Assembly: GCF_000284295.1 (NCBI RefSeq)
Contig: NC_017093.1
Location: 62,001 to 126,000, forward strand
DNA from: Actinoplanes missouriensis 431
GTDB taxonomy: Bacteria > Actinomycetota > Actinomycetes > Mycobacteriales > Micromonosporaceae
DNA length: 64,000 bases
Direction: 5' to 3'
Numbering within the stretch: position 1 is the first letter of the stretch; every line of letters starts with the position of its first letter. The notes beneath the pieces are model-generated. The model was not told where the DNA came from, did not search any database, and saw nothing but the letters and a program-made list of their open reading frames with translations. The position numbers and the translations under genes were made by a program. Below, piece after piece: positions 1-64,000 of this stretch.

Positions 1-1
1 G

Positions 2-1078
2 CTCTCCGAGCTCTTCACGCCGATCGTGGAGCCGCTGGCGGGCTCGGCGACCGGCACCGTGACGCACATCTGCGCGCTGGTCGGGGCCACCCTCTTCTCG
101 ATGCTCTTCGGTGAGCTGGTCCCGAAGAACGCGGCGCTGGCCCGCCCGATGCGGCTCGCGCTGCTCACGTCCGGGCCACTGCACGGTTTCTCCACGCTCT
201 TCAAATGGCTGATCGCCGCCCTCAACGGGACGGCGAACTGGCTGGTCCGCCGCCTCGGCATCGAGCCGCAGGAGGAGCTGGCGAGCGCTCGTTCCCCGGA
301 GGAACTGGGTCTGCTCGCCGCGATCAGCGCACAGGCCGGGGCGCTGCCCGACGAGACCGCGACGCTGCTGCGCCGGACCATCCGCTTCGGCGAGAAACGC
401 GCCGCCAAGGCGATGACCCCGCGCGTCGACGTGGTCGGCCTGAAGACCACGGCCAGCATCGCTGACCTGATCACGGTGGCTCAGCAGACCGGGCACACCC
501 GCTTTCCGGTGTACGAGGAGACGCTCGACGTGGTCATCGGGGTGGTCGGCGTGAACGAGGCGATCGGGGTCCCGCCCGAGCGCCGCGCCGCGATCAAGGT
601 CGCGGCGGTCGCGAAGGAGCCGGTCTACGTCCCGGAGAGCCTCGGCCTGGACAAGGTCCTGGAGGCCCTGCGCGCCGCCGACGCCGACCTGGCGATCGTG
701 GTCGACGAGTACGGCGGCACCGACGGCGTCGTGACGGTCGAGGACCTGATCGAGGAGCTGGTCGGTGAGATCGCCGACGAGTACGACACCGACCTCGACG
801 AGACCGGCAGCCAGGAGTTGACCGCGCCCGGCGGCGAGAAGACGTTCCTGGTCGACGGGCTGCTCCGCGAGGACGAGGTGCTGGAACAGACCCGGTTCCG
901 CCTGCCCGAGGGGCCGTACGAGACCCTGGCCGGCTTCCTCCTGGCCCGCCTCGGGCACATCCCGGTGGTCGGGGAGTCGCTGGAGGAGGACGGGTGGGAG
1001 TTCACCGTGATGGAGGTCGACAGGCACCGCATCGAGCAGGTGCGTGTCGTCGCCCCACCGGAGCCGTCCGATGACTGA
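2..1078 (+). CDS. CNNM/CBS-domain (HlyC/CorC-type) transporter, 5'-truncated
   Basis: The reading frame is open from base 2, so the true start lies upstream of the window; the GTG at 26 is only an internal codon. What remains is the end of the CNNM transmembrane domain (hydrophobic segment followed by GELVPKN, a hallmark of the family), a CBS pair beginning near AAKAMTPRVDVVGL, the DEYGGTDGVVTVEDLIEEL signature of the second CBS, and a CorC_HlyC C-terminal domain (VDGLLREDEV...). The family is linked to Mg2+/Co2+ efflux or homeostasis across the plasma membrane; a hemolysin role is historical naming. The stop overlaps the start of the next gene by 8 nt, indicating translational coupling of two paralogues. 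Confidence 0.9.
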   Translation, partial: LSELFTPIVEPLAGSATGTVTHICALVGATLFSMLFGELVPKNAALARPMRLALLTSGPLHGFSTLFKWLIAALNGTANWLVRRLGIEPQEELASARSPEELGLLAAISAQAGALPDETATLLRRTIRFGEKRAAKAMTPRVDVVGLKTTASIADLITVAQQTGHTRFPVYEETLDVVIGVVGVNEAIGVPPERRAAIKVAAVAKEPVYVPESLGLDKVLEALRAADADLAIVVDEYGGTDGVVTVEDLIEELVGEIADEYDTDLDETGSQELTAPGGEKTFLVDGLLREDEVLEQTRFRLPEGPYETLAGFLLARLGHIPVVGESLEEDGWEFTVMEVDRHRIEQVRVVAPPEPSDD

Positions 1079-2129
1079 GCTGCTGTTCGTCGCGGTCCTG
1101 CTGATCGGCAACGGCCTCTTCGTGGGTGGCGAGTTCGCGCTCATCGCCTCCCGGCGCACCGCCCTGGAGCCGCTCGCCGAGACGTCCAAGGCGGCCCGCT
1201 GGGCGCTCTCCGCGATGAGCCAGATCCCGCTGATGATCGCCGGCGCGCAACTCGGCATCACGATCTGCACGCTGGTGCTGGGCGCGCTCGCCGAGCCGAC
1301 CGTCGCGCACCTGCTGGAGGGACCGTTCGCGGCGACCGGCCTGCCGGAGAACGCCGTACACCCGGTGGCCTTCGTCTTCGCCCTGGTGATCGTGACGTTC
1401 CTGCACACGGTCATCGGCGAGATGGTGCCGAAGAACATCACGCTGGCCGGCCCGGAACGCTCGGCGCTCGTCCTGGGCCCCTTCATGCTGGCGTTCTGCA
1501 CCGCCACGAAACCGCTGCTGAACGCGATGCGCTGGGCGTCCCGGCTGATCCTCAAGCTCTGGAAGATCGAGACCACCGACGCGGTGAAGACGGTCTTCAC
1601 GGCCGAGGAACTGGCCGGCATGGTCACCCAGGCCCGCAGCGAGGGCCTGCTCGGATCGGAGCAGTACGCCCGGATCCACGCCGCGCTCGGCCTCAACGAC
1701 CGCACCGCCGCCGACACGCTGCTGCCGTGGTCACGGGTGACGACGGTGGCGGCCGACGTCTCGCCGGCCACCCTCGAAGCGGTGGCGACCCGCAGTGGCC
1801 GCTCGCGCTTCCCGGTGGTTCAGCGCGACACCCGGCGGGTGCTCGGATTCGTGCACGTCAAGGACGTTCTGGGATTCACGGCGACGCAGCGCCGGCTGCC
1901 CGTCCCGGCCGAGGTGATCCGCCCGCTGGCGGTGGTCGCGCCGGAGCGGAGCCTCGCCGACCTGCTGCTCACCATGCGGCGCGACCGGCTGCACATCGTC
2001 CTGGTGAGCGACGGCCGGCGGCCGCTCGGCGTGATCACCCTGGACGACGTGCTGCACGCGGTGGTGGGTGAGCCGGCCGGTGCCGCGAGTGCGGCGGGCG
2101 TGACGGGTACGGCCGCGAAGACCCGCTGA
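1071..2129 (+). CDS. CNNM/CBS-domain transporter, short paralogue without CorC_HlyC domain
   Basis: 352 residues from ATG 1071, which overlaps the preceding stop (ATGACTGA); an upstream ATG at 1044 in the same frame is less likely. The N-terminal half is a CNNM membrane domain (first TM at residues 1-25, then QIPLMIAGAQLGITICTLVLG and a third segment ending IGEMVPKN). A CBS pair follows (about residues 215-340). The protein stops soon after the second CBS (HIVLVSDG...LGVITLDDVLHAVVG) and lacks the CorC_HlyC domain of its neighbour. The two genes probably make a hetero-oligomeric cation transporter, as tandem pairs like this are common in actinobacteria; substrate (Mg2+ or other divalent ion) is inferred from the family. 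Confidence 0.88.
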   Translation: MTELLFVAVLLIGNGLFVGGEFALIASRRTALEPLAETSKAARWALSAMSQIPLMIAGAQLGITICTLVLGALAEPTVAHLLEGPFAATGLPENAVHPVAFVFALVIVTFLHTVIGEMVPKNITLAGPERSALVLGPFMLAFCTATKPLLNAMRWASRLILKLWKIETTDAVKTVFTAEELAGMVTQARSEGLLGSEQYARIHAALGLNDRTAADTLLPWSRVTTVAADVSPATLEAVATRSGRSRFPVVQRDTRRVLGFVHVKDVLGFTATQRRLPVPAEVIRPLAVVAPERSLADLLLTMRRDRLHIVLVSDGRRPLGVITLDDVLHAVVGEPAGAASAAGVTGTAAKTR

Positions 2130-2252
2130 TCGGGGGAATTCCGGAGGTTTACCGGCGAGGTCGTCGGTAGATCGGCTGAACGCTTACGGGTGCAATCGCG
2201 CGCGCTCGGAGTTTCAGTGGAGAGCGCGCGTGCTAATCCGGACAATAACCAC

Positions 2253-3110
2253 ATGCTTGACGAAAGACGGCGTGTCGGTCCGGTCGGCGCCCTGTCAGCG
2301 GCGCTCGTCCTCGCCTGCACATTTCTGTTGATCACACACCTTCCGGCGCGAGCCGACAAGAACACCGCACGGAGATCACTCGCAGGGGGCACTCTTGCCA
2401 CCATCCGGACGGTTCCCGGTCCGGCACGACCAGCGGCCGACCCGGGCCGGATCGGTGTCGCCCCCGGCCCGCTGACCGTGGCGTACGGCTTCGACGACGG
2501 AGTCCGCCGCCCGATCGTGGACCGCAACGGACGGCATGTGCTGCGGCCGCTCGGGCAGAACGGGGGCACGCTCCGACTCGTACCCCAAGGCCGTGGTCTT
2601 GCCGTTGACTATCCGGAAAGGTGCACGCTTCCGCTGGAGCGTGACTGTCCCCGGGCGATCCTGGAAGGGTTCCGCGACGACACGCTGAACCCGGGCCGGC
2701 GTCCGGTGCGGTACGGCGCGTCGGTGCTGATGACCCACGCCGACCTGGCCGACGGCGCCAACGTGCTGCAGAAGGGGTACTCGGTCGGCGGGGTCAGCCA
2801 GTTCAAGCTGCAGGTCGACCACCGGCAGGGCCACCCGAGCTGCGTGATCGCCGGCCAGTCCGCCCGGATCTACCGCGCCGAGCCGCTGCTCGACGTGGCC
2901 GACGGCACCTGGCACGACCTGGAATGCCGCCGAACCCCCAACCGCCTGCTCATGATCGTGGACGGCATCCTGCGCGCGTGGGTGGCGATCCCCCCGCTGC
3001 TGACCATCGCCAACGCCGAGCCCCTCCGAGTCGGCGGCAAGGGCGCAGCCCCCGGAAACGACCAGTTCGCCGGCGCCATCGACAACGTCTTCGTCAGCAT
3101 CACCGCCTGA
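2253..3110 (+). CDS. Secreted LamG/concanavalin A-like fold protein
   Basis: 285 residues from ATG 2253; a GTG at 2190 would add 21 residues with no signal-peptide character, so the ATG was preferred. Residues 9-34 form a signal peptide or signal anchor (PVGALSAALVLACTFLLITH then an ALPAR-like cleavage region). The C-terminal 180 residues have the layout of a laminin-G/concanavalin A-like jelly roll: a GFDDG-type start, NVLQKGYSVGGVSQFKLQVD, then the GTWHDLECRRT-NRLLMIVDG strand pair and a final FAGAIDNVFVS strand. Such domains bind sugars or proteins at the cell surface; the ligand is unknown. It is monocistronic and followed by a repeat-rich spacer. Confidence 0.75.
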   Translation: MLDERRRVGPVGALSAALVLACTFLLITHLPARADKNTARRSLAGGTLATIRTVPGPARPAADPGRIGVAPGPLTVAYGFDDGVRRPIVDRNGRHVLRPLGQNGGTLRLVPQGRGLAVDYPERCTLPLERDCPRAILEGFRDDTLNPGRRPVRYGASVLMTHADLADGANVLQKGYSVGGVSQFKLQVDHRQGHPSCVIAGQSARIYRAEPLLDVADGTWHDLECRRTPNRLLMIVDGILRAWVAIPPLLTIANAEPLRVGGKGAAPGNDQFAGAIDNVFVSITA

Positions 3111-3150
3111 CCCCGCAGCCGCGCCGGGGAGGTCCCCCACGGACCTCCCC

Positions 3151-3294
3151 GCGGCGCCACCTGCTCGCGGCGCCACCTGCTCGCGGCGCCACCTGCTCGC
3201 GGCGCCACCTGCTCGCGGCGCCACCTGCTCGCGGCGCCACCTGCCCGCGGCGCCACCTGCCCGCGGCGCCATCTCCCTGCGGCGCCACCGGCAC
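3151..3294. repeat. 16-bp tandem repeat array, nine units
   Basis: Consensus GCGGCGCCACCTGCTC. Units start at 3151, 3167, 3183, 3199, 3215, 3231, 3247, 3263 and 3279. The first five are identical, the next two differ by one base (CTGCCC) and the last two decay (ATCTCCCT, ACCGGCAC). Each unit carries the palindrome GGCGCC, so the array presents that hexamer every 16 bp, about one and a half helical turns. Confidence 0.92.
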
Positions 3295-3349
3295 GCGGAG
3301 CCGTCGCCCTCTGCAGAGCCGTCGCCGCGACGCTTGGTCGTCCCCGCAG

Positions 3350-3469
3350 GGCGCGGGCCGAGACCGGGAGGGCGCGGTCCGAGACCGCGGGGCGCGGGCC
3401 GGGAGCGCGGGATGCAGTTCGGGACCGCGGGGCGCAGACCGAAACCGTGGGACGCAGCCCGGACCGTGG
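3350..3469. repeat. Degenerate 20-bp tandem repeat array, about six units
   Basis: Consensus close to GGCGCGGGCCGAGACCGCGG, with units near 3350, 3371, 3391, 3411, 3431 and 3451. Units differ from one another by several bases, and one unit is 19 and one interval 21 nt. It follows the 16-bp array after a short non-repeat spacer. Confidence 0.75.
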
Positions 3470-3571
3470 GACGCGGAGGCGAATGAAACGCGTACCAAGA
3501 AGGAAGAGAAACCCCCCACCCAGGCGCAAGTGAACCGCACCGTGGGGGTCTGGGGGCTCGGGCCCCCAGGC

Positions 3572-3619
3572 AAAAAGCGAGGGGGCGCCGTCCACGCTTT
3601 CCGTGGACACACGCCCCCT
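3572..3619 (-). terminator. Intrinsic terminator of tRNA-Gly
   Basis: On the minus strand, just downstream of the tRNA, an AGGGGGCG...CGCCCCCT stem encloses an inner GTCCACG-GAAA-CGTGGAC hairpin and is followed by CGCTTTTTG. The strong stem plus T-run facing away from the tRNA supports rho-independent termination. Confidence 0.8.
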
Positions 3620-3626
3620 GCCACCG

Positions 3627-3697
3627 AGCGGGTGACGGGAATCGAACCCGCACTGTCAGCTTGGGAAGCTGATGTTCTGCCATTGAACTACACCCGC
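3627..3697 (-). tRNA. tRNA-Gly (anticodon CCC)
   Basis: Full cloverleaf on the minus strand: acceptor GCGGGTG (3697-3691) pairing with CACCCGC (3634-3628), discriminator T at 3627, anticodon stem TCAGC/GCTGA enclosing the loop TTCCCAA, which gives anticodon CCC, and the T arm CGGGTTCGATTCCCG. The CCA end is not encoded. CCC reads GGG codons. A matching terminator lies directly downstream. Confidence 0.96.
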
Positions 3698-3751
3698 AAG
3701 CGGCCCCACTGTACCTGATTATCCAAGTCCGTGGCGGAACCGCCCCCGCTG

Positions 3752-4258
3752 TCAGCTCGCGACGGCCAGGGTGCGGCGTAACTTGCGGGGGGCCCGCCAG
3801 GTCTGGGCGAAGGCGGGGGCGAACGGTGTGGCGGCGAGTGGGAGCGCGCCGGCCGGGCCGTGGTGGCGGAGCATGGCGGTCTCGACGGTGAACTCGAAGA
3901 GGCGCCAGTCGACGTCGGGTGAGGCGTGCAGGGCGCCGGCCAGGTGGGTGATCGTCAGCGGGTCGCTGACCGGGACGGCGCGGCCGGTGAGGGTGGCCTC
4001 GTCGTCGTTGTCCTCGGGCGGGTAGGAGTGCAGCGCGTATCGCCCGTCACGCTCGAGGTCGCGGCGCTTGGGTGAGTCGACTATGAAGCAGTAGAGCCCC
4101 TCGTCGGTGAAGACCGGTGAGACCGGGTGGACTCGCGGGCCGCCGTCGGGGCGGACGGTCGCGAGGTAACCCATGCCGGGGCCGTATTGCTGCAGGAGCG
4201 CACGGATGCCGGCGGCGAGCATCGGCTCGGCGGCGGCGAAATCGGACCAGGAAGCCAT
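3752..4258 (-). CDS. Pyridoxamine 5'-phosphate oxidase-family (FMN-binding split barrel) protein
   Basis: 168 residues. The N-terminal part, [20 protein letters not shown], is the typical first strands of the PPOX split barrel, where flavin or F420 binds; [27 protein letters not shown] continues the fold. Members act as flavin- or F420-dependent oxidoreductases or as binding proteins, and many actinobacterial ones use F420; the substrate cannot be read from sequence. The ATG at 4258 lies 6 nt downstream of a TAGAAT box (4265-4270, minus strand), so the mRNA is probably leaderless, and the gene is divergent from dcd across a 75-bp promoter region. Confidence 0.82.
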
Positions 4259-4264
4259 GCCGCC

Positions 4265-4270
4265 ATTCTA
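4265..4270 (-). promoter_or_regulatory. -10 box TAGAAT for the PPOX gene (leaderless)
   Basis: TAGAAT on the minus strand, then six bases, then ATG. This TANNNT-N6-start spacing puts transcription start at the initiation codon. Confidence 0.6.
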
Positions 4271-4321
4271 TCGAACATATGTACGACACAGCCACTGAAC
4301 ACGCCGATACGGGCAGGTCGG

Positions 4322-4327
4322 TATGGT
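4322..4327 (+). promoter_or_regulatory. -10 box TATGGT for dcd (leaderless)
   Basis: TATGGT followed by six bases and the dcd ATG at 4334. There is no ribosome-binding sequence, consistent with a leaderless transcript. Confidence 0.6.
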
Positions 4328-4333
4328 GTTGCG

Positions 4334-4915
4334 ATGCTGCTCTCCGACCGTGACCTGGTCCTCGAAATCAAATCGGGCGACCTCTCGCTGGAGCCGTTCG
4401 AGCCCGCGCTCATGCAGCCGTCCAGCATCGACGTGCGGCTGGACCGGTTCTTCCGGGTCTTCAACAACCACCTGTACACGCACATCGACCCGGCCGAGCA
4501 GCAGGACGAGTTGACCGCCGAGGTCGAGGTGGCTGACGGTCAGCCGTTCGTGTTGCATCCGGGTGAGTTCGTGCTGGCGTCCACCCTTGAGGTGATCAGT
4601 CTCGGTCAGCAGTTGGCCGCTCGGCTGGAGGGCAAGAGCAGCCTGGGCCGGCTCGGGCTGCTGACCCACTCGACGGCCGGGTTCATCGACCCGGGCTTCT
4701 CCGGGCACGTCACGCTGGAGCTTTCCAATGTGGCAAATCTGCCGATCAAGCTCTGGCCGGGCATGAAGATCGGTCAGCTGTGCATCTTCCGGCTGTCCAG
4801 CCCGGCCGAGCACCCGTACGGGTCGTCCGTCTACGGCTCCCGTTACCAGGGGCAGCGTGGCCCGACCGCGAGCCGGTCGGCGCTGAACTTCCGCACGTGG
4901 CCGACCGGCGGGTAA
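4334..4915 (+). CDS. dcd: dCTP deaminase
   Basis: 193 residues. Starts [17 protein letters not shown] and carries [15 protein letters not shown] (substrate loop), [21 protein letters not shown] (nucleotide and phosphate contacts) and [10 protein letters not shown] with the catalytic Glu. It deaminates dCTP to dUTP in thymidylate synthesis. Actinobacterial and archaeal members can be bifunctional dCTP deaminase/dUTPases; no separate dut gene is in this window, but that cannot be decided here. The start at 4334 was preferred to an upstream in-frame ATG at 4127 because the family begins here and a -10 box sits 6 nt upstream. Confidence 0.95.
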
Positions 4916-4932
4916 GGGCCGGCTGAGAGCGG

Positions 4933-5415
4933 CTATCCGGCCCGCCGGTGCACGTGCAGCCCGCGGTCCGAGGCGAGACTCAGGATCTGGTTGACCTGGG
5001 CGGTGGTCAGCCCGGCCGTGGGAACCGGCAGGAACCGGGCGTCGACCAGCCCGAACAACAGCTGGCCGGGCAGCTCGTCCACCGATCGGATGGCCGGCCA
5101 CGCGTACGAGTGACGGCTCTCCTCGTCAGCACTGGCCACCCCGCCGTCGCTGATCTCGTAGGTGGTCACGTGGCCGGTGCGCATCTGCCGGCGGGCGTTG
5201 CTGTTGAGCAGGATCAGCGGGACGCCGACGGCGAGCAGGGCGCCGGCCGCCAGCAGCACCGGGTTCAGGTCACCGGTGGTCAGCAGGAGGAATGCCGCGC
5301 TGAGGAGCCCGGCCCAGCCGGCGCACCGGGCCAGCAGCACCGGCCGGCGCAGGCCGCGCCGGACCGCGGCCGCGATCAGGGCCGGGTCGGGAGCTGCGGT
5401 CAACTGGATCTGCAC
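4933..5415 (-). CDS. YcxB-like two-TM membrane protein
   Basis: 160 residues from GTG 5415. Two adjacent membrane segments (about residues 29-47 and 50-70) are followed by a soluble C-terminal domain, VTTYEISDGGVASADEESRHSYAWPAI, typical of the YcxB-like family, whose function is unknown. It converges with dcd with only 17 nt between stops. A TACCTT box six bases upstream of the GTG suggests a leaderless mRNA. Confidence 0.75.
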   Translation of the reverse strand: MQIQLTAAPDPALIAAAVRRGLRRPVLLARCAGWAGLLSAAFLLLTTGDLNPVLLAAGALLAVGVPLILLNSNARRQMRTGHVTTYEISDGGVASADEESRHSYAWPAIRSVDELPGQLLFGLVDARFLPVPTAGLTTAQVNQILSLASDRGLHVHRRAG

Positions 5416-5421
5416 AGGTCA

Positions 5422-5427
5422 AAGGTA
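5422..5427 (-). promoter_or_regulatory. -10 box TACCTT (leaderless)
   Basis: Minus-strand TACCTT followed by TGACCT and the GTG start at 5415. Confidence 0.5.
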
Positions 5428-5509
5428 GCTTTTGTCCGGGGCAAATCGTCACCATACGGACGGTGCCGGGGTCGCTCCGATCGGGGGATGGACGCCGTCC
5501 GCGCGGATC

Positions 5510-5515
5510 TACGAT
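5510..5515 (+). promoter_or_regulatory. -10 box TACGAT overlapping the upstream ATG of the YciI-like gene
   Basis: TACGAT covers the first two bases of the ATG at 5514 and lies 7 nt before the GTG at 5523, which argues that translation begins at the GTG on a leaderless message. Confidence 0.5.
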
Positions 5516-5813
5516 GAGCAGCGTGTATCTGATGATTTCGAAGTACCTGAAGCCGCTCGCCGAGGTGGACGCCGCCCGCGAGGATCACCTGACCTTTCTC
5601 GCCGGCCTGGAGGAGCGGGGTCTCTCGGTGACCGCCGGCCGTCAGGAGCCGGCGGTGGGCGGCATCATCCTGCTGGACGTGGACACCGAGGCCGAGGCGC
5701 ACGAGCTGATCGCCCAGGACCCGTACGTGCAGCGCGGCCTCGCCGAGTACACGGCCACCGGCTGGCACCCGACCCGTGGCGCGCTCGCCGGATACCAGCG
5801 GAACCGGCCCTAA
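5514..5813 (+). CDS. YciI-family (YCII domain) protein
   Basis: 99 residues if the ATG at 5514 is used, 96 from GTG 5523. The body (YLMISKYLKPLAEVDAARED then HLTFLAGLEERGLSVTAGRQ) is the ferredoxin-like YCII fold with the conserved His of H-x-x-F/Y-L. The segment ending GWHPTRG is also typical. YciI proteins are small, possibly enzymatic dimers related to muconolactone isomerase; the substrate is unknown. A TACGAT box overlaps the ATG, so the GTG may be the real start. The stop overlaps that of the convergent phosphoribosyltransferase by 3 nt. Confidence 0.8.
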   Translation: MSSVYLMISKYLKPLAEVDAAREDHLTFLAGLEERGLSVTAGRQEPAVGGIILLDVDTEAEAHELIAQDPYVQRGLAEYTATGWHPTRGALAGYQRNRP

Positions 5814-6352
5814 GGGTCGAGATCCGACCCGGACAGCAGGCTCCGGATGGTCAGCTCCGCGGTGACCGCCGGCGGGCACTCGTCGTAGATCACCGCGGTG
5901 CCGACGTACCGGCTGCCGGCCAGGGTGCGCAGGCCACGGGCCTGCGCCCCGGTCGAAGCCCAGTCGTCGACGATGAGCACGCGATCGTCCGGGGCGAGCA
6001 ACCGGTCCCGGATGCCCAGGTGCTGCACGTCGCCTCGATGATCGGCCGGCACCTCGGCCCAGATCATCGGCTCGGCGATCGGCCGGCGCGCCCCGGCCCG
6101 GTACGCCTCCACGAACCCGACGCCGAGCGACCGTGCCACCAGTGGACCCAGAAGGAATCCGGTGACCTCCGGTGAGACCACAACGGTCGGACGCTCTGAC
6201 CGGAAAAGATCAGCCAGGGCGGGGCCCAGACCGTCCAGAATCCTCGGCTCGCGCCACCAGCCGGAGCGGTCACTGACGAGGTATTCGCTGTTCGGGCCGG
6301 GATTGGTCCAGCGGAACTCGGAACGCAGAAGATCACGGAGATCGGTGGTCAC
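5810..6352 (-). CDS. Phosphoribosyltransferase-family protein
   Basis: 180 residues from GTG 6352. The PRPP-binding loop is VLIVDDWASTGAQARGL (two acidic residues followed by a small, Thr-containing phosphate loop). An upstream VVVSPEVTGFLLGPLVARSLG segment corresponds to the pyrophosphate loop and dimer helix of type I phosphoribosyltransferases, so it is probably a purine or pyrimidine base salvage enzyme. The base recognised is unclear because the hood domain is short and divergent. The GTG is preceded at six bases by CAGGAT, a likely -10 box. It overlaps the YciI-like gene tail to tail. Confidence 0.8.
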   Translation of the reverse strand: MTTDLRDLLRSEFRWTNPGPNSEYLVSDRSGWWREPRILDGLGPALADLFRSERPTVVVSPEVTGFLLGPLVARSLGVGFVEAYRAGARRPIAEPMIWAEVPADHRGDVQHLGIRDRLLAPDDRVLIVDDWASTGAQARGLRTLAGSRYVGTAVIYDECPPAVTAELTIRSLLSGSDLDP

Positions 6353-6358
6353 GTCGAC

Positions 6359-6364
6359 ATCCTG
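6359..6364 (-). promoter_or_regulatory. -10 box CAGGAT (leaderless)
   Basis: Minus-strand CAGGAT followed by GTCGAC and the GTG start at 6352. Confidence 0.45.
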
Positions 6365-6476
6365 TCACCGTGGACCGGTTCTGCTTGGACCGACCGAATG
6401 ACGCCGGCACTGCCGGGTGGGCAGAACCACCTCAGCCTAGGGGTCAAGATGATGCCTGACATCACGTCCATCGGGC

Positions 6477-7604
6477 ATGCTGTTCGGCGGAGCCATGCCT
6501 ACTTTGCTGCCGGGCCGACGCCCGATGAGCCCCGGGAACCGCGCCGGCCTCGGCGCGGCCCTCGTGCTGCTCGCTGTGGTGTCCGCCGTGGAGCTCGCCG
6601 ACGGCCGGACCGCTGAGTTCGTCGGCCTGCTGGCGGCCGTGCCGTTCCTCGCCGCCGTCTTCGCGGTGTGGCAGGTGGTTCTCGGTGCCGGGGTGGCCGC
6701 CACGGTGGTCGGCGGGGTCTACCTGGGCATGGCCGGCACGCCCGGCATGGCCGGTCTGGTCAACCTGATGGGCATCATCCTGGCGACCGGCGTCGCGGCG
6801 GCCGGCGCGACGATCCGGCAGCGCCAGGCGGACCGGATCGCCGAGCTGCTGCGGCTCGCCGCCGTCGCCCAGCAAGCGGTGCTGCGCCCGATCGGGCCGC
6901 AGGTGGGAGCGCTCTCGGTCGCTGGGCGGTACATTTCGGCGACCGCCGCGGCGGACATCGGCGGCGACCTCTATGAAGCTCTCAACACGCCGTACGGGGT
7001 TCGCATCATCATCGGTGACGTGCGCGGCAAAGGGCTCGACGCGGTTCGGCTGGCGAGCATCGTGCTGGGGTCGTACCGGCATGTCGCGTACGAGCGGGCC
7101 GATCTCAAGTCGATCGTGGCCGACCTGGACCGTGCGGTGGCCCGTAGCGTCGGCGACGAGGACTTCGTGACCGCGGCCCTCGTGGAGGAACGCGGCGGCA
7201 CCCTCACCATCGTCAACTGTGGACATCCGGCGCCGCTGCTGCTGAGGCGCGGCCGGGTCATCCCACTGGAACCGCCAGCACCGGCTCCGCCGCTCGGCTT
7301 CATGCCCGAGGTGAAGGCGCGGGTGGAGCGGCTGGAGCCCGGCGACCGGCTGCTGCTCTTCACGGACGGGCTCGGCGAGGCCCGGCGCGAGGGCGAGTTC
7401 TTCCCGACCGCGGACCGGGCATGGCGACTGCTCGGGCACGGCACGGTCGGCGACGGCCTGGCATCGCTCGAGACGGCGCTCACCGACTGGGTCTACGGCC
7501 GGCTCGAGGACGACATCGCCCTGGTGCTGCTGGAATATGTGGGCTCGGACGGCGACGCTGCCGTCTCCGTGCCCAGTTGGGAAGTCGGGGCGGCCGGAAG
7601 CTGA
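6477..7604 (+). CDS. SpoIIE-type PP2C serine/threonine phosphatase, membrane-anchored
   Basis: 375 residues from ATG 6477; ATGs at 6495 and 6525 are alternatives and no start has a strong ribosome-binding site. About four hydrophobic segments occupy residues 22-105, followed by a short helical linker with RQRQADRIAELLRLA. The C-terminal domain is a SpoIIE-type PP2C phosphatase: AADIGGDLYE (metal-binding Asp), IIGDVRGKGLDA, NCGHPAPLLL, LLLFTDGLGEARREGEFF and the closing DDIALVLLEY. In actinobacteria these enzymes dephosphorylate anti-anti-sigma factors to switch alternative sigma factors; no partner gene is adjacent, so the target is unknown. Confidence 0.88.
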   Translation: MLFGGAMPTLLPGRRPMSPGNRAGLGAALVLLAVVSAVELADGRTAEFVGLLAAVPFLAAVFAVWQVVLGAGVAATVVGGVYLGMAGTPGMAGLVNLMGIILATGVAAAGATIRQRQADRIAELLRLAAVAQQAVLRPIGPQVGALSVAGRYISATAAADIGGDLYEALNTPYGVRIIIGDVRGKGLDAVRLASIVLGSYRHVAYERADLKSIVADLDRAVARSVGDEDFVTAALVEERGGTLTIVNCGHPAPLLLRRGRVIPLEPPAPAPPLGFMPEVKARVERLEPGDRLLLFTDGLGEARREGEFFPTADRAWRLLGHGTVGDGLASLETALTDWVYGRLEDDIALVLLEYVGSDGDAAVSVPSWEVGAAGS

Positions 7605-7608
7605 GCCG

Positions 7609-7764
7609 TCAGGCCGCGCTCTCCTCCGGCTCGGCTGGAGCCGCCGGCGAGGTCGGCGCGGGAGTGGGCGGGACCGTCTCGGGCTGGCGATGCCGTCCGA
7701 CGTAATTGCGGGGCTGGTTGGCCTGGCGCGGCTCCGGAATCAGGCTCTTGATCGTGGCGAACAT
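7609..7764 (-). CDS. Small 51-residue hypothetical protein
   Basis: Starts MFATIKSLIPEPRQANQPRN and ends in a Pro/Ala/Glu-rich tail. The start at 7764 is supported by AGGGGGA about 5 nt upstream on the minus strand; a longer in-frame version reaching 8040 would cross the promoter region of the divergent acyl-CoA dehydrogenase gene and is unlikely. The N-terminus is amphipathic (MFATIKSLIP). Function is not recognised. Confidence 0.55.
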   Translation of the reverse strand: MFATIKSLIPEPRQANQPRNYVGRHRQPETVPPTPAPTSPAAPAEPEESAA

Positions 7765-7979
7765 GGCGTCCCCCTGGGTTCGGCGAAACGTTCTTCGCTG
7801 TCTATCCGGTGAAACGATCCTCTTCGACGGGCGATACGTGGTTCCGGAGTCGAAGTCCGCAAATGGCCGAACGGTTGTCAGGTAAGCCACCTGATCGGTG
7901 GGGTTTGAGCCACGAACCGACGGACAACGCCCCCTACCCGGTGGGTTCGACCGGAAACCCTGCCCGGCTTGTCGGTTGC

Positions 7980-7991
7980 TACCGATGGGTA
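7980..7991. promoter_or_regulatory. Inverted repeat TACC-GATG-GGTA upstream of acyl-CoA dehydrogenase
   Basis: Perfect 4-bp arms. It lies 10 bp before the second inverted repeat at 8002, so the pair could form a repressor operator over the promoter. Confidence 0.4.
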
Positions 7992-8001
7992 ATACAGTGG
8001 G

Positions 8002-8017
8002 GTTACTGACGGGTAAC
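8002..8017. promoter_or_regulatory. Inverted repeat GTTAC-N6-GTAAC upstream of acyl-CoA dehydrogenase
   Basis: GTTACTGACGGGTAAC has perfect 5-bp arms and ends 28 bp before the start at 8046. A very similar element precedes pxpB at 14039-14057. Size and symmetry fit a TetR-family operator, which commonly control fatty acid genes; the regulator is not in the window. Confidence 0.45.
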
Positions 8018-8045
8018 TCGCGTCCGGAGAGCGGGGCCAAGCACG

Positions 8046-9902
8046 ATGACGCACTACAAGAGCAACCTTCGGGACCTCCAGTTCAACCTGTTCGAGGTCT
8101 TCGGAGCCGAGAAGTCGCTCGGCCAGGCGCCGTTCGACGAGTTCGACCTGGAGAGCGCGCGCGACGTGCTCGCGGAGGTCGACCGGCTGGCCCGCGAGGA
8201 TCTCGCCGCCAGCTACGCCGACGCGGACCGCAACCCACCGGTCTTCGACCCGGCGACGCACACCGCGCCGCTGCCGGAGTCCTTCAAGAAGTCCTACGAG
8301 ACCTTCATGGCGTCCGAGTTCTGGCGGCTCGACCTGCCGTCCGCCCTCGGTGGCACCCCGGCGCCGCGCAGCCTCGTGTGGGCCGTCGCCGAGCAGATCC
8401 TCGGTGCGAACGCCCCGATCTGGATGTACTCGTCCGGTCCCTCCTTCGCCCACGTGGCCTTTGTCGAGGGCACCGACGAGCAGAAGGAGTGGGCCAAGCT
8501 CTTCGTCGAGAAGCAGTGGGGCTCGACGATGGTGCTCACCGAGCCGGACGCCGGCTCGGACGTGGGTGCCGGCCGCACCCGCGCCATCCCGCAGCCGGAC
8601 GGCTCGTGGCACATCGAGGGCGTCAAGCGCTTCATCACCTCGGGTGAGCACGACCTGACGGACAACATCATCCACTACGTGCTGGCACGCCCGGTGGGCG
8701 TCGAGGGCGTCGGCGGGCCCGGCACCAAGGGCCTCTCGCTCTTCATCGTGCCGAAGTACCACTTCGACCCGGCGACCGGCGAGCTCGGCGAGCGCAACGG
8801 CATCTACGCCACCAACGTCGAGCACAAGATGGGGATCAAGGTCTCCAACACGTGTGAGATGACCTTCGGCGAGCACGGCACCCCGGCCAAGGGCTGGCTG
8901 CTCGGCGAGGTGCACCAGGGCATCCGGCAGATGTTCATGATCATCGAGAACGCCCGGATGATGGTCGGCACGAAGGCGATCGCGACCCTGTCGACGGGTT
9001 ACCTCAACGCGCTGGAGTACGCGAAGAACCGCGTACAGGGCGCTGACCTGGTGCAGAACGGCGACAAGGCCGCGCCGCGCGTCACCATCACCCACCACCC
9101 GGACGTACGCCGCTCCCTGCTGCTGCAGAAGTCGTATGCCGAGGCCCTGCGTGCCCTGGTCATCTACACCGCGACCTGGCAGGACAAGATCGCCATCGCG
9201 CAGGCCGCCGGTGACGAGAAGACCGCCAAGATCGCCAGCAAGATCAATGACTTCCTGCTGCCGCTCGTCAAGGGCGTCGGCTCGGAGCGGGCGTACGAGC
9301 TGCTCGGCCATGAGTCGCTGCAGACCTTCGGTGGCTCCGGCTTCCTGCAGGACTACCCGCTCGAGCAGTACGTGCGGGACGCGAAGATCGACACCCTGTA
9401 CGAGGGCACCACCGCGATCCAGAGCCTCGACCTGATCTTCCGCAAGATCGTCAAGGACAACGGCCGGGCGCTCGGCACGATCGCCGCGGAGATCCAGGGC
9501 TTCGTCGAGAGCGAGGCCGGCAACGGCCAGCTCAAGGAGGAGCGGCTGGCGCTCGGCAAGGCGCTCGGCGAGATGCAGCAGATCCTCGGCACCACGCTGG
9601 GCTGGCTGCAGGAGGTCCAGGGCGGCCAGGCCCGGGAGCTCTACAAGATCGGCCTGAGCTCGCGCCGGATCCTGCTCGCCCTCGGCGACGTCGTGCTCGC
9701 CTGGCTGCTGCTGCGCCAGGCCGAGGTGGCGCTGAACGCGCTGAACACCGAGGTGTCGGAGGCGGACAAGGCGTTCTACACCGGCAAGGTTGCGGCGGCC
9801 CGCTTCTTCGTCCGCGAGATCCTGCCGCGCATCGGCGCCGACCGTCGCATCATCGAGAACACCAACCTCGACGTCATGGACCTTCCCGAGGAAGCGTTCT
9901 GA
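8046..9902 (+). CDS. Acyl-CoA dehydrogenase (long, 618-residue FadE/DmdC-like class)
   Basis: 618 residues, longer than the usual 380, as expected for the class with an extended N-terminus and an additional C-terminal acyl-CoA dehydrogenase domain. Visible features: [16 protein letters not shown], the FAD/substrate strand [24 protein letters not shown] in the middle beta domain, and the helical domain with [34 protein letters not shown], the flavin-binding and catalytic-base segment. It catalyses FAD-dependent alpha,beta-dehydrogenation of an acyl-CoA, passing electrons to ETF; chain length is not evident. Starts at ATG 8046, is monocistronic, and has two inverted repeats upstream and a strong terminator downstream. 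Confidence 0.93.
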
Positions 9903-9930
9903 TTTAGATCTTTTCCCACTCTCCTGAAAA

Positions 9931-9970
9931 GACGAAGGCCGGCGGACAACGATGTCCGCCGGCCTTCGTC
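9931..9970 (+). terminator. Intrinsic terminator after acyl-CoA dehydrogenase
   Basis: Perfect 18-bp stem GACGAAGGCCGGCGGACA / TGTCCGCCGGCCTTCGTC with an ACGA loop. No long T-run follows, as is usual in actinomycetes. Confidence 0.8.
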
Positions 9971-9984
9971 GTTACCGGGCCGGC

Positions 9985-10109
9985 AAGACATCCGGGTATG
10001 TGCTGAAAGTCAACACCAAGAAGCAGAAAAGACCATGAAGGTACGGGTTCGGGTCTACGACAAGCTTGCGAATGTCACCACCACGACGACCAGGACCTGG
10101 CGTCGCTGA
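9985..10109 (+). pseudogene. Decayed duplicate of the 3' end of the adjacent subtilase-like gene
   Basis: This stretch reads KTSGYVLKVNTKKQK, then after a one-base deletion near 10030 MKVRVRVYDKLANVTTTTTR, then TWRR and a stop at 10107-10109. It matches codon by codon the last 41 residues of the subtilase-like protein encoded downstream (DNA 12250-12379). Third-base changes between the copies and the frameshift show it is an old copy under no selection. There is no start codon or domain upstream: the acyl-CoA dehydrogenase terminator directly precedes it. It is best explained as the remnant of a second tandem subtilase-like gene whose body was deleted. Confidence 0.85.
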
Positions 10110-10117
10110 CTTCGATC

Positions 10118-10123
10118 TATATG
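10118..10123 (+). promoter_or_regulatory. Possible -10 box TATGAT for the subtilase-like gene
   Basis: CTATATGAT precedes the signal-peptide region. Transcription would start near 10130, making the ATG at 10121 untranslatable and pointing to the GTG at 10160. Confidence 0.45.
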
Positions 10124-10159
10124 ATCGGCGTTCGTCCTTTCCAGACATTGGCCACGGGG

Positions 10160-12379
10160 GTGCCATCGTTGCGTACCGTTTCGTTATCTCTTGCCGCCGT
10201 TCTGCTGGCCGGAGTGTCCGCCACAGCGGCGACACCGGCGGTAGCGGCGCCGTCCGACAGACCCTGGCTGGGGTACACCATCGGCCTCCAGCCGAACGTC
10301 AAGCCGTTGGAGCTGCTCAAGCGGCTCGACATCCAGCCTTCTGGGGCTTTGGAGTGGGTCACCGGGCTTAACGCCGTCTCGGGTGGCCTCTTCTATGAAG
10401 GGCACTACTCCTCGGTTCTGACGAAGCTGCAGGCCGATCCGGATGTCCGCTTCGCGGAGCTCATGGCCTTCACCGACTCGAACGAGTCGTACTGGAACCC
10501 GTTGACCGGCCGCGAGCTGGACACCGTCCAGCTGCCGCACGGCAAGACCGGTACCGAGGACGTCACCGTCGCGGTGCTCAACACCGGTGTCACGCCGAAC
10601 CGGGACCTGCCGGAGAGCCGGCTGGTACCCGGCTTCAACACGCTCGATCTGCCGTTCGTCGGTCATGAGGACCTCCCTCGTCAGGGGAGGAGCACCAAGG
10701 ACGACGGCGGCTTCGGGACGATGACGGCGGGGATCATCGCCGGCGACTCGGGCATCTGCCCGAGCTGCAAGATCATGCCGGTGAAGGTCTCCTTCGCGGA
10801 CCCGGGCCGGGTCACCGGATCGGCCTCCGATCTCGCCGCCGGCATCGTCTGGGCGACTGATCACGGCGCCGACGTCATCACGACGCCTGCCGTGGTGGAC
10901 CGCGAGAGCAAGCTTCTCGCCGAGGCGATTCAGTACGCCCTGAACGAGAAAGTGCTGGTCGTCGCGTCGGCCGGCAAGGACATCTATGACGGCCGCCAGG
11001 TCCAGCCGGCGGCTACCGAGCAGGTGCTGTCGGTCAGCGCCGTCGACACGTCGGGCCGGGTCACCGGACGCTACGGCTCCAACACCGGTGGCAGCCGCTG
11101 GATCGACGTGGCCGCGGCCGAGGGTGCACCCGCGGTCAACCACCTCGGCGCGTCGTCTCAGCTCGACGGCGTGGAGGGGGCCACCGCAGTGGTGGCCGGC
11201 ACCGCCGCCCTGGCTTTCTCGATGCAGCCCGGAGTGAAAGCCGACGAGGTGCGGCAGTCGATCGTGGACACCGCGATCCCCGCCGGTCTGCCGGTCCTGA
11301 ACGCCGGCCGCGCTGTCCACAAGGTGGCCGGCAACGACACCGCCGACCCGGAGATCACCTCGACCGGCCTCACCGCCAACCAGTTGATCTCGAAGCCGAT
11401 CGACGTCCGCCCGGTGGCGACCGACGACTACGGCATCGTGCTCACCGAGTTGACGGCCGGCGGCAAGACGGTCACGACGCGGAGCCCGTGGGAGACGCTG
11501 CGGTTCACCCCGCCGGCCGGCTTCTCCGGCGACCTCGCCGTGTCGCTGCGCGTCACCGACGTCGCGGGCAAGACCGCCGGGGCGACCACGGTCGTCAAGG
11601 TCGACACGGTCGGCCCGACCGGCAGCTTCGTCTCGCCGGCCGCCGGCGCACGCGTCCGGGGCGCGGCGAAGGTGGTGTTCCGCGGTTCGGCGGACGTCGC
11701 CTCCGCCAAGGTCAACGGCGTGGCGATGAAGAAGTCCGGCGCCGACTGGACGGCCAGCGCGACGCCGAACCGCGGAAACCTCGTGGTCGAGGCGGCCGAC
11801 CAGTACGGCAACGTCAGCCGGTTCACCCGTGCCGTCGTGGTCGACAACGACGGGCCGACCGCCACCGCTGTGAACCCGAAGCAGAACACCCGGGTCCGTG
11901 GCACGTTCACCACCTCGCTGAGCGGTGTGAAGGACGCTTCCGGAGTGGCCAAGGCCGAGCTGTGGGCGAACGGCAAGTACCTGGGCGCGGGCTACTCCAA
12001 GAAGGTTGCGACAGGTAAGTCCAGCGGCAACGTCAAGCTGGTCTGGAAGCTGACCGACAAGCTGGGCAACTCCCGCTCGTACACCCGGATTGTGATCGCC
12101 GACAACAAGGCGCCGAGCGTGTCGATCACCAAGGCCCCGAAGAACAAGGCCAAGGTGAAGGGCACGGTCAAGGTCTCGGTGAAGGCCTCCGATGCCTCCG
12201 GCATCGCGCGGGTCGAGCTGATCGTGAACGGCAAGGTGGTCGCGACGGACAAGACCTCCGGGTACGTCCTGAGCGTCAACACCAAGAAGCAGAAGAAGTC
12301 GATGCAGGTGCGGGTCCGGGCTTACGACAAGCTCGGCAACGTCACCTACACGACGACCCGCACCTGGTACCGCAAGTAG
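10160..12379 (+). CDS. Secreted subtilase-fold (S8) pseudoprotease with C-terminal Ig-like domains
   Basis: 739 residues from GTG 10160, which starts right at a clean signal peptide (PSLRTVSLSLAAVLLAGVSA, cleavage near PAVAA); the ATG at 10121 lies inside a likely -10 box. Residues about 35-105 resemble an inhibitor I9-type propeptide, then an S8 fold follows. Every catalytic position is changed: the Asp motif reads AVLNTGV (Asn, codon 10580), the His motif GFGTMTAGIIAG (Phe, codon 10712), the oxyanion Asn region VVASAGKD (Lys, codon 10976) and the Ser motif LDGVEGATAVVAG (Glu, codon 11174). The fold remains intact around these sites, so it should be inactive, perhaps a binding or structural protein. 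The C-terminal 340 residues form about three bacterial Ig-like repeats, each ending near a D-K/Q-x-G-N motif. Confidence 0.85.
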   Translation: MPSLRTVSLSLAAVLLAGVSATAATPAVAAPSDRPWLGYTIGLQPNVKPLELLKRLDIQPSGALEWVTGLNAVSGGLFYEGHYSSVLTKLQADPDVRFAELMAFTDSNESYWNPLTGRELDTVQLPHGKTGTEDVTVAVLNTGVTPNRDLPESRLVPGFNTLDLPFVGHEDLPRQGRSTKDDGGFGTMTAGIIAGDSGICPSCKIMPVKVSFADPGRVTGSASDLAAGIVWATDHGADVITTPAVVDRESKLLAEAIQYALNEKVLVVASAGKDIYDGRQVQPAATEQVLSVSAVDTSGRVTGRYGSNTGGSRWIDVAAAEGAPAVNHLGASSQLDGVEGATAVVAGTAALAFSMQPGVKADEVRQSIVDTAIPAGLPVLNAGRAVHKVAGNDTADPEITSTGLTANQLISKPIDVRPVATDDYGIVLTELTAGGKTVTTRSPWETLRFTPPAGFSGDLAVSLRVTDVAGKTAGATTVVKVDTVGPTGSFVSPAAGARVRGAAKVVFRGSADVASAKVNGVAMKKSGADWTASATPNRGNLVVEAADQYGNVSRFTRAVVVDNDGPTATAVNPKQNTRVRGTFTTSLSGVKDASGVAKAELWANGKYLGAGYSKKVATGKSSGNVKLVWKLTDKLGNSRSYTRIVIADNKAPSVSITKAPKNKAKVKGTVKVSVKASDASGIARVELIVNGKVVATDKTSGYVLSVNTKKQKKSMQVRVRAYDKLGNVTYTTTRTWYRK

Positions 12380-12386
12380 GACCGGT

Positions 12387-12905
12387 TCAGCCCCGGGCGG
12401 TGTGCCGGCGGAGCAGGCGCATCGCCCCGGGTTCGACCGATGACCACGGTTTCTCGCCGCTGTGCACGGCGATCCCGGAGGTCTTGATCTCCACGACCGT
12501 GCCTTGGAACTGGTCGTCCGGCAGCATCAGCGCGGACACTTCGGACATCGTCGGGTTGTGGCCGACGATCAGGACCGTCCGGACCGTGTCGGGGACCGCG
12601 CGGAGCAGGTCGAACACCTCGGTGCGGCCACCCTCGTAAAGACCCTCTTCATACCGGACCTCGGGCGCGCCGTGCGGGTGCTCGCCCTGCACCAGCGCGA
12701 TCGAGGCGGCCTGCCAGGTCTGCCGGGTGCGTTTCGCCGGCGAGCAGAGGACCAGGTCCGGGTGCAGCCGGGCGTCGGCCAGCCAGGCGCCCGCGGCGTC
12801 CGCGTCGGACTCCCCGCGATCGGTGAGTGCGCGGTCGAAGTCGTCGAGGTCGCCGGGCGTCTCAGCCTTGGCGTGGCGCAGCAGGATCAGCGTTCGCGTG
12901 GTCAT
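12387..12905 (-). CDS. SixA-type histidine phosphatase
   Basis: 172 residues from ATG 12905. Histidine phosphatase superfamily: LILLRHAKAETPGDLDDFDR holds the RHG-type catalytic His; DLVLCSPAKRTRQTW and TVLIVGHNPTMSEVSALML provide the second Arg and second catalytic His. The closest family is SixA phosphohistidine phosphatase, which dephosphorylates His on phosphotransfer proteins; actinobacterial members often have unknown targets. A longer in-frame ORF reaching 13190 is not supported because homologues begin with the MTTRTLILLRHAKA segment. It is convergent with the subtilase-like gene (7 nt apart). Confidence 0.88.
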   Translation of the reverse strand: MTTRTLILLRHAKAETPGDLDDFDRALTDRGESDADAAGAWLADARLHPDLVLCSPAKRTRQTWQAASIALVQGEHPHGAPEVRYEEGLYEGGRTEVFDLLRAVPDTVRTVLIVGHNPTMSEVSALMLPDDQFQGTVVEIKTSGIAVHSGEKPWSSVEPGAMRLLRRHTARG

Positions 12906-13020
12906 GGGAACCAGCTTGCCTGATTGGAATTTCGGCCGGGCGGGTAAACGGTCGTCCGACGCATTCACCACGGTCGAGCGCTGACGCTCGGTCGAGCGGA
13001 CACCACCCGAGGAGGGTCCG

Positions 13021-13299
13021 ATGGGCATCGGCGCAAGCATTTTCCTGCTGGCTCTGGGGGCGATCCTGGCGTTCGCCGTGGAGGCGGACATCAGTGGCCT
13101 GGACATCAGCGTGATCGGCTGGATTCTGATGGCCGCCGGCCTGGCCGGACTGATCATCACGCTCTGGTTCTGGAACAGCCGCCGCCGCACGGTGGTGACC
13201 CGGACGCAGCAGCCGGTTGCCGGTGCCGGGTACAGCGAGTACCGCGAGGTCCGCCGGAACGACGACGTGCCCCCGCCGCCGCCCCCGGCCTACTCCTGA
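13021..13299 (+). CDS. DUF6458-family small membrane protein
   Basis: 92 residues. Starts MGIGASIFLLALGAILAFAV, then a second membrane segment (VIGWILMAAGLAGLIITLWFW) and a short cytoplasmic tail with Arg-rich and polyproline (PPPPPP) stretches. The MGIG start and two-TM layout are typical of the actinobacterial DUF6458 family, of unknown function. A GAGGAGG-type ribosome-binding site precedes the ATG. Confidence 0.85.
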   Translation: MGIGASIFLLALGAILAFAVEADISGLDISVIGWILMAAGLAGLIITLWFWNSRRRTVVTRTQQPVAGAGYSEYREVRRNDDVPPPPPPAYS

Positions 13300-13306
13300 T
13301 CAAACA

Positions 13307-13343
13307 ATGAAAGCCCGGGTCCGATGCGGACCCGGGCTTTCAT
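13307..13343. terminator. Bidirectional terminator
   Basis: Perfect 17-bp inverted repeat ATGAAAGCCCGGGTCCG / CGGACCCGGGCTTTCAT with a 3-nt loop, between convergent genes and overlapping the stop of the hemolysin III gene. Runs of A and T at the stem ends serve both strands. Confidence 0.8.
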
Positions 13344-14014
13344 GCATATAGCGCGAAATAAATCGCGATGTGGTGGCAGATCGCCGCCACCAGCGTGCAG
13401 GCGTGGAAGAACTCGTGGTGGCCGAAGACGGTCGGCCACGGGTTCGGCCGGCGCAGAGCGTAGAAGACCGCCCCGACCGTGTAGATCAGGCCACCGACCA
13501 CCATCAGGACCAAGCAGGTCACGCTGACGTGCAGAATGTCCGGGATGATGGCGACCGCGACCCAGCCGAGCGCCACATAGAGCGGCGCTCCCACCCAGCG
13601 GGGCACGTGCGGCCAGATGACCTTCAGCGCGACACCGCCGAGAGCGCCGATCCAGACCAGGCTGAGCATCAGCGTGGCCTTGCTGTCGCTCAGGAGCAGC
13701 ACACAGAACGGCGTGTAGGTGCCGGCGATGAAGATGAAGATCATTGAGTGATCCATCCGCCGCATGATCTGGTAGCCGCGTTCGCTCCAGACCCGGCGGT
13801 GGTACAGCGCGCTGACGCCGAAGAGGCCGCAGACGGTGATGCTGTAGATCAGGCAGCTGATGAACGGGCCGATGCCGGGGCGGCTCCACGCGATCGAGCA
13901 GAGCACGATGCCGCAGACGGCGGCGACGAAGAACGCGTACTGATGCAACCGGCCGCGCAGACGCGGCTTGCCGAGGTCGGCCGGCTTCATCCGGAACGGG
14001 GTGGGTGCTGTCAC
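13340..14014 (-). CDS. Hemolysin III / TrhA-type membrane protein (PAQR superfamily)
   Basis: 224 residues, seven hydrophobic segments. Family motifs are present: CGLFGVSALYHR (conserved Ser and His of the PAQR core), RRMDHSMIFIFIAGTYTPF with the second conserved acidic/His pair, and the closing HHEFFHACTLVAAICHHIAIYF with the metal-ligand histidines. Bacterial TrhA/YqfA members affect membrane fluidity and energetics, and ceramidase-like hydrolase activity is proposed for the superfamily. A TAACCT box lies seven bases upstream of the GTG start at 14014, suggesting a leaderless mRNA. It is divergent from pxpB. Confidence 0.88.
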   Translation of the reverse strand: MTAPTPFRMKPADLGKPRLRGRLHQYAFFVAAVCGIVLCSIAWSRPGIGPFISCLIYSITVCGLFGVSALYHRRVWSERGYQIMRRMDHSMIFIFIAGTYTPFCVLLLSDSKATLMLSLVWIGALGGVALKVIWPHVPRWVGAPLYVALGWVAVAIIPDILHVSVTCLVLMVVGGLIYTVGAVFYALRRPNPWPTVFGHHEFFHACTLVAAICHHIAIYFALYA

Positions 14015-14021
14015 GGGTTCC

Positions 14022-14027
14022 AGGTTA
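14022..14027 (-). promoter_or_regulatory. -10 box TAACCT of hemolysin III gene (leaderless)
   Basis: Minus-strand TAACCT, then seven bases to the GTG at 14014. It lies beside the inverted repeats shared with pxpB regulation. Confidence 0.5.
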
Positions 14028-14038
14028 CGGCACCGTAG

Positions 14039-14057
14039 GTTACTAATGGGTAGTGAC
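14039..14057. promoter_or_regulatory. Inverted repeat GTTACTA-N5-TAGTGAC upstream of pxpB
   Basis: Arms of 7 bp with one mismatch, 35 bp before the pxpB start. A second small inverted repeat, TACGG-CA-CCGTA, sits at 14026-14037. The GGTTACT...GGGTA core also occurs upstream of the acyl-CoA dehydrogenase at 8001-8015, so one regulator may read both. Confidence 0.45.
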
Positions 14058-14092
14058 GCCGGATACGACAGGCCATCCCGGATGATTTCCTC

Positions 14093-14698
14093 ATGAAGGT
14101 AAGACGTGTGGGCGCCTCAGCGCTACTGATCGAGTGTCCGGACGCCACCCGGGTGGAGGATTGGCGCGCCGAGCTCTGGCGCCGCCGGGAGACCGGTGAA
14201 CTCGAGGCCGTCGACATCGTCCCGGGCGCCCGCACGGTCCTGCTCGACGGCGTTCCGACCGGCACCGAGGAGCGCCTCGCCGGATGGGAGCCCGCGCCCG
14301 GCGGCACGCGTGATCCCGGCCCGCTCGTCGAGGTTCCGGCCACGTTCGACGGCGCGGATCTGCCGGACGTCGCCGAGATCTGGCAGGTCTCCGTCGAAGA
14401 AGCCGTGAAACGCCTGGTGGAGACGCCACTGACCGTCGCGTTCTGCGGCTTCGCTCCGGGTTTCGCCTATCTGCGCGGACTTCCCGAGGCCTGGTCGGTG
14501 CCCCGGCTTCCGGCGCCCCGCCCGCGCGTCCCGGCCGGATCGATAGCTCTCGCCGCCGGCTACGCCGGCATCTATCCCACGGCCTCGCCGGGCGGGTGGC
14601 GGCTGGTGGGCCACACCCCATTGACGATCTTTGAGGTACGGCGGGAGCAGCCCGCCCTGCTCACCCCGGGAACGCGCGTGAAGCTGGTGCAGCAGTGA
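14093..14698 (+). CDS. pxpB: 5-oxoprolinase subunit PxpB
   Basis: 201 residues from ATG 14093. KipI/PxpB family: EEAVKRLVETPLTVAFCGF followed by APGFAYLRGLPEAWSVPRL, then RVPAGSIALAAGYAGIYPT, which forms the cyclophilin-like ATP-handling fold, and SPGGWRLVGHTP. With PxpC and PxpA it hydrolyses 5-oxoproline (pyroglutamate) to glutamate with ATP, removing a toxic spontaneous product of glutamine. It is first in an operon in the order pxpB-pxpC-pxpA with overlapping ends; the pxpC GTG overlaps this stop by 4 nt. Confidence 0.93.
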   Translation: MKVRRVGASALLIECPDATRVEDWRAELWRRRETGELEAVDIVPGARTVLLDGVPTGTEERLAGWEPAPGGTRDPGPLVEVPATFDGADLPDVAEIWQVSVEEAVKRLVETPLTVAFCGFAPGFAYLRGLPEAWSVPRLPAPRPRVPAGSIALAAGYAGIYPTASPGGWRLVGHTPLTIFEVRREQPALLTPGTRVKLVQQ

Positions 14699-15525
14699 TC
14701 ACCGTGCTGCGGGCCGGCCCGCTCACCACCGTGCAGGACCTCGGCCGGCCCGGATACGCCCACCTCGGTGTCCCCCGGTCCGGTGCGCTCGACATTCCCG
14801 CGCTGCGCCGGGCCAACCGCCTCGCCGGGAACCCGGACGGCACGGCGGCGCTGGAGACCACCCTGATGGGCTGCAGACTGCGGTTCGAGGCGCCGGCCAC
14901 CGTCGCGGTGACGGGTGCGGTCGCCACCGTGAAACTGGATCGGGAGCCGGTCAGTGGCCCGGTCGTCGACGTGCCGGCCGGTGGTGTGCTGGAGATCGGC
15001 CGAGCGGTACGGGGCGTGCGCTCCTACCTCGCCGTGGCCGGTGGGATCGCCGTCGAAGCGGTGCTCGGCAGCCGGTCCACCGACACCCTGGCCGGAATCG
15101 GGCCGGAGCGGCTGGCCGACGGCATGACGCTGCCGGTCGGGACGGTCTCCGGTGGGGTGGACGGCGTTGCCGGGGACGGGTCGCCGATCGGCGAGGAGAT
15201 CGAGCTCGGGGTCCGGCTCGGGCCGCGGGACGACTGGTTCGACGTCGCGGGACTGTTCGGTACCCCGTACACGATCAGTCCGATGAGCAACCGCGTCGGG
15301 GCCCGGCTGGCCGGCACCGCCGTGACCCGCGCCCGGGCCGGCGAACTTCCCTCCGAAGGCGTGGTGCTCGGCGCCGTGCAGGTGCCGGCGGACGGGCAGC
15401 CGATCGTCTTCCTGGCCGACCATCCCACCACCGGGGGATATCCGGTGATAGGCGTGGTCGGCGACGTCACGCCGCTCGCGCAGGCCCGGCCGGGGACTAC
15501 GGTACGTTTCCGTGACCTCGATTGA
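14695..15525 (+). CDS. pxpC: 5-oxoprolinase subunit PxpC
   Basis: 276 residues from GTG 14695, overlapping pxpB by 4 nt. KipA/PxpC (carboxyltransferase-domain) family: TTVQDLGRPGYAHLGVPRSG and LETTLMGCRLRFEA near the N-terminus, GVRSYLAVAGGIAVEAVLGS in the middle, and EGVVLGAVQVPADGQPIVFL towards the C-terminus. It pairs with PxpB to phosphorylate and activate 5-oxoproline before PxpA cleavage. The next gene starts 14 nt inside this one, so the three subunits are translationally coupled. Confidence 0.93.
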   Translation: MITVLRAGPLTTVQDLGRPGYAHLGVPRSGALDIPALRRANRLAGNPDGTAALETTLMGCRLRFEAPATVAVTGAVATVKLDREPVSGPVVDVPAGGVLEIGRAVRGVRSYLAVAGGIAVEAVLGSRSTDTLAGIGPERLADGMTLPVGTVSGGVDGVAGDGSPIGEEIELGVRLGPRDDWFDVAGLFGTPYTISPMSNRVGARLAGTAVTRARAGELPSEGVVLGAVQVPADGQPIVFLADHPTTGGYPVIGVVGDVTPLAQARPGTTVRFRDLD

Positions 15526-16267
15526 TCTCAACGCCGACCTCGGTGAGGGATTCGGCGCCTGGACACTCGGCGACGACGACGCCCTGCTCTCCGTCGTGAC
15601 CTCGGCGAACGTGGCGTGCGGCTTCCACGCCGGCGACCCGTCCACGATGCGCCGGGTCTGCCGGACGGCAGCGGAGAACGGCGTCGCGGTCGGCGCGCAG
15701 GTCGGCTACCGGGATCTGGCCGGTTTCGGTCGGCGGCGGATCGAGTACGCACGGGACGAGCTGCGCGACGACATCCTTTACCAGGTCGGCGCGCTGGAGG
15801 CGTTCTGCCGGGCGGCCGGTGATCGGGTGCGTTACCTGAAGCCGCACGGCGCCCTCTACAACACCGCGGCGGTCGACCCGGTGCAGGCCGGCGCCGTGGT
15901 CGACGCGGTGCTCGCCTGGGACCCGGCGATGCCGGTGCTCTGCCAGCCGGGGTCGGTGCTGGCGGTGGCCGCGGCCGAGGCCGGGCTGACCGTGGTCGGC
16001 GAGGGATTCGCCGACCGTGGGTACTCGGCGGACGGCCGGCTGGTGCCACGGTCGGCCGCCGGCGCCCTGGTCCATGCGCCGGGTGATGTGGTGGAGCGTG
16101 CCGTGCGGATGGCGGTCCGGGGTGAGGTGGTCGCCGTGGACGGGACCGTCGTGCCGTGCCCGGTCCGGTCGATCTGCGTGCACGGGGACACACCGGGAGC
16201 GGTGGAGCTGGCCCGCGCGGTCCGGGCCGGGCTTGCGGGCCAGCTTCACGTCAAGCCGTTCGTCTAA
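15512..16267 (+). CDS. pxpA: 5-oxoprolinase subunit PxpA (LamB/YcsF family)
   Basis: 251 residues from GTG 15512. LamB/YcsF polysaccharide-deacetylase-like barrel: IDLNADLGEGFGAWTLGDDD with metal-binding Asp, SANVACGFHAGDPSTM, VGAQVGYRDLAGFGRR, VRYLKPHGALYN and SICVHGDTPGAVE. It carries out the hydrolytic ring opening of 5-oxoproline once activated by PxpBC. The stop overlaps that of the convergent thioredoxin/NHL gene by 4 nt. Confidence 0.94.
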   Translation: MTSIDLNADLGEGFGAWTLGDDDALLSVVTSANVACGFHAGDPSTMRRVCRTAAENGVAVGAQVGYRDLAGFGRRRIEYARDELRDDILYQVGALEAFCRAAGDRVRYLKPHGALYNTAAVDPVQAGAVVDAVLAWDPAMPVLCQPGSVLAVAAAEAGLTVVGEGFADRGYSADGRLVPRSAAGALVHAPGDVVERAVRMAVRGEVVAVDGTVVPCPVRSICVHGDTPGAVELARAVRAGLAGQLHVKPFV

Positions 16268-18060
16268 CTCCCGTCCATGCCGCGGAGGATCAGCGGTAGC
16301 CGGTTCGGGGCGGCCGGGTCGATCACGATCGGGACGCCCCAGTCCTGACGGGTCAGGTGGCAGGCGCCGAACTCCGCGTCCACGTCGCACGTCGCCGCCT
16401 GCGCGACCACCTGGAGCACACCCTTCGGCACGTCCGGGTTGAGCACCAGCGTGCGGGAGAGATCCGTGGTGACGCCGGCGCCGTCGAGCAGCAGCTCGGC
16501 GGGTGAGGCCGACACGGTGAGCCGTAGCGGTGAGCCGAACTGGCTGTCCAGTTTCTGGCCCGGCGCCGGCGTGAAGATCACGTCGAGGGTGACCTCGCCC
16601 GGCGACAGGTGCGACGGCGGGCGCTCGGTCTTGTGCCGCTCGCCGCTGACCGTTTTCACCACGCCGGGCGCGAGCCGGGTCAGCCGGTGCGCTGCCGACT
16701 CCACGACCAGCACCTCGTTGTCGCTGGTCACCAGCACGTCGCTCGGCTCGGCCAGCCCGGAGTCCACGGTGGAGACGGCATCGGCCGCCGGGTCGAAGCG
16801 GCGGACCGCACCGTTGTACGTGTCGGCGACCAGCACCGAGCCATCCGGCAGAGCCGCCACACCGAGCGGGTGCTGGAAGAGCGCCTCCTCCGCCTTACCG
16901 TCCACGTGACCGAAATCGAACAGGCCCTGGCCGACCGCGGTGTGCAGCACGCCGTCCTCGACGTAGCGCAGCGCCGACGTCTCGCTGTCCGCGATCCAGA
17001 GACGCTTGCCGTCCCGGCTGACCGACAGGCCCGACGGCTGGGCCATCCACACGTCCGGCAGGGGTCCGTCGCGCAGCGCCTCGACCGTGGTGCCGGCGTA
17101 GACGCCGACCGTGCGCTTGATCGGGTCGAACCACCAGAGCTGGTGGATGCCGGCCATCGCGATGATGACCTTGTCGTCGAACCACGCCAGGTCCCACGGG
17201 GAGGAGAGGTCGGCGGCGAGCGCGTCGTGCGGGCGGTCGTCCACCGTGGAACGCCACGGCTTGCCGGAGCCGGCCACCACGTGGATCTCGCCGGTCTCGG
17301 TGCGCAGGGCCCGCAGCTGGTGGTTCACGGTGTCGGCGACGATGACGTCGTAATTGGTGATCTTGGAGATCTCGGGCGGCAGCTGGACCATGCCCTGCGG
17401 CTCGCTGAACGGCTCGTTCCGGTTCTCGCCGCCGAACCGGCGGACCAGCGTCTCGCCGTCCCGCTCCAGCTCGACGATCGAGTGCCGGGCCGAGTCGGAG
17501 ACCAGCAGATTGCCGTTCGCCAGCTCGATCGCCTTGCCGGGGAAGCGGAGCAGACCCTCCGGCACCGGCGGCGGAACGAACGGCCCGTCGCCGCGGTGCA
17601 GGGTGCCGTCCGCCTCGTGCTTGACGATCAGCTCGTCGATCAGCCGGGACAGGCCCTCGGCGTGGCCCTCGCCGGCCATCGAGGCAACCAGGTAACCGGT
17701 CGGGTCGACCACGGCCAGGGTGGGCCAAGCCTTCGCGGCGTACTGCTGCCAGAGGTGCATGTCGCCGTCGTCGACGACCGGGTGGTGCACGCCGTACCGC
17801 TCCACGGCGGCGGCCAGGGCCACCGGGTCACGCTCGTGCTCGAACTTCGGGGAGTGGACGCCGATCACCACGATGGCGTCGCCGTACTTCTCCTCCAGCG
17901 GCCGCAGCTCGTCCAGGACATGCAGACAGTTGATGCAGCAGAACGTCCAGAAGTCCAGAATAAGGATCTTGCCCCGCAGGTCGGCGAGGGTCAGATCCTT
18001 GCCGCCGGTGTTGAGCCAGCCGCGGCCCTTGAGTTCGGGCGCACGCACGCGAGAGTTCAT
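16264..18060 (-). CDS. Thioredoxin-domain protein with NHL repeats (NHLRC2-like)
   Basis: 598 residues from ATG 18060; an ATG at 18069 is possible but lies in a CACGAT sequence placed like a -10 box for the later start. The N-terminal 160 residues form a TlpA-like thioredoxin domain with the redox motif WTFCCINCLH. The middle is a six-bladed NHL/YVTN propeller of repeats such as AIELANGNLLVSDSARHSIVEL, LWIADSETSALR and VLVADTYNGAVRRFDP. The C-terminal 100 residues form a beta-rich domain. This is the layout of NHLRC2 proteins, conserved from bacteria to animals with no fixed substrate. With no secretion signal it should act in the cytoplasm. Confidence 0.88.
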   Translation of the reverse strand: MNSRVRAPELKGRGWLNTGGKDLTLADLRGKILILDFWTFCCINCLHVLDELRPLEEKYGDAIVVIGVHSPKFEHERDPVALAAAVERYGVHHPVVDDGDMHLWQQYAAKAWPTLAVVDPTGYLVASMAGEGHAEGLSRLIDELIVKHEADGTLHRGDGPFVPPPVPEGLLRFPGKAIELANGNLLVSDSARHSIVELERDGETLVRRFGGENRNEPFSEPQGMVQLPPEISKITNYDVIVADTVNHQLRALRTETGEIHVVAGSGKPWRSTVDDRPHDALAADLSSPWDLAWFDDKVIIAMAGIHQLWWFDPIKRTVGVYAGTTVEALRDGPLPDVWMAQPSGLSVSRDGKRLWIADSETSALRYVEDGVLHTAVGQGLFDFGHVDGKAEEALFQHPLGVAALPDGSVLVADTYNGAVRRFDPAADAVSTVDSGLAEPSDVLVTSDNEVLVVESAAHRLTRLAPGVVKTVSGERHKTERPPSHLSPGEVTLDVIFTPAPGQKLDSQFGSPLRLTVSASPAELLLDGAGVTTDLSRTLVLNPDVPKGVLQVVAQAATCDVDAEFGACHLTRQDWGVPIVIDPAAPNRLPLILRGMDGS

Positions 18061-18128
18061 GACGCCCATCGTGCCTCACGGCCGCGGTCCCGCCCACCGG
18101 CGGGACCGCAGCTGTGATCAGGCTTTAC

Positions 18129-21100
18129 TCAGGCCTTCGGCTTCAGGCACAGGACCTGGTCGCCGCCGTCCTTCGGCACCACGATGTACGGCTGGGCCTG
18201 GTCGGCGCACTGCTCCTTGGCGCCGGCGATCGACACGACCTCGAACGCGCCGGCGGTCGAGCAGTCCGCCTTCACCGGCTTGTTGCCCGAACTCCGGGTC
18301 ACGCAGTCACCCTGCGCCACGTTGAACTCGTCGTCACCCGAGATCAGGTAGACCAGGCCGAACACCAGCGCCAGCAGCAGACCCGCGCCGAGCACGACCG
18401 CGATGGTGACCGGCACGGTGCGCACGTTCACCTTCGGCGAGGCAGGCGCCGGCGGCTCCTCCGCCTTGAACTGCTCGAACCGGTCCTGCTCGTCCGGACC
18501 CGGCCAGCTCGTCGTGTCCTCCGGGCCAGGCGGCGTAACCGTGGCCCGCGCCGCCGGGCTGCCCGGGTAGACACCGGGAGCCGGCTCGCCCGGCATCGGC
18601 GGCAGGGCGGGCGCCGGAACGTACGGGTTGCTGCCCCGCCCGGAGACGTCCGTGGTGAGCTCGCTGAACTGGTCCGGCGACGCGCCACGGCCGGCGAGGT
18701 CGGTGGTGAACTCGTTGAACGGCGGACCGGCCGGGTCGCCGGGGCGAGCCGGGGAACCGGGGGCGCCGAACGCCGGGCCACCCGACGACGGGAACTGCGG
18801 AGATCCGGGCATCGAGTACGGGGATCCGCCCGAACCCGGGAACGGCGGCGCGCCCGGAGTGTCCTGCGGTGCGATCCGCGCGCTGGCCGAGGCACGGGCC
18901 GACGCCCGGGCAGGGGACTGTGGCGCGACGCCCGGAGCTTCGTTGCCGAAACCACCGTCACGCTGCGGGAACGGGACGCTGCCGAAGCCACCGCTCGGTT
19001 CGGAGCCGTTGTCGTCGGCCCGCTGCCCGTAGGCGTCGTCGGCCCGCTGACCGTATGCGTTGTCGTCTGCGCGCTGGCCGTAGGTGTTGTCGTCGGGCCG
19101 CTGGCCGTAGGTGTTGCTCTGCGGGGCGTCGCCGGGCCGGGGGCCGAACGGGCCCGCGTCGCCGGGGTGCTGGTCTTCGCCGGGGCGCTGGCTTTCACCG
19201 GGATACTGGCTTTCACCAGGGCGCTGGCTTTCACCAGGGCGCTGGCTTTCACCAGGGCGCTGGCCGAACGGGTTCTCGGCGCCGGGCTGCTGCGGGTAGC
19301 CGCGCTGCGGAAGCGGAGCCGCCGCGAAGCCGCCACTCGGCTCGTCGTCGGTGCGCTGTCCGGGGCCGGGGAAACCGGAGCCGTTGTTCGAGGGGTGACC
19401 GCCGGGCGGCGTGAACCGGTCCTGCTGGAACGAGCCGGAGGGCTCGTCCGCGTCCGGCCGCGGCGGCGCGAACGGAGCGCCGAACGGTGCTTCGTTCCGC
19501 TGCGCGGCGAACGGCGCGTCAGCCAGCGGCGCGGAGAACGGAGACTCCGCTTGCTGCGCGGAGGAAGCATCCTGCTGCGGCACGCCGTAGGGGGAATCGC
19601 TCTGCTGCGTCCCAAAAGGAGCATTGGGCTGCTGCGACCCGAAGGGAGCGTCGGTCTGCTGCGTTCCGTAAGGCGCGTCGGCCGGCCGGGACCCGTAAGG
19701 AGCCTCGGCCTGCTGCGCTCCGTACGGCGCGTCGGTCTGCGGCACACCGTAGGGCGCGTCGGGCTGCTGTGCCCCGAACGGCGCGTCGGCCTGCGGCGTT
19801 CCATAGGGCGCGTCCGGCTGCTGGCCTCCGAAAGGCGCGTCCTGGTGTTGCGGCGCGTTCGGCTGCTGCGGGAACGGTGAGTCCGCGTGCTGCCCGGCAC
19901 CGGCCGGGGAGAACGGCGCGGCCGGGAACGCGCCGGACTGCTCGCTGTCGGAGCGGTCCTCGTCGCTGGTCTCCAGCTCGGCCGGGGGTGTTGCGGCGGG
20001 ACGGCCGTAGACCCGGGCTTGAGGAGCGGGTGCCGGTGGCGGGAGTTCGGTGGCGTCGACGCGGGCGCCGGGCACCGACGCGCTGGCCGTCACCGGGCGG
20101 GCCGAGCCGACCGCGGGGCGTTCGCCCGGGTCGCGCGGCTGCGGCACGGCGCTGCCGGAAGTCGGCGCGGGCGCCGGAGGGGGAGTCGGCGCGCCACCGG
20201 TGCCGAGTGCGGCACCGGGCACACGCTGCGGGAATCCGGAACCACCGGCAGGCTCGGCGTCACGGTCGGCGGAAGCCTCCGGACCGGCCTCAGCCGACCC
20301 GAACCCGCCACCGGCCGGCGAGGCGTTCCCAAAGCCGTTCGCGGACTGCGGCGCGTTCCCGAACGGGCCGTCCGCCTGCTGCGCGGACCCATAGGTGCCA
20401 CCGGACTGAGGCGCCGGCGGGAAACCCGGGTCGGACTGCTGCGGGGATCCGTATGCGCCGCCGGACTGCGGGGCGGAACCGTAGGTCCCACCCTGCTGCG
20501 GAGCGGAGCTGAACGGCTGCGCGCTCCCGTCACCCTGCGGGGCGGAGCCGAACGGGTCACCCTGCGGGGCGGAGCCGAACGGGTCACCCTGCGGGGCGGA
20601 GCCGAACGGGCCGCCGAACTGCGGCTGCCCACCACCGGGCACGGCGCCCGGCTCCGACGGGGTGCGGGACGGGAGGTCCACGCCGGCGCCGTCGTTCTCG
20701 ATGGCTGGGCCGGCCGGCGTGCGCAGCGGGAAGCCGCTGCCGTCGCCGCGCCGGGTCGGGAAGGCGGCCGGCCGGCTCGGGTCGGAGCTCTCGGGGGCGG
20801 CGGCGGTGCGAGCGTTGTTCTGCATCCAGCTGTTCTGTGCCGGGCCCGCGGTGAAACCGCTCGGGCCGGAAGAGTCGGGGAGGTCGGTGAGGCTGGCGCC
20901 GGGCACGCGCACCGGCTGGTCACCGAAAGCGGAGAAACTGGTGCCGCCGGAGTCGTCCGAGGCCGGAACGGAAGCGCCCGGGGTGCGTGTGGGCAGCCCA
21001 CCGGGGCCGCTGGAACCAGCGGAGGCCTGGGCCGGGGGAGCGGCCGGCGGAGTCCAGCCGGCCTGCCCGGGAGTACCGGAGCCAGCGGGCGCGCCCGGGA

Positions 21101-21560
21101 AGCCGGAAGCCGGCGATCCATAGGGCGCCGCACCGGGAGTGACCGGCCCATAGGGCGAGGCGGTCGGCTCGCGGCGGGGCAGCTCGTTCTCCTCGGCCGG
21201 CACGCGGGCCGAACCATACGGAGTGCCGGCCGGCTTGGGGCCGGCGCCGAACGCGGCGACCTGCGGGACCACGAACGGCGAGCCGCCGTTCGGCGTGGCC
21301 TGCGGCGGAGGGCCGTAGGAGGTGGGGACGTTGTCGGCCGGCGCCGGGGCGGATGCCCGACCGGCCGGTCGCTGACCATCGGACTCGGACGGGAAGCCAC
21401 CTGAGCCGCCGGGCGGGAAGCCACCCGAGCCGTCGGGAGAGTAGCCACCCGGACCGCCGGGCGAGTAACCCCCCGAACCGTCAGGCGAGTAACCGCCCGA
21501 ACCAGGTCCGCCCGACGTGGCTTCGGCCGGCTGACCGGCGTGGTGCCCCTCGGACGTCAT
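18129..21560 (-). CDS. Very long disordered Pro/Gly/Gln-rich single-pass membrane protein
   Basis: 1143 residues from ATG 21560, which has a GAGGAGG ribosome-binding site. About 1050 residues are low complexity, rich in Gly, Pro, Gln, Ala, Ser and Phe/Tyr, with tandem repeats such as QQPDAPYG, RPGESQ, YGQRADDN and SAPQGDPFG. Near residue 1050 is one membrane segment (VTIAVVLGAGLLLALVFGLVYLI), then an outer domain of about 69 residues with four Cys (GDC, ADC, EQC, VLC), probably two disulfides, of the LppU-like kind common after such segments in actinomycetes. Topology puts the disordered part in the cytoplasm. Function is not known; its composition suits condensation or scaffold roles. Confidence 0.85.
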   Translation of the reverse strand: MTSEGHHAGQPAEATSGGPGSGGYSPDGSGGYSPGGPGGYSPDGSGGFPPGGSGGFPSESDGQRPAGRASAPAPADNVPTSYGPPPQATPNGGSPFVVPQVAAFGAGPKPAGTPYGSARVPAEENELPRREPTASPYGPVTPGAAPYGSPASGFPGAPAGSGTPGQAGWTPPAAPPAQASAGSSGPGGLPTRTPGASVPASDDSGGTSFSAFGDQPVRVPGASLTDLPDSSGPSGFTAGPAQNSWMQNNARTAAAPESSDPSRPAAFPTRRGDGSGFPLRTPAGPAIENDGAGVDLPSRTPSEPGAVPGGGQPQFGGPFGSAPQGDPFGSAPQGDPFGSAPQGDGSAQPFSSAPQQGGTYGSAPQSGGAYGSPQQSDPGFPPAPQSGGTYGSAQQADGPFGNAPQSANGFGNASPAGGGFGSAEAGPEASADRDAEPAGGSGFPQRVPGAALGTGGAPTPPPAPAPTSGSAVPQPRDPGERPAVGSARPVTASASVPGARVDATELPPPAPAPQARVYGRPAATPPAELETSDEDRSDSEQSGAFPAAPFSPAGAGQHADSPFPQQPNAPQHQDAPFGGQQPDAPYGTPQADAPFGAQQPDAPYGVPQTDAPYGAQQAEAPYGSRPADAPYGTQQTDAPFGSQQPNAPFGTQQSDSPYGVPQQDASSAQQAESPFSAPLADAPFAAQRNEAPFGAPFAPPRPDADEPSGSFQQDRFTPPGGHPSNNGSGFPGPGQRTDDEPSGGFAAAPLPQRGYPQQPGAENPFGQRPGESQRPGESQRPGESQYPGESQRPGEDQHPGDAGPFGPRPGDAPQSNTYGQRPDDNTYGQRADDNAYGQRADDAYGQRADDNGSEPSGGFGSVPFPQRDGGFGNEAPGVAPQSPARASARASASARIAPQDTPGAPPFPGSGGSPYSMPGSPQFPSSGGPAFGAPGSPARPGDPAGPPFNEFTTDLAGRGASPDQFSELTTDVSGRGSNPYVPAPALPPMPGEPAPGVYPGSPAARATVTPPGPEDTTSWPGPDEQDRFEQFKAEEPPAPASPKVNVRTVPVTIAVVLGAGLLLALVFGLVYLISGDDEFNVAQGDCVTRSSGNKPVKADCSTAGAFEVVSIAGAKEQCADQAQPYIVVPKDGGDQVLCLKPKA
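19161..19268. repeat. Six 18-bp tandem repeats inside the long disordered protein gene
   Basis: Units close to ACCAGGGCGCTGGCTTTC begin every 18 bp from 19161. Three central units are almost identical, so expansion is recent. They encode the RPGESQ hexapeptide on the minus strand. Confidence 0.88.
20530..20610. repeat. Three perfect 27-bp tandem repeats inside the long disordered protein gene
   Basis: Three copies of a 27-bp unit (20530, 20557, 20584) beginning TCACCCTGCGGGGCGGAGCC, encoding SAPQGDPFG on the minus strand. Confidence 0.88.
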
Positions 21561-21831
21561 ACGCGCCTCCTCGTTTCTGCGGCCGTGCCAGCTTTGCACG
21601 GACGCGGCCCCGCCGGCGTCCTTCCGCCGAAGGGCCGTGCCAGCTCTCCGGCCAGGCCGTGCTGGGGCCCGGATCAGCAAGCCGCCGGTGGCCCCGGTCC
21701 CCCTCGCCGACCGGCCGCGCCGGCTTGAGGACCGTGCCCAACCGTACCGGGCGTCGGCGACCGGAGGAATCCCGGTGTACGCCCCGGAGGGACCGGTGTC
21801 CGATCTTCAAGAGTGGTTTTTGACACGAAAA

Positions 21832-21858
21832 GGCCCGTCCGGATGATCCGGACGGGCC
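21832..21858 (-). terminator. Intrinsic terminator
   Basis: Stem GGCCCGTCCGGA / TCCGGACGGGCC with a TGA loop. On the minus strand it is followed by TTTTCG, so it ends transcription from the 45-residue ORF before the long membrane protein gene. Confidence 0.75.
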
Positions 21859-21896
21859 GTTCGTTGCTCATAACCCCTCGAAGATGCGCCCTTGGT

Positions 21897-22034
21897 TCAG
21901 CTGGGCTGCCTCTGCGAGAAGAAGGCGATCTCGTCACGCATCGCCTGCGTGGGCGCCGACTGCATGGCGCGGTCGATGGCGCGGTTCTGGCGGCTGATCA
22001 TCCGACGCCGGCGGATGCGGTCGATCATGCTCAT
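21897..22034 (-). CDS. Small basic 45-residue ORF
   Basis: Encodes MSMIDRIRRRRMISRQNRAI followed by DRAMQSAPTQ and a short tail ending FFSQRQPS. Helical, strongly basic in the first 24 residues. The ATG at 22034 is preceded by GGGAAAG-AAGC; a longer in-frame version starting at 22166 lacks a ribosome-binding site. It lies between the 2-oxoacid dehydrogenase operon and the long membrane protein gene and has its own terminator. Function unknown; a nucleic-acid or membrane-associated role is only a guess from charge. Confidence 0.55.
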   Translation of the reverse strand: MSMIDRIRRRRMISRQNRAIDRAMQSAPTQAMRDEIAFFSQRQPS

Positions 22035-22235
22035 GGCCCTGCTTCTTTCCCCGGCTCTTGGCCGGCCTTGCTCATGACGAGCGCGACCGGTCCCGCTTGT
22101 GGCGGTCACCTCGGCGCACGTCTCGGTGTTGATCCGAGTATGCGCCTCCAATGAGGAGCTTTCCAAACTATTTGGGGGTGAGCTGGGTCATCTGCTTACG
22201 GATCGAAGGTCCGCACCCGTCCGGGCCGAAAGAAT

Positions 22236-23684
22236 CTATCCCCAGGTGAGCATCGCCGTCTTCGGGTCGGAGAGGAAGGCGCCGACGTCCCGGAGGAACT
22301 TCGAGCCCAGTTCGCCGTCGATGATCCGGTGGTCGAAGGAGAGCCCGAGGGTCGTGACCTGGCGAATCTTGATCTTGCCGTTGTGCACCCACGGTGTCGG
22401 CCGGATCGCGCCGAGGGCCAGGATCGCCGACTCGCCGGGCGGCAGGATCGGCGTGCCGGTGTCGACGCCGTACACGCCGACGTTCGTGATCGAGAACGTG
22501 CCGCCGGCCATGTCGGACGGCGGCGTCTTGCCCGAGCGGGCCTTCCGGATCAGGTCGTTGAGCGCGGTGGCCAGCTCCGGCAGGGCGAGCCGGCCGGCGT
22601 CCTTGACGTTCGGGACGATCAGCCCGCGCTCGGTCGCGGCCGCGATGCCGAGGTTCACGTACTCCTTCACGATGATCTCGCCGGTCTCGCCGGACCAGGT
22701 GGAGTTGACCATCGGGTATCGCTTGATCGCGAGCAGCACGGCTTTCGCCACGAGCAGCAGCGGGGAGATCTTCTGCTCGGCGAACTCGGGCCGGCCGCGC
22801 AGTTTCTCCAGCGTCTTCACGGTCCGGGTCACGTCGACCGTGAGGAACTCGGTGACGTGCGGCGCGGTGAACGCGGACGCGACCATGTTGGCCGCGGTCA
22901 GCTTCCGCACTCCCTTGATCGGGATCCGCTGCTCCCGCGACCCGGTTTCCGCGGCGCCGTTCAGCGCGGGCGCGGGGGTCAGGTCCGGCTCGGCGACGGC
23001 TTGCGCCACTGCCTTCTGTACGTCGTCGCGCGTCACCGACCCGGACGGGCCGGTGCCGATGATCGTTGCGAGGTCCACGCCGAGATCCCGGGCCAGTTTG
23101 CGGACCGGCGGTTTCGCCAGAACCGGTCCACCCACGGTTGCCGTGATCGGGGCGGGCGCGGGCCGGACGGGTTGCGGCGTTTCCTGCGATGCCATCGCGA
23201 GCGGGACGGCCGGGATGCCGGGAGCCGCCGCAGGCGGGGTGGCCGCCGTTGCGTTTGTGGGAGTCGCAGGCGTACCCGATCGGGGTCTTCTCTTTGCGGT
23301 TGTGGTTTTCGGGCCGTAACCGACGAGCACCGCCGTGCGGCCGCCCGGAGCCGGACCACCGATGAGGCCGGCCTCCGGGTCGTCACCTGCGGCGGGAGCG
23401 GATGGGGCGGATGCGGGTTCGGCGATCGGGCCCGCGCCGGGATCGGTGTCGATCGAGATGATCGGCTTGCCCACCTCGACCACCGTGCCGGCCTCGTGGA
23501 AGATCTTGGTGACCACGCCGGCCCACTTGGCGGGGATCTCGACTGCTGCTTTCGCCGTCTCCACCTCGACGATCGGCTGGTTCAGCTCGATCGTGTCGCC
23601 GACCTTGACGAGCCAGGCCAGGATCTCGCCCTCGGTGAGGCCTTCGCCCAGGTCGGGCAGGTTGAATTCCTTGATCCGGGACAT
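22236..23684 (-). CDS. bkdC: 2-oxoacid dehydrogenase E2 (dihydrolipoamide acyltransferase)
   Basis: 482 residues from ATG 23684. Lipoyl domain at residues 4-80 (LPDLGEGLTEGEILAWLVKV, lipoyl-lysine K45 in VETAKAAVE), a Pro/Ala linker, a peripheral subunit-binding domain (PPVRKLARDLGVDLATI-GTGPSG), and a catalytic domain ending SFDHRIIDGELGSKFLRDVG with the HxxxDG active site. The core of a branched-chain or related 2-oxoacid dehydrogenase complex, transferring acyl groups to CoA. Third in an E1a-E1b-E2 operon, 5 nt after E1b. Branched-chain specificity is inferred from the separate E1 subunits and actinobacterial context; no E3 gene is in the window. Confidence 0.92.
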   Translation of the reverse strand: MSRIKEFNLPDLGEGLTEGEILAWLVKVGDTIELNQPIVEVETAKAAVEIPAKWAGVVTKIFHEAGTVVEVGKPIISIDTDPGAGPIAEPASAPSAPAAGDDPEAGLIGGPAPGGRTAVLVGYGPKTTTAKRRPRSGTPATPTNATAATPPAAAPGIPAVPLAMASQETPQPVRPAPAPITATVGGPVLAKPPVRKLARDLGVDLATIIGTGPSGSVTRDDVQKAVAQAVAEPDLTPAPALNGAAETGSREQRIPIKGVRKLTAANMVASAFTAPHVTEFLTVDVTRTVKTLEKLRGRPEFAEQKISPLLLVAKAVLLAIKRYPMVNSTWSGETGEIIVKEYVNLGIAAATERGLIVPNVKDAGRLALPELATALNDLIRKARSGKTPPSDMAGGTFSITNVGVYGVDTGTPILPPGESAILALGAIRPTPWVHNGKIKIRQVTTLGLSFDHRIIDGELGSKFLRDVGAFLSDPKTAMLTWG

Positions 23685-23689
23685 CGGCG

Positions 23690-24676
23690 TCACCAGCCGA
23701 ACGCGCGGTCGACGGCGTCCAGCACACGGTCGAGATCGGGGAGGTACTCCTCCTCGGCCCGTGCCGCCGGATAGGGGATGTCGTAGCCGGTGACCCGTAG
23801 GACCGGCGCCTCCAGGGAGTAGAAGCACTCCTCGGTGATCCGGGCGGCGAGTTCCGCGCCGAGGCCCAGGTTGCCCGGCGCCTCGTGCACGACGACCGCG
23901 CGGCCGGTCCGCTTCACCGACTCGAAGATCGTCGGGTAGTCCACCGGGGAGAGCGAGCGCAGGTCGATGACCTCCAGCTCACGGCCGTCCTCGGCGGCGG
24001 CCGCGGCGGCGTCCAGCGCCACCTTGACCATCGGGCCGTAGGCGAGCAGCGTCGCGGCCGAGCCGGGCCGGGCCACCCGTGCCGCGTGCAGCGGGAAGGC
24101 CCCGGACAGCGGCGCGTCGAGATCGACCGCGCCCTTCTCCCAGTACCGCCGTTTCGGCTCGAAGAAGACGATCGGGTCGTCCGAGGTGATCGCCTGCTGG
24201 ATCATCGAGTACGCGTCCGCGGGGTTGGCGCAGGTCACCACCTTGAGACCGGGGGTGTGCGCGAAGTACGCCTCGGGGGACTCGGAGTGGTGCTCGACAG
24301 CGCCGATGCCACCGCCGAACGGGATCCGGATGACGATCGGCAACCGCACGTTGCCCTTGGAGCGGTAATGCATCTTCGCGACCTGGCTGACGATCTGGTT
24401 GTAGGCCGGGAAGACGAAGCCGTCGAACTGGATCTCGCAGACCGGCCGGTAACCGCGGATCGCGAGGCCGACAGCGGTCCCGATGATGCCGGCCTCGGCG
24501 AGCGGGGTGTCGATCACCCGGTCCTCGCCGAAGTCCTTCTGCAGGCCGTCGGTGATCCGGAAGACACCGCCGAGCTTGCCGACGTCCTCCCCCATGATCA
24601 CTACCTTGGGGTCGTTCTCCAGCGCGCGGCGCAGGCCGTGGTTGAGCGCCTTGCCCAGGTTGATCGTCTCGGTCAT
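23690..24676 (-). CDS. bkdB: 2-oxoacid dehydrogenase E1 beta subunit
   Basis: 328 residues from ATG 24676. Transketolase-like beta subunit: VVIMGEDVGKLGGVFRIT near the start, FDGFVFPAYNQIVSQVAKM, the GGGIGAVEHHSESPEAYFAHTPGL substrate-channel segment, and a C-terminal domain with EVIDLRSLSPVDY. It completes the thiamin diphosphate site with the alpha subunit. The start overlaps the alpha stop by one base (TGATG), so the two subunits are made together in equal amounts. Confidence 0.94.
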   Translation of the reverse strand: MTETINLGKALNHGLRRALENDPKVVIMGEDVGKLGGVFRITDGLQKDFGEDRVIDTPLAEAGIIGTAVGLAIRGYRPVCEIQFDGFVFPAYNQIVSQVAKMHYRSKGNVRLPIVIRIPFGGGIGAVEHHSESPEAYFAHTPGLKVVTCANPADAYSMIQQAITSDDPIVFFEPKRRYWEKGAVDLDAPLSGAFPLHAARVARPGSAATLLAYGPMVKVALDAAAAAAEDGRELEVIDLRSLSPVDYPTIFESVKRTGRAVVVHEAPGNLGLGAELAARITEECFYSLEAPVLRVTGYDIPYPAARAEEEYLPDLDRVLDAVDRAFGW

Positions 24677-25818
24677 CAGTGCCCACTCCCCTCGAACGAA
24701 GCCTGGTATCTGGCGAACGCGTTCCGCTGCGCCGCCACTTCCGGCGAACCGTTCGGATAGACGTGGTCGAACATGGCGACCGGTTGCGGATCGGGCATCG
24801 CGAGGACCCGCTCGCGCAGGTCCAGGGCGAGCGCGCCGGCGGTCTCGTCCACCTCGCCGAAGAAGTCGTCGCCGGCCAGCTGCTGCTTGGTGAGGAAGGC
24901 CTTGAGCCGCTTGATCGGGTCTTTCGCCTTCCAGGACTCGACCTCGCTGGAGATGCGGTAGCGGGTGGGGTCGTCGGAGCTGGTGTGTGCGCCCATGCGA
25001 TAGGTGTACGCCTCGATCAGGGTCGGGCCCTGACCGGTACGGGCGTTGTCCAGCGCGGCGCGCGTCACCGCGTAGGTCGCGAGCACGTCGTTGCCGTCGA
25101 CCCGGATGCCGGGGAAGCCGTAACCTCCGGCGCGCTGGTAGAGCGGGACGCGGGTCTGGCGCTCGAGGGGCTCGGAGATCGCGTACTGGTTGTTCTGGCA
25201 GAAGAAGACGATGGGGGCGTTGAAGACGCCGGACCAGACGAACGATTCGTTGACCTCGCCCTGGCTGGTGGCGCCGTCCCCGAAGTACGCGATCACGGCC
25301 TCGCCGTCCGTGCCGCCGGTCTTGCCGTCCATCGTGACGCCCATGGCGTACCCGGTGGCGTGCAGCGTCTGCGAGCCGATCACGATCGTGTAGGTGTTGA
25401 ACCGGAACTCGTTCGGGTCCCAGCCGCCCTGGTCGACGCCGCGGAACAGGCCGAACGGCATGATCGGGTCGATGCCGCGGCAGTAGAGGACCCCGTGCTC
25501 GCGGTAGGTGGGGAACGCCATGTCCTGCGGGCGCAGCGCGCGGCCGGAACCGACCTGCGCCGCTTCCTGACCGAGCAGGCTGGCCCAGATGCCGAGCTCG
25601 CCCTGCCGCTGCAGGGCGACGGCCTCCGCGTCGAGCCGTCGGACGGTCACCAGATCCCGGTAGAGCTCCCGGTACTCCTCGTCGCTGAAATCGACGGTGT
25701 AGATGCTTCCGTCGGCGGTGGTCGCGCTGTCGATGCGCTCGCCGTCCGGGGTCAGCAGTTGGACGAAGCCGCCGGCCGGAACGTCGTTCCCGGCTTTGTC
25801 GCGCTCGCCTTTCGCCAT
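24676..25818 (-). CDS. bkdA: 2-oxoacid dehydrogenase E1 alpha subunit
   Basis: 380 residues from ATG 25818, just after a CAGGAGACAC ribosome-binding region. Alpha subunit of a ThDP-dependent 2-oxoacid dehydrogenase: RGIDPIMPFGLFRGVDQGGW, the ThDP motif GDGATSQGEVNESFVWSG followed by NNQYAISEP, and the regulatory-loop segment AYTYRMGAHTSSDDPTRYR. It decarboxylates branched-chain or related 2-oxoacids for the synthesis of branched-chain acyl-CoA primers. First gene of the operon. The segment has a typical length for the branched-chain class. Confidence 0.93.
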   Translation of the reverse strand: MAKGERDKAGNDVPAGGFVQLLTPDGERIDSATTADGSIYTVDFSDEEYRELYRDLVTVRRLDAEAVALQRQGELGIWASLLGQEAAQVGSGRALRPQDMAFPTYREHGVLYCRGIDPIMPFGLFRGVDQGGWDPNEFRFNTYTIVIGSQTLHATGYAMGVTMDGKTGGTDGEAVIAYFGDGATSQGEVNESFVWSGVFNAPIVFFCQNNQYAISEPLERQTRVPLYQRAGGYGFPGIRVDGNDVLATYAVTRAALDNARTGQGPTLIEAYTYRMGAHTSSDDPTRYRISSEVESWKAKDPIKRLKAFLTKQQLAGDDFFGEVDETAGALALDLRERVLAMPDPQPVAMFDHVYPNGSPEVAAQRNAFARYQASFEGSGH

Positions 25819-26236
25819 CCGTGTCTCCTGTTTCCTCTCTGCGCCCGCGGCGGGTGTCTCCCGGCCACGCGGCTGACCACTGGGGCTGGCCGCGCCTGGC
25901 CCGGGTGGGGTTGCCGCGCGGCATGTTCCGGCTGCTCGTACTGCCGGGACGACCCGCCGAAGCCCCGCTGGTTGGCGAAAGGCGACGGCGGCGGTGCCGT
26001 CGACCCCATCCTGACAGAGGGAGTGACCTCGGTTACAGACTGCGTGGATCACAAATAGAGGTTTTCTCCTGACGCATCGTTAACGGTATTTGTCCGATTT
26101 AGTGGTCTTTGTGCTCTCACTCTAGTACGAATGGCTCCGCTGTGCCGCTGCCGAATGCGGAATGCATCGTTGCGTCAGTTGTCCGGAACGGATCCAGATG
26201 GATCTTTGTTCGTGCAGTTCGAACTGGGAGCCTTGC
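25819..26236. other. Intergenic region between divergent transcripts
   Basis: 418 nt holding the promoters of the 2-oxoacid dehydrogenase operon (leftward) and of the next gene (rightward). The part 26050-26130 is relatively AT-rich and contains TTGTGC and TAGTAC placed about 15-17 nt apart as possible -35/-10 boxes for the plus strand. I see no RNA gene or convincing operator. Confidence 0.5.
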
Positions 26237-27217
26237 GTGCCGCACCTGCCCGACGACGACCACTTCGCGCCGCCCCCCAAGGTGCTGCGCAAGAGGATCG
26301 ACGGGGTGTATCGCGAGGACCACGGATTCGCCGGGCCGACCCGCCGTTACGTGATCATGGTGGCGCTTCTGGTGGGGCTGGCCTCGGTGCCGACCCTCGC
26401 CGTGCTGACCACCGGTTCGCGTGAGATCTCCGGGCGGGATCGGCCGGGCGCCATGGACGTGCCGTTCCTGCCGCCGCCGGCCACCGGACCGGTCGGTCCG
26501 CCGGCCTCCGCGCCGGCTTCCCCCTCGCGGTCACCGTCTCCTCAGGCCGGTGCCGCGCCTTCCGCTACGGGACCGGGTCTGACCGATAAAGATCAGACCC
26601 AGCGGGGGTACGGGGTTAAGAGAGCACCGCGTCCGGCGAAGAAGCGGGCCACGGGGGTGACGGAAGAGCCGGCGATTTCGAATCCTGCGAAACCCCGCAA
26701 GAAGCCGTCCGATCGTCGGCGCTCTCCGGATCGCCAGGATTCGCCTCCTGATCGTCAGGGCCGGTCCCCTCATCGTCAGGACCCGTCCCCTGCCCGTCAG
26801 GATCCGTCCCCTGCCCGCCGCAGTCCGCCGCCGAGCCGTCCCCGCAGCCCTCGGATCCGGGATTTCCCGGTGCTCCGCGGTCTGCCCGTGGTGCCCGAGG
26901 ACCACGACGTGAACCGGCCCGGGAAGCCGCGCGGATTTCCCACCGTGCCGGGCCTCCCCGACGTGCCGGACGAGGAAGAGCCCGAACCGCATTGGCGGCG
27001 CTGTGCGGCCGCCACGTCCCGGGAGAACCCGTCCCGGCACCGAACAGTCCACAGCGGCCGGTCGCCCGACCGGTCCGAGCCAGCCGGAGAACGACCATGG
27101 CCGATCGCCCGTACAACATCCGACCAGCCCGCATCCTCGAACAGAGCTACCCGGAGCGCGGACTCAACGTGCACCGGCTGCTCACCCAGCCCCGATCCAG
27201 CGAGGACCGGATGGTGA
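26237..27217 (+). CDS. Single-pass membrane protein with Ser/Pro/Arg/Gln-rich repeat region
   Basis: 326 residues from GTG 26237 (GGGAGCC upstream); ATG 26162 would add an odd Cys-rich stretch. A short basic cytoplasmic N-terminus is followed by one membrane segment (YVIMVALLVGLASVPTLAVL, residues 38-58) and a long disordered exterior: Pro-rich, then Lys/Arg-rich, then 7-residue repeats of the SPARQDP type (DNA about 26723-26823), then proline-rich VPEDHDV-VPGLPDVPD motifs. Codon bias is good to about 27000 and weakens afterwards; the last 40 codons overlap the next gene in another frame. The tail may be wrong (frameshift) or a true overlap. Function unknown. Confidence 0.6.
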   Translation: MPHLPDDDHFAPPPKVLRKRIDGVYREDHGFAGPTRRYVIMVALLVGLASVPTLAVLTTGSREISGRDRPGAMDVPFLPPPATGPVGPPASAPASPSRSPSPQAGAAPSATGPGLTDKDQTQRGYGVKRAPRPAKKRATGVTEEPAISNPAKPRKKPSDRRRSPDRQDSPPDRQGRSPHRQDPSPARQDPSPARRSPPPSRPRSPRIRDFPVLRGLPVVPEDHDVNRPGKPRGFPTVPGLPDVPDEEEPEPHWRRCAAATSRENPSRHRTVHSGRSPDRSEPAGERPWPIARTTSDQPASSNRATRSADSTCTGCSPSPDPARTGW

Positions 27218-27354
27218 ACCGCCCTTACCACGGCGCGCACCGGGCGGAGCACGCCGACACCGACGACTGGAGCGAGGCAGCCTGGCAGCGGAGCACCCGG
27301 GTGGGCCGCCACCACGTCGAGCCGACGAACGACCACTACTCGAACCGCCGCTGA
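27097..27354 (+). CDS. Small 85-residue hypothetical protein
   Basis: ATG 27097 with GGAGA 6 nt upstream. Sequence begins MADRPYNIRPARILEQSYPE and is rich in Arg, His, Asn and Tyr (GLNVHRLLTQPRSSEDRMVN). Third-codon G/C is near complete through its whole length, clearly better than the tail of the overlapping gene, so it is the more credible ORF in the 121-nt overlap. No recognised domain or membrane segment. Confidence 0.6.
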   Translation: MADRPYNIRPARILEQSYPERGLNVHRLLTQPRSSEDRMVNRPYHGAHRAEHADTDDWSEAAWQRSTRVGRHHVEPTNDHYSNRR

Positions 27355-27374
27355 GCAGGACCCTCGATGACGGC

Positions 27375-28559
27375 CTAGTCGTCGCGGTTGGCCTCCAGCC
27401 AGGCCTCGATGGCGGACGTGTCGCTCGGGTCGACGCCCTCGGCGATCAGCTGGGCGACCGCCGCCGTGGCCGGGCTGCGGCGCTCACCGGTGCTGTAGAG
27501 CCGGGCGAACTCCGGGACCAGCTCCTCCACCACGGACCTGGTCTGGTCGATCGCGGCCGCCGGCAGTCCCCGCTTGCGGCCCGCATAGGCCGTCCAGGCG
27601 CGGACCACCTGCGGCAGCATCGCGGCGTCGTCGATGTCGAGCACGGCGCGCCGGTGCACCCAGTCCAGCAGGAACAGCCCGGCCACGGCCGGGCTCCAGC
27701 GCAGCGGGTCGCCGCCGGGCAGCGAGTCCGCGTGGTCCAGGATCAGGCTCAGACAGAAGCCGAACGAGTTGAGGTCCGCGTCCGGCAGGCCCTCGGCGGC
27801 GGCCTCCGGCGAGTCGGCGAAATCCCGGGCCAGGTCGCCACCGGCCAGGCCGCCGGACGGCTCCTCCAGCGGCGGCGTGGTCAGCTCCGGCAGCAGGGCC
27901 AGCCGGGCGGCGGCGAGCGCGCGGTCGGTGGCGATCGAGCCGTCCGAGGGCAGCTCGCTCAGGTCGTCGGTGATCTCCAGGTGGCGGCCGACCTCGTCGC
28001 GCAGGCGGCCCGGGTCCTCGGTGCGGAACCAGATCAGCTCGTCCGCCTCGCAGAGCGAGCGCACCTGGCTGAGCAGGGTGTCGGCCGCGGCGGTGACGAA
28101 CAGGTCCTTGGTGATGCCGATGTTGTGGTCGACGACCGCCACCACCGCGTGCTCCGGCCCGCCGTCCGAACTGTCCTCGTAGGCGAACGTAACGACGTAG
28201 GAGGTCTGGTCGCCGTAGACGTCCCCGTACGCGAAGCAGCCGGTGGGGCGCACCCGGCCCAGCTGAGCGCCCCAGGACGGCGCCCGGTCGTCGTGGCCGA
28301 CCGCCGCGGCGCCGTCGGCGTCCGGCACCAGGGCGGCGAAGACCTCCCGGATCGTCACCGCCTCCGCCACCGGGCCGGTCTTGCTGAGGAACTGGCCCAC
28401 GAAGTCGCGCACCGCATCGGCCCGGTGCCGGTCGGCCACCTGGTAGACGCTGCCCAGCAACGCCGCGCCGAGCATCTCCGCGTCGAGCGCGCAGCCCAGC
28501 TTCGTGACATCGCGGGCCGCGTGCAGAACGGCCTCGTACGCGGTCTGGGGTGCCGGCAT
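27375..28559 (-). CDS. Conserved actinobacterial protein of unknown function
   Basis: 394 residues from ATG 28559. Helical N-terminus (AYEAVLHAARDVTKLGCALD), central mixed alpha/beta region with YVVTFAYEDSS-EHAVVAVVDHNIGITKDLFVT, and C-terminal helices with AGLFLLDWVHRRAVLDIDDA. No transmembrane segment. I do not recognise the family, although its layout and neighbours resemble conserved actinobacterial hypothetical genes. A TAGGCT box (28566-28571) lies six bases upstream of the ATG, suggesting a leaderless mRNA. It is downstream of, and on the same strand as, the two dynamin-like genes. Confidence 0.6.
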   Translation of the reverse strand: MPAPQTAYEAVLHAARDVTKLGCALDAEMLGAALLGSVYQVADRHRADAVRDFVGQFLSKTGPVAEAVTIREVFAALVPDADGAAAVGHDDRAPSWGAQLGRVRPTGCFAYGDVYGDQTSYVVTFAYEDSSDGGPEHAVVAVVDHNIGITKDLFVTAAADTLLSQVRSLCEADELIWFRTEDPGRLRDEVGRHLEITDDLSELPSDGSIATDRALAAARLALLPELTTPPLEEPSGGLAGGDLARDFADSPEAAAEGLPDADLNSFGFCLSLILDHADSLPGGDPLRWSPAVAGLFLLDWVHRRAVLDIDDAAMLPQVVRAWTAYAGRKRGLPAAAIDQTRSVVEELVPEFARLYSTGERRSPATAAVAQLIAEGVDPSDTSAIEAWLEANRDD

Positions 28560-28565
28560 GTCGCG

Positions 28566-28571
28566 AGCCTA
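28566..28571 (-). promoter_or_regulatory. -10 box TAGGCT (leaderless)
   Basis: Minus-strand TAGGCT, then six bases, then the ATG at 28559; the upstream dynamin gene ends only 22 bp away, so this gene has its own promoter rather than relying on read-through. Confidence 0.5.
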
Positions 28572-28592
28572 CGCCCGGGACACCTGGCTGAC

Positions 28593-30245
28593 CTACTCCG
28601 AACGCACCACGCCGAGCGCTTCTCTCGCCTGGGCGTAGGCGTTCAGCACCTCGCGGACCGGCGCCACCACGTGCCCCCGGGCCACGTCGGTGACCGCGGA
28701 CCGCAGTCGCTGCTCGGCGCGGCGCCGGGCGCGGCGGGCCCCGGCCGCGATCAGGGGCTTCAGCAGCAGCCACAGGAACAACCCGGCGAGCAGGCCGCCG
28801 AGCAGCAACAACGTCGGCAGCGGGACCGCGCCCACCATCGGGTTGTCGAACTCTGGCAGGCCGAGGGCGCGGACCGCGTACCCGGCGATCAGCCAGCCGA
28901 GGCCGGCCACCGCGGTCGCCAGCAGCACCCACTGCAGCGCGCCGATCACCCGCCACCAGACCGGGGCCTTGGTCACGCCGAGATCGGTGGTGGCGACCGC
29001 CCGGTCCAGCGCGTCGGGCAGATCGTCGGCCCGGGACCGGGCCGCGGTGGTCAGCGCCGGCGCCCAGACCTCGGGCAGCGGCGCGGCAGCCCGGCTGGCG
29101 ACCGCGCGGACCGAGATGCCGACCGCGGACCGTTGCGCGGCGCCGGCGGCCGGGACAGAGGTGCGCGGCACGATGTCGGTGGAGACCGGGTCGGTGGCGG
29201 GTTTCTCGCCCAGGTGCAGCCGGCGCAGCGGGTCCGGCCGCAGCCGGCTCAGCCCGCGGACCAGCGGCCAGCCGGTGGCCGCGGTGGCCCGCTGCCGGTA
29301 CGCCTGAGCCGTCGCGTCGGCCACCGCAGGCACCCCCGCCGACGCCGCGAGGGAGTCGGCCAGCTGGCGGACCGTGCTCCGGTCCACCTCGTCCTCGGCG
29401 GCCGGCGGGCCGATCGTGGCGGCCAGCTCCTCGCCGACCGTGTCCAGGTCAGCGGCGAGACGGCGCAGCGCGGCCTGCCGGGCGGCCACCGTCGTCTCCA
29501 GCGCCTCGCGCAGCTCGGTGAGCATCCCCGGCTGTTTCGCCGAGGAGGCGAGCACCGGCGTGCCGCCCAGCCCGTCCTCCTCGAGCAGCCGGCCCAGATC
29601 GTTGAGCACCACCTCGGTGTCGCCGGGGCTCAGCCGGTCCGCCTGGTTGAGCACCACGATCGTCACGCCGGCGTGCGAGCTGAACTGCGAGAGGTACGCC
29701 CGGTGCAGCACCCGGTCGCCGTACTTCTGCGGGTCGACCACCCAGACGATCTGGTCGACCAGCCCGAGCAGGCGGTCCACCTCCAGCTGGTGCGCGCGTT
29801 CCACCGAGTCGAAGTCCGGCAGGTCGAGCAGCACCAGGCCGTGCAGGGCCACCTCGTCGTCGCCGTCCAGCGCGCTCTCCCGGACGAATCGCTGCCGCGG
29901 CAGCACCCCGATCCAGTCGAGCAGCCGGTTCGCCGGCTCCAGCGGGCCCCAGACGCAGGCGTGCGCGGTGCCCGTGGTCGGCCGCCGCACGCCGACCTGC
30001 GAGAGCTTGAACCGGGCCAGGGCGTTGAACAGGCTGGACTTGCCACTGCCGGTGCTGCCGGCGAGCGCCACCACGGTGTGGTCCAGGGAGAGCGAGAGCC
30101 GGTTGCCGGCCCGTTCCACAAGCGTGTGGGCGGTGACCAGCTTGCCGTCCGGCAGGTACGGCCCGGTGACCCGCAGGAACCGGGACAGCGCTTCGAGCCG
30201 TCGCGCCAGATCCTGGGCGTCCACTCTCTTCTCCACGACGTTCAT
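28593..30245 (-). CDS. Dynamin-like GTPase, full GTPase motifs
   Basis: 550 residues from ATG 30245. P-loop VVALAGSTGSGKSSLFNALA, switch region FKLSQVGVRRPTTGTAHACV, G3-like LLDLPDFDSVE and G4 VIVVLNQADRLSPGD are complete. Beyond the G domain are helical segments, then two adjacent hydrophobic hairpin helices (about residues 410-490), and a basic C-terminus. Size, GTPase and C-terminal hairpin fit the bacterial dynamin-like proteins, paralogues of Streptomyces DynA/DynB, which act at sporulation septa and in membrane fusion and fission. It overlaps the upstream gene by 4 nt (ATGA). Confidence 0.82.
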   Translation of the reverse strand: MNVVEKRVDAQDLARRLEALSRFLRVTGPYLPDGKLVTAHTLVERAGNRLSLSLDHTVVALAGSTGSGKSSLFNALARFKLSQVGVRRPTTGTAHACVWGPLEPANRLLDWIGVLPRQRFVRESALDGDDEVALHGLVLLDLPDFDSVERAHQLEVDRLLGLVDQIVWVVDPQKYGDRVLHRAYLSQFSSHAGVTIVVLNQADRLSPGDTEVVLNDLGRLLEEDGLGGTPVLASSAKQPGMLTELREALETTVAARQAALRRLAADLDTVGEELAATIGPPAAEDEVDRSTVRQLADSLAASAGVPAVADATAQAYRQRATAATGWPLVRGLSRLRPDPLRRLHLGEKPATDPVSTDIVPRTSVPAAGAAQRSAVGISVRAVASRAAAPLPEVWAPALTTAARSRADDLPDALDRAVATTDLGVTKAPVWWRVIGALQWVLLATAVAGLGWLIAGYAVRALGLPEFDNPMVGAVPLPTLLLLGGLLAGLFLWLLLKPLIAAGARRARRRAEQRLRSAVTDVARGHVVAPVREVLNAYAQAREALGVVRSE

Positions 30246-32122
30246 TGCCCCGACCCGGTCAACGCTAGTTCCTTCCTTGCCGCCTCCACCTCGGCGCCGA
30301 CCCGGCGCAGCAGCGCGCCCGGCTCGGCCTCGAGGCGTACCGTCGCGGTCCGCTCGGTGAACCGGGCGGCCTCGGCGGCGAGCAGATCATCCACCCGGGC
30401 CAGCAGCTCGGTGCGGGCGCGGGTGGCGAGCGTGCGGATCGCCTGGTCGCCGAAGACCGCCTCGAGCACCTTCTGCGCGGCGACCGCGCTGCCCGCGCCG
30501 GCCGCGACCTCCAGGCCGGTCGGTATGAACGCGGTGGTGGTGAAGACCGCGATCATCACGGCCAGGCCGACGCCGTTCACCGCGTAGGCGGCGCCGCGGG
30601 CCACGGTGCGCTTGTCGGCGGCTTCCCGGCGGACCACGTCGAGGACCCACTGCTGCCAGTCACGGACCAGGCGGTCGGCGAGCTGCGGCAGGTTGTCGGA
30701 GGCTTTCTGCAGACCCGGCTCCAGCAGGGCGGCGCCGGCCGGGTGCGACTGCCAGGCCGCGTACGCCTGCTCGGCCGCGTCCGCCGCCACCCCGCGCAGC
30801 AGGGTGACCAGCTGGGACTCCATCGCGACCTGCAGGTTCCGCCCGGGCGCCGGCCGGCCGCTGATCGCCGCGACGAGCCGGTCCCGCAGGTGGCCGACCC
30901 GCGACTCCAGGCTGCGCAGGAACTCGCCGGTGCCGATGAACTCCTGCCAGCGGGCCAGCACCTCGCCGCGGAGCAGCCGGCCGTCCTGCAGGCCCTCCTC
31001 GGTGGTGCGGCGGGCGTTGCGGTACGCCGCCTCGACCCGCTCGTCCAGCGTCTGCGCGGTGCGCATCTGCTCGTCGGCCGCCTCGGCCAGCCCGTGCAGC
31101 GCCGGCGCCAGCGCGCCGAGCGCGCCGTCGAGGGTCTGCCGGACCACCGCGGCGCGGGCGTTCGCGTCCGCGGAGAGCTGGGAGAACCACTGTCGCATCG
31201 GGCCGACCGCGGCTTCCGGCAGCAGCCCGTTTCCGCCCAGAGGGGTTTCCGGGATGACGAAGAGGGGCGCGGAGCCGAGGTCGCGGGCGGTGAGCATCTC
31301 GCCGAGGTGGGCGGCGACCTCGGCGGCCGCGTCGACCGGGACCCGGTCCAGCACCAGGGCGATCACGGTGCCGCGCAGCCGGGCGGTGGTCAGCAGCTCC
31401 CACGGGACGGCGTCCGCGTACCGCGCGGCGGTGGTGACGAAGAGCCAGAGGTCGGCGGCGGCCAGCAGTTGTGCCGCGAGCTTGCGGTTGTGGTCCACGA
31501 CCGAGTCGATGTCGGGCGCGTCGAGCAGCGCCACGCCGGGACCGATCGACGGCGCGCCGACGACCTGCAGCGCGTTCGGATCGGTGCTCTGCTCACCCGT
31601 CCGGACCAGGCCGGGCAGCAGCCCGCCGCGGCCGAACCAGTTCAGATCCGACGGGTTCGCCACCAGCACCGGTGACCGGGTGGTGGGCCGCAACACGCCG
31701 GCGGTGCTCACCGGTGCCTGGACCAGGCTGTTCACCAGGGTCGACTTGCCCGCGCCGGTGGATCCGCCGACGACCACGAGCAGCGGGGCGTCGAGTCGCG
31801 CCAGGCGGGGCAGCAGATAGTCGTCGAGCTGAGAGAGCAGCGCCGCGCCGACCTTCCGGGCCTCGTCGGCGGAGGGCATGACCAGGGGGTAGGAGACCGC
31901 GCCCAGCGCCGAGCGCAAACCACTCAGTGCCGTGGCAAGGCGTCCCAAAGCGGGAGGAATGCCATTTTCCTGGTTTACCGGCCGGCCTTGGTCACTCCCC
32001 GTACGCTCTGATGGGCCACCGCTGACCTGGCTCTTTTCCTCCGTTGCGGGCTCGTCCGATGCGGCGGAAAGGGCCGACGGACCGACCGCGTCTCCGTGCG
32101 TCGTCACGGGTAAAGCGTGCAC
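30242..32122 (-). CDS. Dynamin-like GTPase with altered G4 motif
   Basis: 626 residues from GTG 32122 (GTG 32107 is an alternative; no clear ribosome-binding site). N-terminal disordered region, then P-loop VVVGGSTGAGKSTLVNSLVQ, VSTAGVLRPTTRSPVLVANP, G3-like ALLDAPDIDSVVDHN. Where N/T-K/Q-x-D is expected it reads ALVLDRVPVD, so guanine selection is altered. Stalk helices follow, and near residues 530-560 a hydrophobic hairpin (GVGLAVMIAVFTTTAFIPTG). It forms a translationally coupled pair with the next gene, as in the Streptomyces dynamin locus where two GTPases act together at division septa. Confidence 0.8.
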   Translation of the reverse strand: MHALPVTTHGDAVGPSALSAASDEPATEEKSQVSGGPSERTGSDQGRPVNQENGIPPALGRLATALSGLRSALGAVSYPLVMPSADEARKVGAALLSQLDDYLLPRLARLDAPLLVVVGGSTGAGKSTLVNSLVQAPVSTAGVLRPTTRSPVLVANPSDLNWFGRGGLLPGLVRTGEQSTDPNALQVVGAPSIGPGVALLDAPDIDSVVDHNRKLAAQLLAAADLWLFVTTAARYADAVPWELLTTARLRGTVIALVLDRVPVDAAAEVAAHLGEMLTARDLGSAPLFVIPETPLGGNGLLPEAAVGPMRQWFSQLSADANARAAVVRQTLDGALGALAPALHGLAEAADEQMRTAQTLDERVEAAYRNARRTTEEGLQDGRLLRGEVLARWQEFIGTGEFLRSLESRVGHLRDRLVAAISGRPAPGRNLQVAMESQLVTLLRGVAADAAEQAYAAWQSHPAGAALLEPGLQKASDNLPQLADRLVRDWQQWVLDVVRREAADKRTVARGAAYAVNGVGLAVMIAVFTTTAFIPTGLEVAAGAGSAVAAQKVLEAVFGDQAIRTLATRARTELLARVDDLLAAEAARFTERTATVRLEAEPGALLRRVGAEVEAARKELALTGSGQ

Positions 32123-32237
32123 GATCTATGCACCCAGGACAACGGGTCCCGGTATGCCGTGACCGGACAGGTATGTAGGTGATTTCCGAATCACCCACCT
32201 CACAGGCCGACTTGCGTCGCTCTGGCTCAACTTCGAT

Positions 32238-32266
32238 TTGACGTTCTCTGTCACCGTGGCATCATT
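32238..32266 (+). promoter_or_regulatory. Promoter of the dnaK operon
   Basis: TTGACG (-35) at 32238-32243, 17-nt spacer, ATCATT as the -10 (32261-32266). The -10 overlaps the left arm of the HAIR element, so HspR binding would block RNA polymerase. Confidence 0.6.
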
Positions 32267-32283
32267 GAGTCGGTTCCACTCAA
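32265..32283. promoter_or_regulatory. HAIR operator (HspR-binding) upstream of dnaK
   Basis: TTGAGT-CGGTTCC-ACTCAA: the inner six bases of both arms match the actinobacterial HAIR consensus CTTGAGT-N7-ACTCAAG. It sits 41 bp before the dnaK ATG and represses the operon until heat or misfolded protein frees DnaK from HspR. Confidence 0.9.
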
Positions 32284-32324
32284 CCCTGGTACGAACCAAG
32301 TCGGTTAGCGAAGCGAGGAACACC

Positions 32325-34177
<1,853 letters not shown>

Positions 34178-34181
<4 letters not shown>

Positions 34182-34798
34182 CAGCCAAGGACGACGACAA
34201 CGACGGTCAGGCGACCGAGCGGGAAGTCATCCAGGGCGAGATCGACGAGTCGGCCGAGGAGACTCCCGCCGGGGAGCCGGTGAACCAGCCGGTCGGCGCA
34301 CATCGCGCCCCCGAGGAGGAGGACGAGAGCCCGGTGTCCGAGGACGCCACAGCCACTGCAGCAGGCGCCGAGTTGGGCGCGCTGCGCAGTGAGCTCGACG
34401 AGCGGACCCACGACCTTCAGCGGGTCACCGCGGAGTACGCGAACTACCGCAAGCGGGTCGACCGCGACCGGGGCGCCGCGGCGGAGCAGACCACCGGCAC
34501 GGTGCTCACTGCTCTGCTGCCGGTGCTCGACGACATCGACCGGGCGCGCGAGCACGGCGACCTGGTCGGTCCGTTCGCCTCGGTGGCGGAGCAGCTCACC
34601 GCGGTGACGGGCAAGCTGGGCCTGGTCGCGTTCGGGGAGAAGGGCGACGCGTTCGACCCGAACCTCCACGAGGCGGTCGCGCACCAGACCTCCGCCGACG
34701 TCACGGAGCCGACCTGCGTCGAGGTGATGCGCCGCGGTTACAGCCTGGGCGAGCGGCTGCTCCGCCCGGCCATGGTCGCGGTCGCCGATCCTGAGTGA
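34178..34798 (+). CDS. grpE: Nucleotide exchange factor GrpE
   Basis: 206 residues from GTG 34178, overlapping the dnaK stop by 4 nt. Acidic, disordered first 60 residues, then a coiled-coil ([20 protein letters not shown]) and GrpE motifs [20 protein letters not shown] and the C-terminal beta domain with [12 protein letters not shown]. It exchanges ADP on DnaK. The last part [20 protein letters not shown] is the family signature. Confidence 0.97.
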
Positions 34799-34842
34799 GC
34801 AGGCCCTGAGTGAGCCGGACCGGAGTGAACTCTGTGTCGTGC

Positions 34843-34870
34843 CCCGCCCGCCGGTTCGCCGGCGGGCGGG
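34843..34870 (+). terminator. Hairpin between grpE and dnaJ
   Basis: CCCGCCCGCCG-N6-CGGCGGGCGGG, an 11-bp stem without a T-run. May attenuate transcription into dnaJ or protect the 3' end of the upstream message. Confidence 0.45.
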
Positions 34871-34901
34871 TCCTCACAGCGAAGTCGAGGAGGTGGACTG
34901 A

Positions 34902-36104
34902 ATGAGCTCGAAGGACTGGCTCGAGAAGGACTTCTACGCCGTGCTCGGCGTGAACAAGTCCGCCTCACCCGACGAGATCAAGAAGGCGTACCGAAAGCTC
35001 GCCCGGGACCTTCACCCCGACCGCAACCCTGGCAACAAGGAAGCGGAGGAGAAGTTCAAGGCGGCCTCCGAGGCCTATGACGTGCTCGCCGACGACAAGA
35101 AGCGCAAAGAGTACGACGAGATGCGCTCGCTGTTCGGCTCGGGCGCGTTCCGCCGGGGCGCACGTCCCGGCGGCGGCACCCAGTTCGACCCGTCCGACCT
35201 GTTCGGCGGGTTCAGCGGCGCTGCGGGTGGCGGGGCCGGTGCGGACCGCCGGTTCGGCGGCACCGGCTTCTCGGACATCTTCAGCTCGATCTTCTCGGGC
35301 GGCGGCGCGGGCGGCCCCGGTCCGGCCGCGGCACGGCGTGGCCCGCAGCGCGGGCGTGACGTCGAGACCGAGGTGACACTCGACTTCGTCCAGGCGGTCC
35401 GCGGCACCACCCTGCCGCTGACGTTGCGTACCCCGGGCGCCTGCGACACCTGTCGCGGGTCGGGGGCGAAACCCGGCACGACACCGCGGGCCTGCCCGAA
35501 ATGCCAGGGCACCGGCATGATCTCCAGCAATCAGGGCTCGTTCAGCTTCTCCGAGCCGTGCCGGGACTGCCAGGGTTCGGGCAGCATCGTGGACGAGAAA
35601 TGCCCGGAGTGCCGGGGGTCCGGCGGGGTCACCAAGACCCGGACGATCAACGTGCGATTCCCGGCCGGCGTGGCCGACGGTCAGCGCATCCGGCTCAGCG
35701 GCCGGGGCGAGCCGGGCGACCGCGGTGGCTCGGCGGGCGACCTCTACGTGCAGGTCAAGGTGCGGCCGGACGAGTTGTTCGGGCGCAGCGGCGACGACCT
35801 GACGCTGGCCGTGCCGATCAGCATGGCGGAAGCCGTTCTCGGCACCGACCTGAAGGTGCCCACCTTGGACGGCCCGGTCACCCTGCGGGTGCCGGCCGGC
35901 ACGCCGAGCGGTCGCAAGCTGCGGGCGCGGGGCAAGGGTGTGGTGCGCAAGGAGGGCCAGGCCGGCGACCTGATCGTCACGGTCGACGTGCAAATCCCGG
36001 CGGTCGTCAGCGACGAGGCCCGGGACGCCCTGGAGAAATTCGCGAAGCTCACCCCGCCCCCGGGGCGCGAGCGACTCGACGCCCGGATGCGCCGGGCTGG
36101 TTAG
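34902..36104 (+). CDS. dnaJ: Chaperone DnaJ (Hsp40)
   Basis: 400 residues from ATG 34902, preceded by GAGGAGG. J domain at residues 1-75 with the HPD motif ([18 protein letters not shown]), a long Gly/Phe-rich linker, and four zinc-binding CxxCxGxG repeats ([32 protein letters not shown]), then the substrate-binding C-terminal barrels. Activates DnaK ATPase and delivers substrates. 103 nt separate it from grpE. Confidence 0.97.
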
Positions 36105-36125
36105 GACCCTCACGGGAGGTGGCAC

Positions 36126-36566
36126 ATGTATGAAGAGATCCACGTCTCGACGGAAGCCTCCGACGCGAAGGTTTTGATCATCTCGGTTGCCGCACGGCTT
36201 GCCGGGATGCACCCGCAGACGCTCCGGCAGTACGACCGGCTCGGGCTGGTGCAGCCGGGCCGGGCGGGCGGCGGGGGTCGTCGGTACAGCGAACGGGACG
36301 TCGCGCTGCTTCGCGAGGTGCAGCGGCTCAGCCAGGAGGACGGCGTCAACCTGGCCGGGATCAAACGCATCATCGGGCTGGAGCAGCTCGTCGGCGACCT
36401 CCAGCAGCAGCTGGCGGAGCTGGCGGAACAGCTCGACGCGGCGTACGACCGGATCGCCCAGCTGGAGGCGATGCGCAGTCCGTACGCCGGCCGGGACCTT
36501 GTTCGCCAGGAGACCCACTCGACGGCGCTGGTGGTGTGGCGGCCGCGCCGCTCCCCGGACAAGTGA
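36126..36566 (+). CDS. hspR: HspR, MerR-family heat-shock repressor
   Basis: 146 residues from ATG 36126. MerR-type winged helix: ISVAARLAGMHPQTLRQYDR, LGLVQPGRAGGGGRRYSERD, LLREVQRLSQEDGVNLAGIK, then a coiled-coil (ELAEQLDAAYDRIAQLEA). HspR represses its own operon and others through HAIR elements, with DnaK as co-repressor. Its position at the end of dnaK-grpE-dnaJ and the HAIR elements before dnaK and clpB fit the standard actinobacterial regulon. Confidence 0.96.
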   Translation: MYEEIHVSTEASDAKVLIISVAARLAGMHPQTLRQYDRLGLVQPGRAGGGGRRYSERDVALLREVQRLSQEDGVNLAGIKRIIGLEQLVGDLQQQLAELAEQLDAAYDRIAQLEAMRSPYAGRDLVRQETHSTALVVWRPRRSPDK

Positions 36567-36600
36567 ACGGCGGCCTCTCGATCGAGAGGCCGCCGTTCAC
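36563..36600. terminator. Terminator overlapping the hspR stop
   Basis: 38-bp perfect palindrome (arms GTGAACGGCGGCCTCTCGA and its complement), serving the hspR operon and the convergent gene. Confidence 0.8.
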
Positions 36601-36620
36601 CACCTGTAGTCACTAAGTTA

Positions 36621-37067
36621 TTACCGTCGGTTGAAGAGTCCCAGCCGGCGCGGGTGGCGGACCAGGCCGCCCTCCATCCAGTCGTGGTGATCGAAGAGCT
36701 CAGGCCGGGTCATCAGCACCCGGCAGTTGTGCGCCCAGATCTGCATCGGCTCGTCGCCGACCTCCTCGGCGCGCTCCACGAACTTCTTCAGCCGGCGTTT
36801 GCGCTGTCCGCTCGCGTTCTGCCGCACCCCGTCCGCGGCGTAGATGTACATGCAGTGCTGTGCGAATCGCCGCGCCGGGCACTGCCGGTCCATGGCCAGC
36901 TCGAACAGGGTCGGGCCGAGCACGTCGCCGGAAATCAGCAGGTCCCAGTCGCGCGGCATGGTGTTCAGCGGGACCGACTCAGGGTGGTACGCCCACGCCT
37001 GAAGCTCGTCCGGCCGGGGATCGACCGGATTCCCGAATCCGAGGAATGTTGCTTCACGCACGCTCAC
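36621..37067 (-). CDS. Conserved actinobacterial protein of unknown function
   Basis: 148 residues from GTG 37067. VPLNTMPRDWDLLISGDVLG then LFELAMDRQCPARRFAQHCM and a basic region around GQRKRRLKKFVERAEEV. Single-domain, soluble, with several conserved-looking Trp and His (AHNCRVLMTRPELFDHHDWM). No family name recognised. It is convergent with hspR. Confidence 0.6.
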   Translation of the reverse strand: MSVREATFLGFGNPVDPRPDELQAWAYHPESVPLNTMPRDWDLLISGDVLGPTLFELAMDRQCPARRFAQHCMYIYAADGVRQNASGQRKRRLKKFVERAEEVGDEPMQIWAHNCRVLMTRPELFDHHDWMEGGLVRHPRRLGLFNRR

Positions 37068-37255
37068 GCCGCCGCCTCACTCATGCGTCCGCCCCGCGGG
37101 TCCGGCCTCACTCCACCGGTCACGGGCATCGAACGTCCCAATACTCAGAGTCGTCGCTCCGAGACGGTAGCGCGCTGAGTGTTTCAGCGGAAGTGTCAAG
37201 GCTTCACATTCAGATACTGGACAGTAACTTTGGGCGTTCCCTCTGGAGACGGGCG

Positions 37256-38467
37256 TCACTCCGGTGTCGGCAGGGGTTTCGCGCGTGCCGCCTGGGCCGC
37301 CATCCGCTTCCGGACCAGGTTCTTGAACCACTGGTAGTCGGGCAGCCGGGCCAGCATCGGCCCGGTCACCACGGTGATCAACACGTACGCGGTGGCGAGC
37401 GGGGCGAGCCGGGCGTCCACCCCGTACGCGACCGCGAGGCCCGCGATGACCACGGAGAACTCGCCGCGCGGCATCAGCGCGAGACCGGCACGGACCTGGC
37501 CGGGCAGCGCGATGCCGGCACGCCGGGCGGCCAGATAGCCCGTGAGGACCTTGGTGAACATCGTGAGCACGGCCAGCGCGAAGGCGGGGAGCAGCACGGC
37601 CGGCATGTCGGCCGGATCGGTGGAGAGCCCGAAGAAGACGAAGAAGACCGCCGCGAACAGGTCACGCAGCGGGGAGAGCATCTGGGTGGCGTGGTGCGCG
37701 ACCGGGCCGGAGAGCGCGATGCCGACCAGGAACGCGCCGACCGCCTCGGAGACCTTGAGCTCGCCGGCCACCCCGGCGATGAACAGCGTCAGGCCGAGGA
37801 CGCTGAGCAGCAGCGCCTCCGGGTCCTTGACCGAGATGAATCGGCTGATCTCACCGCCGTACCGGATCGCCACGACCAGCACCGCCACCACCGTGACCAC
37901 CGCGACGCCGAGCGTGGTCAGACCCGGGACCAGCCCGCTGCCGGCCAGCACCGCCGTGGCGATCGGCAGGTAGAAGGCCATCGCCAGGTCCTCGATCACC
38001 AGGACCGAGAGGATCACCGGTGTCTCCCGGTTGCCGACCCGGCCCAGATCGCCGAGCACCTTCGCGATCACGCCGGACGAGGAGACCCAGGTGATGCCGG
38101 CCAGCACCAGCGCCGCCTCCCAGCCCCACCCGAGCAGCAGCGCGAACGCCGCGCCGGGCAACGCGTTCAGCAGCATGTCGATCAGGCCGGCCGGCGCCGC
38201 CGCGCGCAGGTTGTCCACCAGCTCGTCGGCCGAGTACTCCAGGCCGAGCATGACGAGCAGCAGCACGACGCCGATCTGGGCGCCGATGCCGATGAACTCC
38301 TCGCTGGCCGAGAGCGGCACCAGCCCGCCGTGCCCGAACGCGAGCCCGGCCAGCAGGTAGAGAGGAATCGGGGACAGGCCGAACCGACGGCCGATCCGGC
38401 CCAGCATGCCGAGACCGAAAAGCAGCGCGCCGATCTCGATGAGCAGGATCGTCGTGTCGTGCTGCAC
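37256..38467 (-). CDS. CPA2-type cation:proton antiporter (KefB/KhtU-like)
   Basis: 403 residues from GTG 38467, 10-12 membrane segments. Motifs include LGRRFGLSPIPLYLLAGLAF, QIGVVLLLVMLGLEYSADEL with acidic residue in TM, VIEDLAMAFYLPIATAVLAG, GELKVSEAVGAFLVGIALSG and MPRGEFSVVIAGLAVA. It should exchange K+ or Na+ for protons. It follows the RCK_C gene by only 4 nt, the arrangement of Bacillus KhtT-KhtU, where a cytosolic RCK_C protein regulates the transporter. Cation choice not deducible here. Confidence 0.88.
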   Translation of the reverse strand: MQHDTTILLIEIGALLFGLGMLGRIGRRFGLSPIPLYLLAGLAFGHGGLVPLSASEEFIGIGAQIGVVLLLVMLGLEYSADELVDNLRAAAPAGLIDMLLNALPGAAFALLLGWGWEAALVLAGITWVSSSGVIAKVLGDLGRVGNRETPVILSVLVIEDLAMAFYLPIATAVLAGSGLVPGLTTLGVAVVTVVAVLVVAIRYGGEISRFISVKDPEALLLSVLGLTLFIAGVAGELKVSEAVGAFLVGIALSGPVAHHATQMLSPLRDLFAAVFFVFFGLSTDPADMPAVLLPAFALAVLTMFTKVLTGYLAARRAGIALPGQVRAGLALMPRGEFSVVIAGLAVAYGVDARLAPLATAYVLITVVTGPMLARLPDYQWFKNLVRKRMAAQAARAKPLPTPE

Positions 38468-38471
38468 TGGC

Positions 38472-38966
38472 TCAGCCGTCGTCGCCGGCCAGGATGGCTG
38501 TCACGCCGTCCAGGCCCTGCCGGGTGCCGACCGCCACGACCACGTCGTTCGTTTCGAATCGGAACGAGGGCTCGGGGGAGGCGATCACCTCCCGGTCGCG
38601 CAGCACCGCCACGATCGACGCACCGGTCCGGCTGCGGGCGCGGGTGTCACCCAGTCGCCGGCCGACGAACGGGGAGCCGGCGGGCAACGCCACCTGCTCG
38701 GTGAGCAGGCCCGCGGCCTGCTGCCGCAGACCGGCGAGCTGCCCCAGCATCAGGGACGCGCCGAGGACGTCGGCCAGGGCCTCCGCCTCGTCGTCGGTGA
38801 GCGGGATCGAGGCCAGGCTCGCGTCGGGGTCGTCCACGTCGTACAGCACCAGGTCGCGTCTGCCGTTGCGGTGGGAGACCACCCCGACGGTACGGCCGGA
38901 GGAGGTCACCAGGTCATGGCGGACGCCTATTCCCGGCAGCGGAGTCTGTTCCACCCGTACGCGCAC
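38472..38966 (-). CDS. RCK_C (TrkA-C) domain regulator, KhtT-like
   Basis: 164 residues from GTG 38966. N-terminal 75 residues with EQTPLPGIGVRHDLVTSSGR, typical of KhtT-like N-domains, then a TrkA-C domain: TARSRTGASIVAVLRDREVI followed by SPEPSFRFETNDVVVAVGTR. It probably controls the downstream antiporter by binding a nucleotide such as c-di-AMP; the ligand is not shown. A TACCGT box lies seven bases upstream of the GTG, suggesting a leaderless mRNA. Confidence 0.86.
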   Translation of the reverse strand: MRVRVEQTPLPGIGVRHDLVTSSGRTVGVVSHRNGRRDLVLYDVDDPDASLASIPLTDDEAEALADVLGASLMLGQLAGLRQQAAGLLTEQVALPAGSPFVGRRLGDTRARSRTGASIVAVLRDREVIASPEPSFRFETNDVVVAVGTRQGLDGVTAILAGDDG

Positions 38967-38973
38967 GATCTCT

Positions 38974-38979
38974 ACGGTA
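38974..38979 (-). promoter_or_regulatory. -10 box TACCGT (leaderless)
   Basis: Minus-strand TACCGT, then seven bases, then the GTG at 38966. Confidence 0.5.
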
Positions 38980-39021
38980 GCCCCCAGGCGGCCCGTTCCC
39001 GCCCGGAAACAGACATCGTGA

Positions 39022-40299
39022 TCATTGCGCCTGCTCAGCGACCTTTTCCGGGATGCCGGCGCCGGGACCGGACGGCTCCGGGGCGGTCCTCGGGCGGGCC
39101 ACGACGAGCAGGAGCAGGCCGAGCGCGACGAGGATCAGATTCATCAGGTACGCCAGCCGGAACCCGTACTGCTGCGCCAGCCCGAAGAGCGGGGCGGCCA
39201 GGATGTTGCCGATCGGGAAGGTGTTCGTGAACATGGTCGTCGCCCGGCCCGGGAAGCGCGGCATCATGTCCTGCACGTAGGAGATGCCCAGGCCGGAGGT
39301 CGCCGCGATGAACACGGCGTTCGGGAGCTGTGCGACGGCGAGCATCCAGACGGAGCTCGCCGTGACCGTGAGCACGTGGTAGACGACCGCGCAGGCGGTA
39401 CCGCCGATGATGATCAGCCGCAGCGGCACCCGGGTGGAGAGCCAGCCGAAGCCGAGCATCAGCGGGATCTCCAGCGCCGCGCAGAGCCCGAGGAGCAGGC
39501 CGGCGTCGCCGACCGAGCCGCCCAGCTCCGCGCTGAGGTAGAGCGGCAGCGCCTGCACGCCCAGGACCATGGCGGTCTGCAGCAGGACGAAACCGGCCAG
39601 GATCACGAAGAGGACGCGCGGCGCCTTGCCGGAGACCTGACGGCCGTCGTGTGACGCGGCCGGCGCCTCCACCTCGGGCAGCCAGCGGATCGCGACCAGG
39701 GCGGCGATCAGGTACGTGATCGAGGCCGCCCCGAAGACGAACTCGAAACCGCCGGTGGCGAGCAGGGCGGCGGCGAGTGACGGGCCACCGACCCAGGCGA
39801 CCGAGAAGACCGTGCGCAGGGTGCTGATCCCCATGGCCGCCCGGGCCGGATCGTCGCGTTGGAGCACCTGACGGGCGTACGCGAAGGATTGTGGGAAGAG
39901 GGACCCGGCAATCGCCGTCGCCGTCGCGGTGAGCGCGAGCAGCACCCAGTAGTCGCGGACGACGGCGGTGAGGCCGCTCCCGGCACAGCCGGCGAGCGCC
40001 GCGATGATCAACAGGGTGCGACGCATCGGACGCCGGTCGGAGATCCGGCCGATCGCCCAGGACATGAGGACGCCGGAGAGCGACGACACCACGAGGAAGA
40101 AGGTGACCTGGATCGGAGTGGCGTCGACCGCGGTGCTGAGGAAGAGCCCGACGAAGGGCCCGACCACGGCGGTGGCGATGCCGGTGGTGAGGAAGACGAG
40201 ACCGAGCGGAAGGAGCCGTCGCGTTACTTGGGGCAGCGACACAGTTCGTACGTTACGGGTTCTTTCCTGTTGTTGCGCCGCTCCGGTGGTGGCCGTCAC
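39022..40299 (-). CDS. MFS exporter of the sugar-efflux (Set) type
   Basis: 425 residues from GTG 40299 (a shorter start near the VSLPQVTRRLL segment is possible). About twelve TM segments; the MFS loop SWAIGRISDRRPMRRTLLII after TM2 is present, with ATAIAGSLFPQSFAYARQVL in TM5 and GVQALPLYLSAELGGSVGDAGLLL in the second half. Set-family exporters move sugars or small drugs; the substrate is not deducible. It is divergent from clpB; the HAIR operator ends 22 bp from this start, so HspR may also control it. Confidence 0.82.
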   Translation of the reverse strand: MTATTGAAQQQERTRNVRTVSLPQVTRRLLPLGLVFLTTGIATAVVGPFVGLFLSTAVDATPIQVTFFLVVSSLSGVLMSWAIGRISDRRPMRRTLLIIAALAGCAGSGLTAVVRDYWVLLALTATATAIAGSLFPQSFAYARQVLQRDDPARAAMGISTLRTVFSVAWVGGPSLAAALLATGGFEFVFGAASITYLIAALVAIRWLPEVEAPAASHDGRQVSGKAPRVLFVILAGFVLLQTAMVLGVQALPLYLSAELGGSVGDAGLLLGLCAALEIPLMLGFGWLSTRVPLRLIIIGGTACAVVYHVLTVTASSVWMLAVAQLPNAVFIAATSGLGISYVQDMMPRFPGRATTMFTNTFPIGNILAAPLFGLAQQYGFRLAYLMNLILVALGLLLLVVARPRTAPEPSGPGAGIPEKVAEQAQ

Positions 40300-40320
40300 G
40301 CCTTTTCCGCGCGCGCTAAA

Positions 40321-40341
40321 GTTGAGTTGCTTACGCTCAAG
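40321..40341. promoter_or_regulatory. HAIR operator (HspR-binding) upstream of clpB
   Basis: GTTGAGT-TGCTTAC-GCTCAAG matches CTTGAGT-N7-ACTCAAG at 12 of 14 arm positions. It lies 33 bp before the clpB ATG. Confidence 0.85.
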
Positions 40342-40373
40342 TCTGCTTGACTGGGATCCGTTCAGGGGAGCAC

Positions 40374-42962
40374 ATGAACACCGAACGCTTGACCACCAAG
40401 AGCCGCGAAGTGATCACCACCGCGGTCGCCGACGCCGGCAGCCGCGGGCATGCCACGGTCGAGCCGTGGCACATGCTGCTGTCGCTTCTCGACACCGGCG
40501 GGTCGACCGCGACCGCGCTGCTGCGAGCGGTCGGGGCCAACCCCGCTGACGTGCGCCGGGCCGCCGCCCGAGCACTGGAGCAACTGCCGTCCGCCCGCGG
40601 CGCGAGCACCGCGGAGCCCAGCCTCTCCCGCGAGTTCGTGAACGCGATCGGGTCCGCCGACCTGATCGCCAAGCCGCTCGGCGACGAGTATGTGTCGACC
40701 GAGCACCTGCTGGCCGGCCTGGCCCGGGTCGGCGGCGCGGTCGGCCAGGCCCTGCAGAGCGCCGGCGCCACCGAGGAAGCGCTGGTCGCGGCGTTCCCCC
40801 AGGTGCGCGGCGGCGAGCGGCGGGTGACCACGGCCGACCCCGAGCAGACCTACAAGTCCCTGGAGAAATACAGCGTGGACCTCACCGCGCTGGCTCGGGA
40901 CGGCAAGATCGACCCGGTCATCGGCCGGGACGCGGAGATCCGCCGGGTGGTGCAGGTGCTCTCCCGGCGTACCAAGAACAACCCGGTGCTGATCGGTGAG
41001 CCGGGCGTCGGCAAGACCGCGATCGTCGAGGGCCTGGCCCAGCGGATCGTCGCCGGCGACGTGCCGGAGACGCTGCGCGACAAGAAACTGGTCTCGCTCG
41101 ACCTCGGCGCGATGGTCGCCGGCGCGCAGTACCGCGGCCAGTTCGAGGAGCGGCTGAAGAGCGTCCTGGAGGAGATCCGCGGCTCGAACGGGCAGGTCGT
41201 CACGTTCCTCGACGAGCTGCACACGGTCGTCGGTGCCGGCAAGGGCGAGGGCTCGATGGACGCCGGCAACATGCTCAAGCCGATGCTGGCCCGGGGCGAG
41301 CTGCGGATGGTCGGCGCGACCACGCTCGACGAGTACCGCGAGCACATCGAGAAAGACCCGGCCCTGGAACGCCGCTTCCAGCCGGTCGTCGTCGGCGAGC
41401 CGACCGTGGAGGACACCATCGGCATCCTGCGCGGCCTCAAGGGACGTTACGAGGCGCACCACCGGGTGCAGATCACCGACGCCGCGCTGGTCGCGGCGGC
41501 CAGCCTCTCCGACCGTTACATCAGCGACCGGTTCCTGCCGGACAAGGCGATCGACCTGATCGACGAGGCCGCGTCCCGGCTCCGCATGGAGATCGACTCC
41601 CGGCCGGTCGAGCTGGACCAGCTGCAGCGGCAGGTCGACCGGATGCGGGTGGAGAAACTGGCGCTCAGCAAGGAGACCGACCCCGCGTCGGTGGCCCGGC
41701 TGGAGCGGCTGGACCGGGACCTCGCCGACCGCGAGGAGGACCTCACCGCGCTCACCGCCCGGTGGGAGCGCGAGCGCGGCGGGCTGAACCGGGTGGGTGA
41801 GCTGAAGAAGCAGCTCGACGAGGCGCGGGCCGCCCAGGAGCGGGCCCAGCGCGACGGCGACCTGCTGGAGGCCTCCCGGCTGCTCTACGAGGTGGTCCCC
41901 ACCCTGGAGAAGGAGATCCAGGCGGCGTCCGACGCCGAGGACGAGCGGGACGAGCCGCCGATGGTCAAGGAGGAGGTCGGGGCCGACGACATCGCCGAGG
42001 TCGTCTCCGCGTGGACCGGCATCCCGGCCGGCCGGATGATGGAGGGCGAGACCGCCAAGCTCCTGCGCATGGAGGAGTCGCTGCAAGGCAAGGTGATCGG
42101 CCAGCGGGAGGCGGTGGCCGCGGTCGCGAGCGCGGTCCGCCGCGCCCGGGCCGGCATCGCCGACCCGGACCGGCCCACCGGCAGCTTCCTCTTCCTCGGC
42201 CCCACCGGCGTCGGCAAGACCGAGCTGGTGAAAGCGCTGGCCGGTTTCCTCTTCGACGACGAGCGGGCGATGGTCCGCATCGACATGAGTGAGTATGGGG
42301 AGAAGCACTCGGTGGCCCGGCTGGTCGGTGCGCCGCCCGGATACGTGGGGTACGAGGAGGGCGGCCAGCTGACCGAGGCGGTGCGGCGCCGGCCGTACAG
42401 CGTGGTGCTCCTGGACGAGGTGGAGAAAGCCCACCCGGACGTGTTCGACCTGCTGTTGCAGGTGCTCGACGACGGGCGGCTCACCGACGGCCAGGGCCGG
42501 ACCGTCGACTTCCGCAACGCGATCCTGGTGCTCACCTCGAACCTCGGCTCGGCGAACGCCGACTTCACGATGGGCGACGAGGAGCGCCGCGACGAGGTTC
42601 TCGCGGCGGTCCGGGCGCACTTCAAGCCGGAGTTCCTGAACCGGCTCGACGACATCGTGGTCTTCCACGCGCTCACCAAGGCGGACCTGACCGCGATCGT
42701 CGACATCCAGCTCGGCCGGCTACGCGACCGGCTCGCCGAGCGCCGGCTCAGGCTCGAGGTGATGCCCGAGGCGGTGGAGTGGCTCGGCGAGCACGGGTAC
42801 GACCCGATCTACGGCGCCCGCCCGCTGCGCCGCCTGGTCCAGTCGACGATCGGCGACCTGCTCGCCAAGGCGCTGCTGAGCGGCGAGATCCGGGACGGCG
42901 ACGTGGTGCTGGTCTCGCTCAGCGAGGGCAAGGACGGCCTGGCCGTCCGGCGCGGCGTCTGA
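40374..42962 (+). CDS. clpB: ATP-dependent disaggregase ClpB (Hsp100)
   Basis: 862 residues from ATG 40374, with AGGGGAG upstream; a longer ORF from 40347 is not supported. N-terminal Clp_N repeats, then NBD1 Walker [17 protein letters not shown] and Walker [21 protein letters not shown], an about 120-residue coiled-coil middle domain ([15 protein letters not shown]), NBD2 Walker [17 protein letters not shown] and Walker [19 protein letters not shown], and sensor-2 [13 protein letters not shown]. Resolves aggregates together with DnaK. Has a HAIR element and a strong terminator. Confidence 0.97.
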
Positions 42963-42978
42963 GCTCTCGTGCACAAGA

Positions 42979-43008
42979 AAACGGCCCCGGGTCTCCCCGG
43001 GGCCGTTT
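42979..43008. terminator. Bidirectional terminator after clpB
   Basis: AAACGGCCCCGGG-TCTC-CCCGGGGCCGTTT, 13-bp stem with A/T on both sides; serves clpB and the convergent small gene. Confidence 0.8.
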
Positions 43009-43012
43009 CCTT

Positions 43013-43189
43013 CTAGCTCTCCACCTCCCGCTGCCGGTAGGCGTGTGTCATCAGGACGTCCGTGATGGCGTGCTCGCCGTCAGCGGACCAGATCCGTATG
43101 CCGTCGCGGTGCAGTTGGTAACGGACGTCTTTGAACCGCGTCCGGGTGTCGTCATGGTGAACGACGGTCAGGGTGTCGGCGTGGGGCAT
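43013..43189 (-). CDS. Small 58-residue hypothetical protein
   Basis: Starts MPHADTLTVVHHDDTRTRFK at ATG 43189 with an AAGGA site about 12 nt upstream; an in-frame GTG at 43198 leaves too little spacing. Contains a compact beta-hairpin-like segment, YQLHRDGIRIWSADGEHAIT. His and Asp rich, soluble. Function unknown. It ends within the clpB terminator region. Confidence 0.5.
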   Translation of the reverse strand: MPHADTLTVVHHDDTRTRFKDVRYQLHRDGIRIWSADGEHAITDVLMTHAYRQREVES

Positions 43190-43198
43190 GGGACTCAC

Positions 43199-43552
43199 CG
43201 GTCCTTGTCAGCTCTGGGGCAGCCGCGGTGTGGTCACGCGGCCCGCCTAATGGGATGGGTGCCCGAAACCGGTCTGCCTCGGCCCCGGAGATGCGTGCGC
43301 GGGGCGGGCGACTCGTGTCACGGGCAGGGCGGTCCGCCGGAGGTCTCTGCTGCCAGCTGGACGCCACGAAATCGAAGTGTAGGCGGGCGCGTCATGGTGT
43401 GCCGCCCCCTGAAAGAGCGACGTTTCCGGGGTCATCGTGTCGTTTCGCCGGTACGTCGTCGCCCGATGCTGCCACATCGTCGCTGACCGTGAGGTGCTGT
43501 CGCGTGATATGGCCTCCGACCGATACCGTAAATGGATCTAGAGGAGGGCAGT
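43199..43552. other. Intergenic region without a recognised gene
   Basis: 354 nt between the small ORF and the next plus-strand gene. I found no tRNA, riboswitch or credible ORF. A GATACCGT near 43521 may be a -10 box for the downstream gene, and GAGGAG just before 43553 is its ribosome-binding site. Confidence 0.45.
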
Positions 43553-45190
43553 GTGACCGTACCCATATATCCCACCCCAAACCCGGCACCCGCCGCGCGT
43601 CCATCGCGCCCGGGCGTCGTCACCACGTCGTCATACCTGCTCTATGGCGTGGCGTTCCTGCAGGTGCTGAACGCGATCGCGGCGCTGCTCACCATCGGCG
43701 CGGTCCAGGACGCCTACCGGGACGCGTACGCGGGGTCCGATCTCGCCAGCGAGGGCGAGACCATCGCGGCCGTCGTGATCGTGATCCTCGCCCTGATGTA
43801 CGCGGTGCTCGCCGCCGGGCTCGCCACCCTGTCCTACTTCAACAGCCGCGGTGCGAACGGCTCCCGGATCACGACCTGGGTGTTCGCCGGCATCGGCCTG
43901 TGCTGCAACGCGCTCGGCCTGACGAACGCGGCCGGCGGGGCGGTCAACTCCAGCGAGGGCGCGGGCCTGCCCAGCGACGCCCAGGTCGACGCCGCGGTCG
44001 CGGACTCGATGCCCGGCTGGTACGAGCCCGTCCTCTGGACCCTCACCGTGCTCACCGTGCTCGCGCTGATCGCGGTGATCATCCTGCTGGCGCTGCCGGC
44101 GGCGAACGCCTTCTTCCGCAAGCCGGGAACCGGGTATCCCGGGTACGGGGGTTACGCGGGATATCCGCAGCCCGGTGGGTTGCCGCCCGGTGGGTTCCCG
44201 CCCGGTGGGGGTTACCCGCCGGCCGGTGGTCAGCCGCAAGGTTTCCCGCCGCCGGGTGGGTATCCGGCGCCCGGTGGTTACCCGCCGGGACAGCCGACCT
44301 ACGGGCAGCCGTATCCGGGGACGCCGGGTAGCGGGGCGCCCGGGGGCGCGGAAGGTGGGTATCCGGGGTCGTCGGCGCCGAGTTCGCCGGGGCCGTATGG
44401 GCCGCCTTCCTCCTCCTACGGGCCGCCGCCGTCCTATGGGCCGCCTGCCGGCTCGCCCTCCTACGGTCCGCCGCCTGGGCAGTCGCCCTATGGGCCGCCG
44501 CCTGGGCAGCCCTCCTACGGTCCGCCGCCTGGGCAGCCGCCCTACGGTCCGCCGCCCTACGGTCCGCCGCCTGGGCAGCCGTCCGGGCCGCCTGCTGGTC
44601 CGCCTTTTTACGGTCCGCCGTCCGGGCCTCCGGCGTTCCCGGGTCAGCCCGGAGCCGGCCAGCCGCCGCATCCGGGGCAGCCGGGCGAGGCGAGCCACTT
44701 CGGAACGCCGGAACAGTACGGTCAGCCGGGTCAGCCGGCGCCGGGGCTTCCGCCGTATCCGGGGCAGGCCGGAACCGACGCACCCGGCACCCCACCGACG
44801 AGCGCACCTCCCGCGCCGTTCACCCCGGCGCCTCCCGCGCCGTTCACTCCAGCGGCTCCGCCCGCGAGCCTGCCGCCGAGCGACCCGTGGGCCGCACCGC
44901 CCCCGTTCCCGGCCGGCGGCCGGCCGGAAAGCGACCCCACCGGCGAGCCGGGCACCGACCCCACCGCCGCGCGGAACGCCGACCCTGCCGTCCGGCAGAA
45001 CGCCGACCACACCGGCGCGCAGAACGCCGACTCCACCGGTACGGGGAACGCCGACTCCCCCGGCACGGGGAACGCCGACCGCACCGGGTCGCAGGATGCC
45101 GACCGCACTCGCCAGCTGGGCGACGGCTCGATGGGCGGGTCCGACCGTGACCGGCCGGAGAGTGAGCAGCCGCCGCGGCCACCTGCCTGA
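43553..45190 (+). CDS. Four-TM membrane protein with a long Pro/Gly/Tyr-rich tail
   Basis: 545 residues from GTG 43553 (GAGGAGGGCA upstream). The N-terminal 190 residues contain four membrane segments (YLLYGVAFLQVLNAIAALLT; VVIVILALMYAVLAAGLATL; VFAGIGLCCNALGLTNAAGG; WTLTVLTVLALIAVIILLAL). The tail is a series of PPGQPPYGPP-type repeats, then more Pro/Ala, and finally a NADxTGxxNAD-like repeat of about ten residues. Paralogue of the next gene. This layout recurs in actinomycetes with unknown function; the tail suggests cytoplasmic interactions or condensates. Confidence 0.7.
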   Translation: MTVPIYPTPNPAPAARPSRPGVVTTSSYLLYGVAFLQVLNAIAALLTIGAVQDAYRDAYAGSDLASEGETIAAVVIVILALMYAVLAAGLATLSYFNSRGANGSRITTWVFAGIGLCCNALGLTNAAGGAVNSSEGAGLPSDAQVDAAVADSMPGWYEPVLWTLTVLTVLALIAVIILLALPAANAFFRKPGTGYPGYGGYAGYPQPGGLPPGGFPPGGGYPPAGGQPQGFPPPGGYPAPGGYPPGQPTYGQPYPGTPGSGAPGGAEGGYPGSSAPSSPGPYGPPSSSYGPPPSYGPPAGSPSYGPPPGQSPYGPPPGQPSYGPPPGQPPYGPPPYGPPPGQPSGPPAGPPFYGPPSGPPAFPGQPGAGQPPHPGQPGEASHFGTPEQYGQPGQPAPGLPPYPGQAGTDAPGTPPTSAPPAPFTPAPPAPFTPAAPPASLPPSDPWAAPPPFPAGGRPESDPTGEPGTDPTAARNADPAVRQNADHTGAQNADSTGTGNADSPGTGNADRTGSQDADRTRQLGDGSMGGSDRDRPESEQPPRPPA

Positions 45191-45223
45191 GCCGCCCACC
45201 CGGCCCACCTGAGATCTGACCCG

Positions 45224-45253
45224 GACCGGCCCGCCGACATCGGCGGGCCGGTC
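45224..45253 (+). terminator. Terminator after the four-TM gene
   Basis: 14-bp stem GACCGGCCCGCCGA / TCGGCGGGCCGGTC with a tight loop, followed by TTCC. Confidence 0.75.
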
Positions 45254-45401
45254 TTCCATCGGTGGCCCTCGCCGCACTCGGCACCGGGAAGCCAGCCCTC
45301 GGACGGCCGCTGCGTGTTCCGTGCGGGGTGGGCGGTCCGGCCACGTGTGCGCGCTGCAGCGGGTAGGTTTTGGCCAGCCGATCCACTGCGGGAGATCATC
45401 G

Positions 45402-46217
45402 ATGTCGTATGCCGCCCAGCCGCCCGTTGCCGCGCCCCCGCAGAGCATGCCCGGCGCGCCACCGGGGCCCCGCCGGCCGGCCGCCGTGACGACCGCTGTC
45501 GCTCTGCTCTGGACCATGGCGGTCGCCGGGTTCGTCTATGCGGCGGGGATGGTGGCTGTCACGCCCGGAACCGTCGGCCGGTTCCGGGACGCCACGTCGG
45601 GCTCCGAGGTCGCGGAGAACTTCATCGCCGTGATCTGGCTGGACTCGGCGGTCGGCGCGGTGGTCGCCCTCCTGATCGTGGCGCTCTTCGTGGTGCTCGG
45701 TCTCGGCCTGCGCCGGGGCAGCCGGGTGGCCTGGGGCGTGACGCTCACCGCCTGTGCGCTCGGCGTGCTCGGCGGGTGCGGGTCGGTGGCGGCGATCGGC
45801 ACCCAGCAGTCCGGTGACGCGTTGACGGGTTCGCTCGGCGAGGCGTTGAACGAGGCCTATCCCGCGGGCTGGATCGGTCTGAACGCCGCCGTGGCGGTCG
45901 CGCAGGTGATCGCGTACCTGATGGTGGGTTTTCTTCTGCTCCTTGCTCCGCGTGCCTTTTTCAACGGCGGCGGCGCTGCCGCGGTGCCCCCGCCGGGTGG
46001 GATGCCGCCGGCCGGTTTCGGGTACGCGATGCTACCCGTATACCCGCCGAGTGAGTCGCCCGTCACAACTTCTCCGTGGGCCGCGCCACAATCGGCGGAT
46101 CAATACTCCCCTTCGGATCAATCTCCGTCCGATGCGGATCAGAACGTGGTTCACCCTGCGGCGCAGAAGCCGGCGCCCCGTCCGGAAGACGAGTTCTGGT
46201 CACGACCTTCCGAGTGA
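45402..46217 (+). CDS. Four-TM membrane protein with Pro/Ser-rich tail
   Basis: 271 residues from ATG 45402, with GGGAG upstream. A Pro-rich first 30 residues, then four membrane segments (AVALLWTMAVAGFVYAAGMV; AVVALLIVALFVVLGLGL; LTACALGVLGGCGSVAA; AVAVAQVIAYLMVGFLLLLA), then a short P/S/Q-rich cytoplasmic tail (PVTTSPWAAPQSADQYSPSD). Same layout as the preceding gene, suggesting duplication. Its own promoter is likely because a terminator separates them. Function unknown. Confidence 0.7.
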   Translation: MSYAAQPPVAAPPQSMPGAPPGPRRPAAVTTAVALLWTMAVAGFVYAAGMVAVTPGTVGRFRDATSGSEVAENFIAVIWLDSAVGAVVALLIVALFVVLGLGLRRGSRVAWGVTLTACALGVLGGCGSVAAIGTQQSGDALTGSLGEALNEAYPAGWIGLNAAVAVAQVIAYLMVGFLLLLAPRAFFNGGGAAAVPPPGGMPPAGFGYAMLPVYPPSESPVTTSPWAAPQSADQYSPSDQSPSDADQNVVHPAAQKPAPRPEDEFWSRPSE

Positions 46218-46610
46218 ACTCGCCGGTAACAAACGCAATCCGGTCGGGTATCGACGACTGTGGGTCACTCGAACGGGTACAGACGGTTTCTGCGAGCGTC
46301 ACCCGATCGGCTGTCCGGATAGATGTTGGTCGTCCGGACGGTGGGTGTTTTCGCCTGGACGGACAAACGTGATTTCCGGCTCTCACAGGAGTCTCACAGC
46401 CCATCCACCAGGTGATCCTGAGGTGCGTAGAGGTACCGTGGCGACGTTACCTGCTTTGAGCTGCATCTATGGTCGGGGGAAAGGCTGACGTCCCATGGGC
46501 GATTGGTAAACCTTCTTTACAGAGGCTGGCAATGCCCTGGGTCAATAGTTCCGTTCCGCCCCGGCGGGGCGAAAGATTCCGGTTTTAGTCCAGCCAGTAC
46601 GCTCGATGTC
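46218..46610. other. Intergenic, less GC-biased stretch
   Basis: 393 nt without a credible gene. Base composition is less GC-rich than the surroundings. No tRNA or known riboswitch pattern was recognised. Confidence 0.4.
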
Positions 46611-47015
46611 ATGGAAGCACGGCACGACCTGGGTAAATTCATCACTGAATTAGCCGTCGCGCAGCGTGGCGTCGTGCTTTCATCGGGTCGTGAGCTGTTG
46701 GGTTCGGAGAGTGGCGTCCAAAAGATCGCGCAGTGCCGCGTGATGGTCTCGATGCGTTCTGTTGCGGGTCATCGTCCGAGATCGGTGAGCCGAAACAATC
46801 GACGAATTGACAATGTGGGCCGCCTCACTCCGGAGACGGGGATCGAGAGCTCGACACGGATCGGTCGCGACCAGATGGCGGCTGAGGCGTTGCAGGAGGC
46901 AGAGACCGAAGTCGGTGTCGCAGGTTTTGGACGAGCGGATGCGGGAGCGGTGCGGTTTGCCGGCTCTCTCGGCCGGTCGGCCGTCCCGGCGATCGATCTC
47001 GGCCTTACGGCCTGA
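46611..47015 (+). CDS. Uncertain 134-residue ORF in a low-bias region
   Basis: An ORF from ATG 46611 (MEARHDLGKFITELAVAQRG) to 47015. Third-codon G/C is clearly lower than in neighbouring genes (CTT, GTT, TCA, AAT, CGA codons are common), there is no strong ribosome-binding site and I recognise no domain. It could be a foreign or decaying gene, or a chance frame. The other strand also has an open frame here (46769-47041), equally unremarkable. Confidence 0.25.
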   Translation: MEARHDLGKFITELAVAQRGVVLSSGRELLGSESGVQKIAQCRVMVSMRSVAGHRPRSVSRNNRRIDNVGRLTPETGIESSTRIGRDQMAAEALQEAETEVGVAGFGRADAGAVRFAGSLGRSAVPAIDLGLTA

Positions 47016-47081
47016 AAGTTAGCCGGTTCGTCCCTGCACACATGCAGGAGAATCGATGCAGTTGGTGGAAGGATGGAGATC

Positions 47082-47450
47082 GTGGGAACTGCGTTGGCGG
47101 AAATGACTATGCCTCAGATCTCGCCGCTTGCTGGCGAGCCGATTGAACGCGCTGACGCCGAGCGCCTGGCGGGAGTGCTGAAGGCGCTCGCCGACCCGGC
47201 CCGGCTGCGGCTGCTGAGCCTCATTCAGTCCGCGACTGATGGCGAAGCGTGCGTCTGCGACCTGACGGCCCCTCTGGGCCTCTCGCAGCCGACCGTGAGC
47301 CACCACCTCCGGATTCTGACGGAGGCTGGTCTGCTGGAGCGCGAGAAGCGCGGTGTCTGGGCGTACTACCGCCTGGTGCCGACGGCGATCGCGACGATTG
47401 CGGACCTGCTCACCCCGCCGCGCAAGCGGGCCACCAAGAAGGCCCGCTGA
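47082..47450 (+). CDS. ArsR/SmtB-family metalloregulator
   Basis: 122 residues from GTG 47082, chosen because AAGGA sits 8 nt upstream; ATG 47073 has no proper spacing. Winged helix ADPARLRLLSLIQSATDGEA, then CVCDLTAPLGLSQPTVSHHL (the metal-binding CxC of the alpha3 helix followed by the recognition helix) and LREKRGVWAYYRLV wing. CxC sensors of this type respond to arsenite, cadmium or other thiophilic metals. No metal resistance gene is adjacent, so the target is unknown. Confidence 0.85.
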   Translation: MGTALAEMTMPQISPLAGEPIERADAERLAGVLKALADPARLRLLSLIQSATDGEACVCDLTAPLGLSQPTVSHHLRILTEAGLLEREKRGVWAYYRLVPTAIATIADLLTPPRKRATKKAR

Positions 47451-47520
47451 TCCGTTGGGAAACGCCTGGCGTCACTGAAACATGGGGGCGTGACGCCAGG
47501 CCGAGGTTCAGGAGGAACGG

Positions 47521-48195
47521 GTGAACTACGTTCCCGGCGACCTGCGTGACCAGCTCGCACACGTGGGTTACGACGTGGTGCAGGCGGGCCTTGTGTGCGG
47601 GTCGGGCGGCAACCTGTCCGCCCGCATCCCCGATGAGGACGCCCTCTGGGTCACCGCGAGTGGCTCCTGGCTCGACCGTCTGAGCCGCAACACCTTCGCG
47701 CCGGTCCGCATCTCCGACGGCGAGCCGGCCATGGTCGGCACCACGCCGCCGCCGAGGATCGAGCCGACGAGCGAGCTGGCTCTGCATCTCGCTCTCTACC
47801 GTGCCCGCCCGGACGTCAACGCGGTGATCCACCTGCACCCGCAGACGGCCCTGCTGCTGGACGCCCTCGGCGAGCACATCCGGATCGTCACCACCGACCA
47901 CGCGTTCTACCTGCGGCGGGTGTCGACGGTTCCGTTCCGGCTGCCGGGCAGCACCGAGCTGGCGTCGCTGACCGCGGCGATGGCGGCTGACGGCACCGAC
48001 TGCCTGGTGCTCAGCCAGCACGGCTGCGTCGTGATGGGCGACTCCGTCGAACTGGCGCACAAACGGGCTCGCAACCTGGAGGAAGCGGCCTCTCTGACCT
48101 ACCGGGCCCTGACGGCGGGCCGGCTGGAGAACCTCCGGGACTGTCCGGAAGAGTTCCTGGACCGGCTGCACGGCTCCACCGCCGTCACGGTCTGA
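47521..48195 (+). CDS. Class II aldolase/adducin-family protein
   Basis: 224 residues from GTG 47521, preceded by CAGGAGGA. Class II aldolase fold: SGGNLSARIPDEDALWVTAS phosphate loop, metal-binding VNAVIHLHPQTALLLDAL with HxH, and the third His in VLSQHGCVVMGDSVELAH. Family members cleave or epimerise sugar phosphates such as fuculose-1-phosphate or ribulose-5-phosphate. It follows the ArsR gene by 70 nt; any link is speculative. Substrate not deducible. Confidence 0.88.
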   Translation: MNYVPGDLRDQLAHVGYDVVQAGLVCGSGGNLSARIPDEDALWVTASGSWLDRLSRNTFAPVRISDGEPAMVGTTPPPRIEPTSELALHLALYRARPDVNAVIHLHPQTALLLDALGEHIRIVTTDHAFYLRRVSTVPFRLPGSTELASLTAAMAADGTDCLVLSQHGCVVMGDSVELAHKRARNLEEAASLTYRALTAGRLENLRDCPEEFLDRLHGSTAVTV

Positions 48196-48203
48196 GAAAC
48201 GCG

Positions 48204-48241
48204 AAACGGCCCGGCACCCCTCGCGGTGTGCCGGGCCGTTT
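48204..48241. terminator. Bidirectional terminator
   Basis: 14-bp stem AAACGGCCCGGCAC / GTGCCGGGCCGTTT with a 10-nt loop, between the convergent aldolase and DedA genes. Confidence 0.8.
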
Positions 48242-48254
48242 GTCGTGGACCGGA

Positions 48255-49370
48255 TCAGCGTGGCCAGTTCTGGTTCTGCTGCCCATAGGGGTCCTCGCCG
48301 GAGGCGGGCGTGCCGTAGACCGCTCCCGAGGACGGCGGCGGGTACTGCTGGCCGCCGTACTGCCCGGTGGGCTCGTCGTAACGGTCCTGCTCGCCGTACT
48401 GCGGCTGGCCGTAGCTCTGGGAGTGGCCGTAGCTCTGGGGCTGACCGTGCGTGGCCTGACCGTGCGAGGGCTGACCGTGCGTCTGGGGCTGACCGTAGGC
48501 CGGGGACTCACCGTAAGTCTGCGGCTGGCCGTAGGTCTGGCCGCCGTAGGGCTGCTGCTGGTGGTGCGGGTGGATCTCCTCGTGGGCGGCGTCCGCGGCG
48601 CCGGCGACGGTGGCCACGGCGACCACGCCGAACGCCTCGGCCGGGCCGGGGCCGTCGGCGGGAGCGTTCTTCTTGTGCTTCCGCTCGCGGAGGATCTCGA
48701 TCAGGATCGGCAGCACCGAGATCAGGACGATCAGCACGACCACCGGCAGGATGTAGTGGTCGATCTTGTCACCGATGGCGTCGTAGATCTGCTGGGCCAG
48801 CAGGTAACCGATCAGGATGATGCCGTCGGTCCAGAGGATCGCGCCGACCACGTTCCACACGAAGAACTGGCGGGCGGGCATGCCGAGGGTGCCGGCGACC
48901 GGGTTGAGGAACGTCCGGACGACCGGGATGAACCGGGCGAGCACCACGGCCTTGGCCGGGCCGAACTTCTCGAAGTAGTACTCCGCCTTCTCGACGTACT
49001 CCTTCTTGAAGAGTTTCGAGTCGGGCTTGTCGAACATCCGACGGCCGTATCGGGCGCCCAGCCAGTGCCCCAGCTGGGCGCCGATGATGGCGCAGATCGG
49101 CGCGCCGATCAGCAGCCCGGCGATCGGCAGCTTCGCGCCGCTGCCGAAGATCGAATCTGCCACCGAGGAGGCCGCGACGCCCGCCAGGAACAGCAGGGAG
49201 TCCCCCGGGAAGAAGAAGCCGACCAGCAGGCCGGTCTCCGCGAAGAGGATGGCCAGAACGCCGGGCAGCCCGAAGGTCGACAGCAGATCCTTCGGGTCCA
49301 TCGGGTTCAGAGCAAGCTGCTCGGTGAGCGCATGGATGTCCACGAGGAGCCAGGGTACCGGCCTGCTCAA
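48255..49370 (-). CDS. DedA-family membrane protein with Gln/Gly/Tyr-rich tail
   Basis: 371 residues from ATG 49370; GTG 49343 (start of the conserved MDIHALTEQ-like segment) is an alternative. DedA/VTT domain in the first 225 residues: GFFFPGDSLLFLAGVAASS, ICAIIGAQLGHWLGARYGRR, FGPAKAVVLARFIPVVRTFL followed by NPVAGTLGMPARQFFVWNVV. DedA proteins are lipid scramblases or flippases needed for membrane and undecaprenyl-phosphate homeostasis. The last 120 residues form a low-complexity tail (YGQPQTHGQPSHGQ repeats) not seen in most DedA proteins. Monocistronic. Confidence 0.87.
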   Translation of the reverse strand: MSRPVPWLLVDIHALTEQLALNPMDPKDLLSTFGLPGVLAILFAETGLLVGFFFPGDSLLFLAGVAASSVADSIFGSGAKLPIAGLLIGAPICAIIGAQLGHWLGARYGRRMFDKPDSKLFKKEYVEKAEYYFEKFGPAKAVVLARFIPVVRTFLNPVAGTLGMPARQFFVWNVVGAILWTDGIILIGYLLAQQIYDAIGDKIDHYILPVVVLIVLISVLPILIEILRERKHKKNAPADGPGPAEAFGVVAVATVAGAADAAHEEIHPHHQQQPYGGQTYGQPQTYGESPAYGQPQTHGQPSHGQATHGQPQSYGHSQSYGQPQYGEQDRYDEPTGQYGGQQYPPPSSGAVYGTPASGEDPYGQQNQNWPR

Positions 49371-49428
49371 GCCGGTACCTGTATGAATCCTGTGGATACC
49401 GTTTGCTCGTCAGAAAGTCACCCGGTGG

Positions 49429-51927
49429 TCACAACCGCGGGTCGACCGGCTCGGACTCGGCCGCCAGGATGGCGAACACGAGTTCGTGCACACGCCATGC
49501 CGGCGCGCCCTCGGCCAGTCGATCCAACGCGGCCAGACCGAGGCCGTGCTCCCGCAGCGCGAGCGCCCGTTTGCGGCCCAGGTTCCGCCCGCGCAGCCGC
49601 TCCAGCTGTTCCGGGCGGGTGTACTCGGGACCGTAAATGATCCGCAGGTACTCCCGGCCGCGGCACTTCACGCCCGGCTGCACGAGCCGGCCCGACGCGT
49701 CCGTCGCGCCCAGCCCCGCCCACGGTTTGACCACCATGCCCTCGCCACCCGCGGCGGTCAGCGAGAGCCACCAGTCGGTCGCGGCGGCCTCCGCCGCCGG
49801 GTCGTCCAGGTCGACGGTCATCCGCCGGGTGGGTGTGAACAGCTCCGGGTCTGCCGCGACCAGGCGGTCCGCCAGCGCCAGGTGCCAGTCATGGTCCTTC
49901 CCCCGGTACGCCTGACCGGCGCCCGCCAGCACGGCGAACGGCGCGAGAGTGACACCGGTGAGGCCGTCCGTGGGTTTCACGTAGGACCGGTACGCCGCCG
50001 AGTAACCATCGATCTCCGTCGCGCGCAGTTCGAGCCGGTCCCGCAGCGCCGCCACGTCCAGCCCTCGGGCCGCGGTCCGGTCGAGCACGGCCAGCGCCGC
50101 GGGCAGGGCGGACCGTCCGGCCGCGCCCACACCGGCGTAGTGGTCCCGGATCAGCGAGCCGGCCTTCGCCGACCACGGCAGCAGCTCGGCGTCGAGCAGC
50201 AGCCAGTCGGTCTCCAGCTCGGCGAAGAGCGGCGCCGCCGCGGCGCGGACCCGGGCGAGAAGAGGCTCGTCCAGCTCCGGACCGAAGAACGGCCGTCCGG
50301 TACGCGTCCAGATGGCGTCCCCGGCGCCGGCGGCCGAGACCCGCACCACGGCCCGCGAGCCCATGTGCTTCTCCTCGCAGACCACCCGGCTCACCCCGGC
50401 GGCCCGCAGATCGGCGAAGGCCGACGACGGGTGCTCGAGGTATCCGTCCACGGTCGAGCTGGAGCAGGGCGCCATCGTCGGCGGCAGCCACACCAGGGTC
50501 TCCGGGTCGACGGCGAACCGGCCCATCACCTCCAGGGCGGCTGCGGCGTTCTCGGCGGGGACGGTGGTTCGCCCGTACCCGTAATCGATGTGACGACGGC
50601 CCGTCACGTCCGCGATGTCCAGACCACCATCGGGTTTTGTCGCGACAGCGACCAGGGGGCGCACCGGCGCGTAGTACTCCTTCGCGGCGGGGACCGCGAC
50701 CAGCTCGCGCGACGGCCAGCGCAGCGCGGTCAGCGAGCCGCCGAAGACGCAGCCGGTGTCCAGGCAGATCGTGTTGTTGATCCACTCGGGCACGGGCGTC
50801 GGCACGTGACCGTAGACGACGGCGGCCGAGCCACGGTATTCCTTCGCCCAGGGGTAACGGACCGGCAGGCCGTACTCGTCGGTCTCGCCGGTGGTCTCGC
50901 CGTAGAGCGCGAAGCTGCGCACCCGGCCGGACGCCCGCCCGTGGTACGCCTCCTTCAGGCCGGCGTGCGCGACCACGAGCTTGCCGTCGTCGAGCACGTA
51001 GTGGCTGACCAGGCCCTCGATGAAGGCTTTCACCTCGGCGACGAACTCGTCCGGCTCGGCGGCGAGCTGCTCCAGCGTCTCCGGCAGGCCGTGGGTGAGC
51101 TGCACGTTGCGGCCGTTGAGCTTGCGGGCCAGTTTCTGCTCGTGGTTTCCCGGCACGCAGATCGCATGACCGGCCGCGACCATGCCCATCACCAGGCGCA
51201 GCACGCCCGGGGAGTCCGGCCCGCGGTCGACCAGGTCGCCGACGAAGACGGCCTTGCGACCCGGCTCGGGGTGCACGGCGTCCACCGGGCGGCCCTGGTC
51301 GTCGCGGATCACGGTCCAGCCCAGCTTGCCGAGCAGCAGCTCCAGTTCGGCGCGGCAGCCGTGCACGTCGCCGACGATGTCGAACGGCCCGTGCTCGTCA
51401 CGGCGGTCGTTGAAGAGCTTCTCGTACCGGATCTCGGTGTCGGCGATCTCGTCGACGCCGCGCAGCACGTGGATCTTGCGGAAGCCCTCGCGGCTCAGCT
51501 GGTTGAGTGAGCGTCGCAGGTCACGGTGCATCCGGGTGAGCACCTGGCGGCCGAACGTGCGGTCCGCGCGGGCCTGCGTGCGCTCCCAGGCCAGGGACTC
51601 CGGCACGTCCAGCACGATCGCCACCGGCAGCACGTCGTGCTCCCGGGCGACCTTGACCAGCCCGGCCCGGGCATGCGACTGCAGGTTGGTGGCGTCGACG
51701 ACGGTGAGCCGGCCGGCCGCGAGACGCTTGCCGGCCACGTAGTGCAGCACCTCGAAGGCGTCCGCGGACGCCGACTGGTCGTTCTCGTCGTCGGCGACCA
51801 GGCCGCGGAAGAAGTCCGAGGAGAGCACCTGGGTGGATTTCCAGTGCTTGCGGGCGAACGTCGACTTGCCGGAACCGGAGATGCCGACCAGTGCGACGAG
51901 GGCGAGGTCGGGAACGTCGATGATCAT
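49429..51927 (-). CDS. pnkp: Bacterial Pnkp: RNA kinase-phosphatase-ligase
   Basis: 832 residues from ATG 51927. Kinase P-loop LVGISGSGKSTFARKH (K21, S22) with LSSDFFRG acidic base; metallophosphatase FDIVGDVHGCRAELE, AVFVGDLVDRGPDS, CVPGNHEQ, VVAHAGL and VVYGHVPTPVPEWINN; C-terminal ligase/adenylyltransferase with EEKHMGSRAVVRV (lysine nucleophile), EGMVVKP and VKCRGREYLRII. The order matches Clostridium thermocellum Pnkp. It heals cleaved RNA ends (5' phosphorylation, 3' phosphate or cyclic phosphate removal) and seals them with Hen1. The start overlaps the hen1 stop by 4 nt (ATGA). A longer frame reaching 52527 runs inside hen1 in another frame. Confidence 0.95.
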   Translation of the reverse strand: MIIDVPDLALVALVGISGSGKSTFARKHWKSTQVLSSDFFRGLVADDENDQSASADAFEVLHYVAGKRLAAGRLTVVDATNLQSHARAGLVKVAREHDVLPVAIVLDVPESLAWERTQARADRTFGRQVLTRMHRDLRRSLNQLSREGFRKIHVLRGVDEIADTEIRYEKLFNDRRDEHGPFDIVGDVHGCRAELELLLGKLGWTVIRDDQGRPVDAVHPEPGRKAVFVGDLVDRGPDSPGVLRLVMGMVAAGHAICVPGNHEQKLARKLNGRNVQLTHGLPETLEQLAAEPDEFVAEVKAFIEGLVSHYVLDDGKLVVAHAGLKEAYHGRASGRVRSFALYGETTGETDEYGLPVRYPWAKEYRGSAAVVYGHVPTPVPEWINNTICLDTGCVFGGSLTALRWPSRELVAVPAAKEYYAPVRPLVAVATKPDGGLDIADVTGRRHIDYGYGRTTVPAENAAAALEVMGRFAVDPETLVWLPPTMAPCSSSTVDGYLEHPSSAFADLRAAGVSRVVCEEKHMGSRAVVRVSAAGAGDAIWTRTGRPFFGPELDEPLLARVRAAAAPLFAELETDWLLLDAELLPWSAKAGSLIRDHYAGVGAAGRSALPAALAVLDRTAARGLDVAALRDRLELRATEIDGYSAAYRSYVKPTDGLTGVTLAPFAVLAGAGQAYRGKDHDWHLALADRLVAADPELFTPTRRMTVDLDDPAAEAAATDWWLSLTAAGGEGMVVKPWAGLGATDASGRLVQPGVKCRGREYLRIIYGPEYTRPEQLERLRGRNLGRKRALALREHGLGLAALDRLAEGAPAWRVHELVFAILAAESEPVDPRL

Positions 51928-53402
51928 GCGGACACCTCGGTGCTGGTGAAGTCGGTGCTGGTGATTTCGGTCTTCGTGGCGTCGGTCTTCGTGGCGTCGG
52001 TCTTCGTGACTTCGGCCTTCGTGAAGAGGGCGAGCTGGGTCGGTGCGCCGGTGACCTCGTGGTCGTCGCCGACGCCGCGGATGGTCACCGTGTAGCCGTG
52101 CTCGGCGGCGACCCGGCCGGCCCAGTCGGCGAACTCGGCACGGGTCCACTCGAAGCGGTGGTCCGAGTGGCGCATCCCGGTCAGCCCTTCGTAGTGCACG
52201 TTGTACTCGGCGTTCGGCGTGGTCACGATCACCGCTTCGGGCCGCGCGTGCCCGAAGACGGCGGTCTCCAGGGCCGGCAGCCGGGGGAGGTCGACATGTT
52301 CGATCACCTCCATCAGTACCGCCGCGTCGAAGCCGCGCAGCCGGTCGTCGCGGTAGGTGAGCGCGGTCTGGATCAGCTTGACCCGGCCCTGCTGCCGCTC
52401 CGGGAGCCGGTCCAGCCGCAGCCGCCGGGCCGCCTGCTCCAGCGCCCGGCTGGACACGTCCGCACCGACGATCTCGGTGATCGAGCGCTGCTTCATCAGC
52501 GCGGTGAGCAGCGCGCCTCCGCCGCACCCGAGGTCGAGCACCCGGGTGGCGGCCACCTCGGTCAGCGCGGCGAGGACGGCGTCGCGCCGGTGCTCGGCGA
52601 GCGGCGCCCGGCGCGGCACCGGCAGCTCGGCCTCCTCCTCGATGGCCGGCTCCTCGCCCGCGTCGAGCAGCTGCAGCGCGGTGGTCGCCAGGGACTTGCG
52701 GTGCGCCAGGTATCGGCGGGCGATCAGCACCTTCTCCGGGTGGCCGGCGAGCCAGCCCTCGCCGGATCGCAGCAGTTTCTCGATCTCGTCCGGGGCGACC
52801 CAGTAGTGCTTGCCGTCGTCGAGCACCGGCAGCAGTACGTACAGGTGGTTGAGGGCGTCGGCGAGCCGGAGCTCACCGGAGAGATGCAGGTCGACGTATC
52901 GGCTGTCGCCACTGGGCTGCCCCGCCGGGGAAGACCGAAACAAAACCGCACCAATCTCCGGCTCGAACGGGATCGGGTTGGCCGTCACCGTCCAGCCGAG
53001 CGGGGCGAAAAGGCGGGTCACCAGGTCGGTGGTGCCGCGCAGCACCGGCACGTGGATCTCGAGCGGGATCGGCGTGGCGGCCAGCTCCGGCCGGTCCTTC
53101 GACGCGCCGCGCAGGGCGCTGCGGAACACCTTGGCGAGGGCGCTGGCCAACAGGCTGGAGGCCGCGTACGGCCGATCGTTGACGTACTGACTCAGCTCGA
53201 AGGCGTCCCGCTGGGCCCGCAGCAGCCGGGGGTCGACGTCCAGCAGCAGCGCCGCGGTGCACCTGTCCTCGGTCGCCTCGGGGTACATGACATACGCCGT
53301 ACCGGTGGGCACGTCGAAGGAATGAACCTTCTCGAGGGGCTTGACCAGCAGGTATCCGAGGTCGGTCGCGGGCCGGTGAGTGGTCGTCAGGGTGAGCAGC
53401 AC
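51924..53402 (-). CDS. hen1: Hen1: 3'-terminal RNA ribose 2'-O-methyltransferase with Pnkp-partner domain
   Basis: 492 residues from GTG 53402. The first 270 residues are the bacterial Hen1 N-terminal domain, which binds and activates the Pnkp ligase (LRAQRDAFELSQYVNDRPYA; LRLADALNHLYVLLPVLDDG). The methyltransferase domain follows at about residues 286-460: VLDLGCGGGALLTALMKQ, then the metal-binding AVLMEVIEHVDLPRLPAL and HSDHRFEWTRAEF. It methylates the 2'-OH at the break so the repaired RNA resists re-cleavage by the same ribotoxin. The last 30 residues are unusual Thr-rich pentapeptide repeats. Confidence 0.95.
   Translation of the reverse strand: MLLTLTTTHRPATDLGYLLVKPLEKVHSFDVPTGTAYVMYPEATEDRCTAALLLDVDPRLLRAQRDAFELSQYVNDRPYAASSLLASALAKVFRSALRGASKDRPELAATPIPLEIHVPVLRGTTDLVTRLFAPLGWTVTANPIPFEPEIGAVLFRSSPAGQPSGDSRYVDLHLSGELRLADALNHLYVLLPVLDDGKHYWVAPDEIEKLLRSGEGWLAGHPEKVLIARRYLAHRKSLATTALQLLDAGEEPAIEEEAELPVPRRAPLAEHRRDAVLAALTEVAATRVLDLGCGGGALLTALMKQRSITEIVGADVSSRALEQAARRLRLDRLPERQQGRVKLIQTALTYRDDRLRGFDAAVLMEVIEHVDLPRLPALETAVFGHARPEAVIVTTPNAEYNVHYEGLTGMRHSDHRFEWTRAEFADWAGRVAAEHGYTVTIRGVGDDHEVTGAPTQLALFTKAEVTKTDATKTDATKTEITSTDFTSTEVSA
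51940..52014. repeat. Five 15-bp tandem repeats encoding the hen1 tail
   Basis: Units at 51940, 51955, 51970, 51985 and 52000; two (51970 and 51985, GTCTTCGTGGCGTCG) are identical and the others vary. They encode T-K-T-D-A and T-S-T-E/D-x pentapeptides. Confidence 0.85.
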
Positions 53403-53457
53403 CCGTTGATCGTCTCAGTGGCCGTCCACCCGGTCGAACGAAAATCGCCGCCGGAGC

Positions 53458-53643
53458 TCAGCGGTAGTCGTCGTCGAACGCCACGGTCCGGCCCTGCTCC
53501 TGAGCGTCCCACTCGTTGGCGTCGGCGACCACCGGGATGTCCTCCCACTCGTCGTCCTGCCAGCTCGGGACGGCGGCCACCGCCTGCTCCGCCGCGTCCA
53601 CCTCAGGGGTCTCCAGGTCGAGGTGCTCGATCGGGTGCGTCAT
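53458..53643 (-). CDS. Small acidic 61-residue protein
   Basis: ATG 53643 with GAAGGGA upstream. Sequence MTHPIEHLDLETPEVDAAEQ then AVAAVPSWQDDEWEDIPVVA and ANEWDAQEQGRTVAFDDDYR: very acidic, with Trp and Asp pairs. It lies 55 nt upstream of hen1 on the same strand without an obvious terminator between them, so it may be the first gene of the RNA-repair operon. No known family recognised. Confidence 0.6.
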   Translation of the reverse strand: MTHPIEHLDLETPEVDAAEQAVAAVPSWQDDEWEDIPVVADANEWDAQEQGRTVAFDDDYR

Positions 53644-53765
53644 GGCCGGCTCCCTTCGCTCGTCGCCGCCTCGTGGCGAGGCGGCGCCCCGCCCCGTCTC
53701 CTATGGTGCGGCTTCCCCGGTGAAGATGCCGCGCAAACCGGCACGTGTCGCCGGATCCTCGCGCT

Positions 53766-55319
53766 TCAGCCGACCGGGCCGGAGCGACGGCGGGACATGA
53801 AGCGGACGATCGTGCCCACGCCGAGCAGGAGCAAACCGCCGGTCAGCAGGCCGCCCGGCCCGGTGATCGGCAGGTCGTCGCCGCCCGCGACGTCGATCGT
53901 GATCGACGCCGTGTCGTTGTCGCTCTCCCCGCTGTCGGAAAGCTCCTGGACCTGCACCGAGCCCTTCTTGCCGGGTTTCTTCTCCACCTGGACGACGAAG
54001 TCGTAGACCTCGCGGCCGCTCGGTTCGAGTGACTCCACCGTCGCGCAGGCGAACCGGTTCGTGTCCTTGCCGTAGCAGACGGCCTCGCCGCTGCCGTCCA
54101 CGTACGTGTGCGGCGGCAGCTGAACGTCGAAGATCACGTGGTTGTTCTCGAAGAGATCCGGATAGAGACGCCCGGGTCCGTTGTTGACCATGCCGACCTG
54201 AATGTCCGTCGCGCTCCCGGCCGCCGCCGTGACCTTGTCGCCGACCGCGGCGAAGTCAGCGATCGCCCCGCCGGCGACCGCCACGGTCACCGCGGCGGTG
54301 TTGTTGGTGTAGTCCAGGTCGACCTGCGGCGTGCCGGCCGCCGAGGCGACCTGGGTCAGGGCCAGCTCGCCGCCGTCGCCGGGCTGCCGGTCGCCGAAGA
54401 TCTCGTCGAGCAGCTCGTCCGGCCAGGACGCGACGAGGTCGTCCCACTCGGTCGACGAGGTCCAGGAGAACTCGCTCTCCAGCTTGCTGCCGTCGATCGC
54501 GTCGTCGGGTATGCCGAGCCCGAACGGTTCGGCGAGTTCGTAGGTCGTACCCGGTTGAAGGGTGGTGTCGAAGGTGCAGATGACCGCGTTGCCGTATTCG
54601 CAGTTGCTGTACCTCGTGCCGGTCAGCACGTCCGGGCTCACGCCGAGGAACATGCTGATCCCGTCGGCCACGGTGCTGCCGGCGTTGCTGATCCGCCCGG
54701 TCAGCTCGGCGGTCTCGCCGGGAGTCGACTCGACCGCGTCGCCCTCCAGCGCTTCGAGGTTGATGCCCTCGCCGACGCGTACCGGGGACTCGCTCGTGCT
54801 CTCCGCGCCGTCGCCGACCGACGCGGTGACCTTGATGACGCCGGCGTCGCCGGCTTCGGCGTCCGCCTGCGGCTTGACCCCGAAGTAGCCGAGGCCGAAC
54901 AGCGGCGCGGTGCCCTGCAGGTAGACCTGGACGCTGCACACGAACGTGGATCCGCTGGCCGTGCAGCCCTCGTCGGACGGCGCCGCGCTGGACGTGACGC
55001 TCACCGGGTCACCCGCGGTGGACAGGCTGCCGAGCCCGACGCTCTGAACCGCCTCGGTCAGCTCGACCTCGGCGAACGACGCGATCCCGGAGTAGTCGAC
55101 GGTGTAGTCGACGACCTGGACGCCGGACGTGTCGCCCATGTCGACCGCCGCCCAGAGCAGCGCCTCCTGTCCCTCTCCGCCCGGTGCGAGGGTGAGTTGC
55201 TGGAAGCGGGGGGCGATGGTGGCCCCGGTCGCGGCGGCGATGGCCGGAAACGGACAGCAACCGACGGCGAGCAGGACCGCGGACGCAGTGGTCGCGATCC
55301 GCCCGGCAAATGCGGACAT
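53766..55319 (-). CDS. Sortase-anchored (LPITG) surface protein with beta-sandwich repeats
   Basis: 517 residues from ATG 55319. Signal peptide residues 1-30 (GRIATTASAVLLAVGCCPFP then AIAA cleavage), a long exterior of beta-rich repeats resembling DUF11/CARDB modules (VEITELTGRISNAGSTVADG; QVDLDYTNNTAAVTVAVAGG; SATDIQVGMVNNGPGRLYPD), and a cell-wall sorting signal at residues 483-517: LPITG, hydrophobic stretch (GGLLTGGLLLLGVGTIVRFM) and a basic RRR tail. It should be attached covalently to peptidoglycan or another cell-wall acceptor by a sortase. No adhesive function is shown. Confidence 0.85.
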   Translation of the reverse strand: MSAFAGRIATTASAVLLAVGCCPFPAIAAATGATIAPRFQQLTLAPGGEGQEALLWAAVDMGDTSGVQVVDYTVDYSGIASFAEVELTEAVQSVGLGSLSTAGDPVSVTSSAAPSDEGCTASGSTFVCSVQVYLQGTAPLFGLGYFGVKPQADAEAGDAGVIKVTASVGDGAESTSESPVRVGEGINLEALEGDAVESTPGETAELTGRISNAGSTVADGISMFLGVSPDVLTGTRYSNCEYGNAVICTFDTTLQPGTTYELAEPFGLGIPDDAIDGSKLESEFSWTSSTEWDDLVASWPDELLDEIFGDRQPGDGGELALTQVASAAGTPQVDLDYTNNTAAVTVAVAGGAIADFAAVGDKVTAAAGSATDIQVGMVNNGPGRLYPDLFENNHVIFDVQLPPHTYVDGSGEAVCYGKDTNRFACATVESLEPSGREVYDFVVQVEKKPGKKGSVQVQELSDSGESDNDTASITIDVAGGDDLPITGPGGLLTGGLLLLGVGTIVRFMSRRRSGPVG

Positions 55320-55476
55320 GACATGAAGGTTATTCGTCGCTTATCCCGGATATGCCGGAATAGCGGTCCGAGTTTCGGGGCGATTTCCGCTACGCACCGC
55401 AACTGCGGAATACTGCCTGCTGGAGGACAGCGCGGTCCTGCCCTCTGCTTCCCGTTCCAAGAGCAAGGAGCGCCCG

Positions 55477-56502
<1,026 letters not shown>

Positions 56503-56512
56503 TTCGATCCGG

Positions 56513-56548
56513 CAGCGGCCGGTCCCCGTACGCGGGGACCGGCCGCTG
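56513..56548 (+). terminator. Terminator after fbaA
   Basis: Perfect 16-bp stem CAGCGGCCGGTCCCCG / CGGGGACCGGCCGCTG with a TACG loop, then TTGTCTT. Confidence 0.85.
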
Positions 56549-56608
56549 TTGTCTTGCGTGGTTACACAGCGACATGGGTACGATCAGACGTTCAAGATCG
56601 GCGGGACG

Positions 56609-57130
56609 GTGATCGTGCTCGGCATCGAAGGCTGGAAACCCGAATGGCATCACGATGCCGAAGCCCTCGCCGCCACTCATCGACACATGTTTGTGCGGCT
56701 CATCGGGCGCAAACTGCGATCAAGCTGGCTCATGTGGGACGTGGCCCAGCGCGGCTGGTTCGCGGACGGCCCGGTGATCCTGGACTTCGGCCTCAGTCAT
56801 GTGGAGATCACGCACCGTAAGTTCGACGAGTGCGCGATCACCTGGGATCAGATCGACATGGCCCGGTCGATCGACTGGTATGAACACTTCGACTGGCGCT
56901 CCGACCCGCACGCCGCGCTGCGCAAGGCCCGCGGCCGCCCGCTCCGAGCCGTCAACATCATCGAGCGGACGACGTCGGCGGACTGGCGGCCCCGGGTCCT
57001 GCATGCCGTCGAGTTCCTGTTCGACGGGGCGCGGCTGGCGGTCTACAACGCGATGGACGAGAACGGTCTCACCGACGTGCCGGAGGCCGACCTGCCGGCC
57101 GTGCATTGGCGCCGCGTGCACGTCGCCTGA
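56609..57130 (+). CDS. Hypothetical protein, about 173 residues
   Basis: GTG 56609 was chosen; GTG 56615 and TTG 56549 are also open and no start has a strong ribosome-binding site. Starts VIVLGIEGWKPEWHHDAEAL; aromatic-rich in the middle (SSWLMWDVAQRGWFADGPVI; SIDWYEHFDWRSDP) and VLHAVEFLFDGARLAVYNAM near the end. Soluble, with no family I recognise. Confidence 0.55.
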   Translation: MIVLGIEGWKPEWHHDAEALAATHRHMFVRLIGRKLRSSWLMWDVAQRGWFADGPVILDFGLSHVEITHRKFDECAITWDQIDMARSIDWYEHFDWRSDPHAALRKARGRPLRAVNIIERTTSADWRPRVLHAVEFLFDGARLAVYNAMDENGLTDVPEADLPAVHWRRVHVA

Positions 57131-57195
57131 ATCGCCCCGTCCGCCGGCCCGGCCGCGCCCCAAGGCCGCACCAGCGCGCCCTCAGCGGCCAGGCT

Positions 57196-57477
57196 TCAGT
57201 CGCCGCCGCCACCCCCACCGCCGCTGTCGCCGCCTCCACCGCCGGAGTCGGAGGAGCCCCAGCCGCCGCCGGAATCCGAGGAGTCCCACCAGCCGCCGGA
57301 GTCCGACGAGCCGCCGCTCGAGTGCGACGACCCGCCGCTCCGTGACCGGGTGTGCCGCGCCGGACCGTAATCGCGCCCGCGCCGCGCGGCCCGGAAGATC
57401 AGCACCGACGCGGTGATCACGATGCCGGCGACGACGAGCGCCACGAGGGCGATGAAGACGACCACGAAGCTCACCAT
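57196..57477 (-). CDS. Small single-pass membrane protein with Gly/Ser/Asp tail
   Basis: 93 residues from ATG 57477. One membrane segment (VSFVVVFIALVALVVAGIVI then TASVLIF), Arg-rich border (RAARRGRDYGPARHTRSR), and a tail of Ser/Gly/Asp/Trp repeats such as SSDSGGWWDSSDSGGGWGSS and GGGGG stretches. Longer in-frame starts exist but lack signal-anchor logic. Membrane-anchored low-complexity protein; function unknown. Confidence 0.6.
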   Translation of the reverse strand: MVSFVVVFIALVALVVAGIVITASVLIFRAARRGRDYGPARHTRSRSGGSSHSSGGSSDSGGWWDSSDSGGGWGSSDSGGGGGDSGGGGGGGD

Positions 57478-57505
57478 GTCCGCAGTGTGCGGCATGCCCG
57501 CCAGG

Positions 57506-58693
57506 TCACCCGCCCAGCGCCGCCGCGGCCTCGTCCAGCGAGTCGGTGACAACGATCAGGCCGGACTGGTCGCCGTGCGGCGAACGGGCCAGCAGCGGCC
57601 GCAGCAGCTCCACCACCGGCAGCGCGGACCAGTGCTCGACGCCGAGGAACACGTACGCCCCGGACGGCCCGTCAGTGGCGTAGAACGTCTTCGTCGCGGC
57701 CTGGAAGATCTCCTGGACGGTGCCGGCCCAGCCCGGTGCGAAGACGATGCCGCCGCGGGCCAGGCGCAGGATCGAGTCTTCCCGTACGGCGTTGGAGAAG
57801 TACTTCCCGATCTGCCCGGCGAACAGATTGGCCGGCTCGTGACCGTAGAGCCAGGTGGGCAGGGCCAGCCCGCCGTGCTGGAGGCGGCCGGCCAGATCGA
57901 GTGCGGGCAGCGGGTACGCCGCGCGCACCGCCAGCGCCGCAGCCGTGTACGGGTCGTGGTCGAGGAAGTGCGGCGCCGCGGAGAGCGTGTCGATCGCGGC
58001 GGCGAGTTCCGATCCGGTACGGGACGCGAAGTACGCGCCGAGGTTGGCCGCCTCCATCACGCCCGGCCCGCCACCGGTCACGATCAGCCGCCCGTCGCCG
58101 GCCAGCCGCTGTGCCAGGGAGGCTGCCATCCGGTACGCGTCGGACCCGCGCGGCGCCGCGTGCCCGCCCATGATGCCGATGGCGCCGCGGTGACCGTGCA
58201 CCGCCGCCCAAGCCGCCAGCGCCTTGCCCAGCGCGTTGTCGATGCCGGCGTCGTGGAGCCGCTGCGCGAGCGCCTCCCGGATGTCCGGCACCGCGCCGCC
58301 GTGCCGGCCGAAGTGGTCCCAGACGAGCGTGTCGTACATCCCGGCGAAGCCGGACTCGGTGAAGCCGGCGGAGAGGTCCTCGGGCGTGTAGAGGACGGCC
58401 GGGTGGGTCGGGTAGGGCAGGCCGTCGAGCGGCGGCACCACGTGTGCGCCCCGGCGGATCAGGTCGGTCTCGACGTCGGGTCCGGAGAACTCGCAGCCGA
58501 CGAAGAGCGTGTCGTGGACGTCGACGCCGGACAGGTCCGGCGGGTCGCGGTCCAGTCGCAGGCCGAGGACGACCAGGCCGGCGAGGCTGCGCTTGGGGAG
58601 GAGGGCGTCGAGTTCGGCGCGGGACTCGACCTCGAACTCGGTCGCGTCGAACGGTTCGTCGCCACCCAGGACGGGTTGGAGGGGATCGGGCAT
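57506..58693 (-). CDS. LOG-family Rossmann nucleotide-binding protein with N-terminal extension
   Basis: 395 residues from ATG 58693 (GGAAG at nine bases; two upstream ATGs have poor spacing). The C-terminal half is the LOG/lysine decarboxylase-like Rossmann fold: AIGIMGGHAAPRGSDAYRMA, LIVTGGGPGVMEAANLGAYF, and FAPGWAGTVQEIFQAATKTF, which replaces the usual PGGxGT with PGWAGT. An N-terminal 150 residues of unknown type precede it. LOG enzymes remove ribose phosphate from cytokinin-type nucleotides or similar substrates; the variation may change specificity. It diverges from the ADP-ribosylglycohydrolase gene. Confidence 0.8.
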   Translation of the reverse strand: MPDPLQPVLGGDEPFDATEFEVESRAELDALLPKRSLAGLVVLGLRLDRDPPDLSGVDVHDTLFVGCEFSGPDVETDLIRRGAHVVPPLDGLPYPTHPAVLYTPEDLSAGFTESGFAGMYDTLVWDHFGRHGGAVPDIREALAQRLHDAGIDNALGKALAAWAAVHGHRGAIGIMGGHAAPRGSDAYRMAASLAQRLAGDGRLIVTGGGPGVMEAANLGAYFASRTGSELAAAIDTLSAAPHFLDHDPYTAAALAVRAAYPLPALDLAGRLQHGGLALPTWLYGHEPANLFAGQIGKYFSNAVREDSILRLARGGIVFAPGWAGTVQEIFQAATKTFYATDGPSGAYVFLGVEHWSALPVVELLRPLLARSPHGDQSGLIVVTDSLDEAAAALGG

Positions 58694-58735
58694 GTCGTCC
58701 ATCTTCCGCGATTCCCACCACATTGACGGACTACC

Positions 58736-58741
58736 TAGAGT
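58736..58741 (+). promoter_or_regulatory. -10 box TAGAGT (leaderless)
   Basis: TAGAGT, then six bases, then the ATG at 58748 of the ADP-ribosylglycohydrolase gene. Confidence 0.5.
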
Positions 58742-58747
58742 TGTCCC

Positions 58748-59740
58748 ATGCGTGCTGCGTCGGGATCGCTCTTCGGGTTGGCCTACGGGGATTCACTCGG
58801 CAAGCCGACCGAGTTCCAGAAGTACGCGGACATCGTGGCGAGGTACGGCCCGGCCGGCCCACGGCAGCTCGAGGGCGAACCGGCGCTCGTCACCGACGAC
58901 ACCCAGATGGCGCTGGCGGTCGGTGAGGCGCTGCTCGAGGTGCGTGGTGCGCTCACACCGGCGACGTTCGAGCCGGTCCTGCGCCGCCGGTTCCTGGAGT
59001 GGGCGGCCAGCCCGGAGAACGACCGCGCCCCCGGCATGACCTGCCTGCGGGCGTGCGCGGCGCTCGCCGACGGGCGGCCCTGGACGAAGGCGACCCAGGC
59101 CGATTCCAAGGGCTGCGGCGCGAACATGCGGGTCACCCCGATCGGCCTGGTCCCGGGGCTGAGCGACGCGCAGCGGTCCGGCGCCGCCCAGCTTCAGGCA
59201 GCACTCACGCACGGTCACCCGACCGGCCTCGCGGCGAGTGAGCTCACCGCGTACGCCTGCTTGTGGTTGAAAGACGGCCTGGCGCCCAACCGGCTGCTCG
59301 CCGCCCTGCGGGAGCGCTGCGAGGAGCAGCGTGAGATCTATCACGGGGACTGGCTCGGCGAGCTGTGGCAGCGACCGACGGTGACCTCTCCGGAGGAGTT
59401 CATCGCCCGCGGGTGGGACGAGTGCGCGGCCGCGCTGGACCGGGTGGAGGCCGCGCTGGCGAGCGGCGTGCACGACGGCGACCCGTGCCTCGTGACAGGC
59501 GCAGGATGGATCGCCGAGGAGGCGCTGGCGACCGCGCTCTACGTCTATCTGATCTCCCCGGACGACCCGGTCGCGGTCCTCGGCCGCGGTGCGGCCTCGT
59601 CCGGCGACTCCGACTCGATCGCCTGCCTGGCGGGCGCGTTCGCCGGTGCCTCGCTCGGCCTGGGCGCCTGGCCGGCCGAGTGGCAGACCCAGATCGAGTA
59701 CGCGGACAGACTGTTCCGCCTCGGCAAAGCGTGGGATTGA
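58748..59740 (+). CDS. ADP-ribosylglycohydrolase (DraG/ARH-like)
   Basis: 330 residues from ATG 58748, where a TAGAGT box six bases upstream suggests a leaderless message. ADP-ribosylglycohydrolase family: SGSLFGLAYGDSLGKPTEFQ, VTDDTQMALAVGEALLEV (metal-binding TDDT at about 49-52), then the C-terminal RGAASSGDSDSIACLAGAFA motif with the second metal-binding DSD. It should remove ADP-ribose from proteins, arginine or nucleic acid. It is divergent from the LOG-family gene. The true substrate is unknown. Confidence 0.9.
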   Translation: MRAASGSLFGLAYGDSLGKPTEFQKYADIVARYGPAGPRQLEGEPALVTDDTQMALAVGEALLEVRGALTPATFEPVLRRRFLEWAASPENDRAPGMTCLRACAALADGRPWTKATQADSKGCGANMRVTPIGLVPGLSDAQRSGAAQLQAALTHGHPTGLAASELTAYACLWLKDGLAPNRLLAALRERCEEQREIYHGDWLGELWQRPTVTSPEEFIARGWDECAAALDRVEAALASGVHDGDPCLVTGAGWIAEEALATALYVYLISPDDPVAVLGRGAASSGDSDSIACLAGAFAGASLGLGAWPAEWQTQIEYADRLFRLGKAWD

Positions 59741-59808
59741 TCAGCGATTCATCTCCGAATCGCCTGTCGTAGCGGAATTAACCCCCGCGGGACGGGTTGA
59801 ATGAGGTC

Positions 59809-60231
59809 ATGCAGAACCTCCTTCCCGAGCCTCCGGCCACGCTCCTGCCCGCCGACGCGGAGGCCGACCAGGCCATCGCCGCCGCCGCTGCGGCAGGCAC
59901 CGCCGAGGCGCACAAGGCGGTCGCCGCCAAGTACCCCGCTTACAGCGCCGCCTGGGCGCCGCTGGCCTCCGAGGCGCTGGACAAGGGCGACCCGGTGACC
60001 GCGTACGCCTTCGCCCGCACCGGTTACCACCGCGGCCTGGATGCCCTGCGCCGCAACGGCTGGAAGGGTCACGGCCCGGTGCCGTGGGCGCACGAGGCGA
60101 ACCAGGGTTTCCTCCGCTGCCTGCACGCTCTCTCGCTGGCCGCCGCCGCGATCGGCGAGGCCGACGAGGCGGCCCGCTGCGCCCAGTTCCTCCGGGACAG
60201 CGACCCCGCCGCCGCCGACGCCCTCACCTGA
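59809..60231 (+). CDS. DUF3151 family protein
   Basis: 140 residues from ATG 59809, preceded by GAGG; a TTG at 59797 is less likely. MQNLLPEPPATLLPADAEAD, then YPAYSAAWAPLASEALDKG, AYAFARTGYHRGLDALRRNG, WKGHGPVPWAHEANQGFLRC and LFLRDSDP-type ending are the marks of DUF3151, a conserved actinobacterial helical protein often found near fba. Function unknown. Confidence 0.88.
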   Translation: MQNLLPEPPATLLPADAEADQAIAAAAAAGTAEAHKAVAAKYPAYSAAWAPLASEALDKGDPVTAYAFARTGYHRGLDALRRNGWKGHGPVPWAHEANQGFLRCLHALSLAAAAIGEADEAARCAQFLRDSDPAAADALT

Positions 60232-60234
60232 TCG

Positions 60235-61437
60235 TCACAGGCCCTCGGCGACGGCCGCGGCGATCTTGAGCCAGGCGTCCCGGGTGTTCGTGGAGAGCGC
60301 GCTGTAGCGCAACGGCTCACCCGAGTCGATCAACTTCTCGTACGGCGCCAGCAGCACCGAGCGGGTTCGCGCCGCGAAGTGCTGCTGGATCGCCGGAAGG
60401 TCGATGTCCTTGCGGGTCGGCGGCATGGTCACCACGGTCACCGCCTGGCGGACCAGGCGCCGCCGGCCGCTCTGCTCCAGATGGTCGAGCATCCGGGCGG
60501 CGGTCTCGGCCGAGTCGTTGCGGGCCGACATGGTGATCACCAGCTGATCGGTGGCGTCCATCGCTGCCTGCCAGTTCTCCGCCCGGACGTTGTTCCCGGT
60601 GTCCACGAAGATCAGCTTGTAGAACCGGCTCACCACGTCTCGGATCTCGGCGAACGCCCCGGCGGTCAGCATCTCCCCGGCGGTCGCCGACTCGTCCGAG
60701 GCGAGCACGTCGAACATCCCCTCGCCCTGCGAGCGGACGTACTGCGAAAGGTCGCCGACCCGGCCCTGCGCGCCCTGGAAGAGGTGCAGGTCGCGCATCA
60801 TGTCGCGGACCGTGCGGGAGTGGAAGTCCTGCTGCGCGCGCATCCCGAGGGTGCCCTGGGTCTCGTTGTTGTCCCAGGCCAGCACGTAACCGCCGCGCTT
60901 CTGGCCGAACGTCATGGCGAGCAGCAGCACCGCGACCGTCTTGCCGGCGCCGCCCTTCGGATTGACCACGGTCACCTGCCGCAGGCCGCCGAAGTTGCGC
61001 CGGACCGTCTCGACGTCCTGTTTGTACTCCAGCTCGCGCTTGCCCGGTGGCAGCTTGACCAGGCCGAGCGTGCCTTTCTGGAGCAGCGCCCGCGCGCCCA
61101 TCGAGGCGGTCTGCCGGGCCGGCCGGGCGAGCCGGCGACGGGCGAACTCGTCGGCCGTCGGGGTCTCGCCGTCGCCGTCACCCAGCTCCGGGAACGGGTC
61201 CTCCACTCCGGACGGCTCGCCGGTCGGCACCGCCGGGACCGGCCGCTGCAACGGCTGGGACCACGGTGAGGCCGCTGCTGGGGGACGCTGGGCGGGCACG
61301 CCCGGCCGGGACACCCCGGGCTGCACCTCCTGCGCCGAGGGATCGGGCTCCCCGGTCCAGAACGGTTCGACGTCCCGGGCCTGAGGAGCCCTCTCGGTGA
61401 GCTCGTCCTCCACGGATGCGACCTCCCGTACAGACAT
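60235..61437 (-). CDS. MinD/ParA-like ATPase with disordered N-terminus
   Basis: 400 residues from ATG 61437. The first 130 residues are disordered and Pro/Ala rich (VSRPGVPAQRPPAAASPW) with an acidic FPELGDGDG stretch. The ATPase starts at about 155 with the deviant Walker A VVNPKGGAGKTVAVLLLAMT, then a DNNETQGTLGMR switch, LIFVDTGNNVRAENWQ Walker B and an MPPTRKDIDLP segment. Such ATPases resemble the MinD-like proteins linked to type VII secretion or cell polarity in actinomycetes. No ESX gene is in the window, so its role is uncertain. Confidence 0.8.
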   Translation of the reverse strand: MSVREVASVEDELTERAPQARDVEPFWTGEPDPSAQEVQPGVSRPGVPAQRPPAAASPWSQPLQRPVPAVPTGEPSGVEDPFPELGDGDGETPTADEFARRRLARPARQTASMGARALLQKGTLGLVKLPPGKRELEYKQDVETVRRNFGGLRQVTVVNPKGGAGKTVAVLLLAMTFGQKRGGYVLAWDNNETQGTLGMRAQQDFHSRTVRDMMRDLHLFQGAQGRVGDLSQYVRSQGEGMFDVLASDESATAGEMLTAGAFAEIRDVVSRFYKLIFVDTGNNVRAENWQAAMDATDQLVITMSARNDSAETAARMLDHLEQSGRRRLVRQAVTVVTMPPTRKDIDLPAIQQHFAARTRSVLLAPYEKLIDSGEPLRYSALSTNTRDAWLKIAAAVAEGL

Positions 61438-61479
61438 TCGCCAATCTTCACTGAATGTCCGGTCAGCGTCGCACAGAGA

Positions 61480-62445
61480 TCAGCCCGCGTACACCGCCCA
61501 GGCACCCGGTTCGGTCCACCAGGATCGCTTGCGACTGGTCGATCCCGCCACCCCGTCATCGAGAAACTGCAGGTCACCCTCGCGAGGAAGGACCGAGACG
61601 GCCCGTCCGCGAGCGCGACGAACCTCGATGCGTACGGACGTGCCCTTGAATCGTTTCTTCACCACGATGGGCACGGCGACCGCCACCTCGACCCGGCCGT
61701 CGGTGGGGTCGCCGTCGGTCAGCAGGCGGAAGCCGTCGAACTCGGCGTAACCACCCGCGTTGCCAACCGCGCAGGCCAGCACCGGCTCCTCCCCGTTGGT
61801 GAGCAGGGCGTCGTCGACCTCGACCCGGCCACGCCACGGGACGGCCCGGCCGTTGTCGTCGGCGCCGCCGAGCAGCGCGCCGTCCAGCGTGACCGAGCCG
61901 CCGTCGTTGCGCAGCAGGTCGAGCCGGCGGACCGGGCCGGTCAGCACGGCGGCGGCGACCTCCTCCGGCGTACGCGGAAGACCCAGCTGCCCGGCGAGGT
62001 CGCCGGTGTTGCCCGGATCCAGCGGGAGGATGGCGAGCGGCGGCAGGTCCGGCACGGTCCGGGCCATGGACAGGTCGGCGGGACGCTTGCTGGGCGGCGG
62101 AGCGTACCGCCGGACCAGCCGGCGCACGACGGCGCGCAGCTGGCCGTCGGTGGCGCTCGCCACCACCAGCCGCAGCGTGGTGTCCGGATCCGGCCAGGTC
62201 AGGCCGTCCGGCCGGGCAGGGCCGTCGAAGCGGGCCAGGACCGCGTCGATCTCCTGATCAGAAGCGGCCATGACCGTCTCGACCTTGGCGCCCGCCCTGC
62301 GCAGGGCGTCGGCACAGGCCAACACCGGGGTACGCGGGGCGCAGACCGTGGCGGCCGCCGAACCGCCGCAGCTGTCACCGCACCCGCCGCACCCGTCGCC
62401 ACCCGCGGCCTTCTCGACCAGGCTGAGGAGGATCACCTCGAGCAT
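61480..62445 (-). CDS. Degenerate diacylglycerol-kinase-like protein with Cys-rich N-terminus
   Basis: 321 residues. Residues 14-28 hold GGDGCGGCGDSCGGS; five Cys (19, 22, 26, 35, 44) could bind metal or a cluster. The rest resembles the DAGK/YegS catalytic fold: LAILPLDPGNTGDLAGQLG is the LGIIPLGTGNDFARxLGLP motif, followed by TPEEVAAAVLTGPVRRLDLL and, near the C-terminus, RARGRAVSVLPREGDLQFLD and WWTEPGAWAVYA. Where DAGKs have a GGDGT nucleotide-binding loop it reads VVASATDGQLRAVV (residues 94-107), so kinase activity is doubtful. Between the MinD-like gene and purA, 1 nt from purA. Confidence 0.65.
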   Translation of the reverse strand: MLEVILLSLVEKAAGGDGCGGCGDSCGGSAAATVCAPRTPVLACADALRRAGAKVETVMAASDQEIDAVLARFDGPARPDGLTWPDPDTTLRLVVASATDGQLRAVVRRLVRRYAPPPSKRPADLSMARTVPDLPPLAILPLDPGNTGDLAGQLGLPRTPEEVAAAVLTGPVRRLDLLRNDGGSVTLDGALLGGADDNGRAVPWRGRVEVDDALLTNGEEPVLACAVGNAGGYAEFDGFRLLTDGDPTDGRVEVAVAVPIVVKKRFKGTSVRIEVRRARGRAVSVLPREGDLQFLDDGVAGSTSRKRSWWTEPGAWAVYAG

Positions 62446-62446
62446 G

Positions 62447-63754
<1,308 letters not shown>

Positions 63755-63814
63755 TCAAGGTTGTACCTGGAGGAGACCCGGGTACTGCCGAAGTTTACGC
63801 GACGGTGACACCGG

Positions 63815-63820
63815 TAGGAT
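63815..63820 (+). promoter_or_regulatory. -10 box TAGGAT of purD
   Basis: TAGGAT, eight bases before the GTG at 63829, with a possible TTTACG -35 near 63794. The transcript would have at most one or two leader bases. Confidence 0.5.
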
Positions 63821-63828
63821 GGGCCGTC

Positions 63829-64000
63829 GTGCGCGTACTTCTGATCGGCTCCGGTGGGCGCGAGCACGCGCTTGCCGTCGGGCTCGCCGCCGACCCGTCC
63901 GTCGACTTCCTGGCCGCCGCGCCGGGCAACCCGGGTATCGCCGGGATAGCCGAGCTGCACGAGGTGAACGCCACCGACCCCGCCGCCGTCGCCGCGCTCG
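63829..64000 (+). CDS. purD: Phosphoribosylamine-glycine ligase, 3'-truncated by window end
   Basis: The visible part, [20 protein letters not shown] then [20 protein letters not shown], is the N-terminal GAR-synthetase domain with the glycine-rich loop GSGGREHAL. Ligase joining phosphoribosylamine and glycine in purine synthesis. GTG 63829 is the start; the gene continues beyond 64000. Confidence 0.93.

What the first reader, a model, noticed from the sequence alone, without database searches (positions are those of the whole stretch)
10160..12379. Catalytically dead subtilase: all four active-site positions replaced
Seen directly: in an otherwise well-preserved S8 frame the catalytic Asp is Asn (AVLNTGV, codon 10580), His is Phe (GFGTMTAGIIAG, codon 10712), the oxyanion Asn is Lys (VVASAGKD, codon 10976) and Ser is Glu (LDGVEGATAVVAG, codon 11174). 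Structural residues between the sites remain, the reading frame is long and uses normal codons, and the Ig-like repeats are intact, so this is a maintained protein rather than debris. Established knowledge: S8 activity needs all of these. Inference: a secreted pseudoprotease, perhaps a protease inhibitor, peptide binder or structural partner. Keeping a propeptide-like region on a dead enzyme is odd.
Basis: partly seen in the sequence, partly recalled or inferred. Interest (0 to 1): 0.72.

Follow-up and report, generated by a model that had tools for sequence, protein, structure and literature searches.

The report
A dead protease family in Actinoplanes
A secreted bacterial protein keeps the predicted shape of a subtilisin-type protease although every residue needed for cutting has been replaced; close relatives share most of the loss, and the gene sits at a chromosomal spot where such genes come, lose activity and vanish, so its job is probably binding rather than cutting.

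The parts
10169..12379 (+). CDS of the pseudo-subtilase (TTG start as in public record P0002; GTG at 10160 is the alternative)
   Evidence: Pfam S8 and Big_7
10169..10249 (+). Signal peptide (MRTVSLSLAAVLLAGVSATAATPAVAA), read by eye, not predicted by a tool
   Evidence: inference
10265..10480 (+). Propeptide-like domain (residues 36-107), modelled as in uncleaved pro-subtilisin
   Evidence: model range 35..387 on 3whi_A; no Pfam propeptide hit
10550..11329 (+). S8 subtilase domain (residues 131-390) without catalytic residues
10580..10582 (+). Asp position -> Asn141 (private to this protein)
10712..10714 (+). His position -> Phe185 (Phe, Tyr, Ala or Arg in the clade)
10880..10885 (+). Thr241-Thr242, invariant in the dead clade; Thr241 replaces an Asn found in 37 of 37 comparison proteins
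10976..10978 (+). Oxyanion Asn position -> Lys273 (Lys, Glu, Gln or Thr in the clade)
11120..11143 (+). Glu321 to His328 (EGxPAxxH, x at 323 mostly Ala); Glu321, Pro324 and His328 are invariant in the dead clade
11174..11176 (+). Ser nucleophile -> Glu339, invariant in the dead clade
11330..12376 (+). C-terminal Ig-like domains including two Big_7 stretches; the last two thirds are the best conserved part
9981..10109 (+). Relic: 3' end of a lost paralogue, 82% identical over 118 columns to this gene's own 3' end
8046..9902 (+). Left flank (syntenic anchor): acyl-CoA dehydrogenase-like gene, name recalled from its sequence, not scanned
12400..12890 (-). Right flank (syntenic anchor): SixA-like histidine phosphatase gene, name recalled from its motif, not scanned

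Best explanation
A secreted pseudoprotease, frozen as a zymogen. Shown by sequence and model: all four catalytic positions are replaced, the fold is predicted intact with propeptide and S8 domain arranged as in uncleaved pro-subtilisin, most of the loss is clade-wide, and the codons are under purifying selection. Inferred: after export the propeptide helps the S8 domain fold; as the domain cannot cut it off, it stays attached. The inert domain then serves as a binding or structural module presented on Ig-like domains at the cell, spore or sporangium surface. It arose by tandem duplication of an S8-Ig protease in a turnover-prone gap; Ser->Glu came first, then loss of His and the oxyanion Asn, and in this lineage Asp->Asn.
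Against: No partner, location or expression is shown. In the dead clade the S8 domain (mean identity 0.64) and propeptide (0.43) vary far more relative to the Big_7 tail (0.86) than in seven active relatives (0.60, 0.56, 0.67). NG86 dN/dS is 0.63-0.80 in the dead clade against 0.37-0.60 in two active sets. Active S8 pairs with t below 2 gave omega 0.124-0.249 in the codon model (5 of 13 pairs), so they do not differ clearly; the other 8 (t above 3) gave 0.007-0.049 and are close to or at saturation. The G057 orthologue has a stop and a frame change. No surface anchor was sought systematically.
Confidence: 0.5

Rival explanations
1. Slow decay. The Ig tail is the useful part; the S8 domain is a passenger that only has to fold and is on its way to being lost, as in the Ig-only genes.
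For: Broken orthologue in G057; relics in G029, G015, G019, G021, G052 and S8-less genes in G016 and G057; tail much more conserved than S8 and propeptide; higher NG86 ratios; Ig-only cluster at 375-382 kb of the own genome.
Against: omega well below 1 on S8 after the shared loss; 14 clade-invariant residues rare elsewhere; eight open frames on record.
Confidence: 0.28
2. Regulator of active S8 paralogues, as proposed for CspC/CspA and CspB: the dead copy binds or tunes an active protease.
For: Dead and triad-intact copies sit side by side in G065; the own genome has two D-H-N-S proteins that share the tail, at 738 kb and 2.12 Mb; precedents PMC6636752 and PMC12880746 (passages).
Against: In the window's genome no active paralogue is adjacent; the propeptide is modelled docked in cis and is the least conserved domain; in C. 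difficile CspA, not CspB, co-purified with CspC (passage).
Confidence: 0.15
3. New chemistry or covalent link at the old site: Asp/Asn141, Lys273 and Glu339 might form a charge cluster or an isopeptide bond as in pilin-type Ig domains (recalled).
For: Glu339, Glu321 and His328 are invariant in the clade; Lys273 occurs in 5 of 9 clade members (window, P0004, P0005, P0007/G065, G057).
Against: Lys is Glu, Gln or Thr in the other four and Asp is Gly in two; distances in the model could not be measured.
Confidence: 0.05
4. Sequencing or assembly artefact.
For: None found.
Against: Shared substitutions in independent records.
Confidence: 0.01

Closest known systems
Clostridioides difficile CspC and CspA (subtilisin-like pseudoproteases)
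   Same: Subtilase fold without a working triad; CspC keeps its prodomain uncleaved; an active relative, CspB, exists (PMC6636752 and PMC12880746, passages)
   Different: Csp proteins carry a jelly-roll insertion and act in spore germination; CspA and CspC lost two of the catalytic residues. This protein has an Ig tail, a signal-peptide-like start and four replaced positions, and its nearest relatives are active Actinoplanes S8-Ig proteins
Secreted S8 subtilases (subtilisin, fervidolysin, Tk-subtilisin)
   Different: No triad, no oxyanion Asn, substrate strand changed
Triad-intact S8-Ig proteins of Actinoplanes (P0010, P0016, the G066 and G048 locus genes)
   Same: Same architecture, 41-45% identity; G066 and G048 at the same locus
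   Different: D-H-N-S intact

Membership tests
Peptidase family S8 (Pfam PF00082) by descent and fold | Profile match and subtilisin fold | tested here: met
Active S8 peptidase | Asp-His-Ser triad | tested here: not met
   Asn-Phe-Glu at the three positions
Active S8 peptidase | Oxyanion-hole Asn | tested here: not met
   Lys273
Pseudoprotease | Protease fold without catalytic residues, kept by selection | tested here: met
Pseudoprotease | No peptidase activity in an assay | not testable with these tools
   Needs the purified protein
Csp family | Jelly-roll insertion of about 130 residues in the subtilase domain (PMC6636752, passage) | tested here: not met
   Model residues 114-390 align with whole subtilisins of about 275 residues, leaving no room for such an insert
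Csp-like mode of action | Uncleaved prodomain and a cognate active protease | tested here: inconclusive
   Docked propeptide predicted only; adjacent triad-intact paralogues in G065 but not in the window
Propeptide-type S8 inhibitor (I9-like) | Inhibits active subtilases in trans | not testable with these tools
   Needs an assay

The most novel reading that the evidence does not exclude
The old active site has been rebuilt into a conserved acidic ligand- or partner-binding pocket (Glu339, Glu321, His328, Thr241-Thr242), making the clade a genus-specific receptor or surface-assembly protein that evolved from a protease inside a locus that works as a nursery of pseudoproteases.
Probability: 0.2. 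Interest if true: 0.75.

Novelty: new variant of a known kind. Interest (0 to 1): 0.5.

Why it matters
Bacterial dead subtilases with a known role are few (the ones I met here are C. difficile CspA and CspC). One syntenic gap in one genus shows active-looking, half-dead, fully dead, S8-less, relic and empty states, including a five-gene array. That makes the order of catalytic loss and the fate of the dead domain directly testable, in what appears to be Actinoplanes missouriensis 431, an organism in which mutants are made and for which life-cycle RNA-Seq is public (DRA012687, named in PMC10733313, passage).

Tried and rejected
Rejected: sequencing error (clade-wide losses); a family-wide distribution (in which only the best 3 candidates per genome were scored). 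A TcrA-box pattern recalled from memory was scanned over the window and gave no match. The genome-contig scan returned 26 loci with best segments of 26-37% identity, so no clade member. Biopython YN00 failed on all but 3 pairs and the iqtree codon runs printed no omega, so I wrote a pairwise codon model; 4 of 6 pairs of the second dead group and several active pairs were at the upper bound of t. A BLAST reading of the four sites differs from the MAFFT reading for a few rows with shifted loops, among them the oxyanion letter of two G065/G045 copies; I use and mark those two as uncertain. Literature: searches listed no title or abstract on this gene family; the main texts of PMC12691653, PMC13251363 and PMC10733313 hold neither 'protease' nor 'subtilisin'. 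Only open-licence papers were searchable, and supplements were not. One of two structure jobs was not used.

Full report
Observation. The domain scores 81 bits against Pfam Peptidase_S8 (cut-off 21.8) and the C-terminus matches Big_7 in two stretches. The start is probably the TTG at 10169, as in the public copy P0002, followed by a signal peptide read by eye.

Organism. The own genome is one contig of 8,773,466 bases. [quoted passage not shown] I take it as Actinoplanes missouriensis 431; this is inference. A record named A. missouriensis (P0004) is only 72% identical, so its name or strain differs.

Clade. The protein search found 253 relatives among the 7998 candidates scored and listed 120; P0003-P0009 are 60-85% identical. 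In the aligned S8 domains the letters at Asp, His, Asn and Ser are: window NFKE, P0003 DFEE, P0004 DYKE, P0005 DYKE, P0006 DFQE, P0007 (same as G065 copy 3) DFKE, P0008 GATE, P0009 (same as G047) GRTE, G057 DYKE. So in these nine Ser->Glu is universal, His and Asn are always lost, and Asp->Asn is private to the window. On a 55-row tree (14 of 69 rows dropped as duplicates or remote S8) the nine dead rows are one clade at 100/100, and their sister is the G065 gene with D-H-N-E at 95/95. The simplest order is Ser first, then His and Asn. A second, separate dead group (G056 GHNP, G063 GNSS, a G065 copy with Ser->Ala, G045 with Ser->Val) is also one clade at 100/100; the oxyanion letters of the last two are uncertain. 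P0022 (Ser->His) and P0026 (Ser->Asp, Asn->Tyr; a long branch) are further losses. Among 94 other S8 hits of the same search 90 read D-H-N-S; two have no letter at Asp and two a shifted loop. In the own genome, of 16 Pfam S8 matches 15 were scored: 12 D-H-N-S, the window gene, one mycosin-like S-T-D-G protein and one degenerate remote match; L160 was not scored.

Locus. Flanking genes keep their order in G065, G057 and G045. The left-flank gene was found in 67 of 67 genomes of the genus held, and I fetched its downstream side in all of them. Between it and the SixA-like gene: 44 genomes have 24-224 bases; 14 have S8-Ig genes (18 genes, the duplicated G042 contig counted once); 6 have tail sequence without S8; in 2 (G058, G022) the right flank was not found in the piece; 1 (G039) has an unrelated long frame. 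Of the 18 S8 genes, 8 lack at least one triad residue (the broken G057 copy among them), 10 keep the triad, and 5 of these also keep the oxyanion Asn. One of the 10, G009, lacks its 5' part (match from residue 93, a stop before it). Of the 6 tail-only loci, G016 has an open signal-peptide-like plus Ig frame; the other five look like relics. G057 has an Ig-only frame of 441 residues (stop to stop) upstream of its broken dead copy, which carries a stop near residue 80 and a frame change near residues 371-377. G065 has five S8 genes in a row: Ser->Ala, D-H-N-E, D-F-K-E, and two D-H-N-S. In the window, 9981-10109 is the 3' end of a vanished neighbour, 82% identical over 118 columns to the gene's own end. 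In G047 the gap is empty and the dead gene lies elsewhere. In a search of 354 family genomes, 19, all of one genus out of 44, had matches at E <= 1e-110.

Selection. In a pairwise codon model S8 omega is 0.145-0.228 in 5 of 6 dead-clade pairs (the sixth saturated), and omega = 1 is rejected in all six (2dlnL 49-84); the Ig region gives 0.058-0.126 in 6 of 6. Propeptide omega is 0.150-0.265 in 3 of 3 pairs. If the tree is right, all this divergence is younger than the shared loss of Ser. As yardstick, 5 of 13 active pairs with t below 2 gave 0.124-0.249; the other 8 (0.007-0.049) are near or at saturation. Against: NG86 ratios, which ignore codon bias, are 0.63-0.80 in the dead clade versus 0.37-0.60 in two active sets, and mean identities in the dead clade are 0.43 (propeptide), 0.64 (S8) and 0.86 (Big_7) versus 0.56, 0.60 and 0.67 in seven active proteins. 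So constraint is real but appears relaxed relative to the tail. Among 81 positions conserved in at least 80% of 37 triad-intact proteins, 56 are kept in at least 7 of 9 dead ones and 8 in at most one, including the His, the Ser and the Asn before the substrate strand; 14 residues are newly fixed, such as T241, T242, E321, H328 and E339.

Function. The evidence fits a frozen zymogen retained for a non-catalytic role, with the Ig part as the most constrained element. The closest precedent is C. difficile CspC/CspA: CspC does not process its prodomain, and the two dead proteins act in germinant signalling (PMC6636752 and PMC12880746, passages). The window protein lacks the Csp jelly-roll insertion, so it is not filed as a Csp protein. 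A malaria propeptide-like inhibitor of a subtilase (PMC6993865, search listing only) shows that inhibition in trans is possible, but nothing here tests it.

Verdict. The kind is known; I met no description of this clade or locus in the searches named.

Noticed in passing
window 9981-10109: Relic of the 3' end of a lost paralogue just upstream of the gene, 82% identical over 118 columns to the gene's own 3' end.
   Followed up: yes
L165 (G000:C1:1466275-1466991): A second dead subtilase in the same genome, mycosin-like (name recalled) with a C-terminal hydrophobic segment: S-T-D-G at the four catalytic positions.
   Followed up: partly
L075 (G065) 6867-18646: Five S8-Ig genes in tandem with mixed catalytic states between the same flanking genes.
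   Followed up: yes
L002, L004, L006, L008, L010 (G000:C1 375.6-382.5 kb): Cluster of Ig-only proteins with signal-peptide-like starts that share the tail of the window protein.
   Followed up: no
window 10757-10768 (residues C200 and C203): CxxC motif conserved in S8-Ig relatives with and without the triad; possibly a disulfide.
   Followed up: no
L024, L025, L029 and the G004, G009, G061, G042, G007 locus genes: Triad kept but oxyanion Asn replaced by Gln, His or Asp; reduced-activity enzymes are possible.
   Followed up: no
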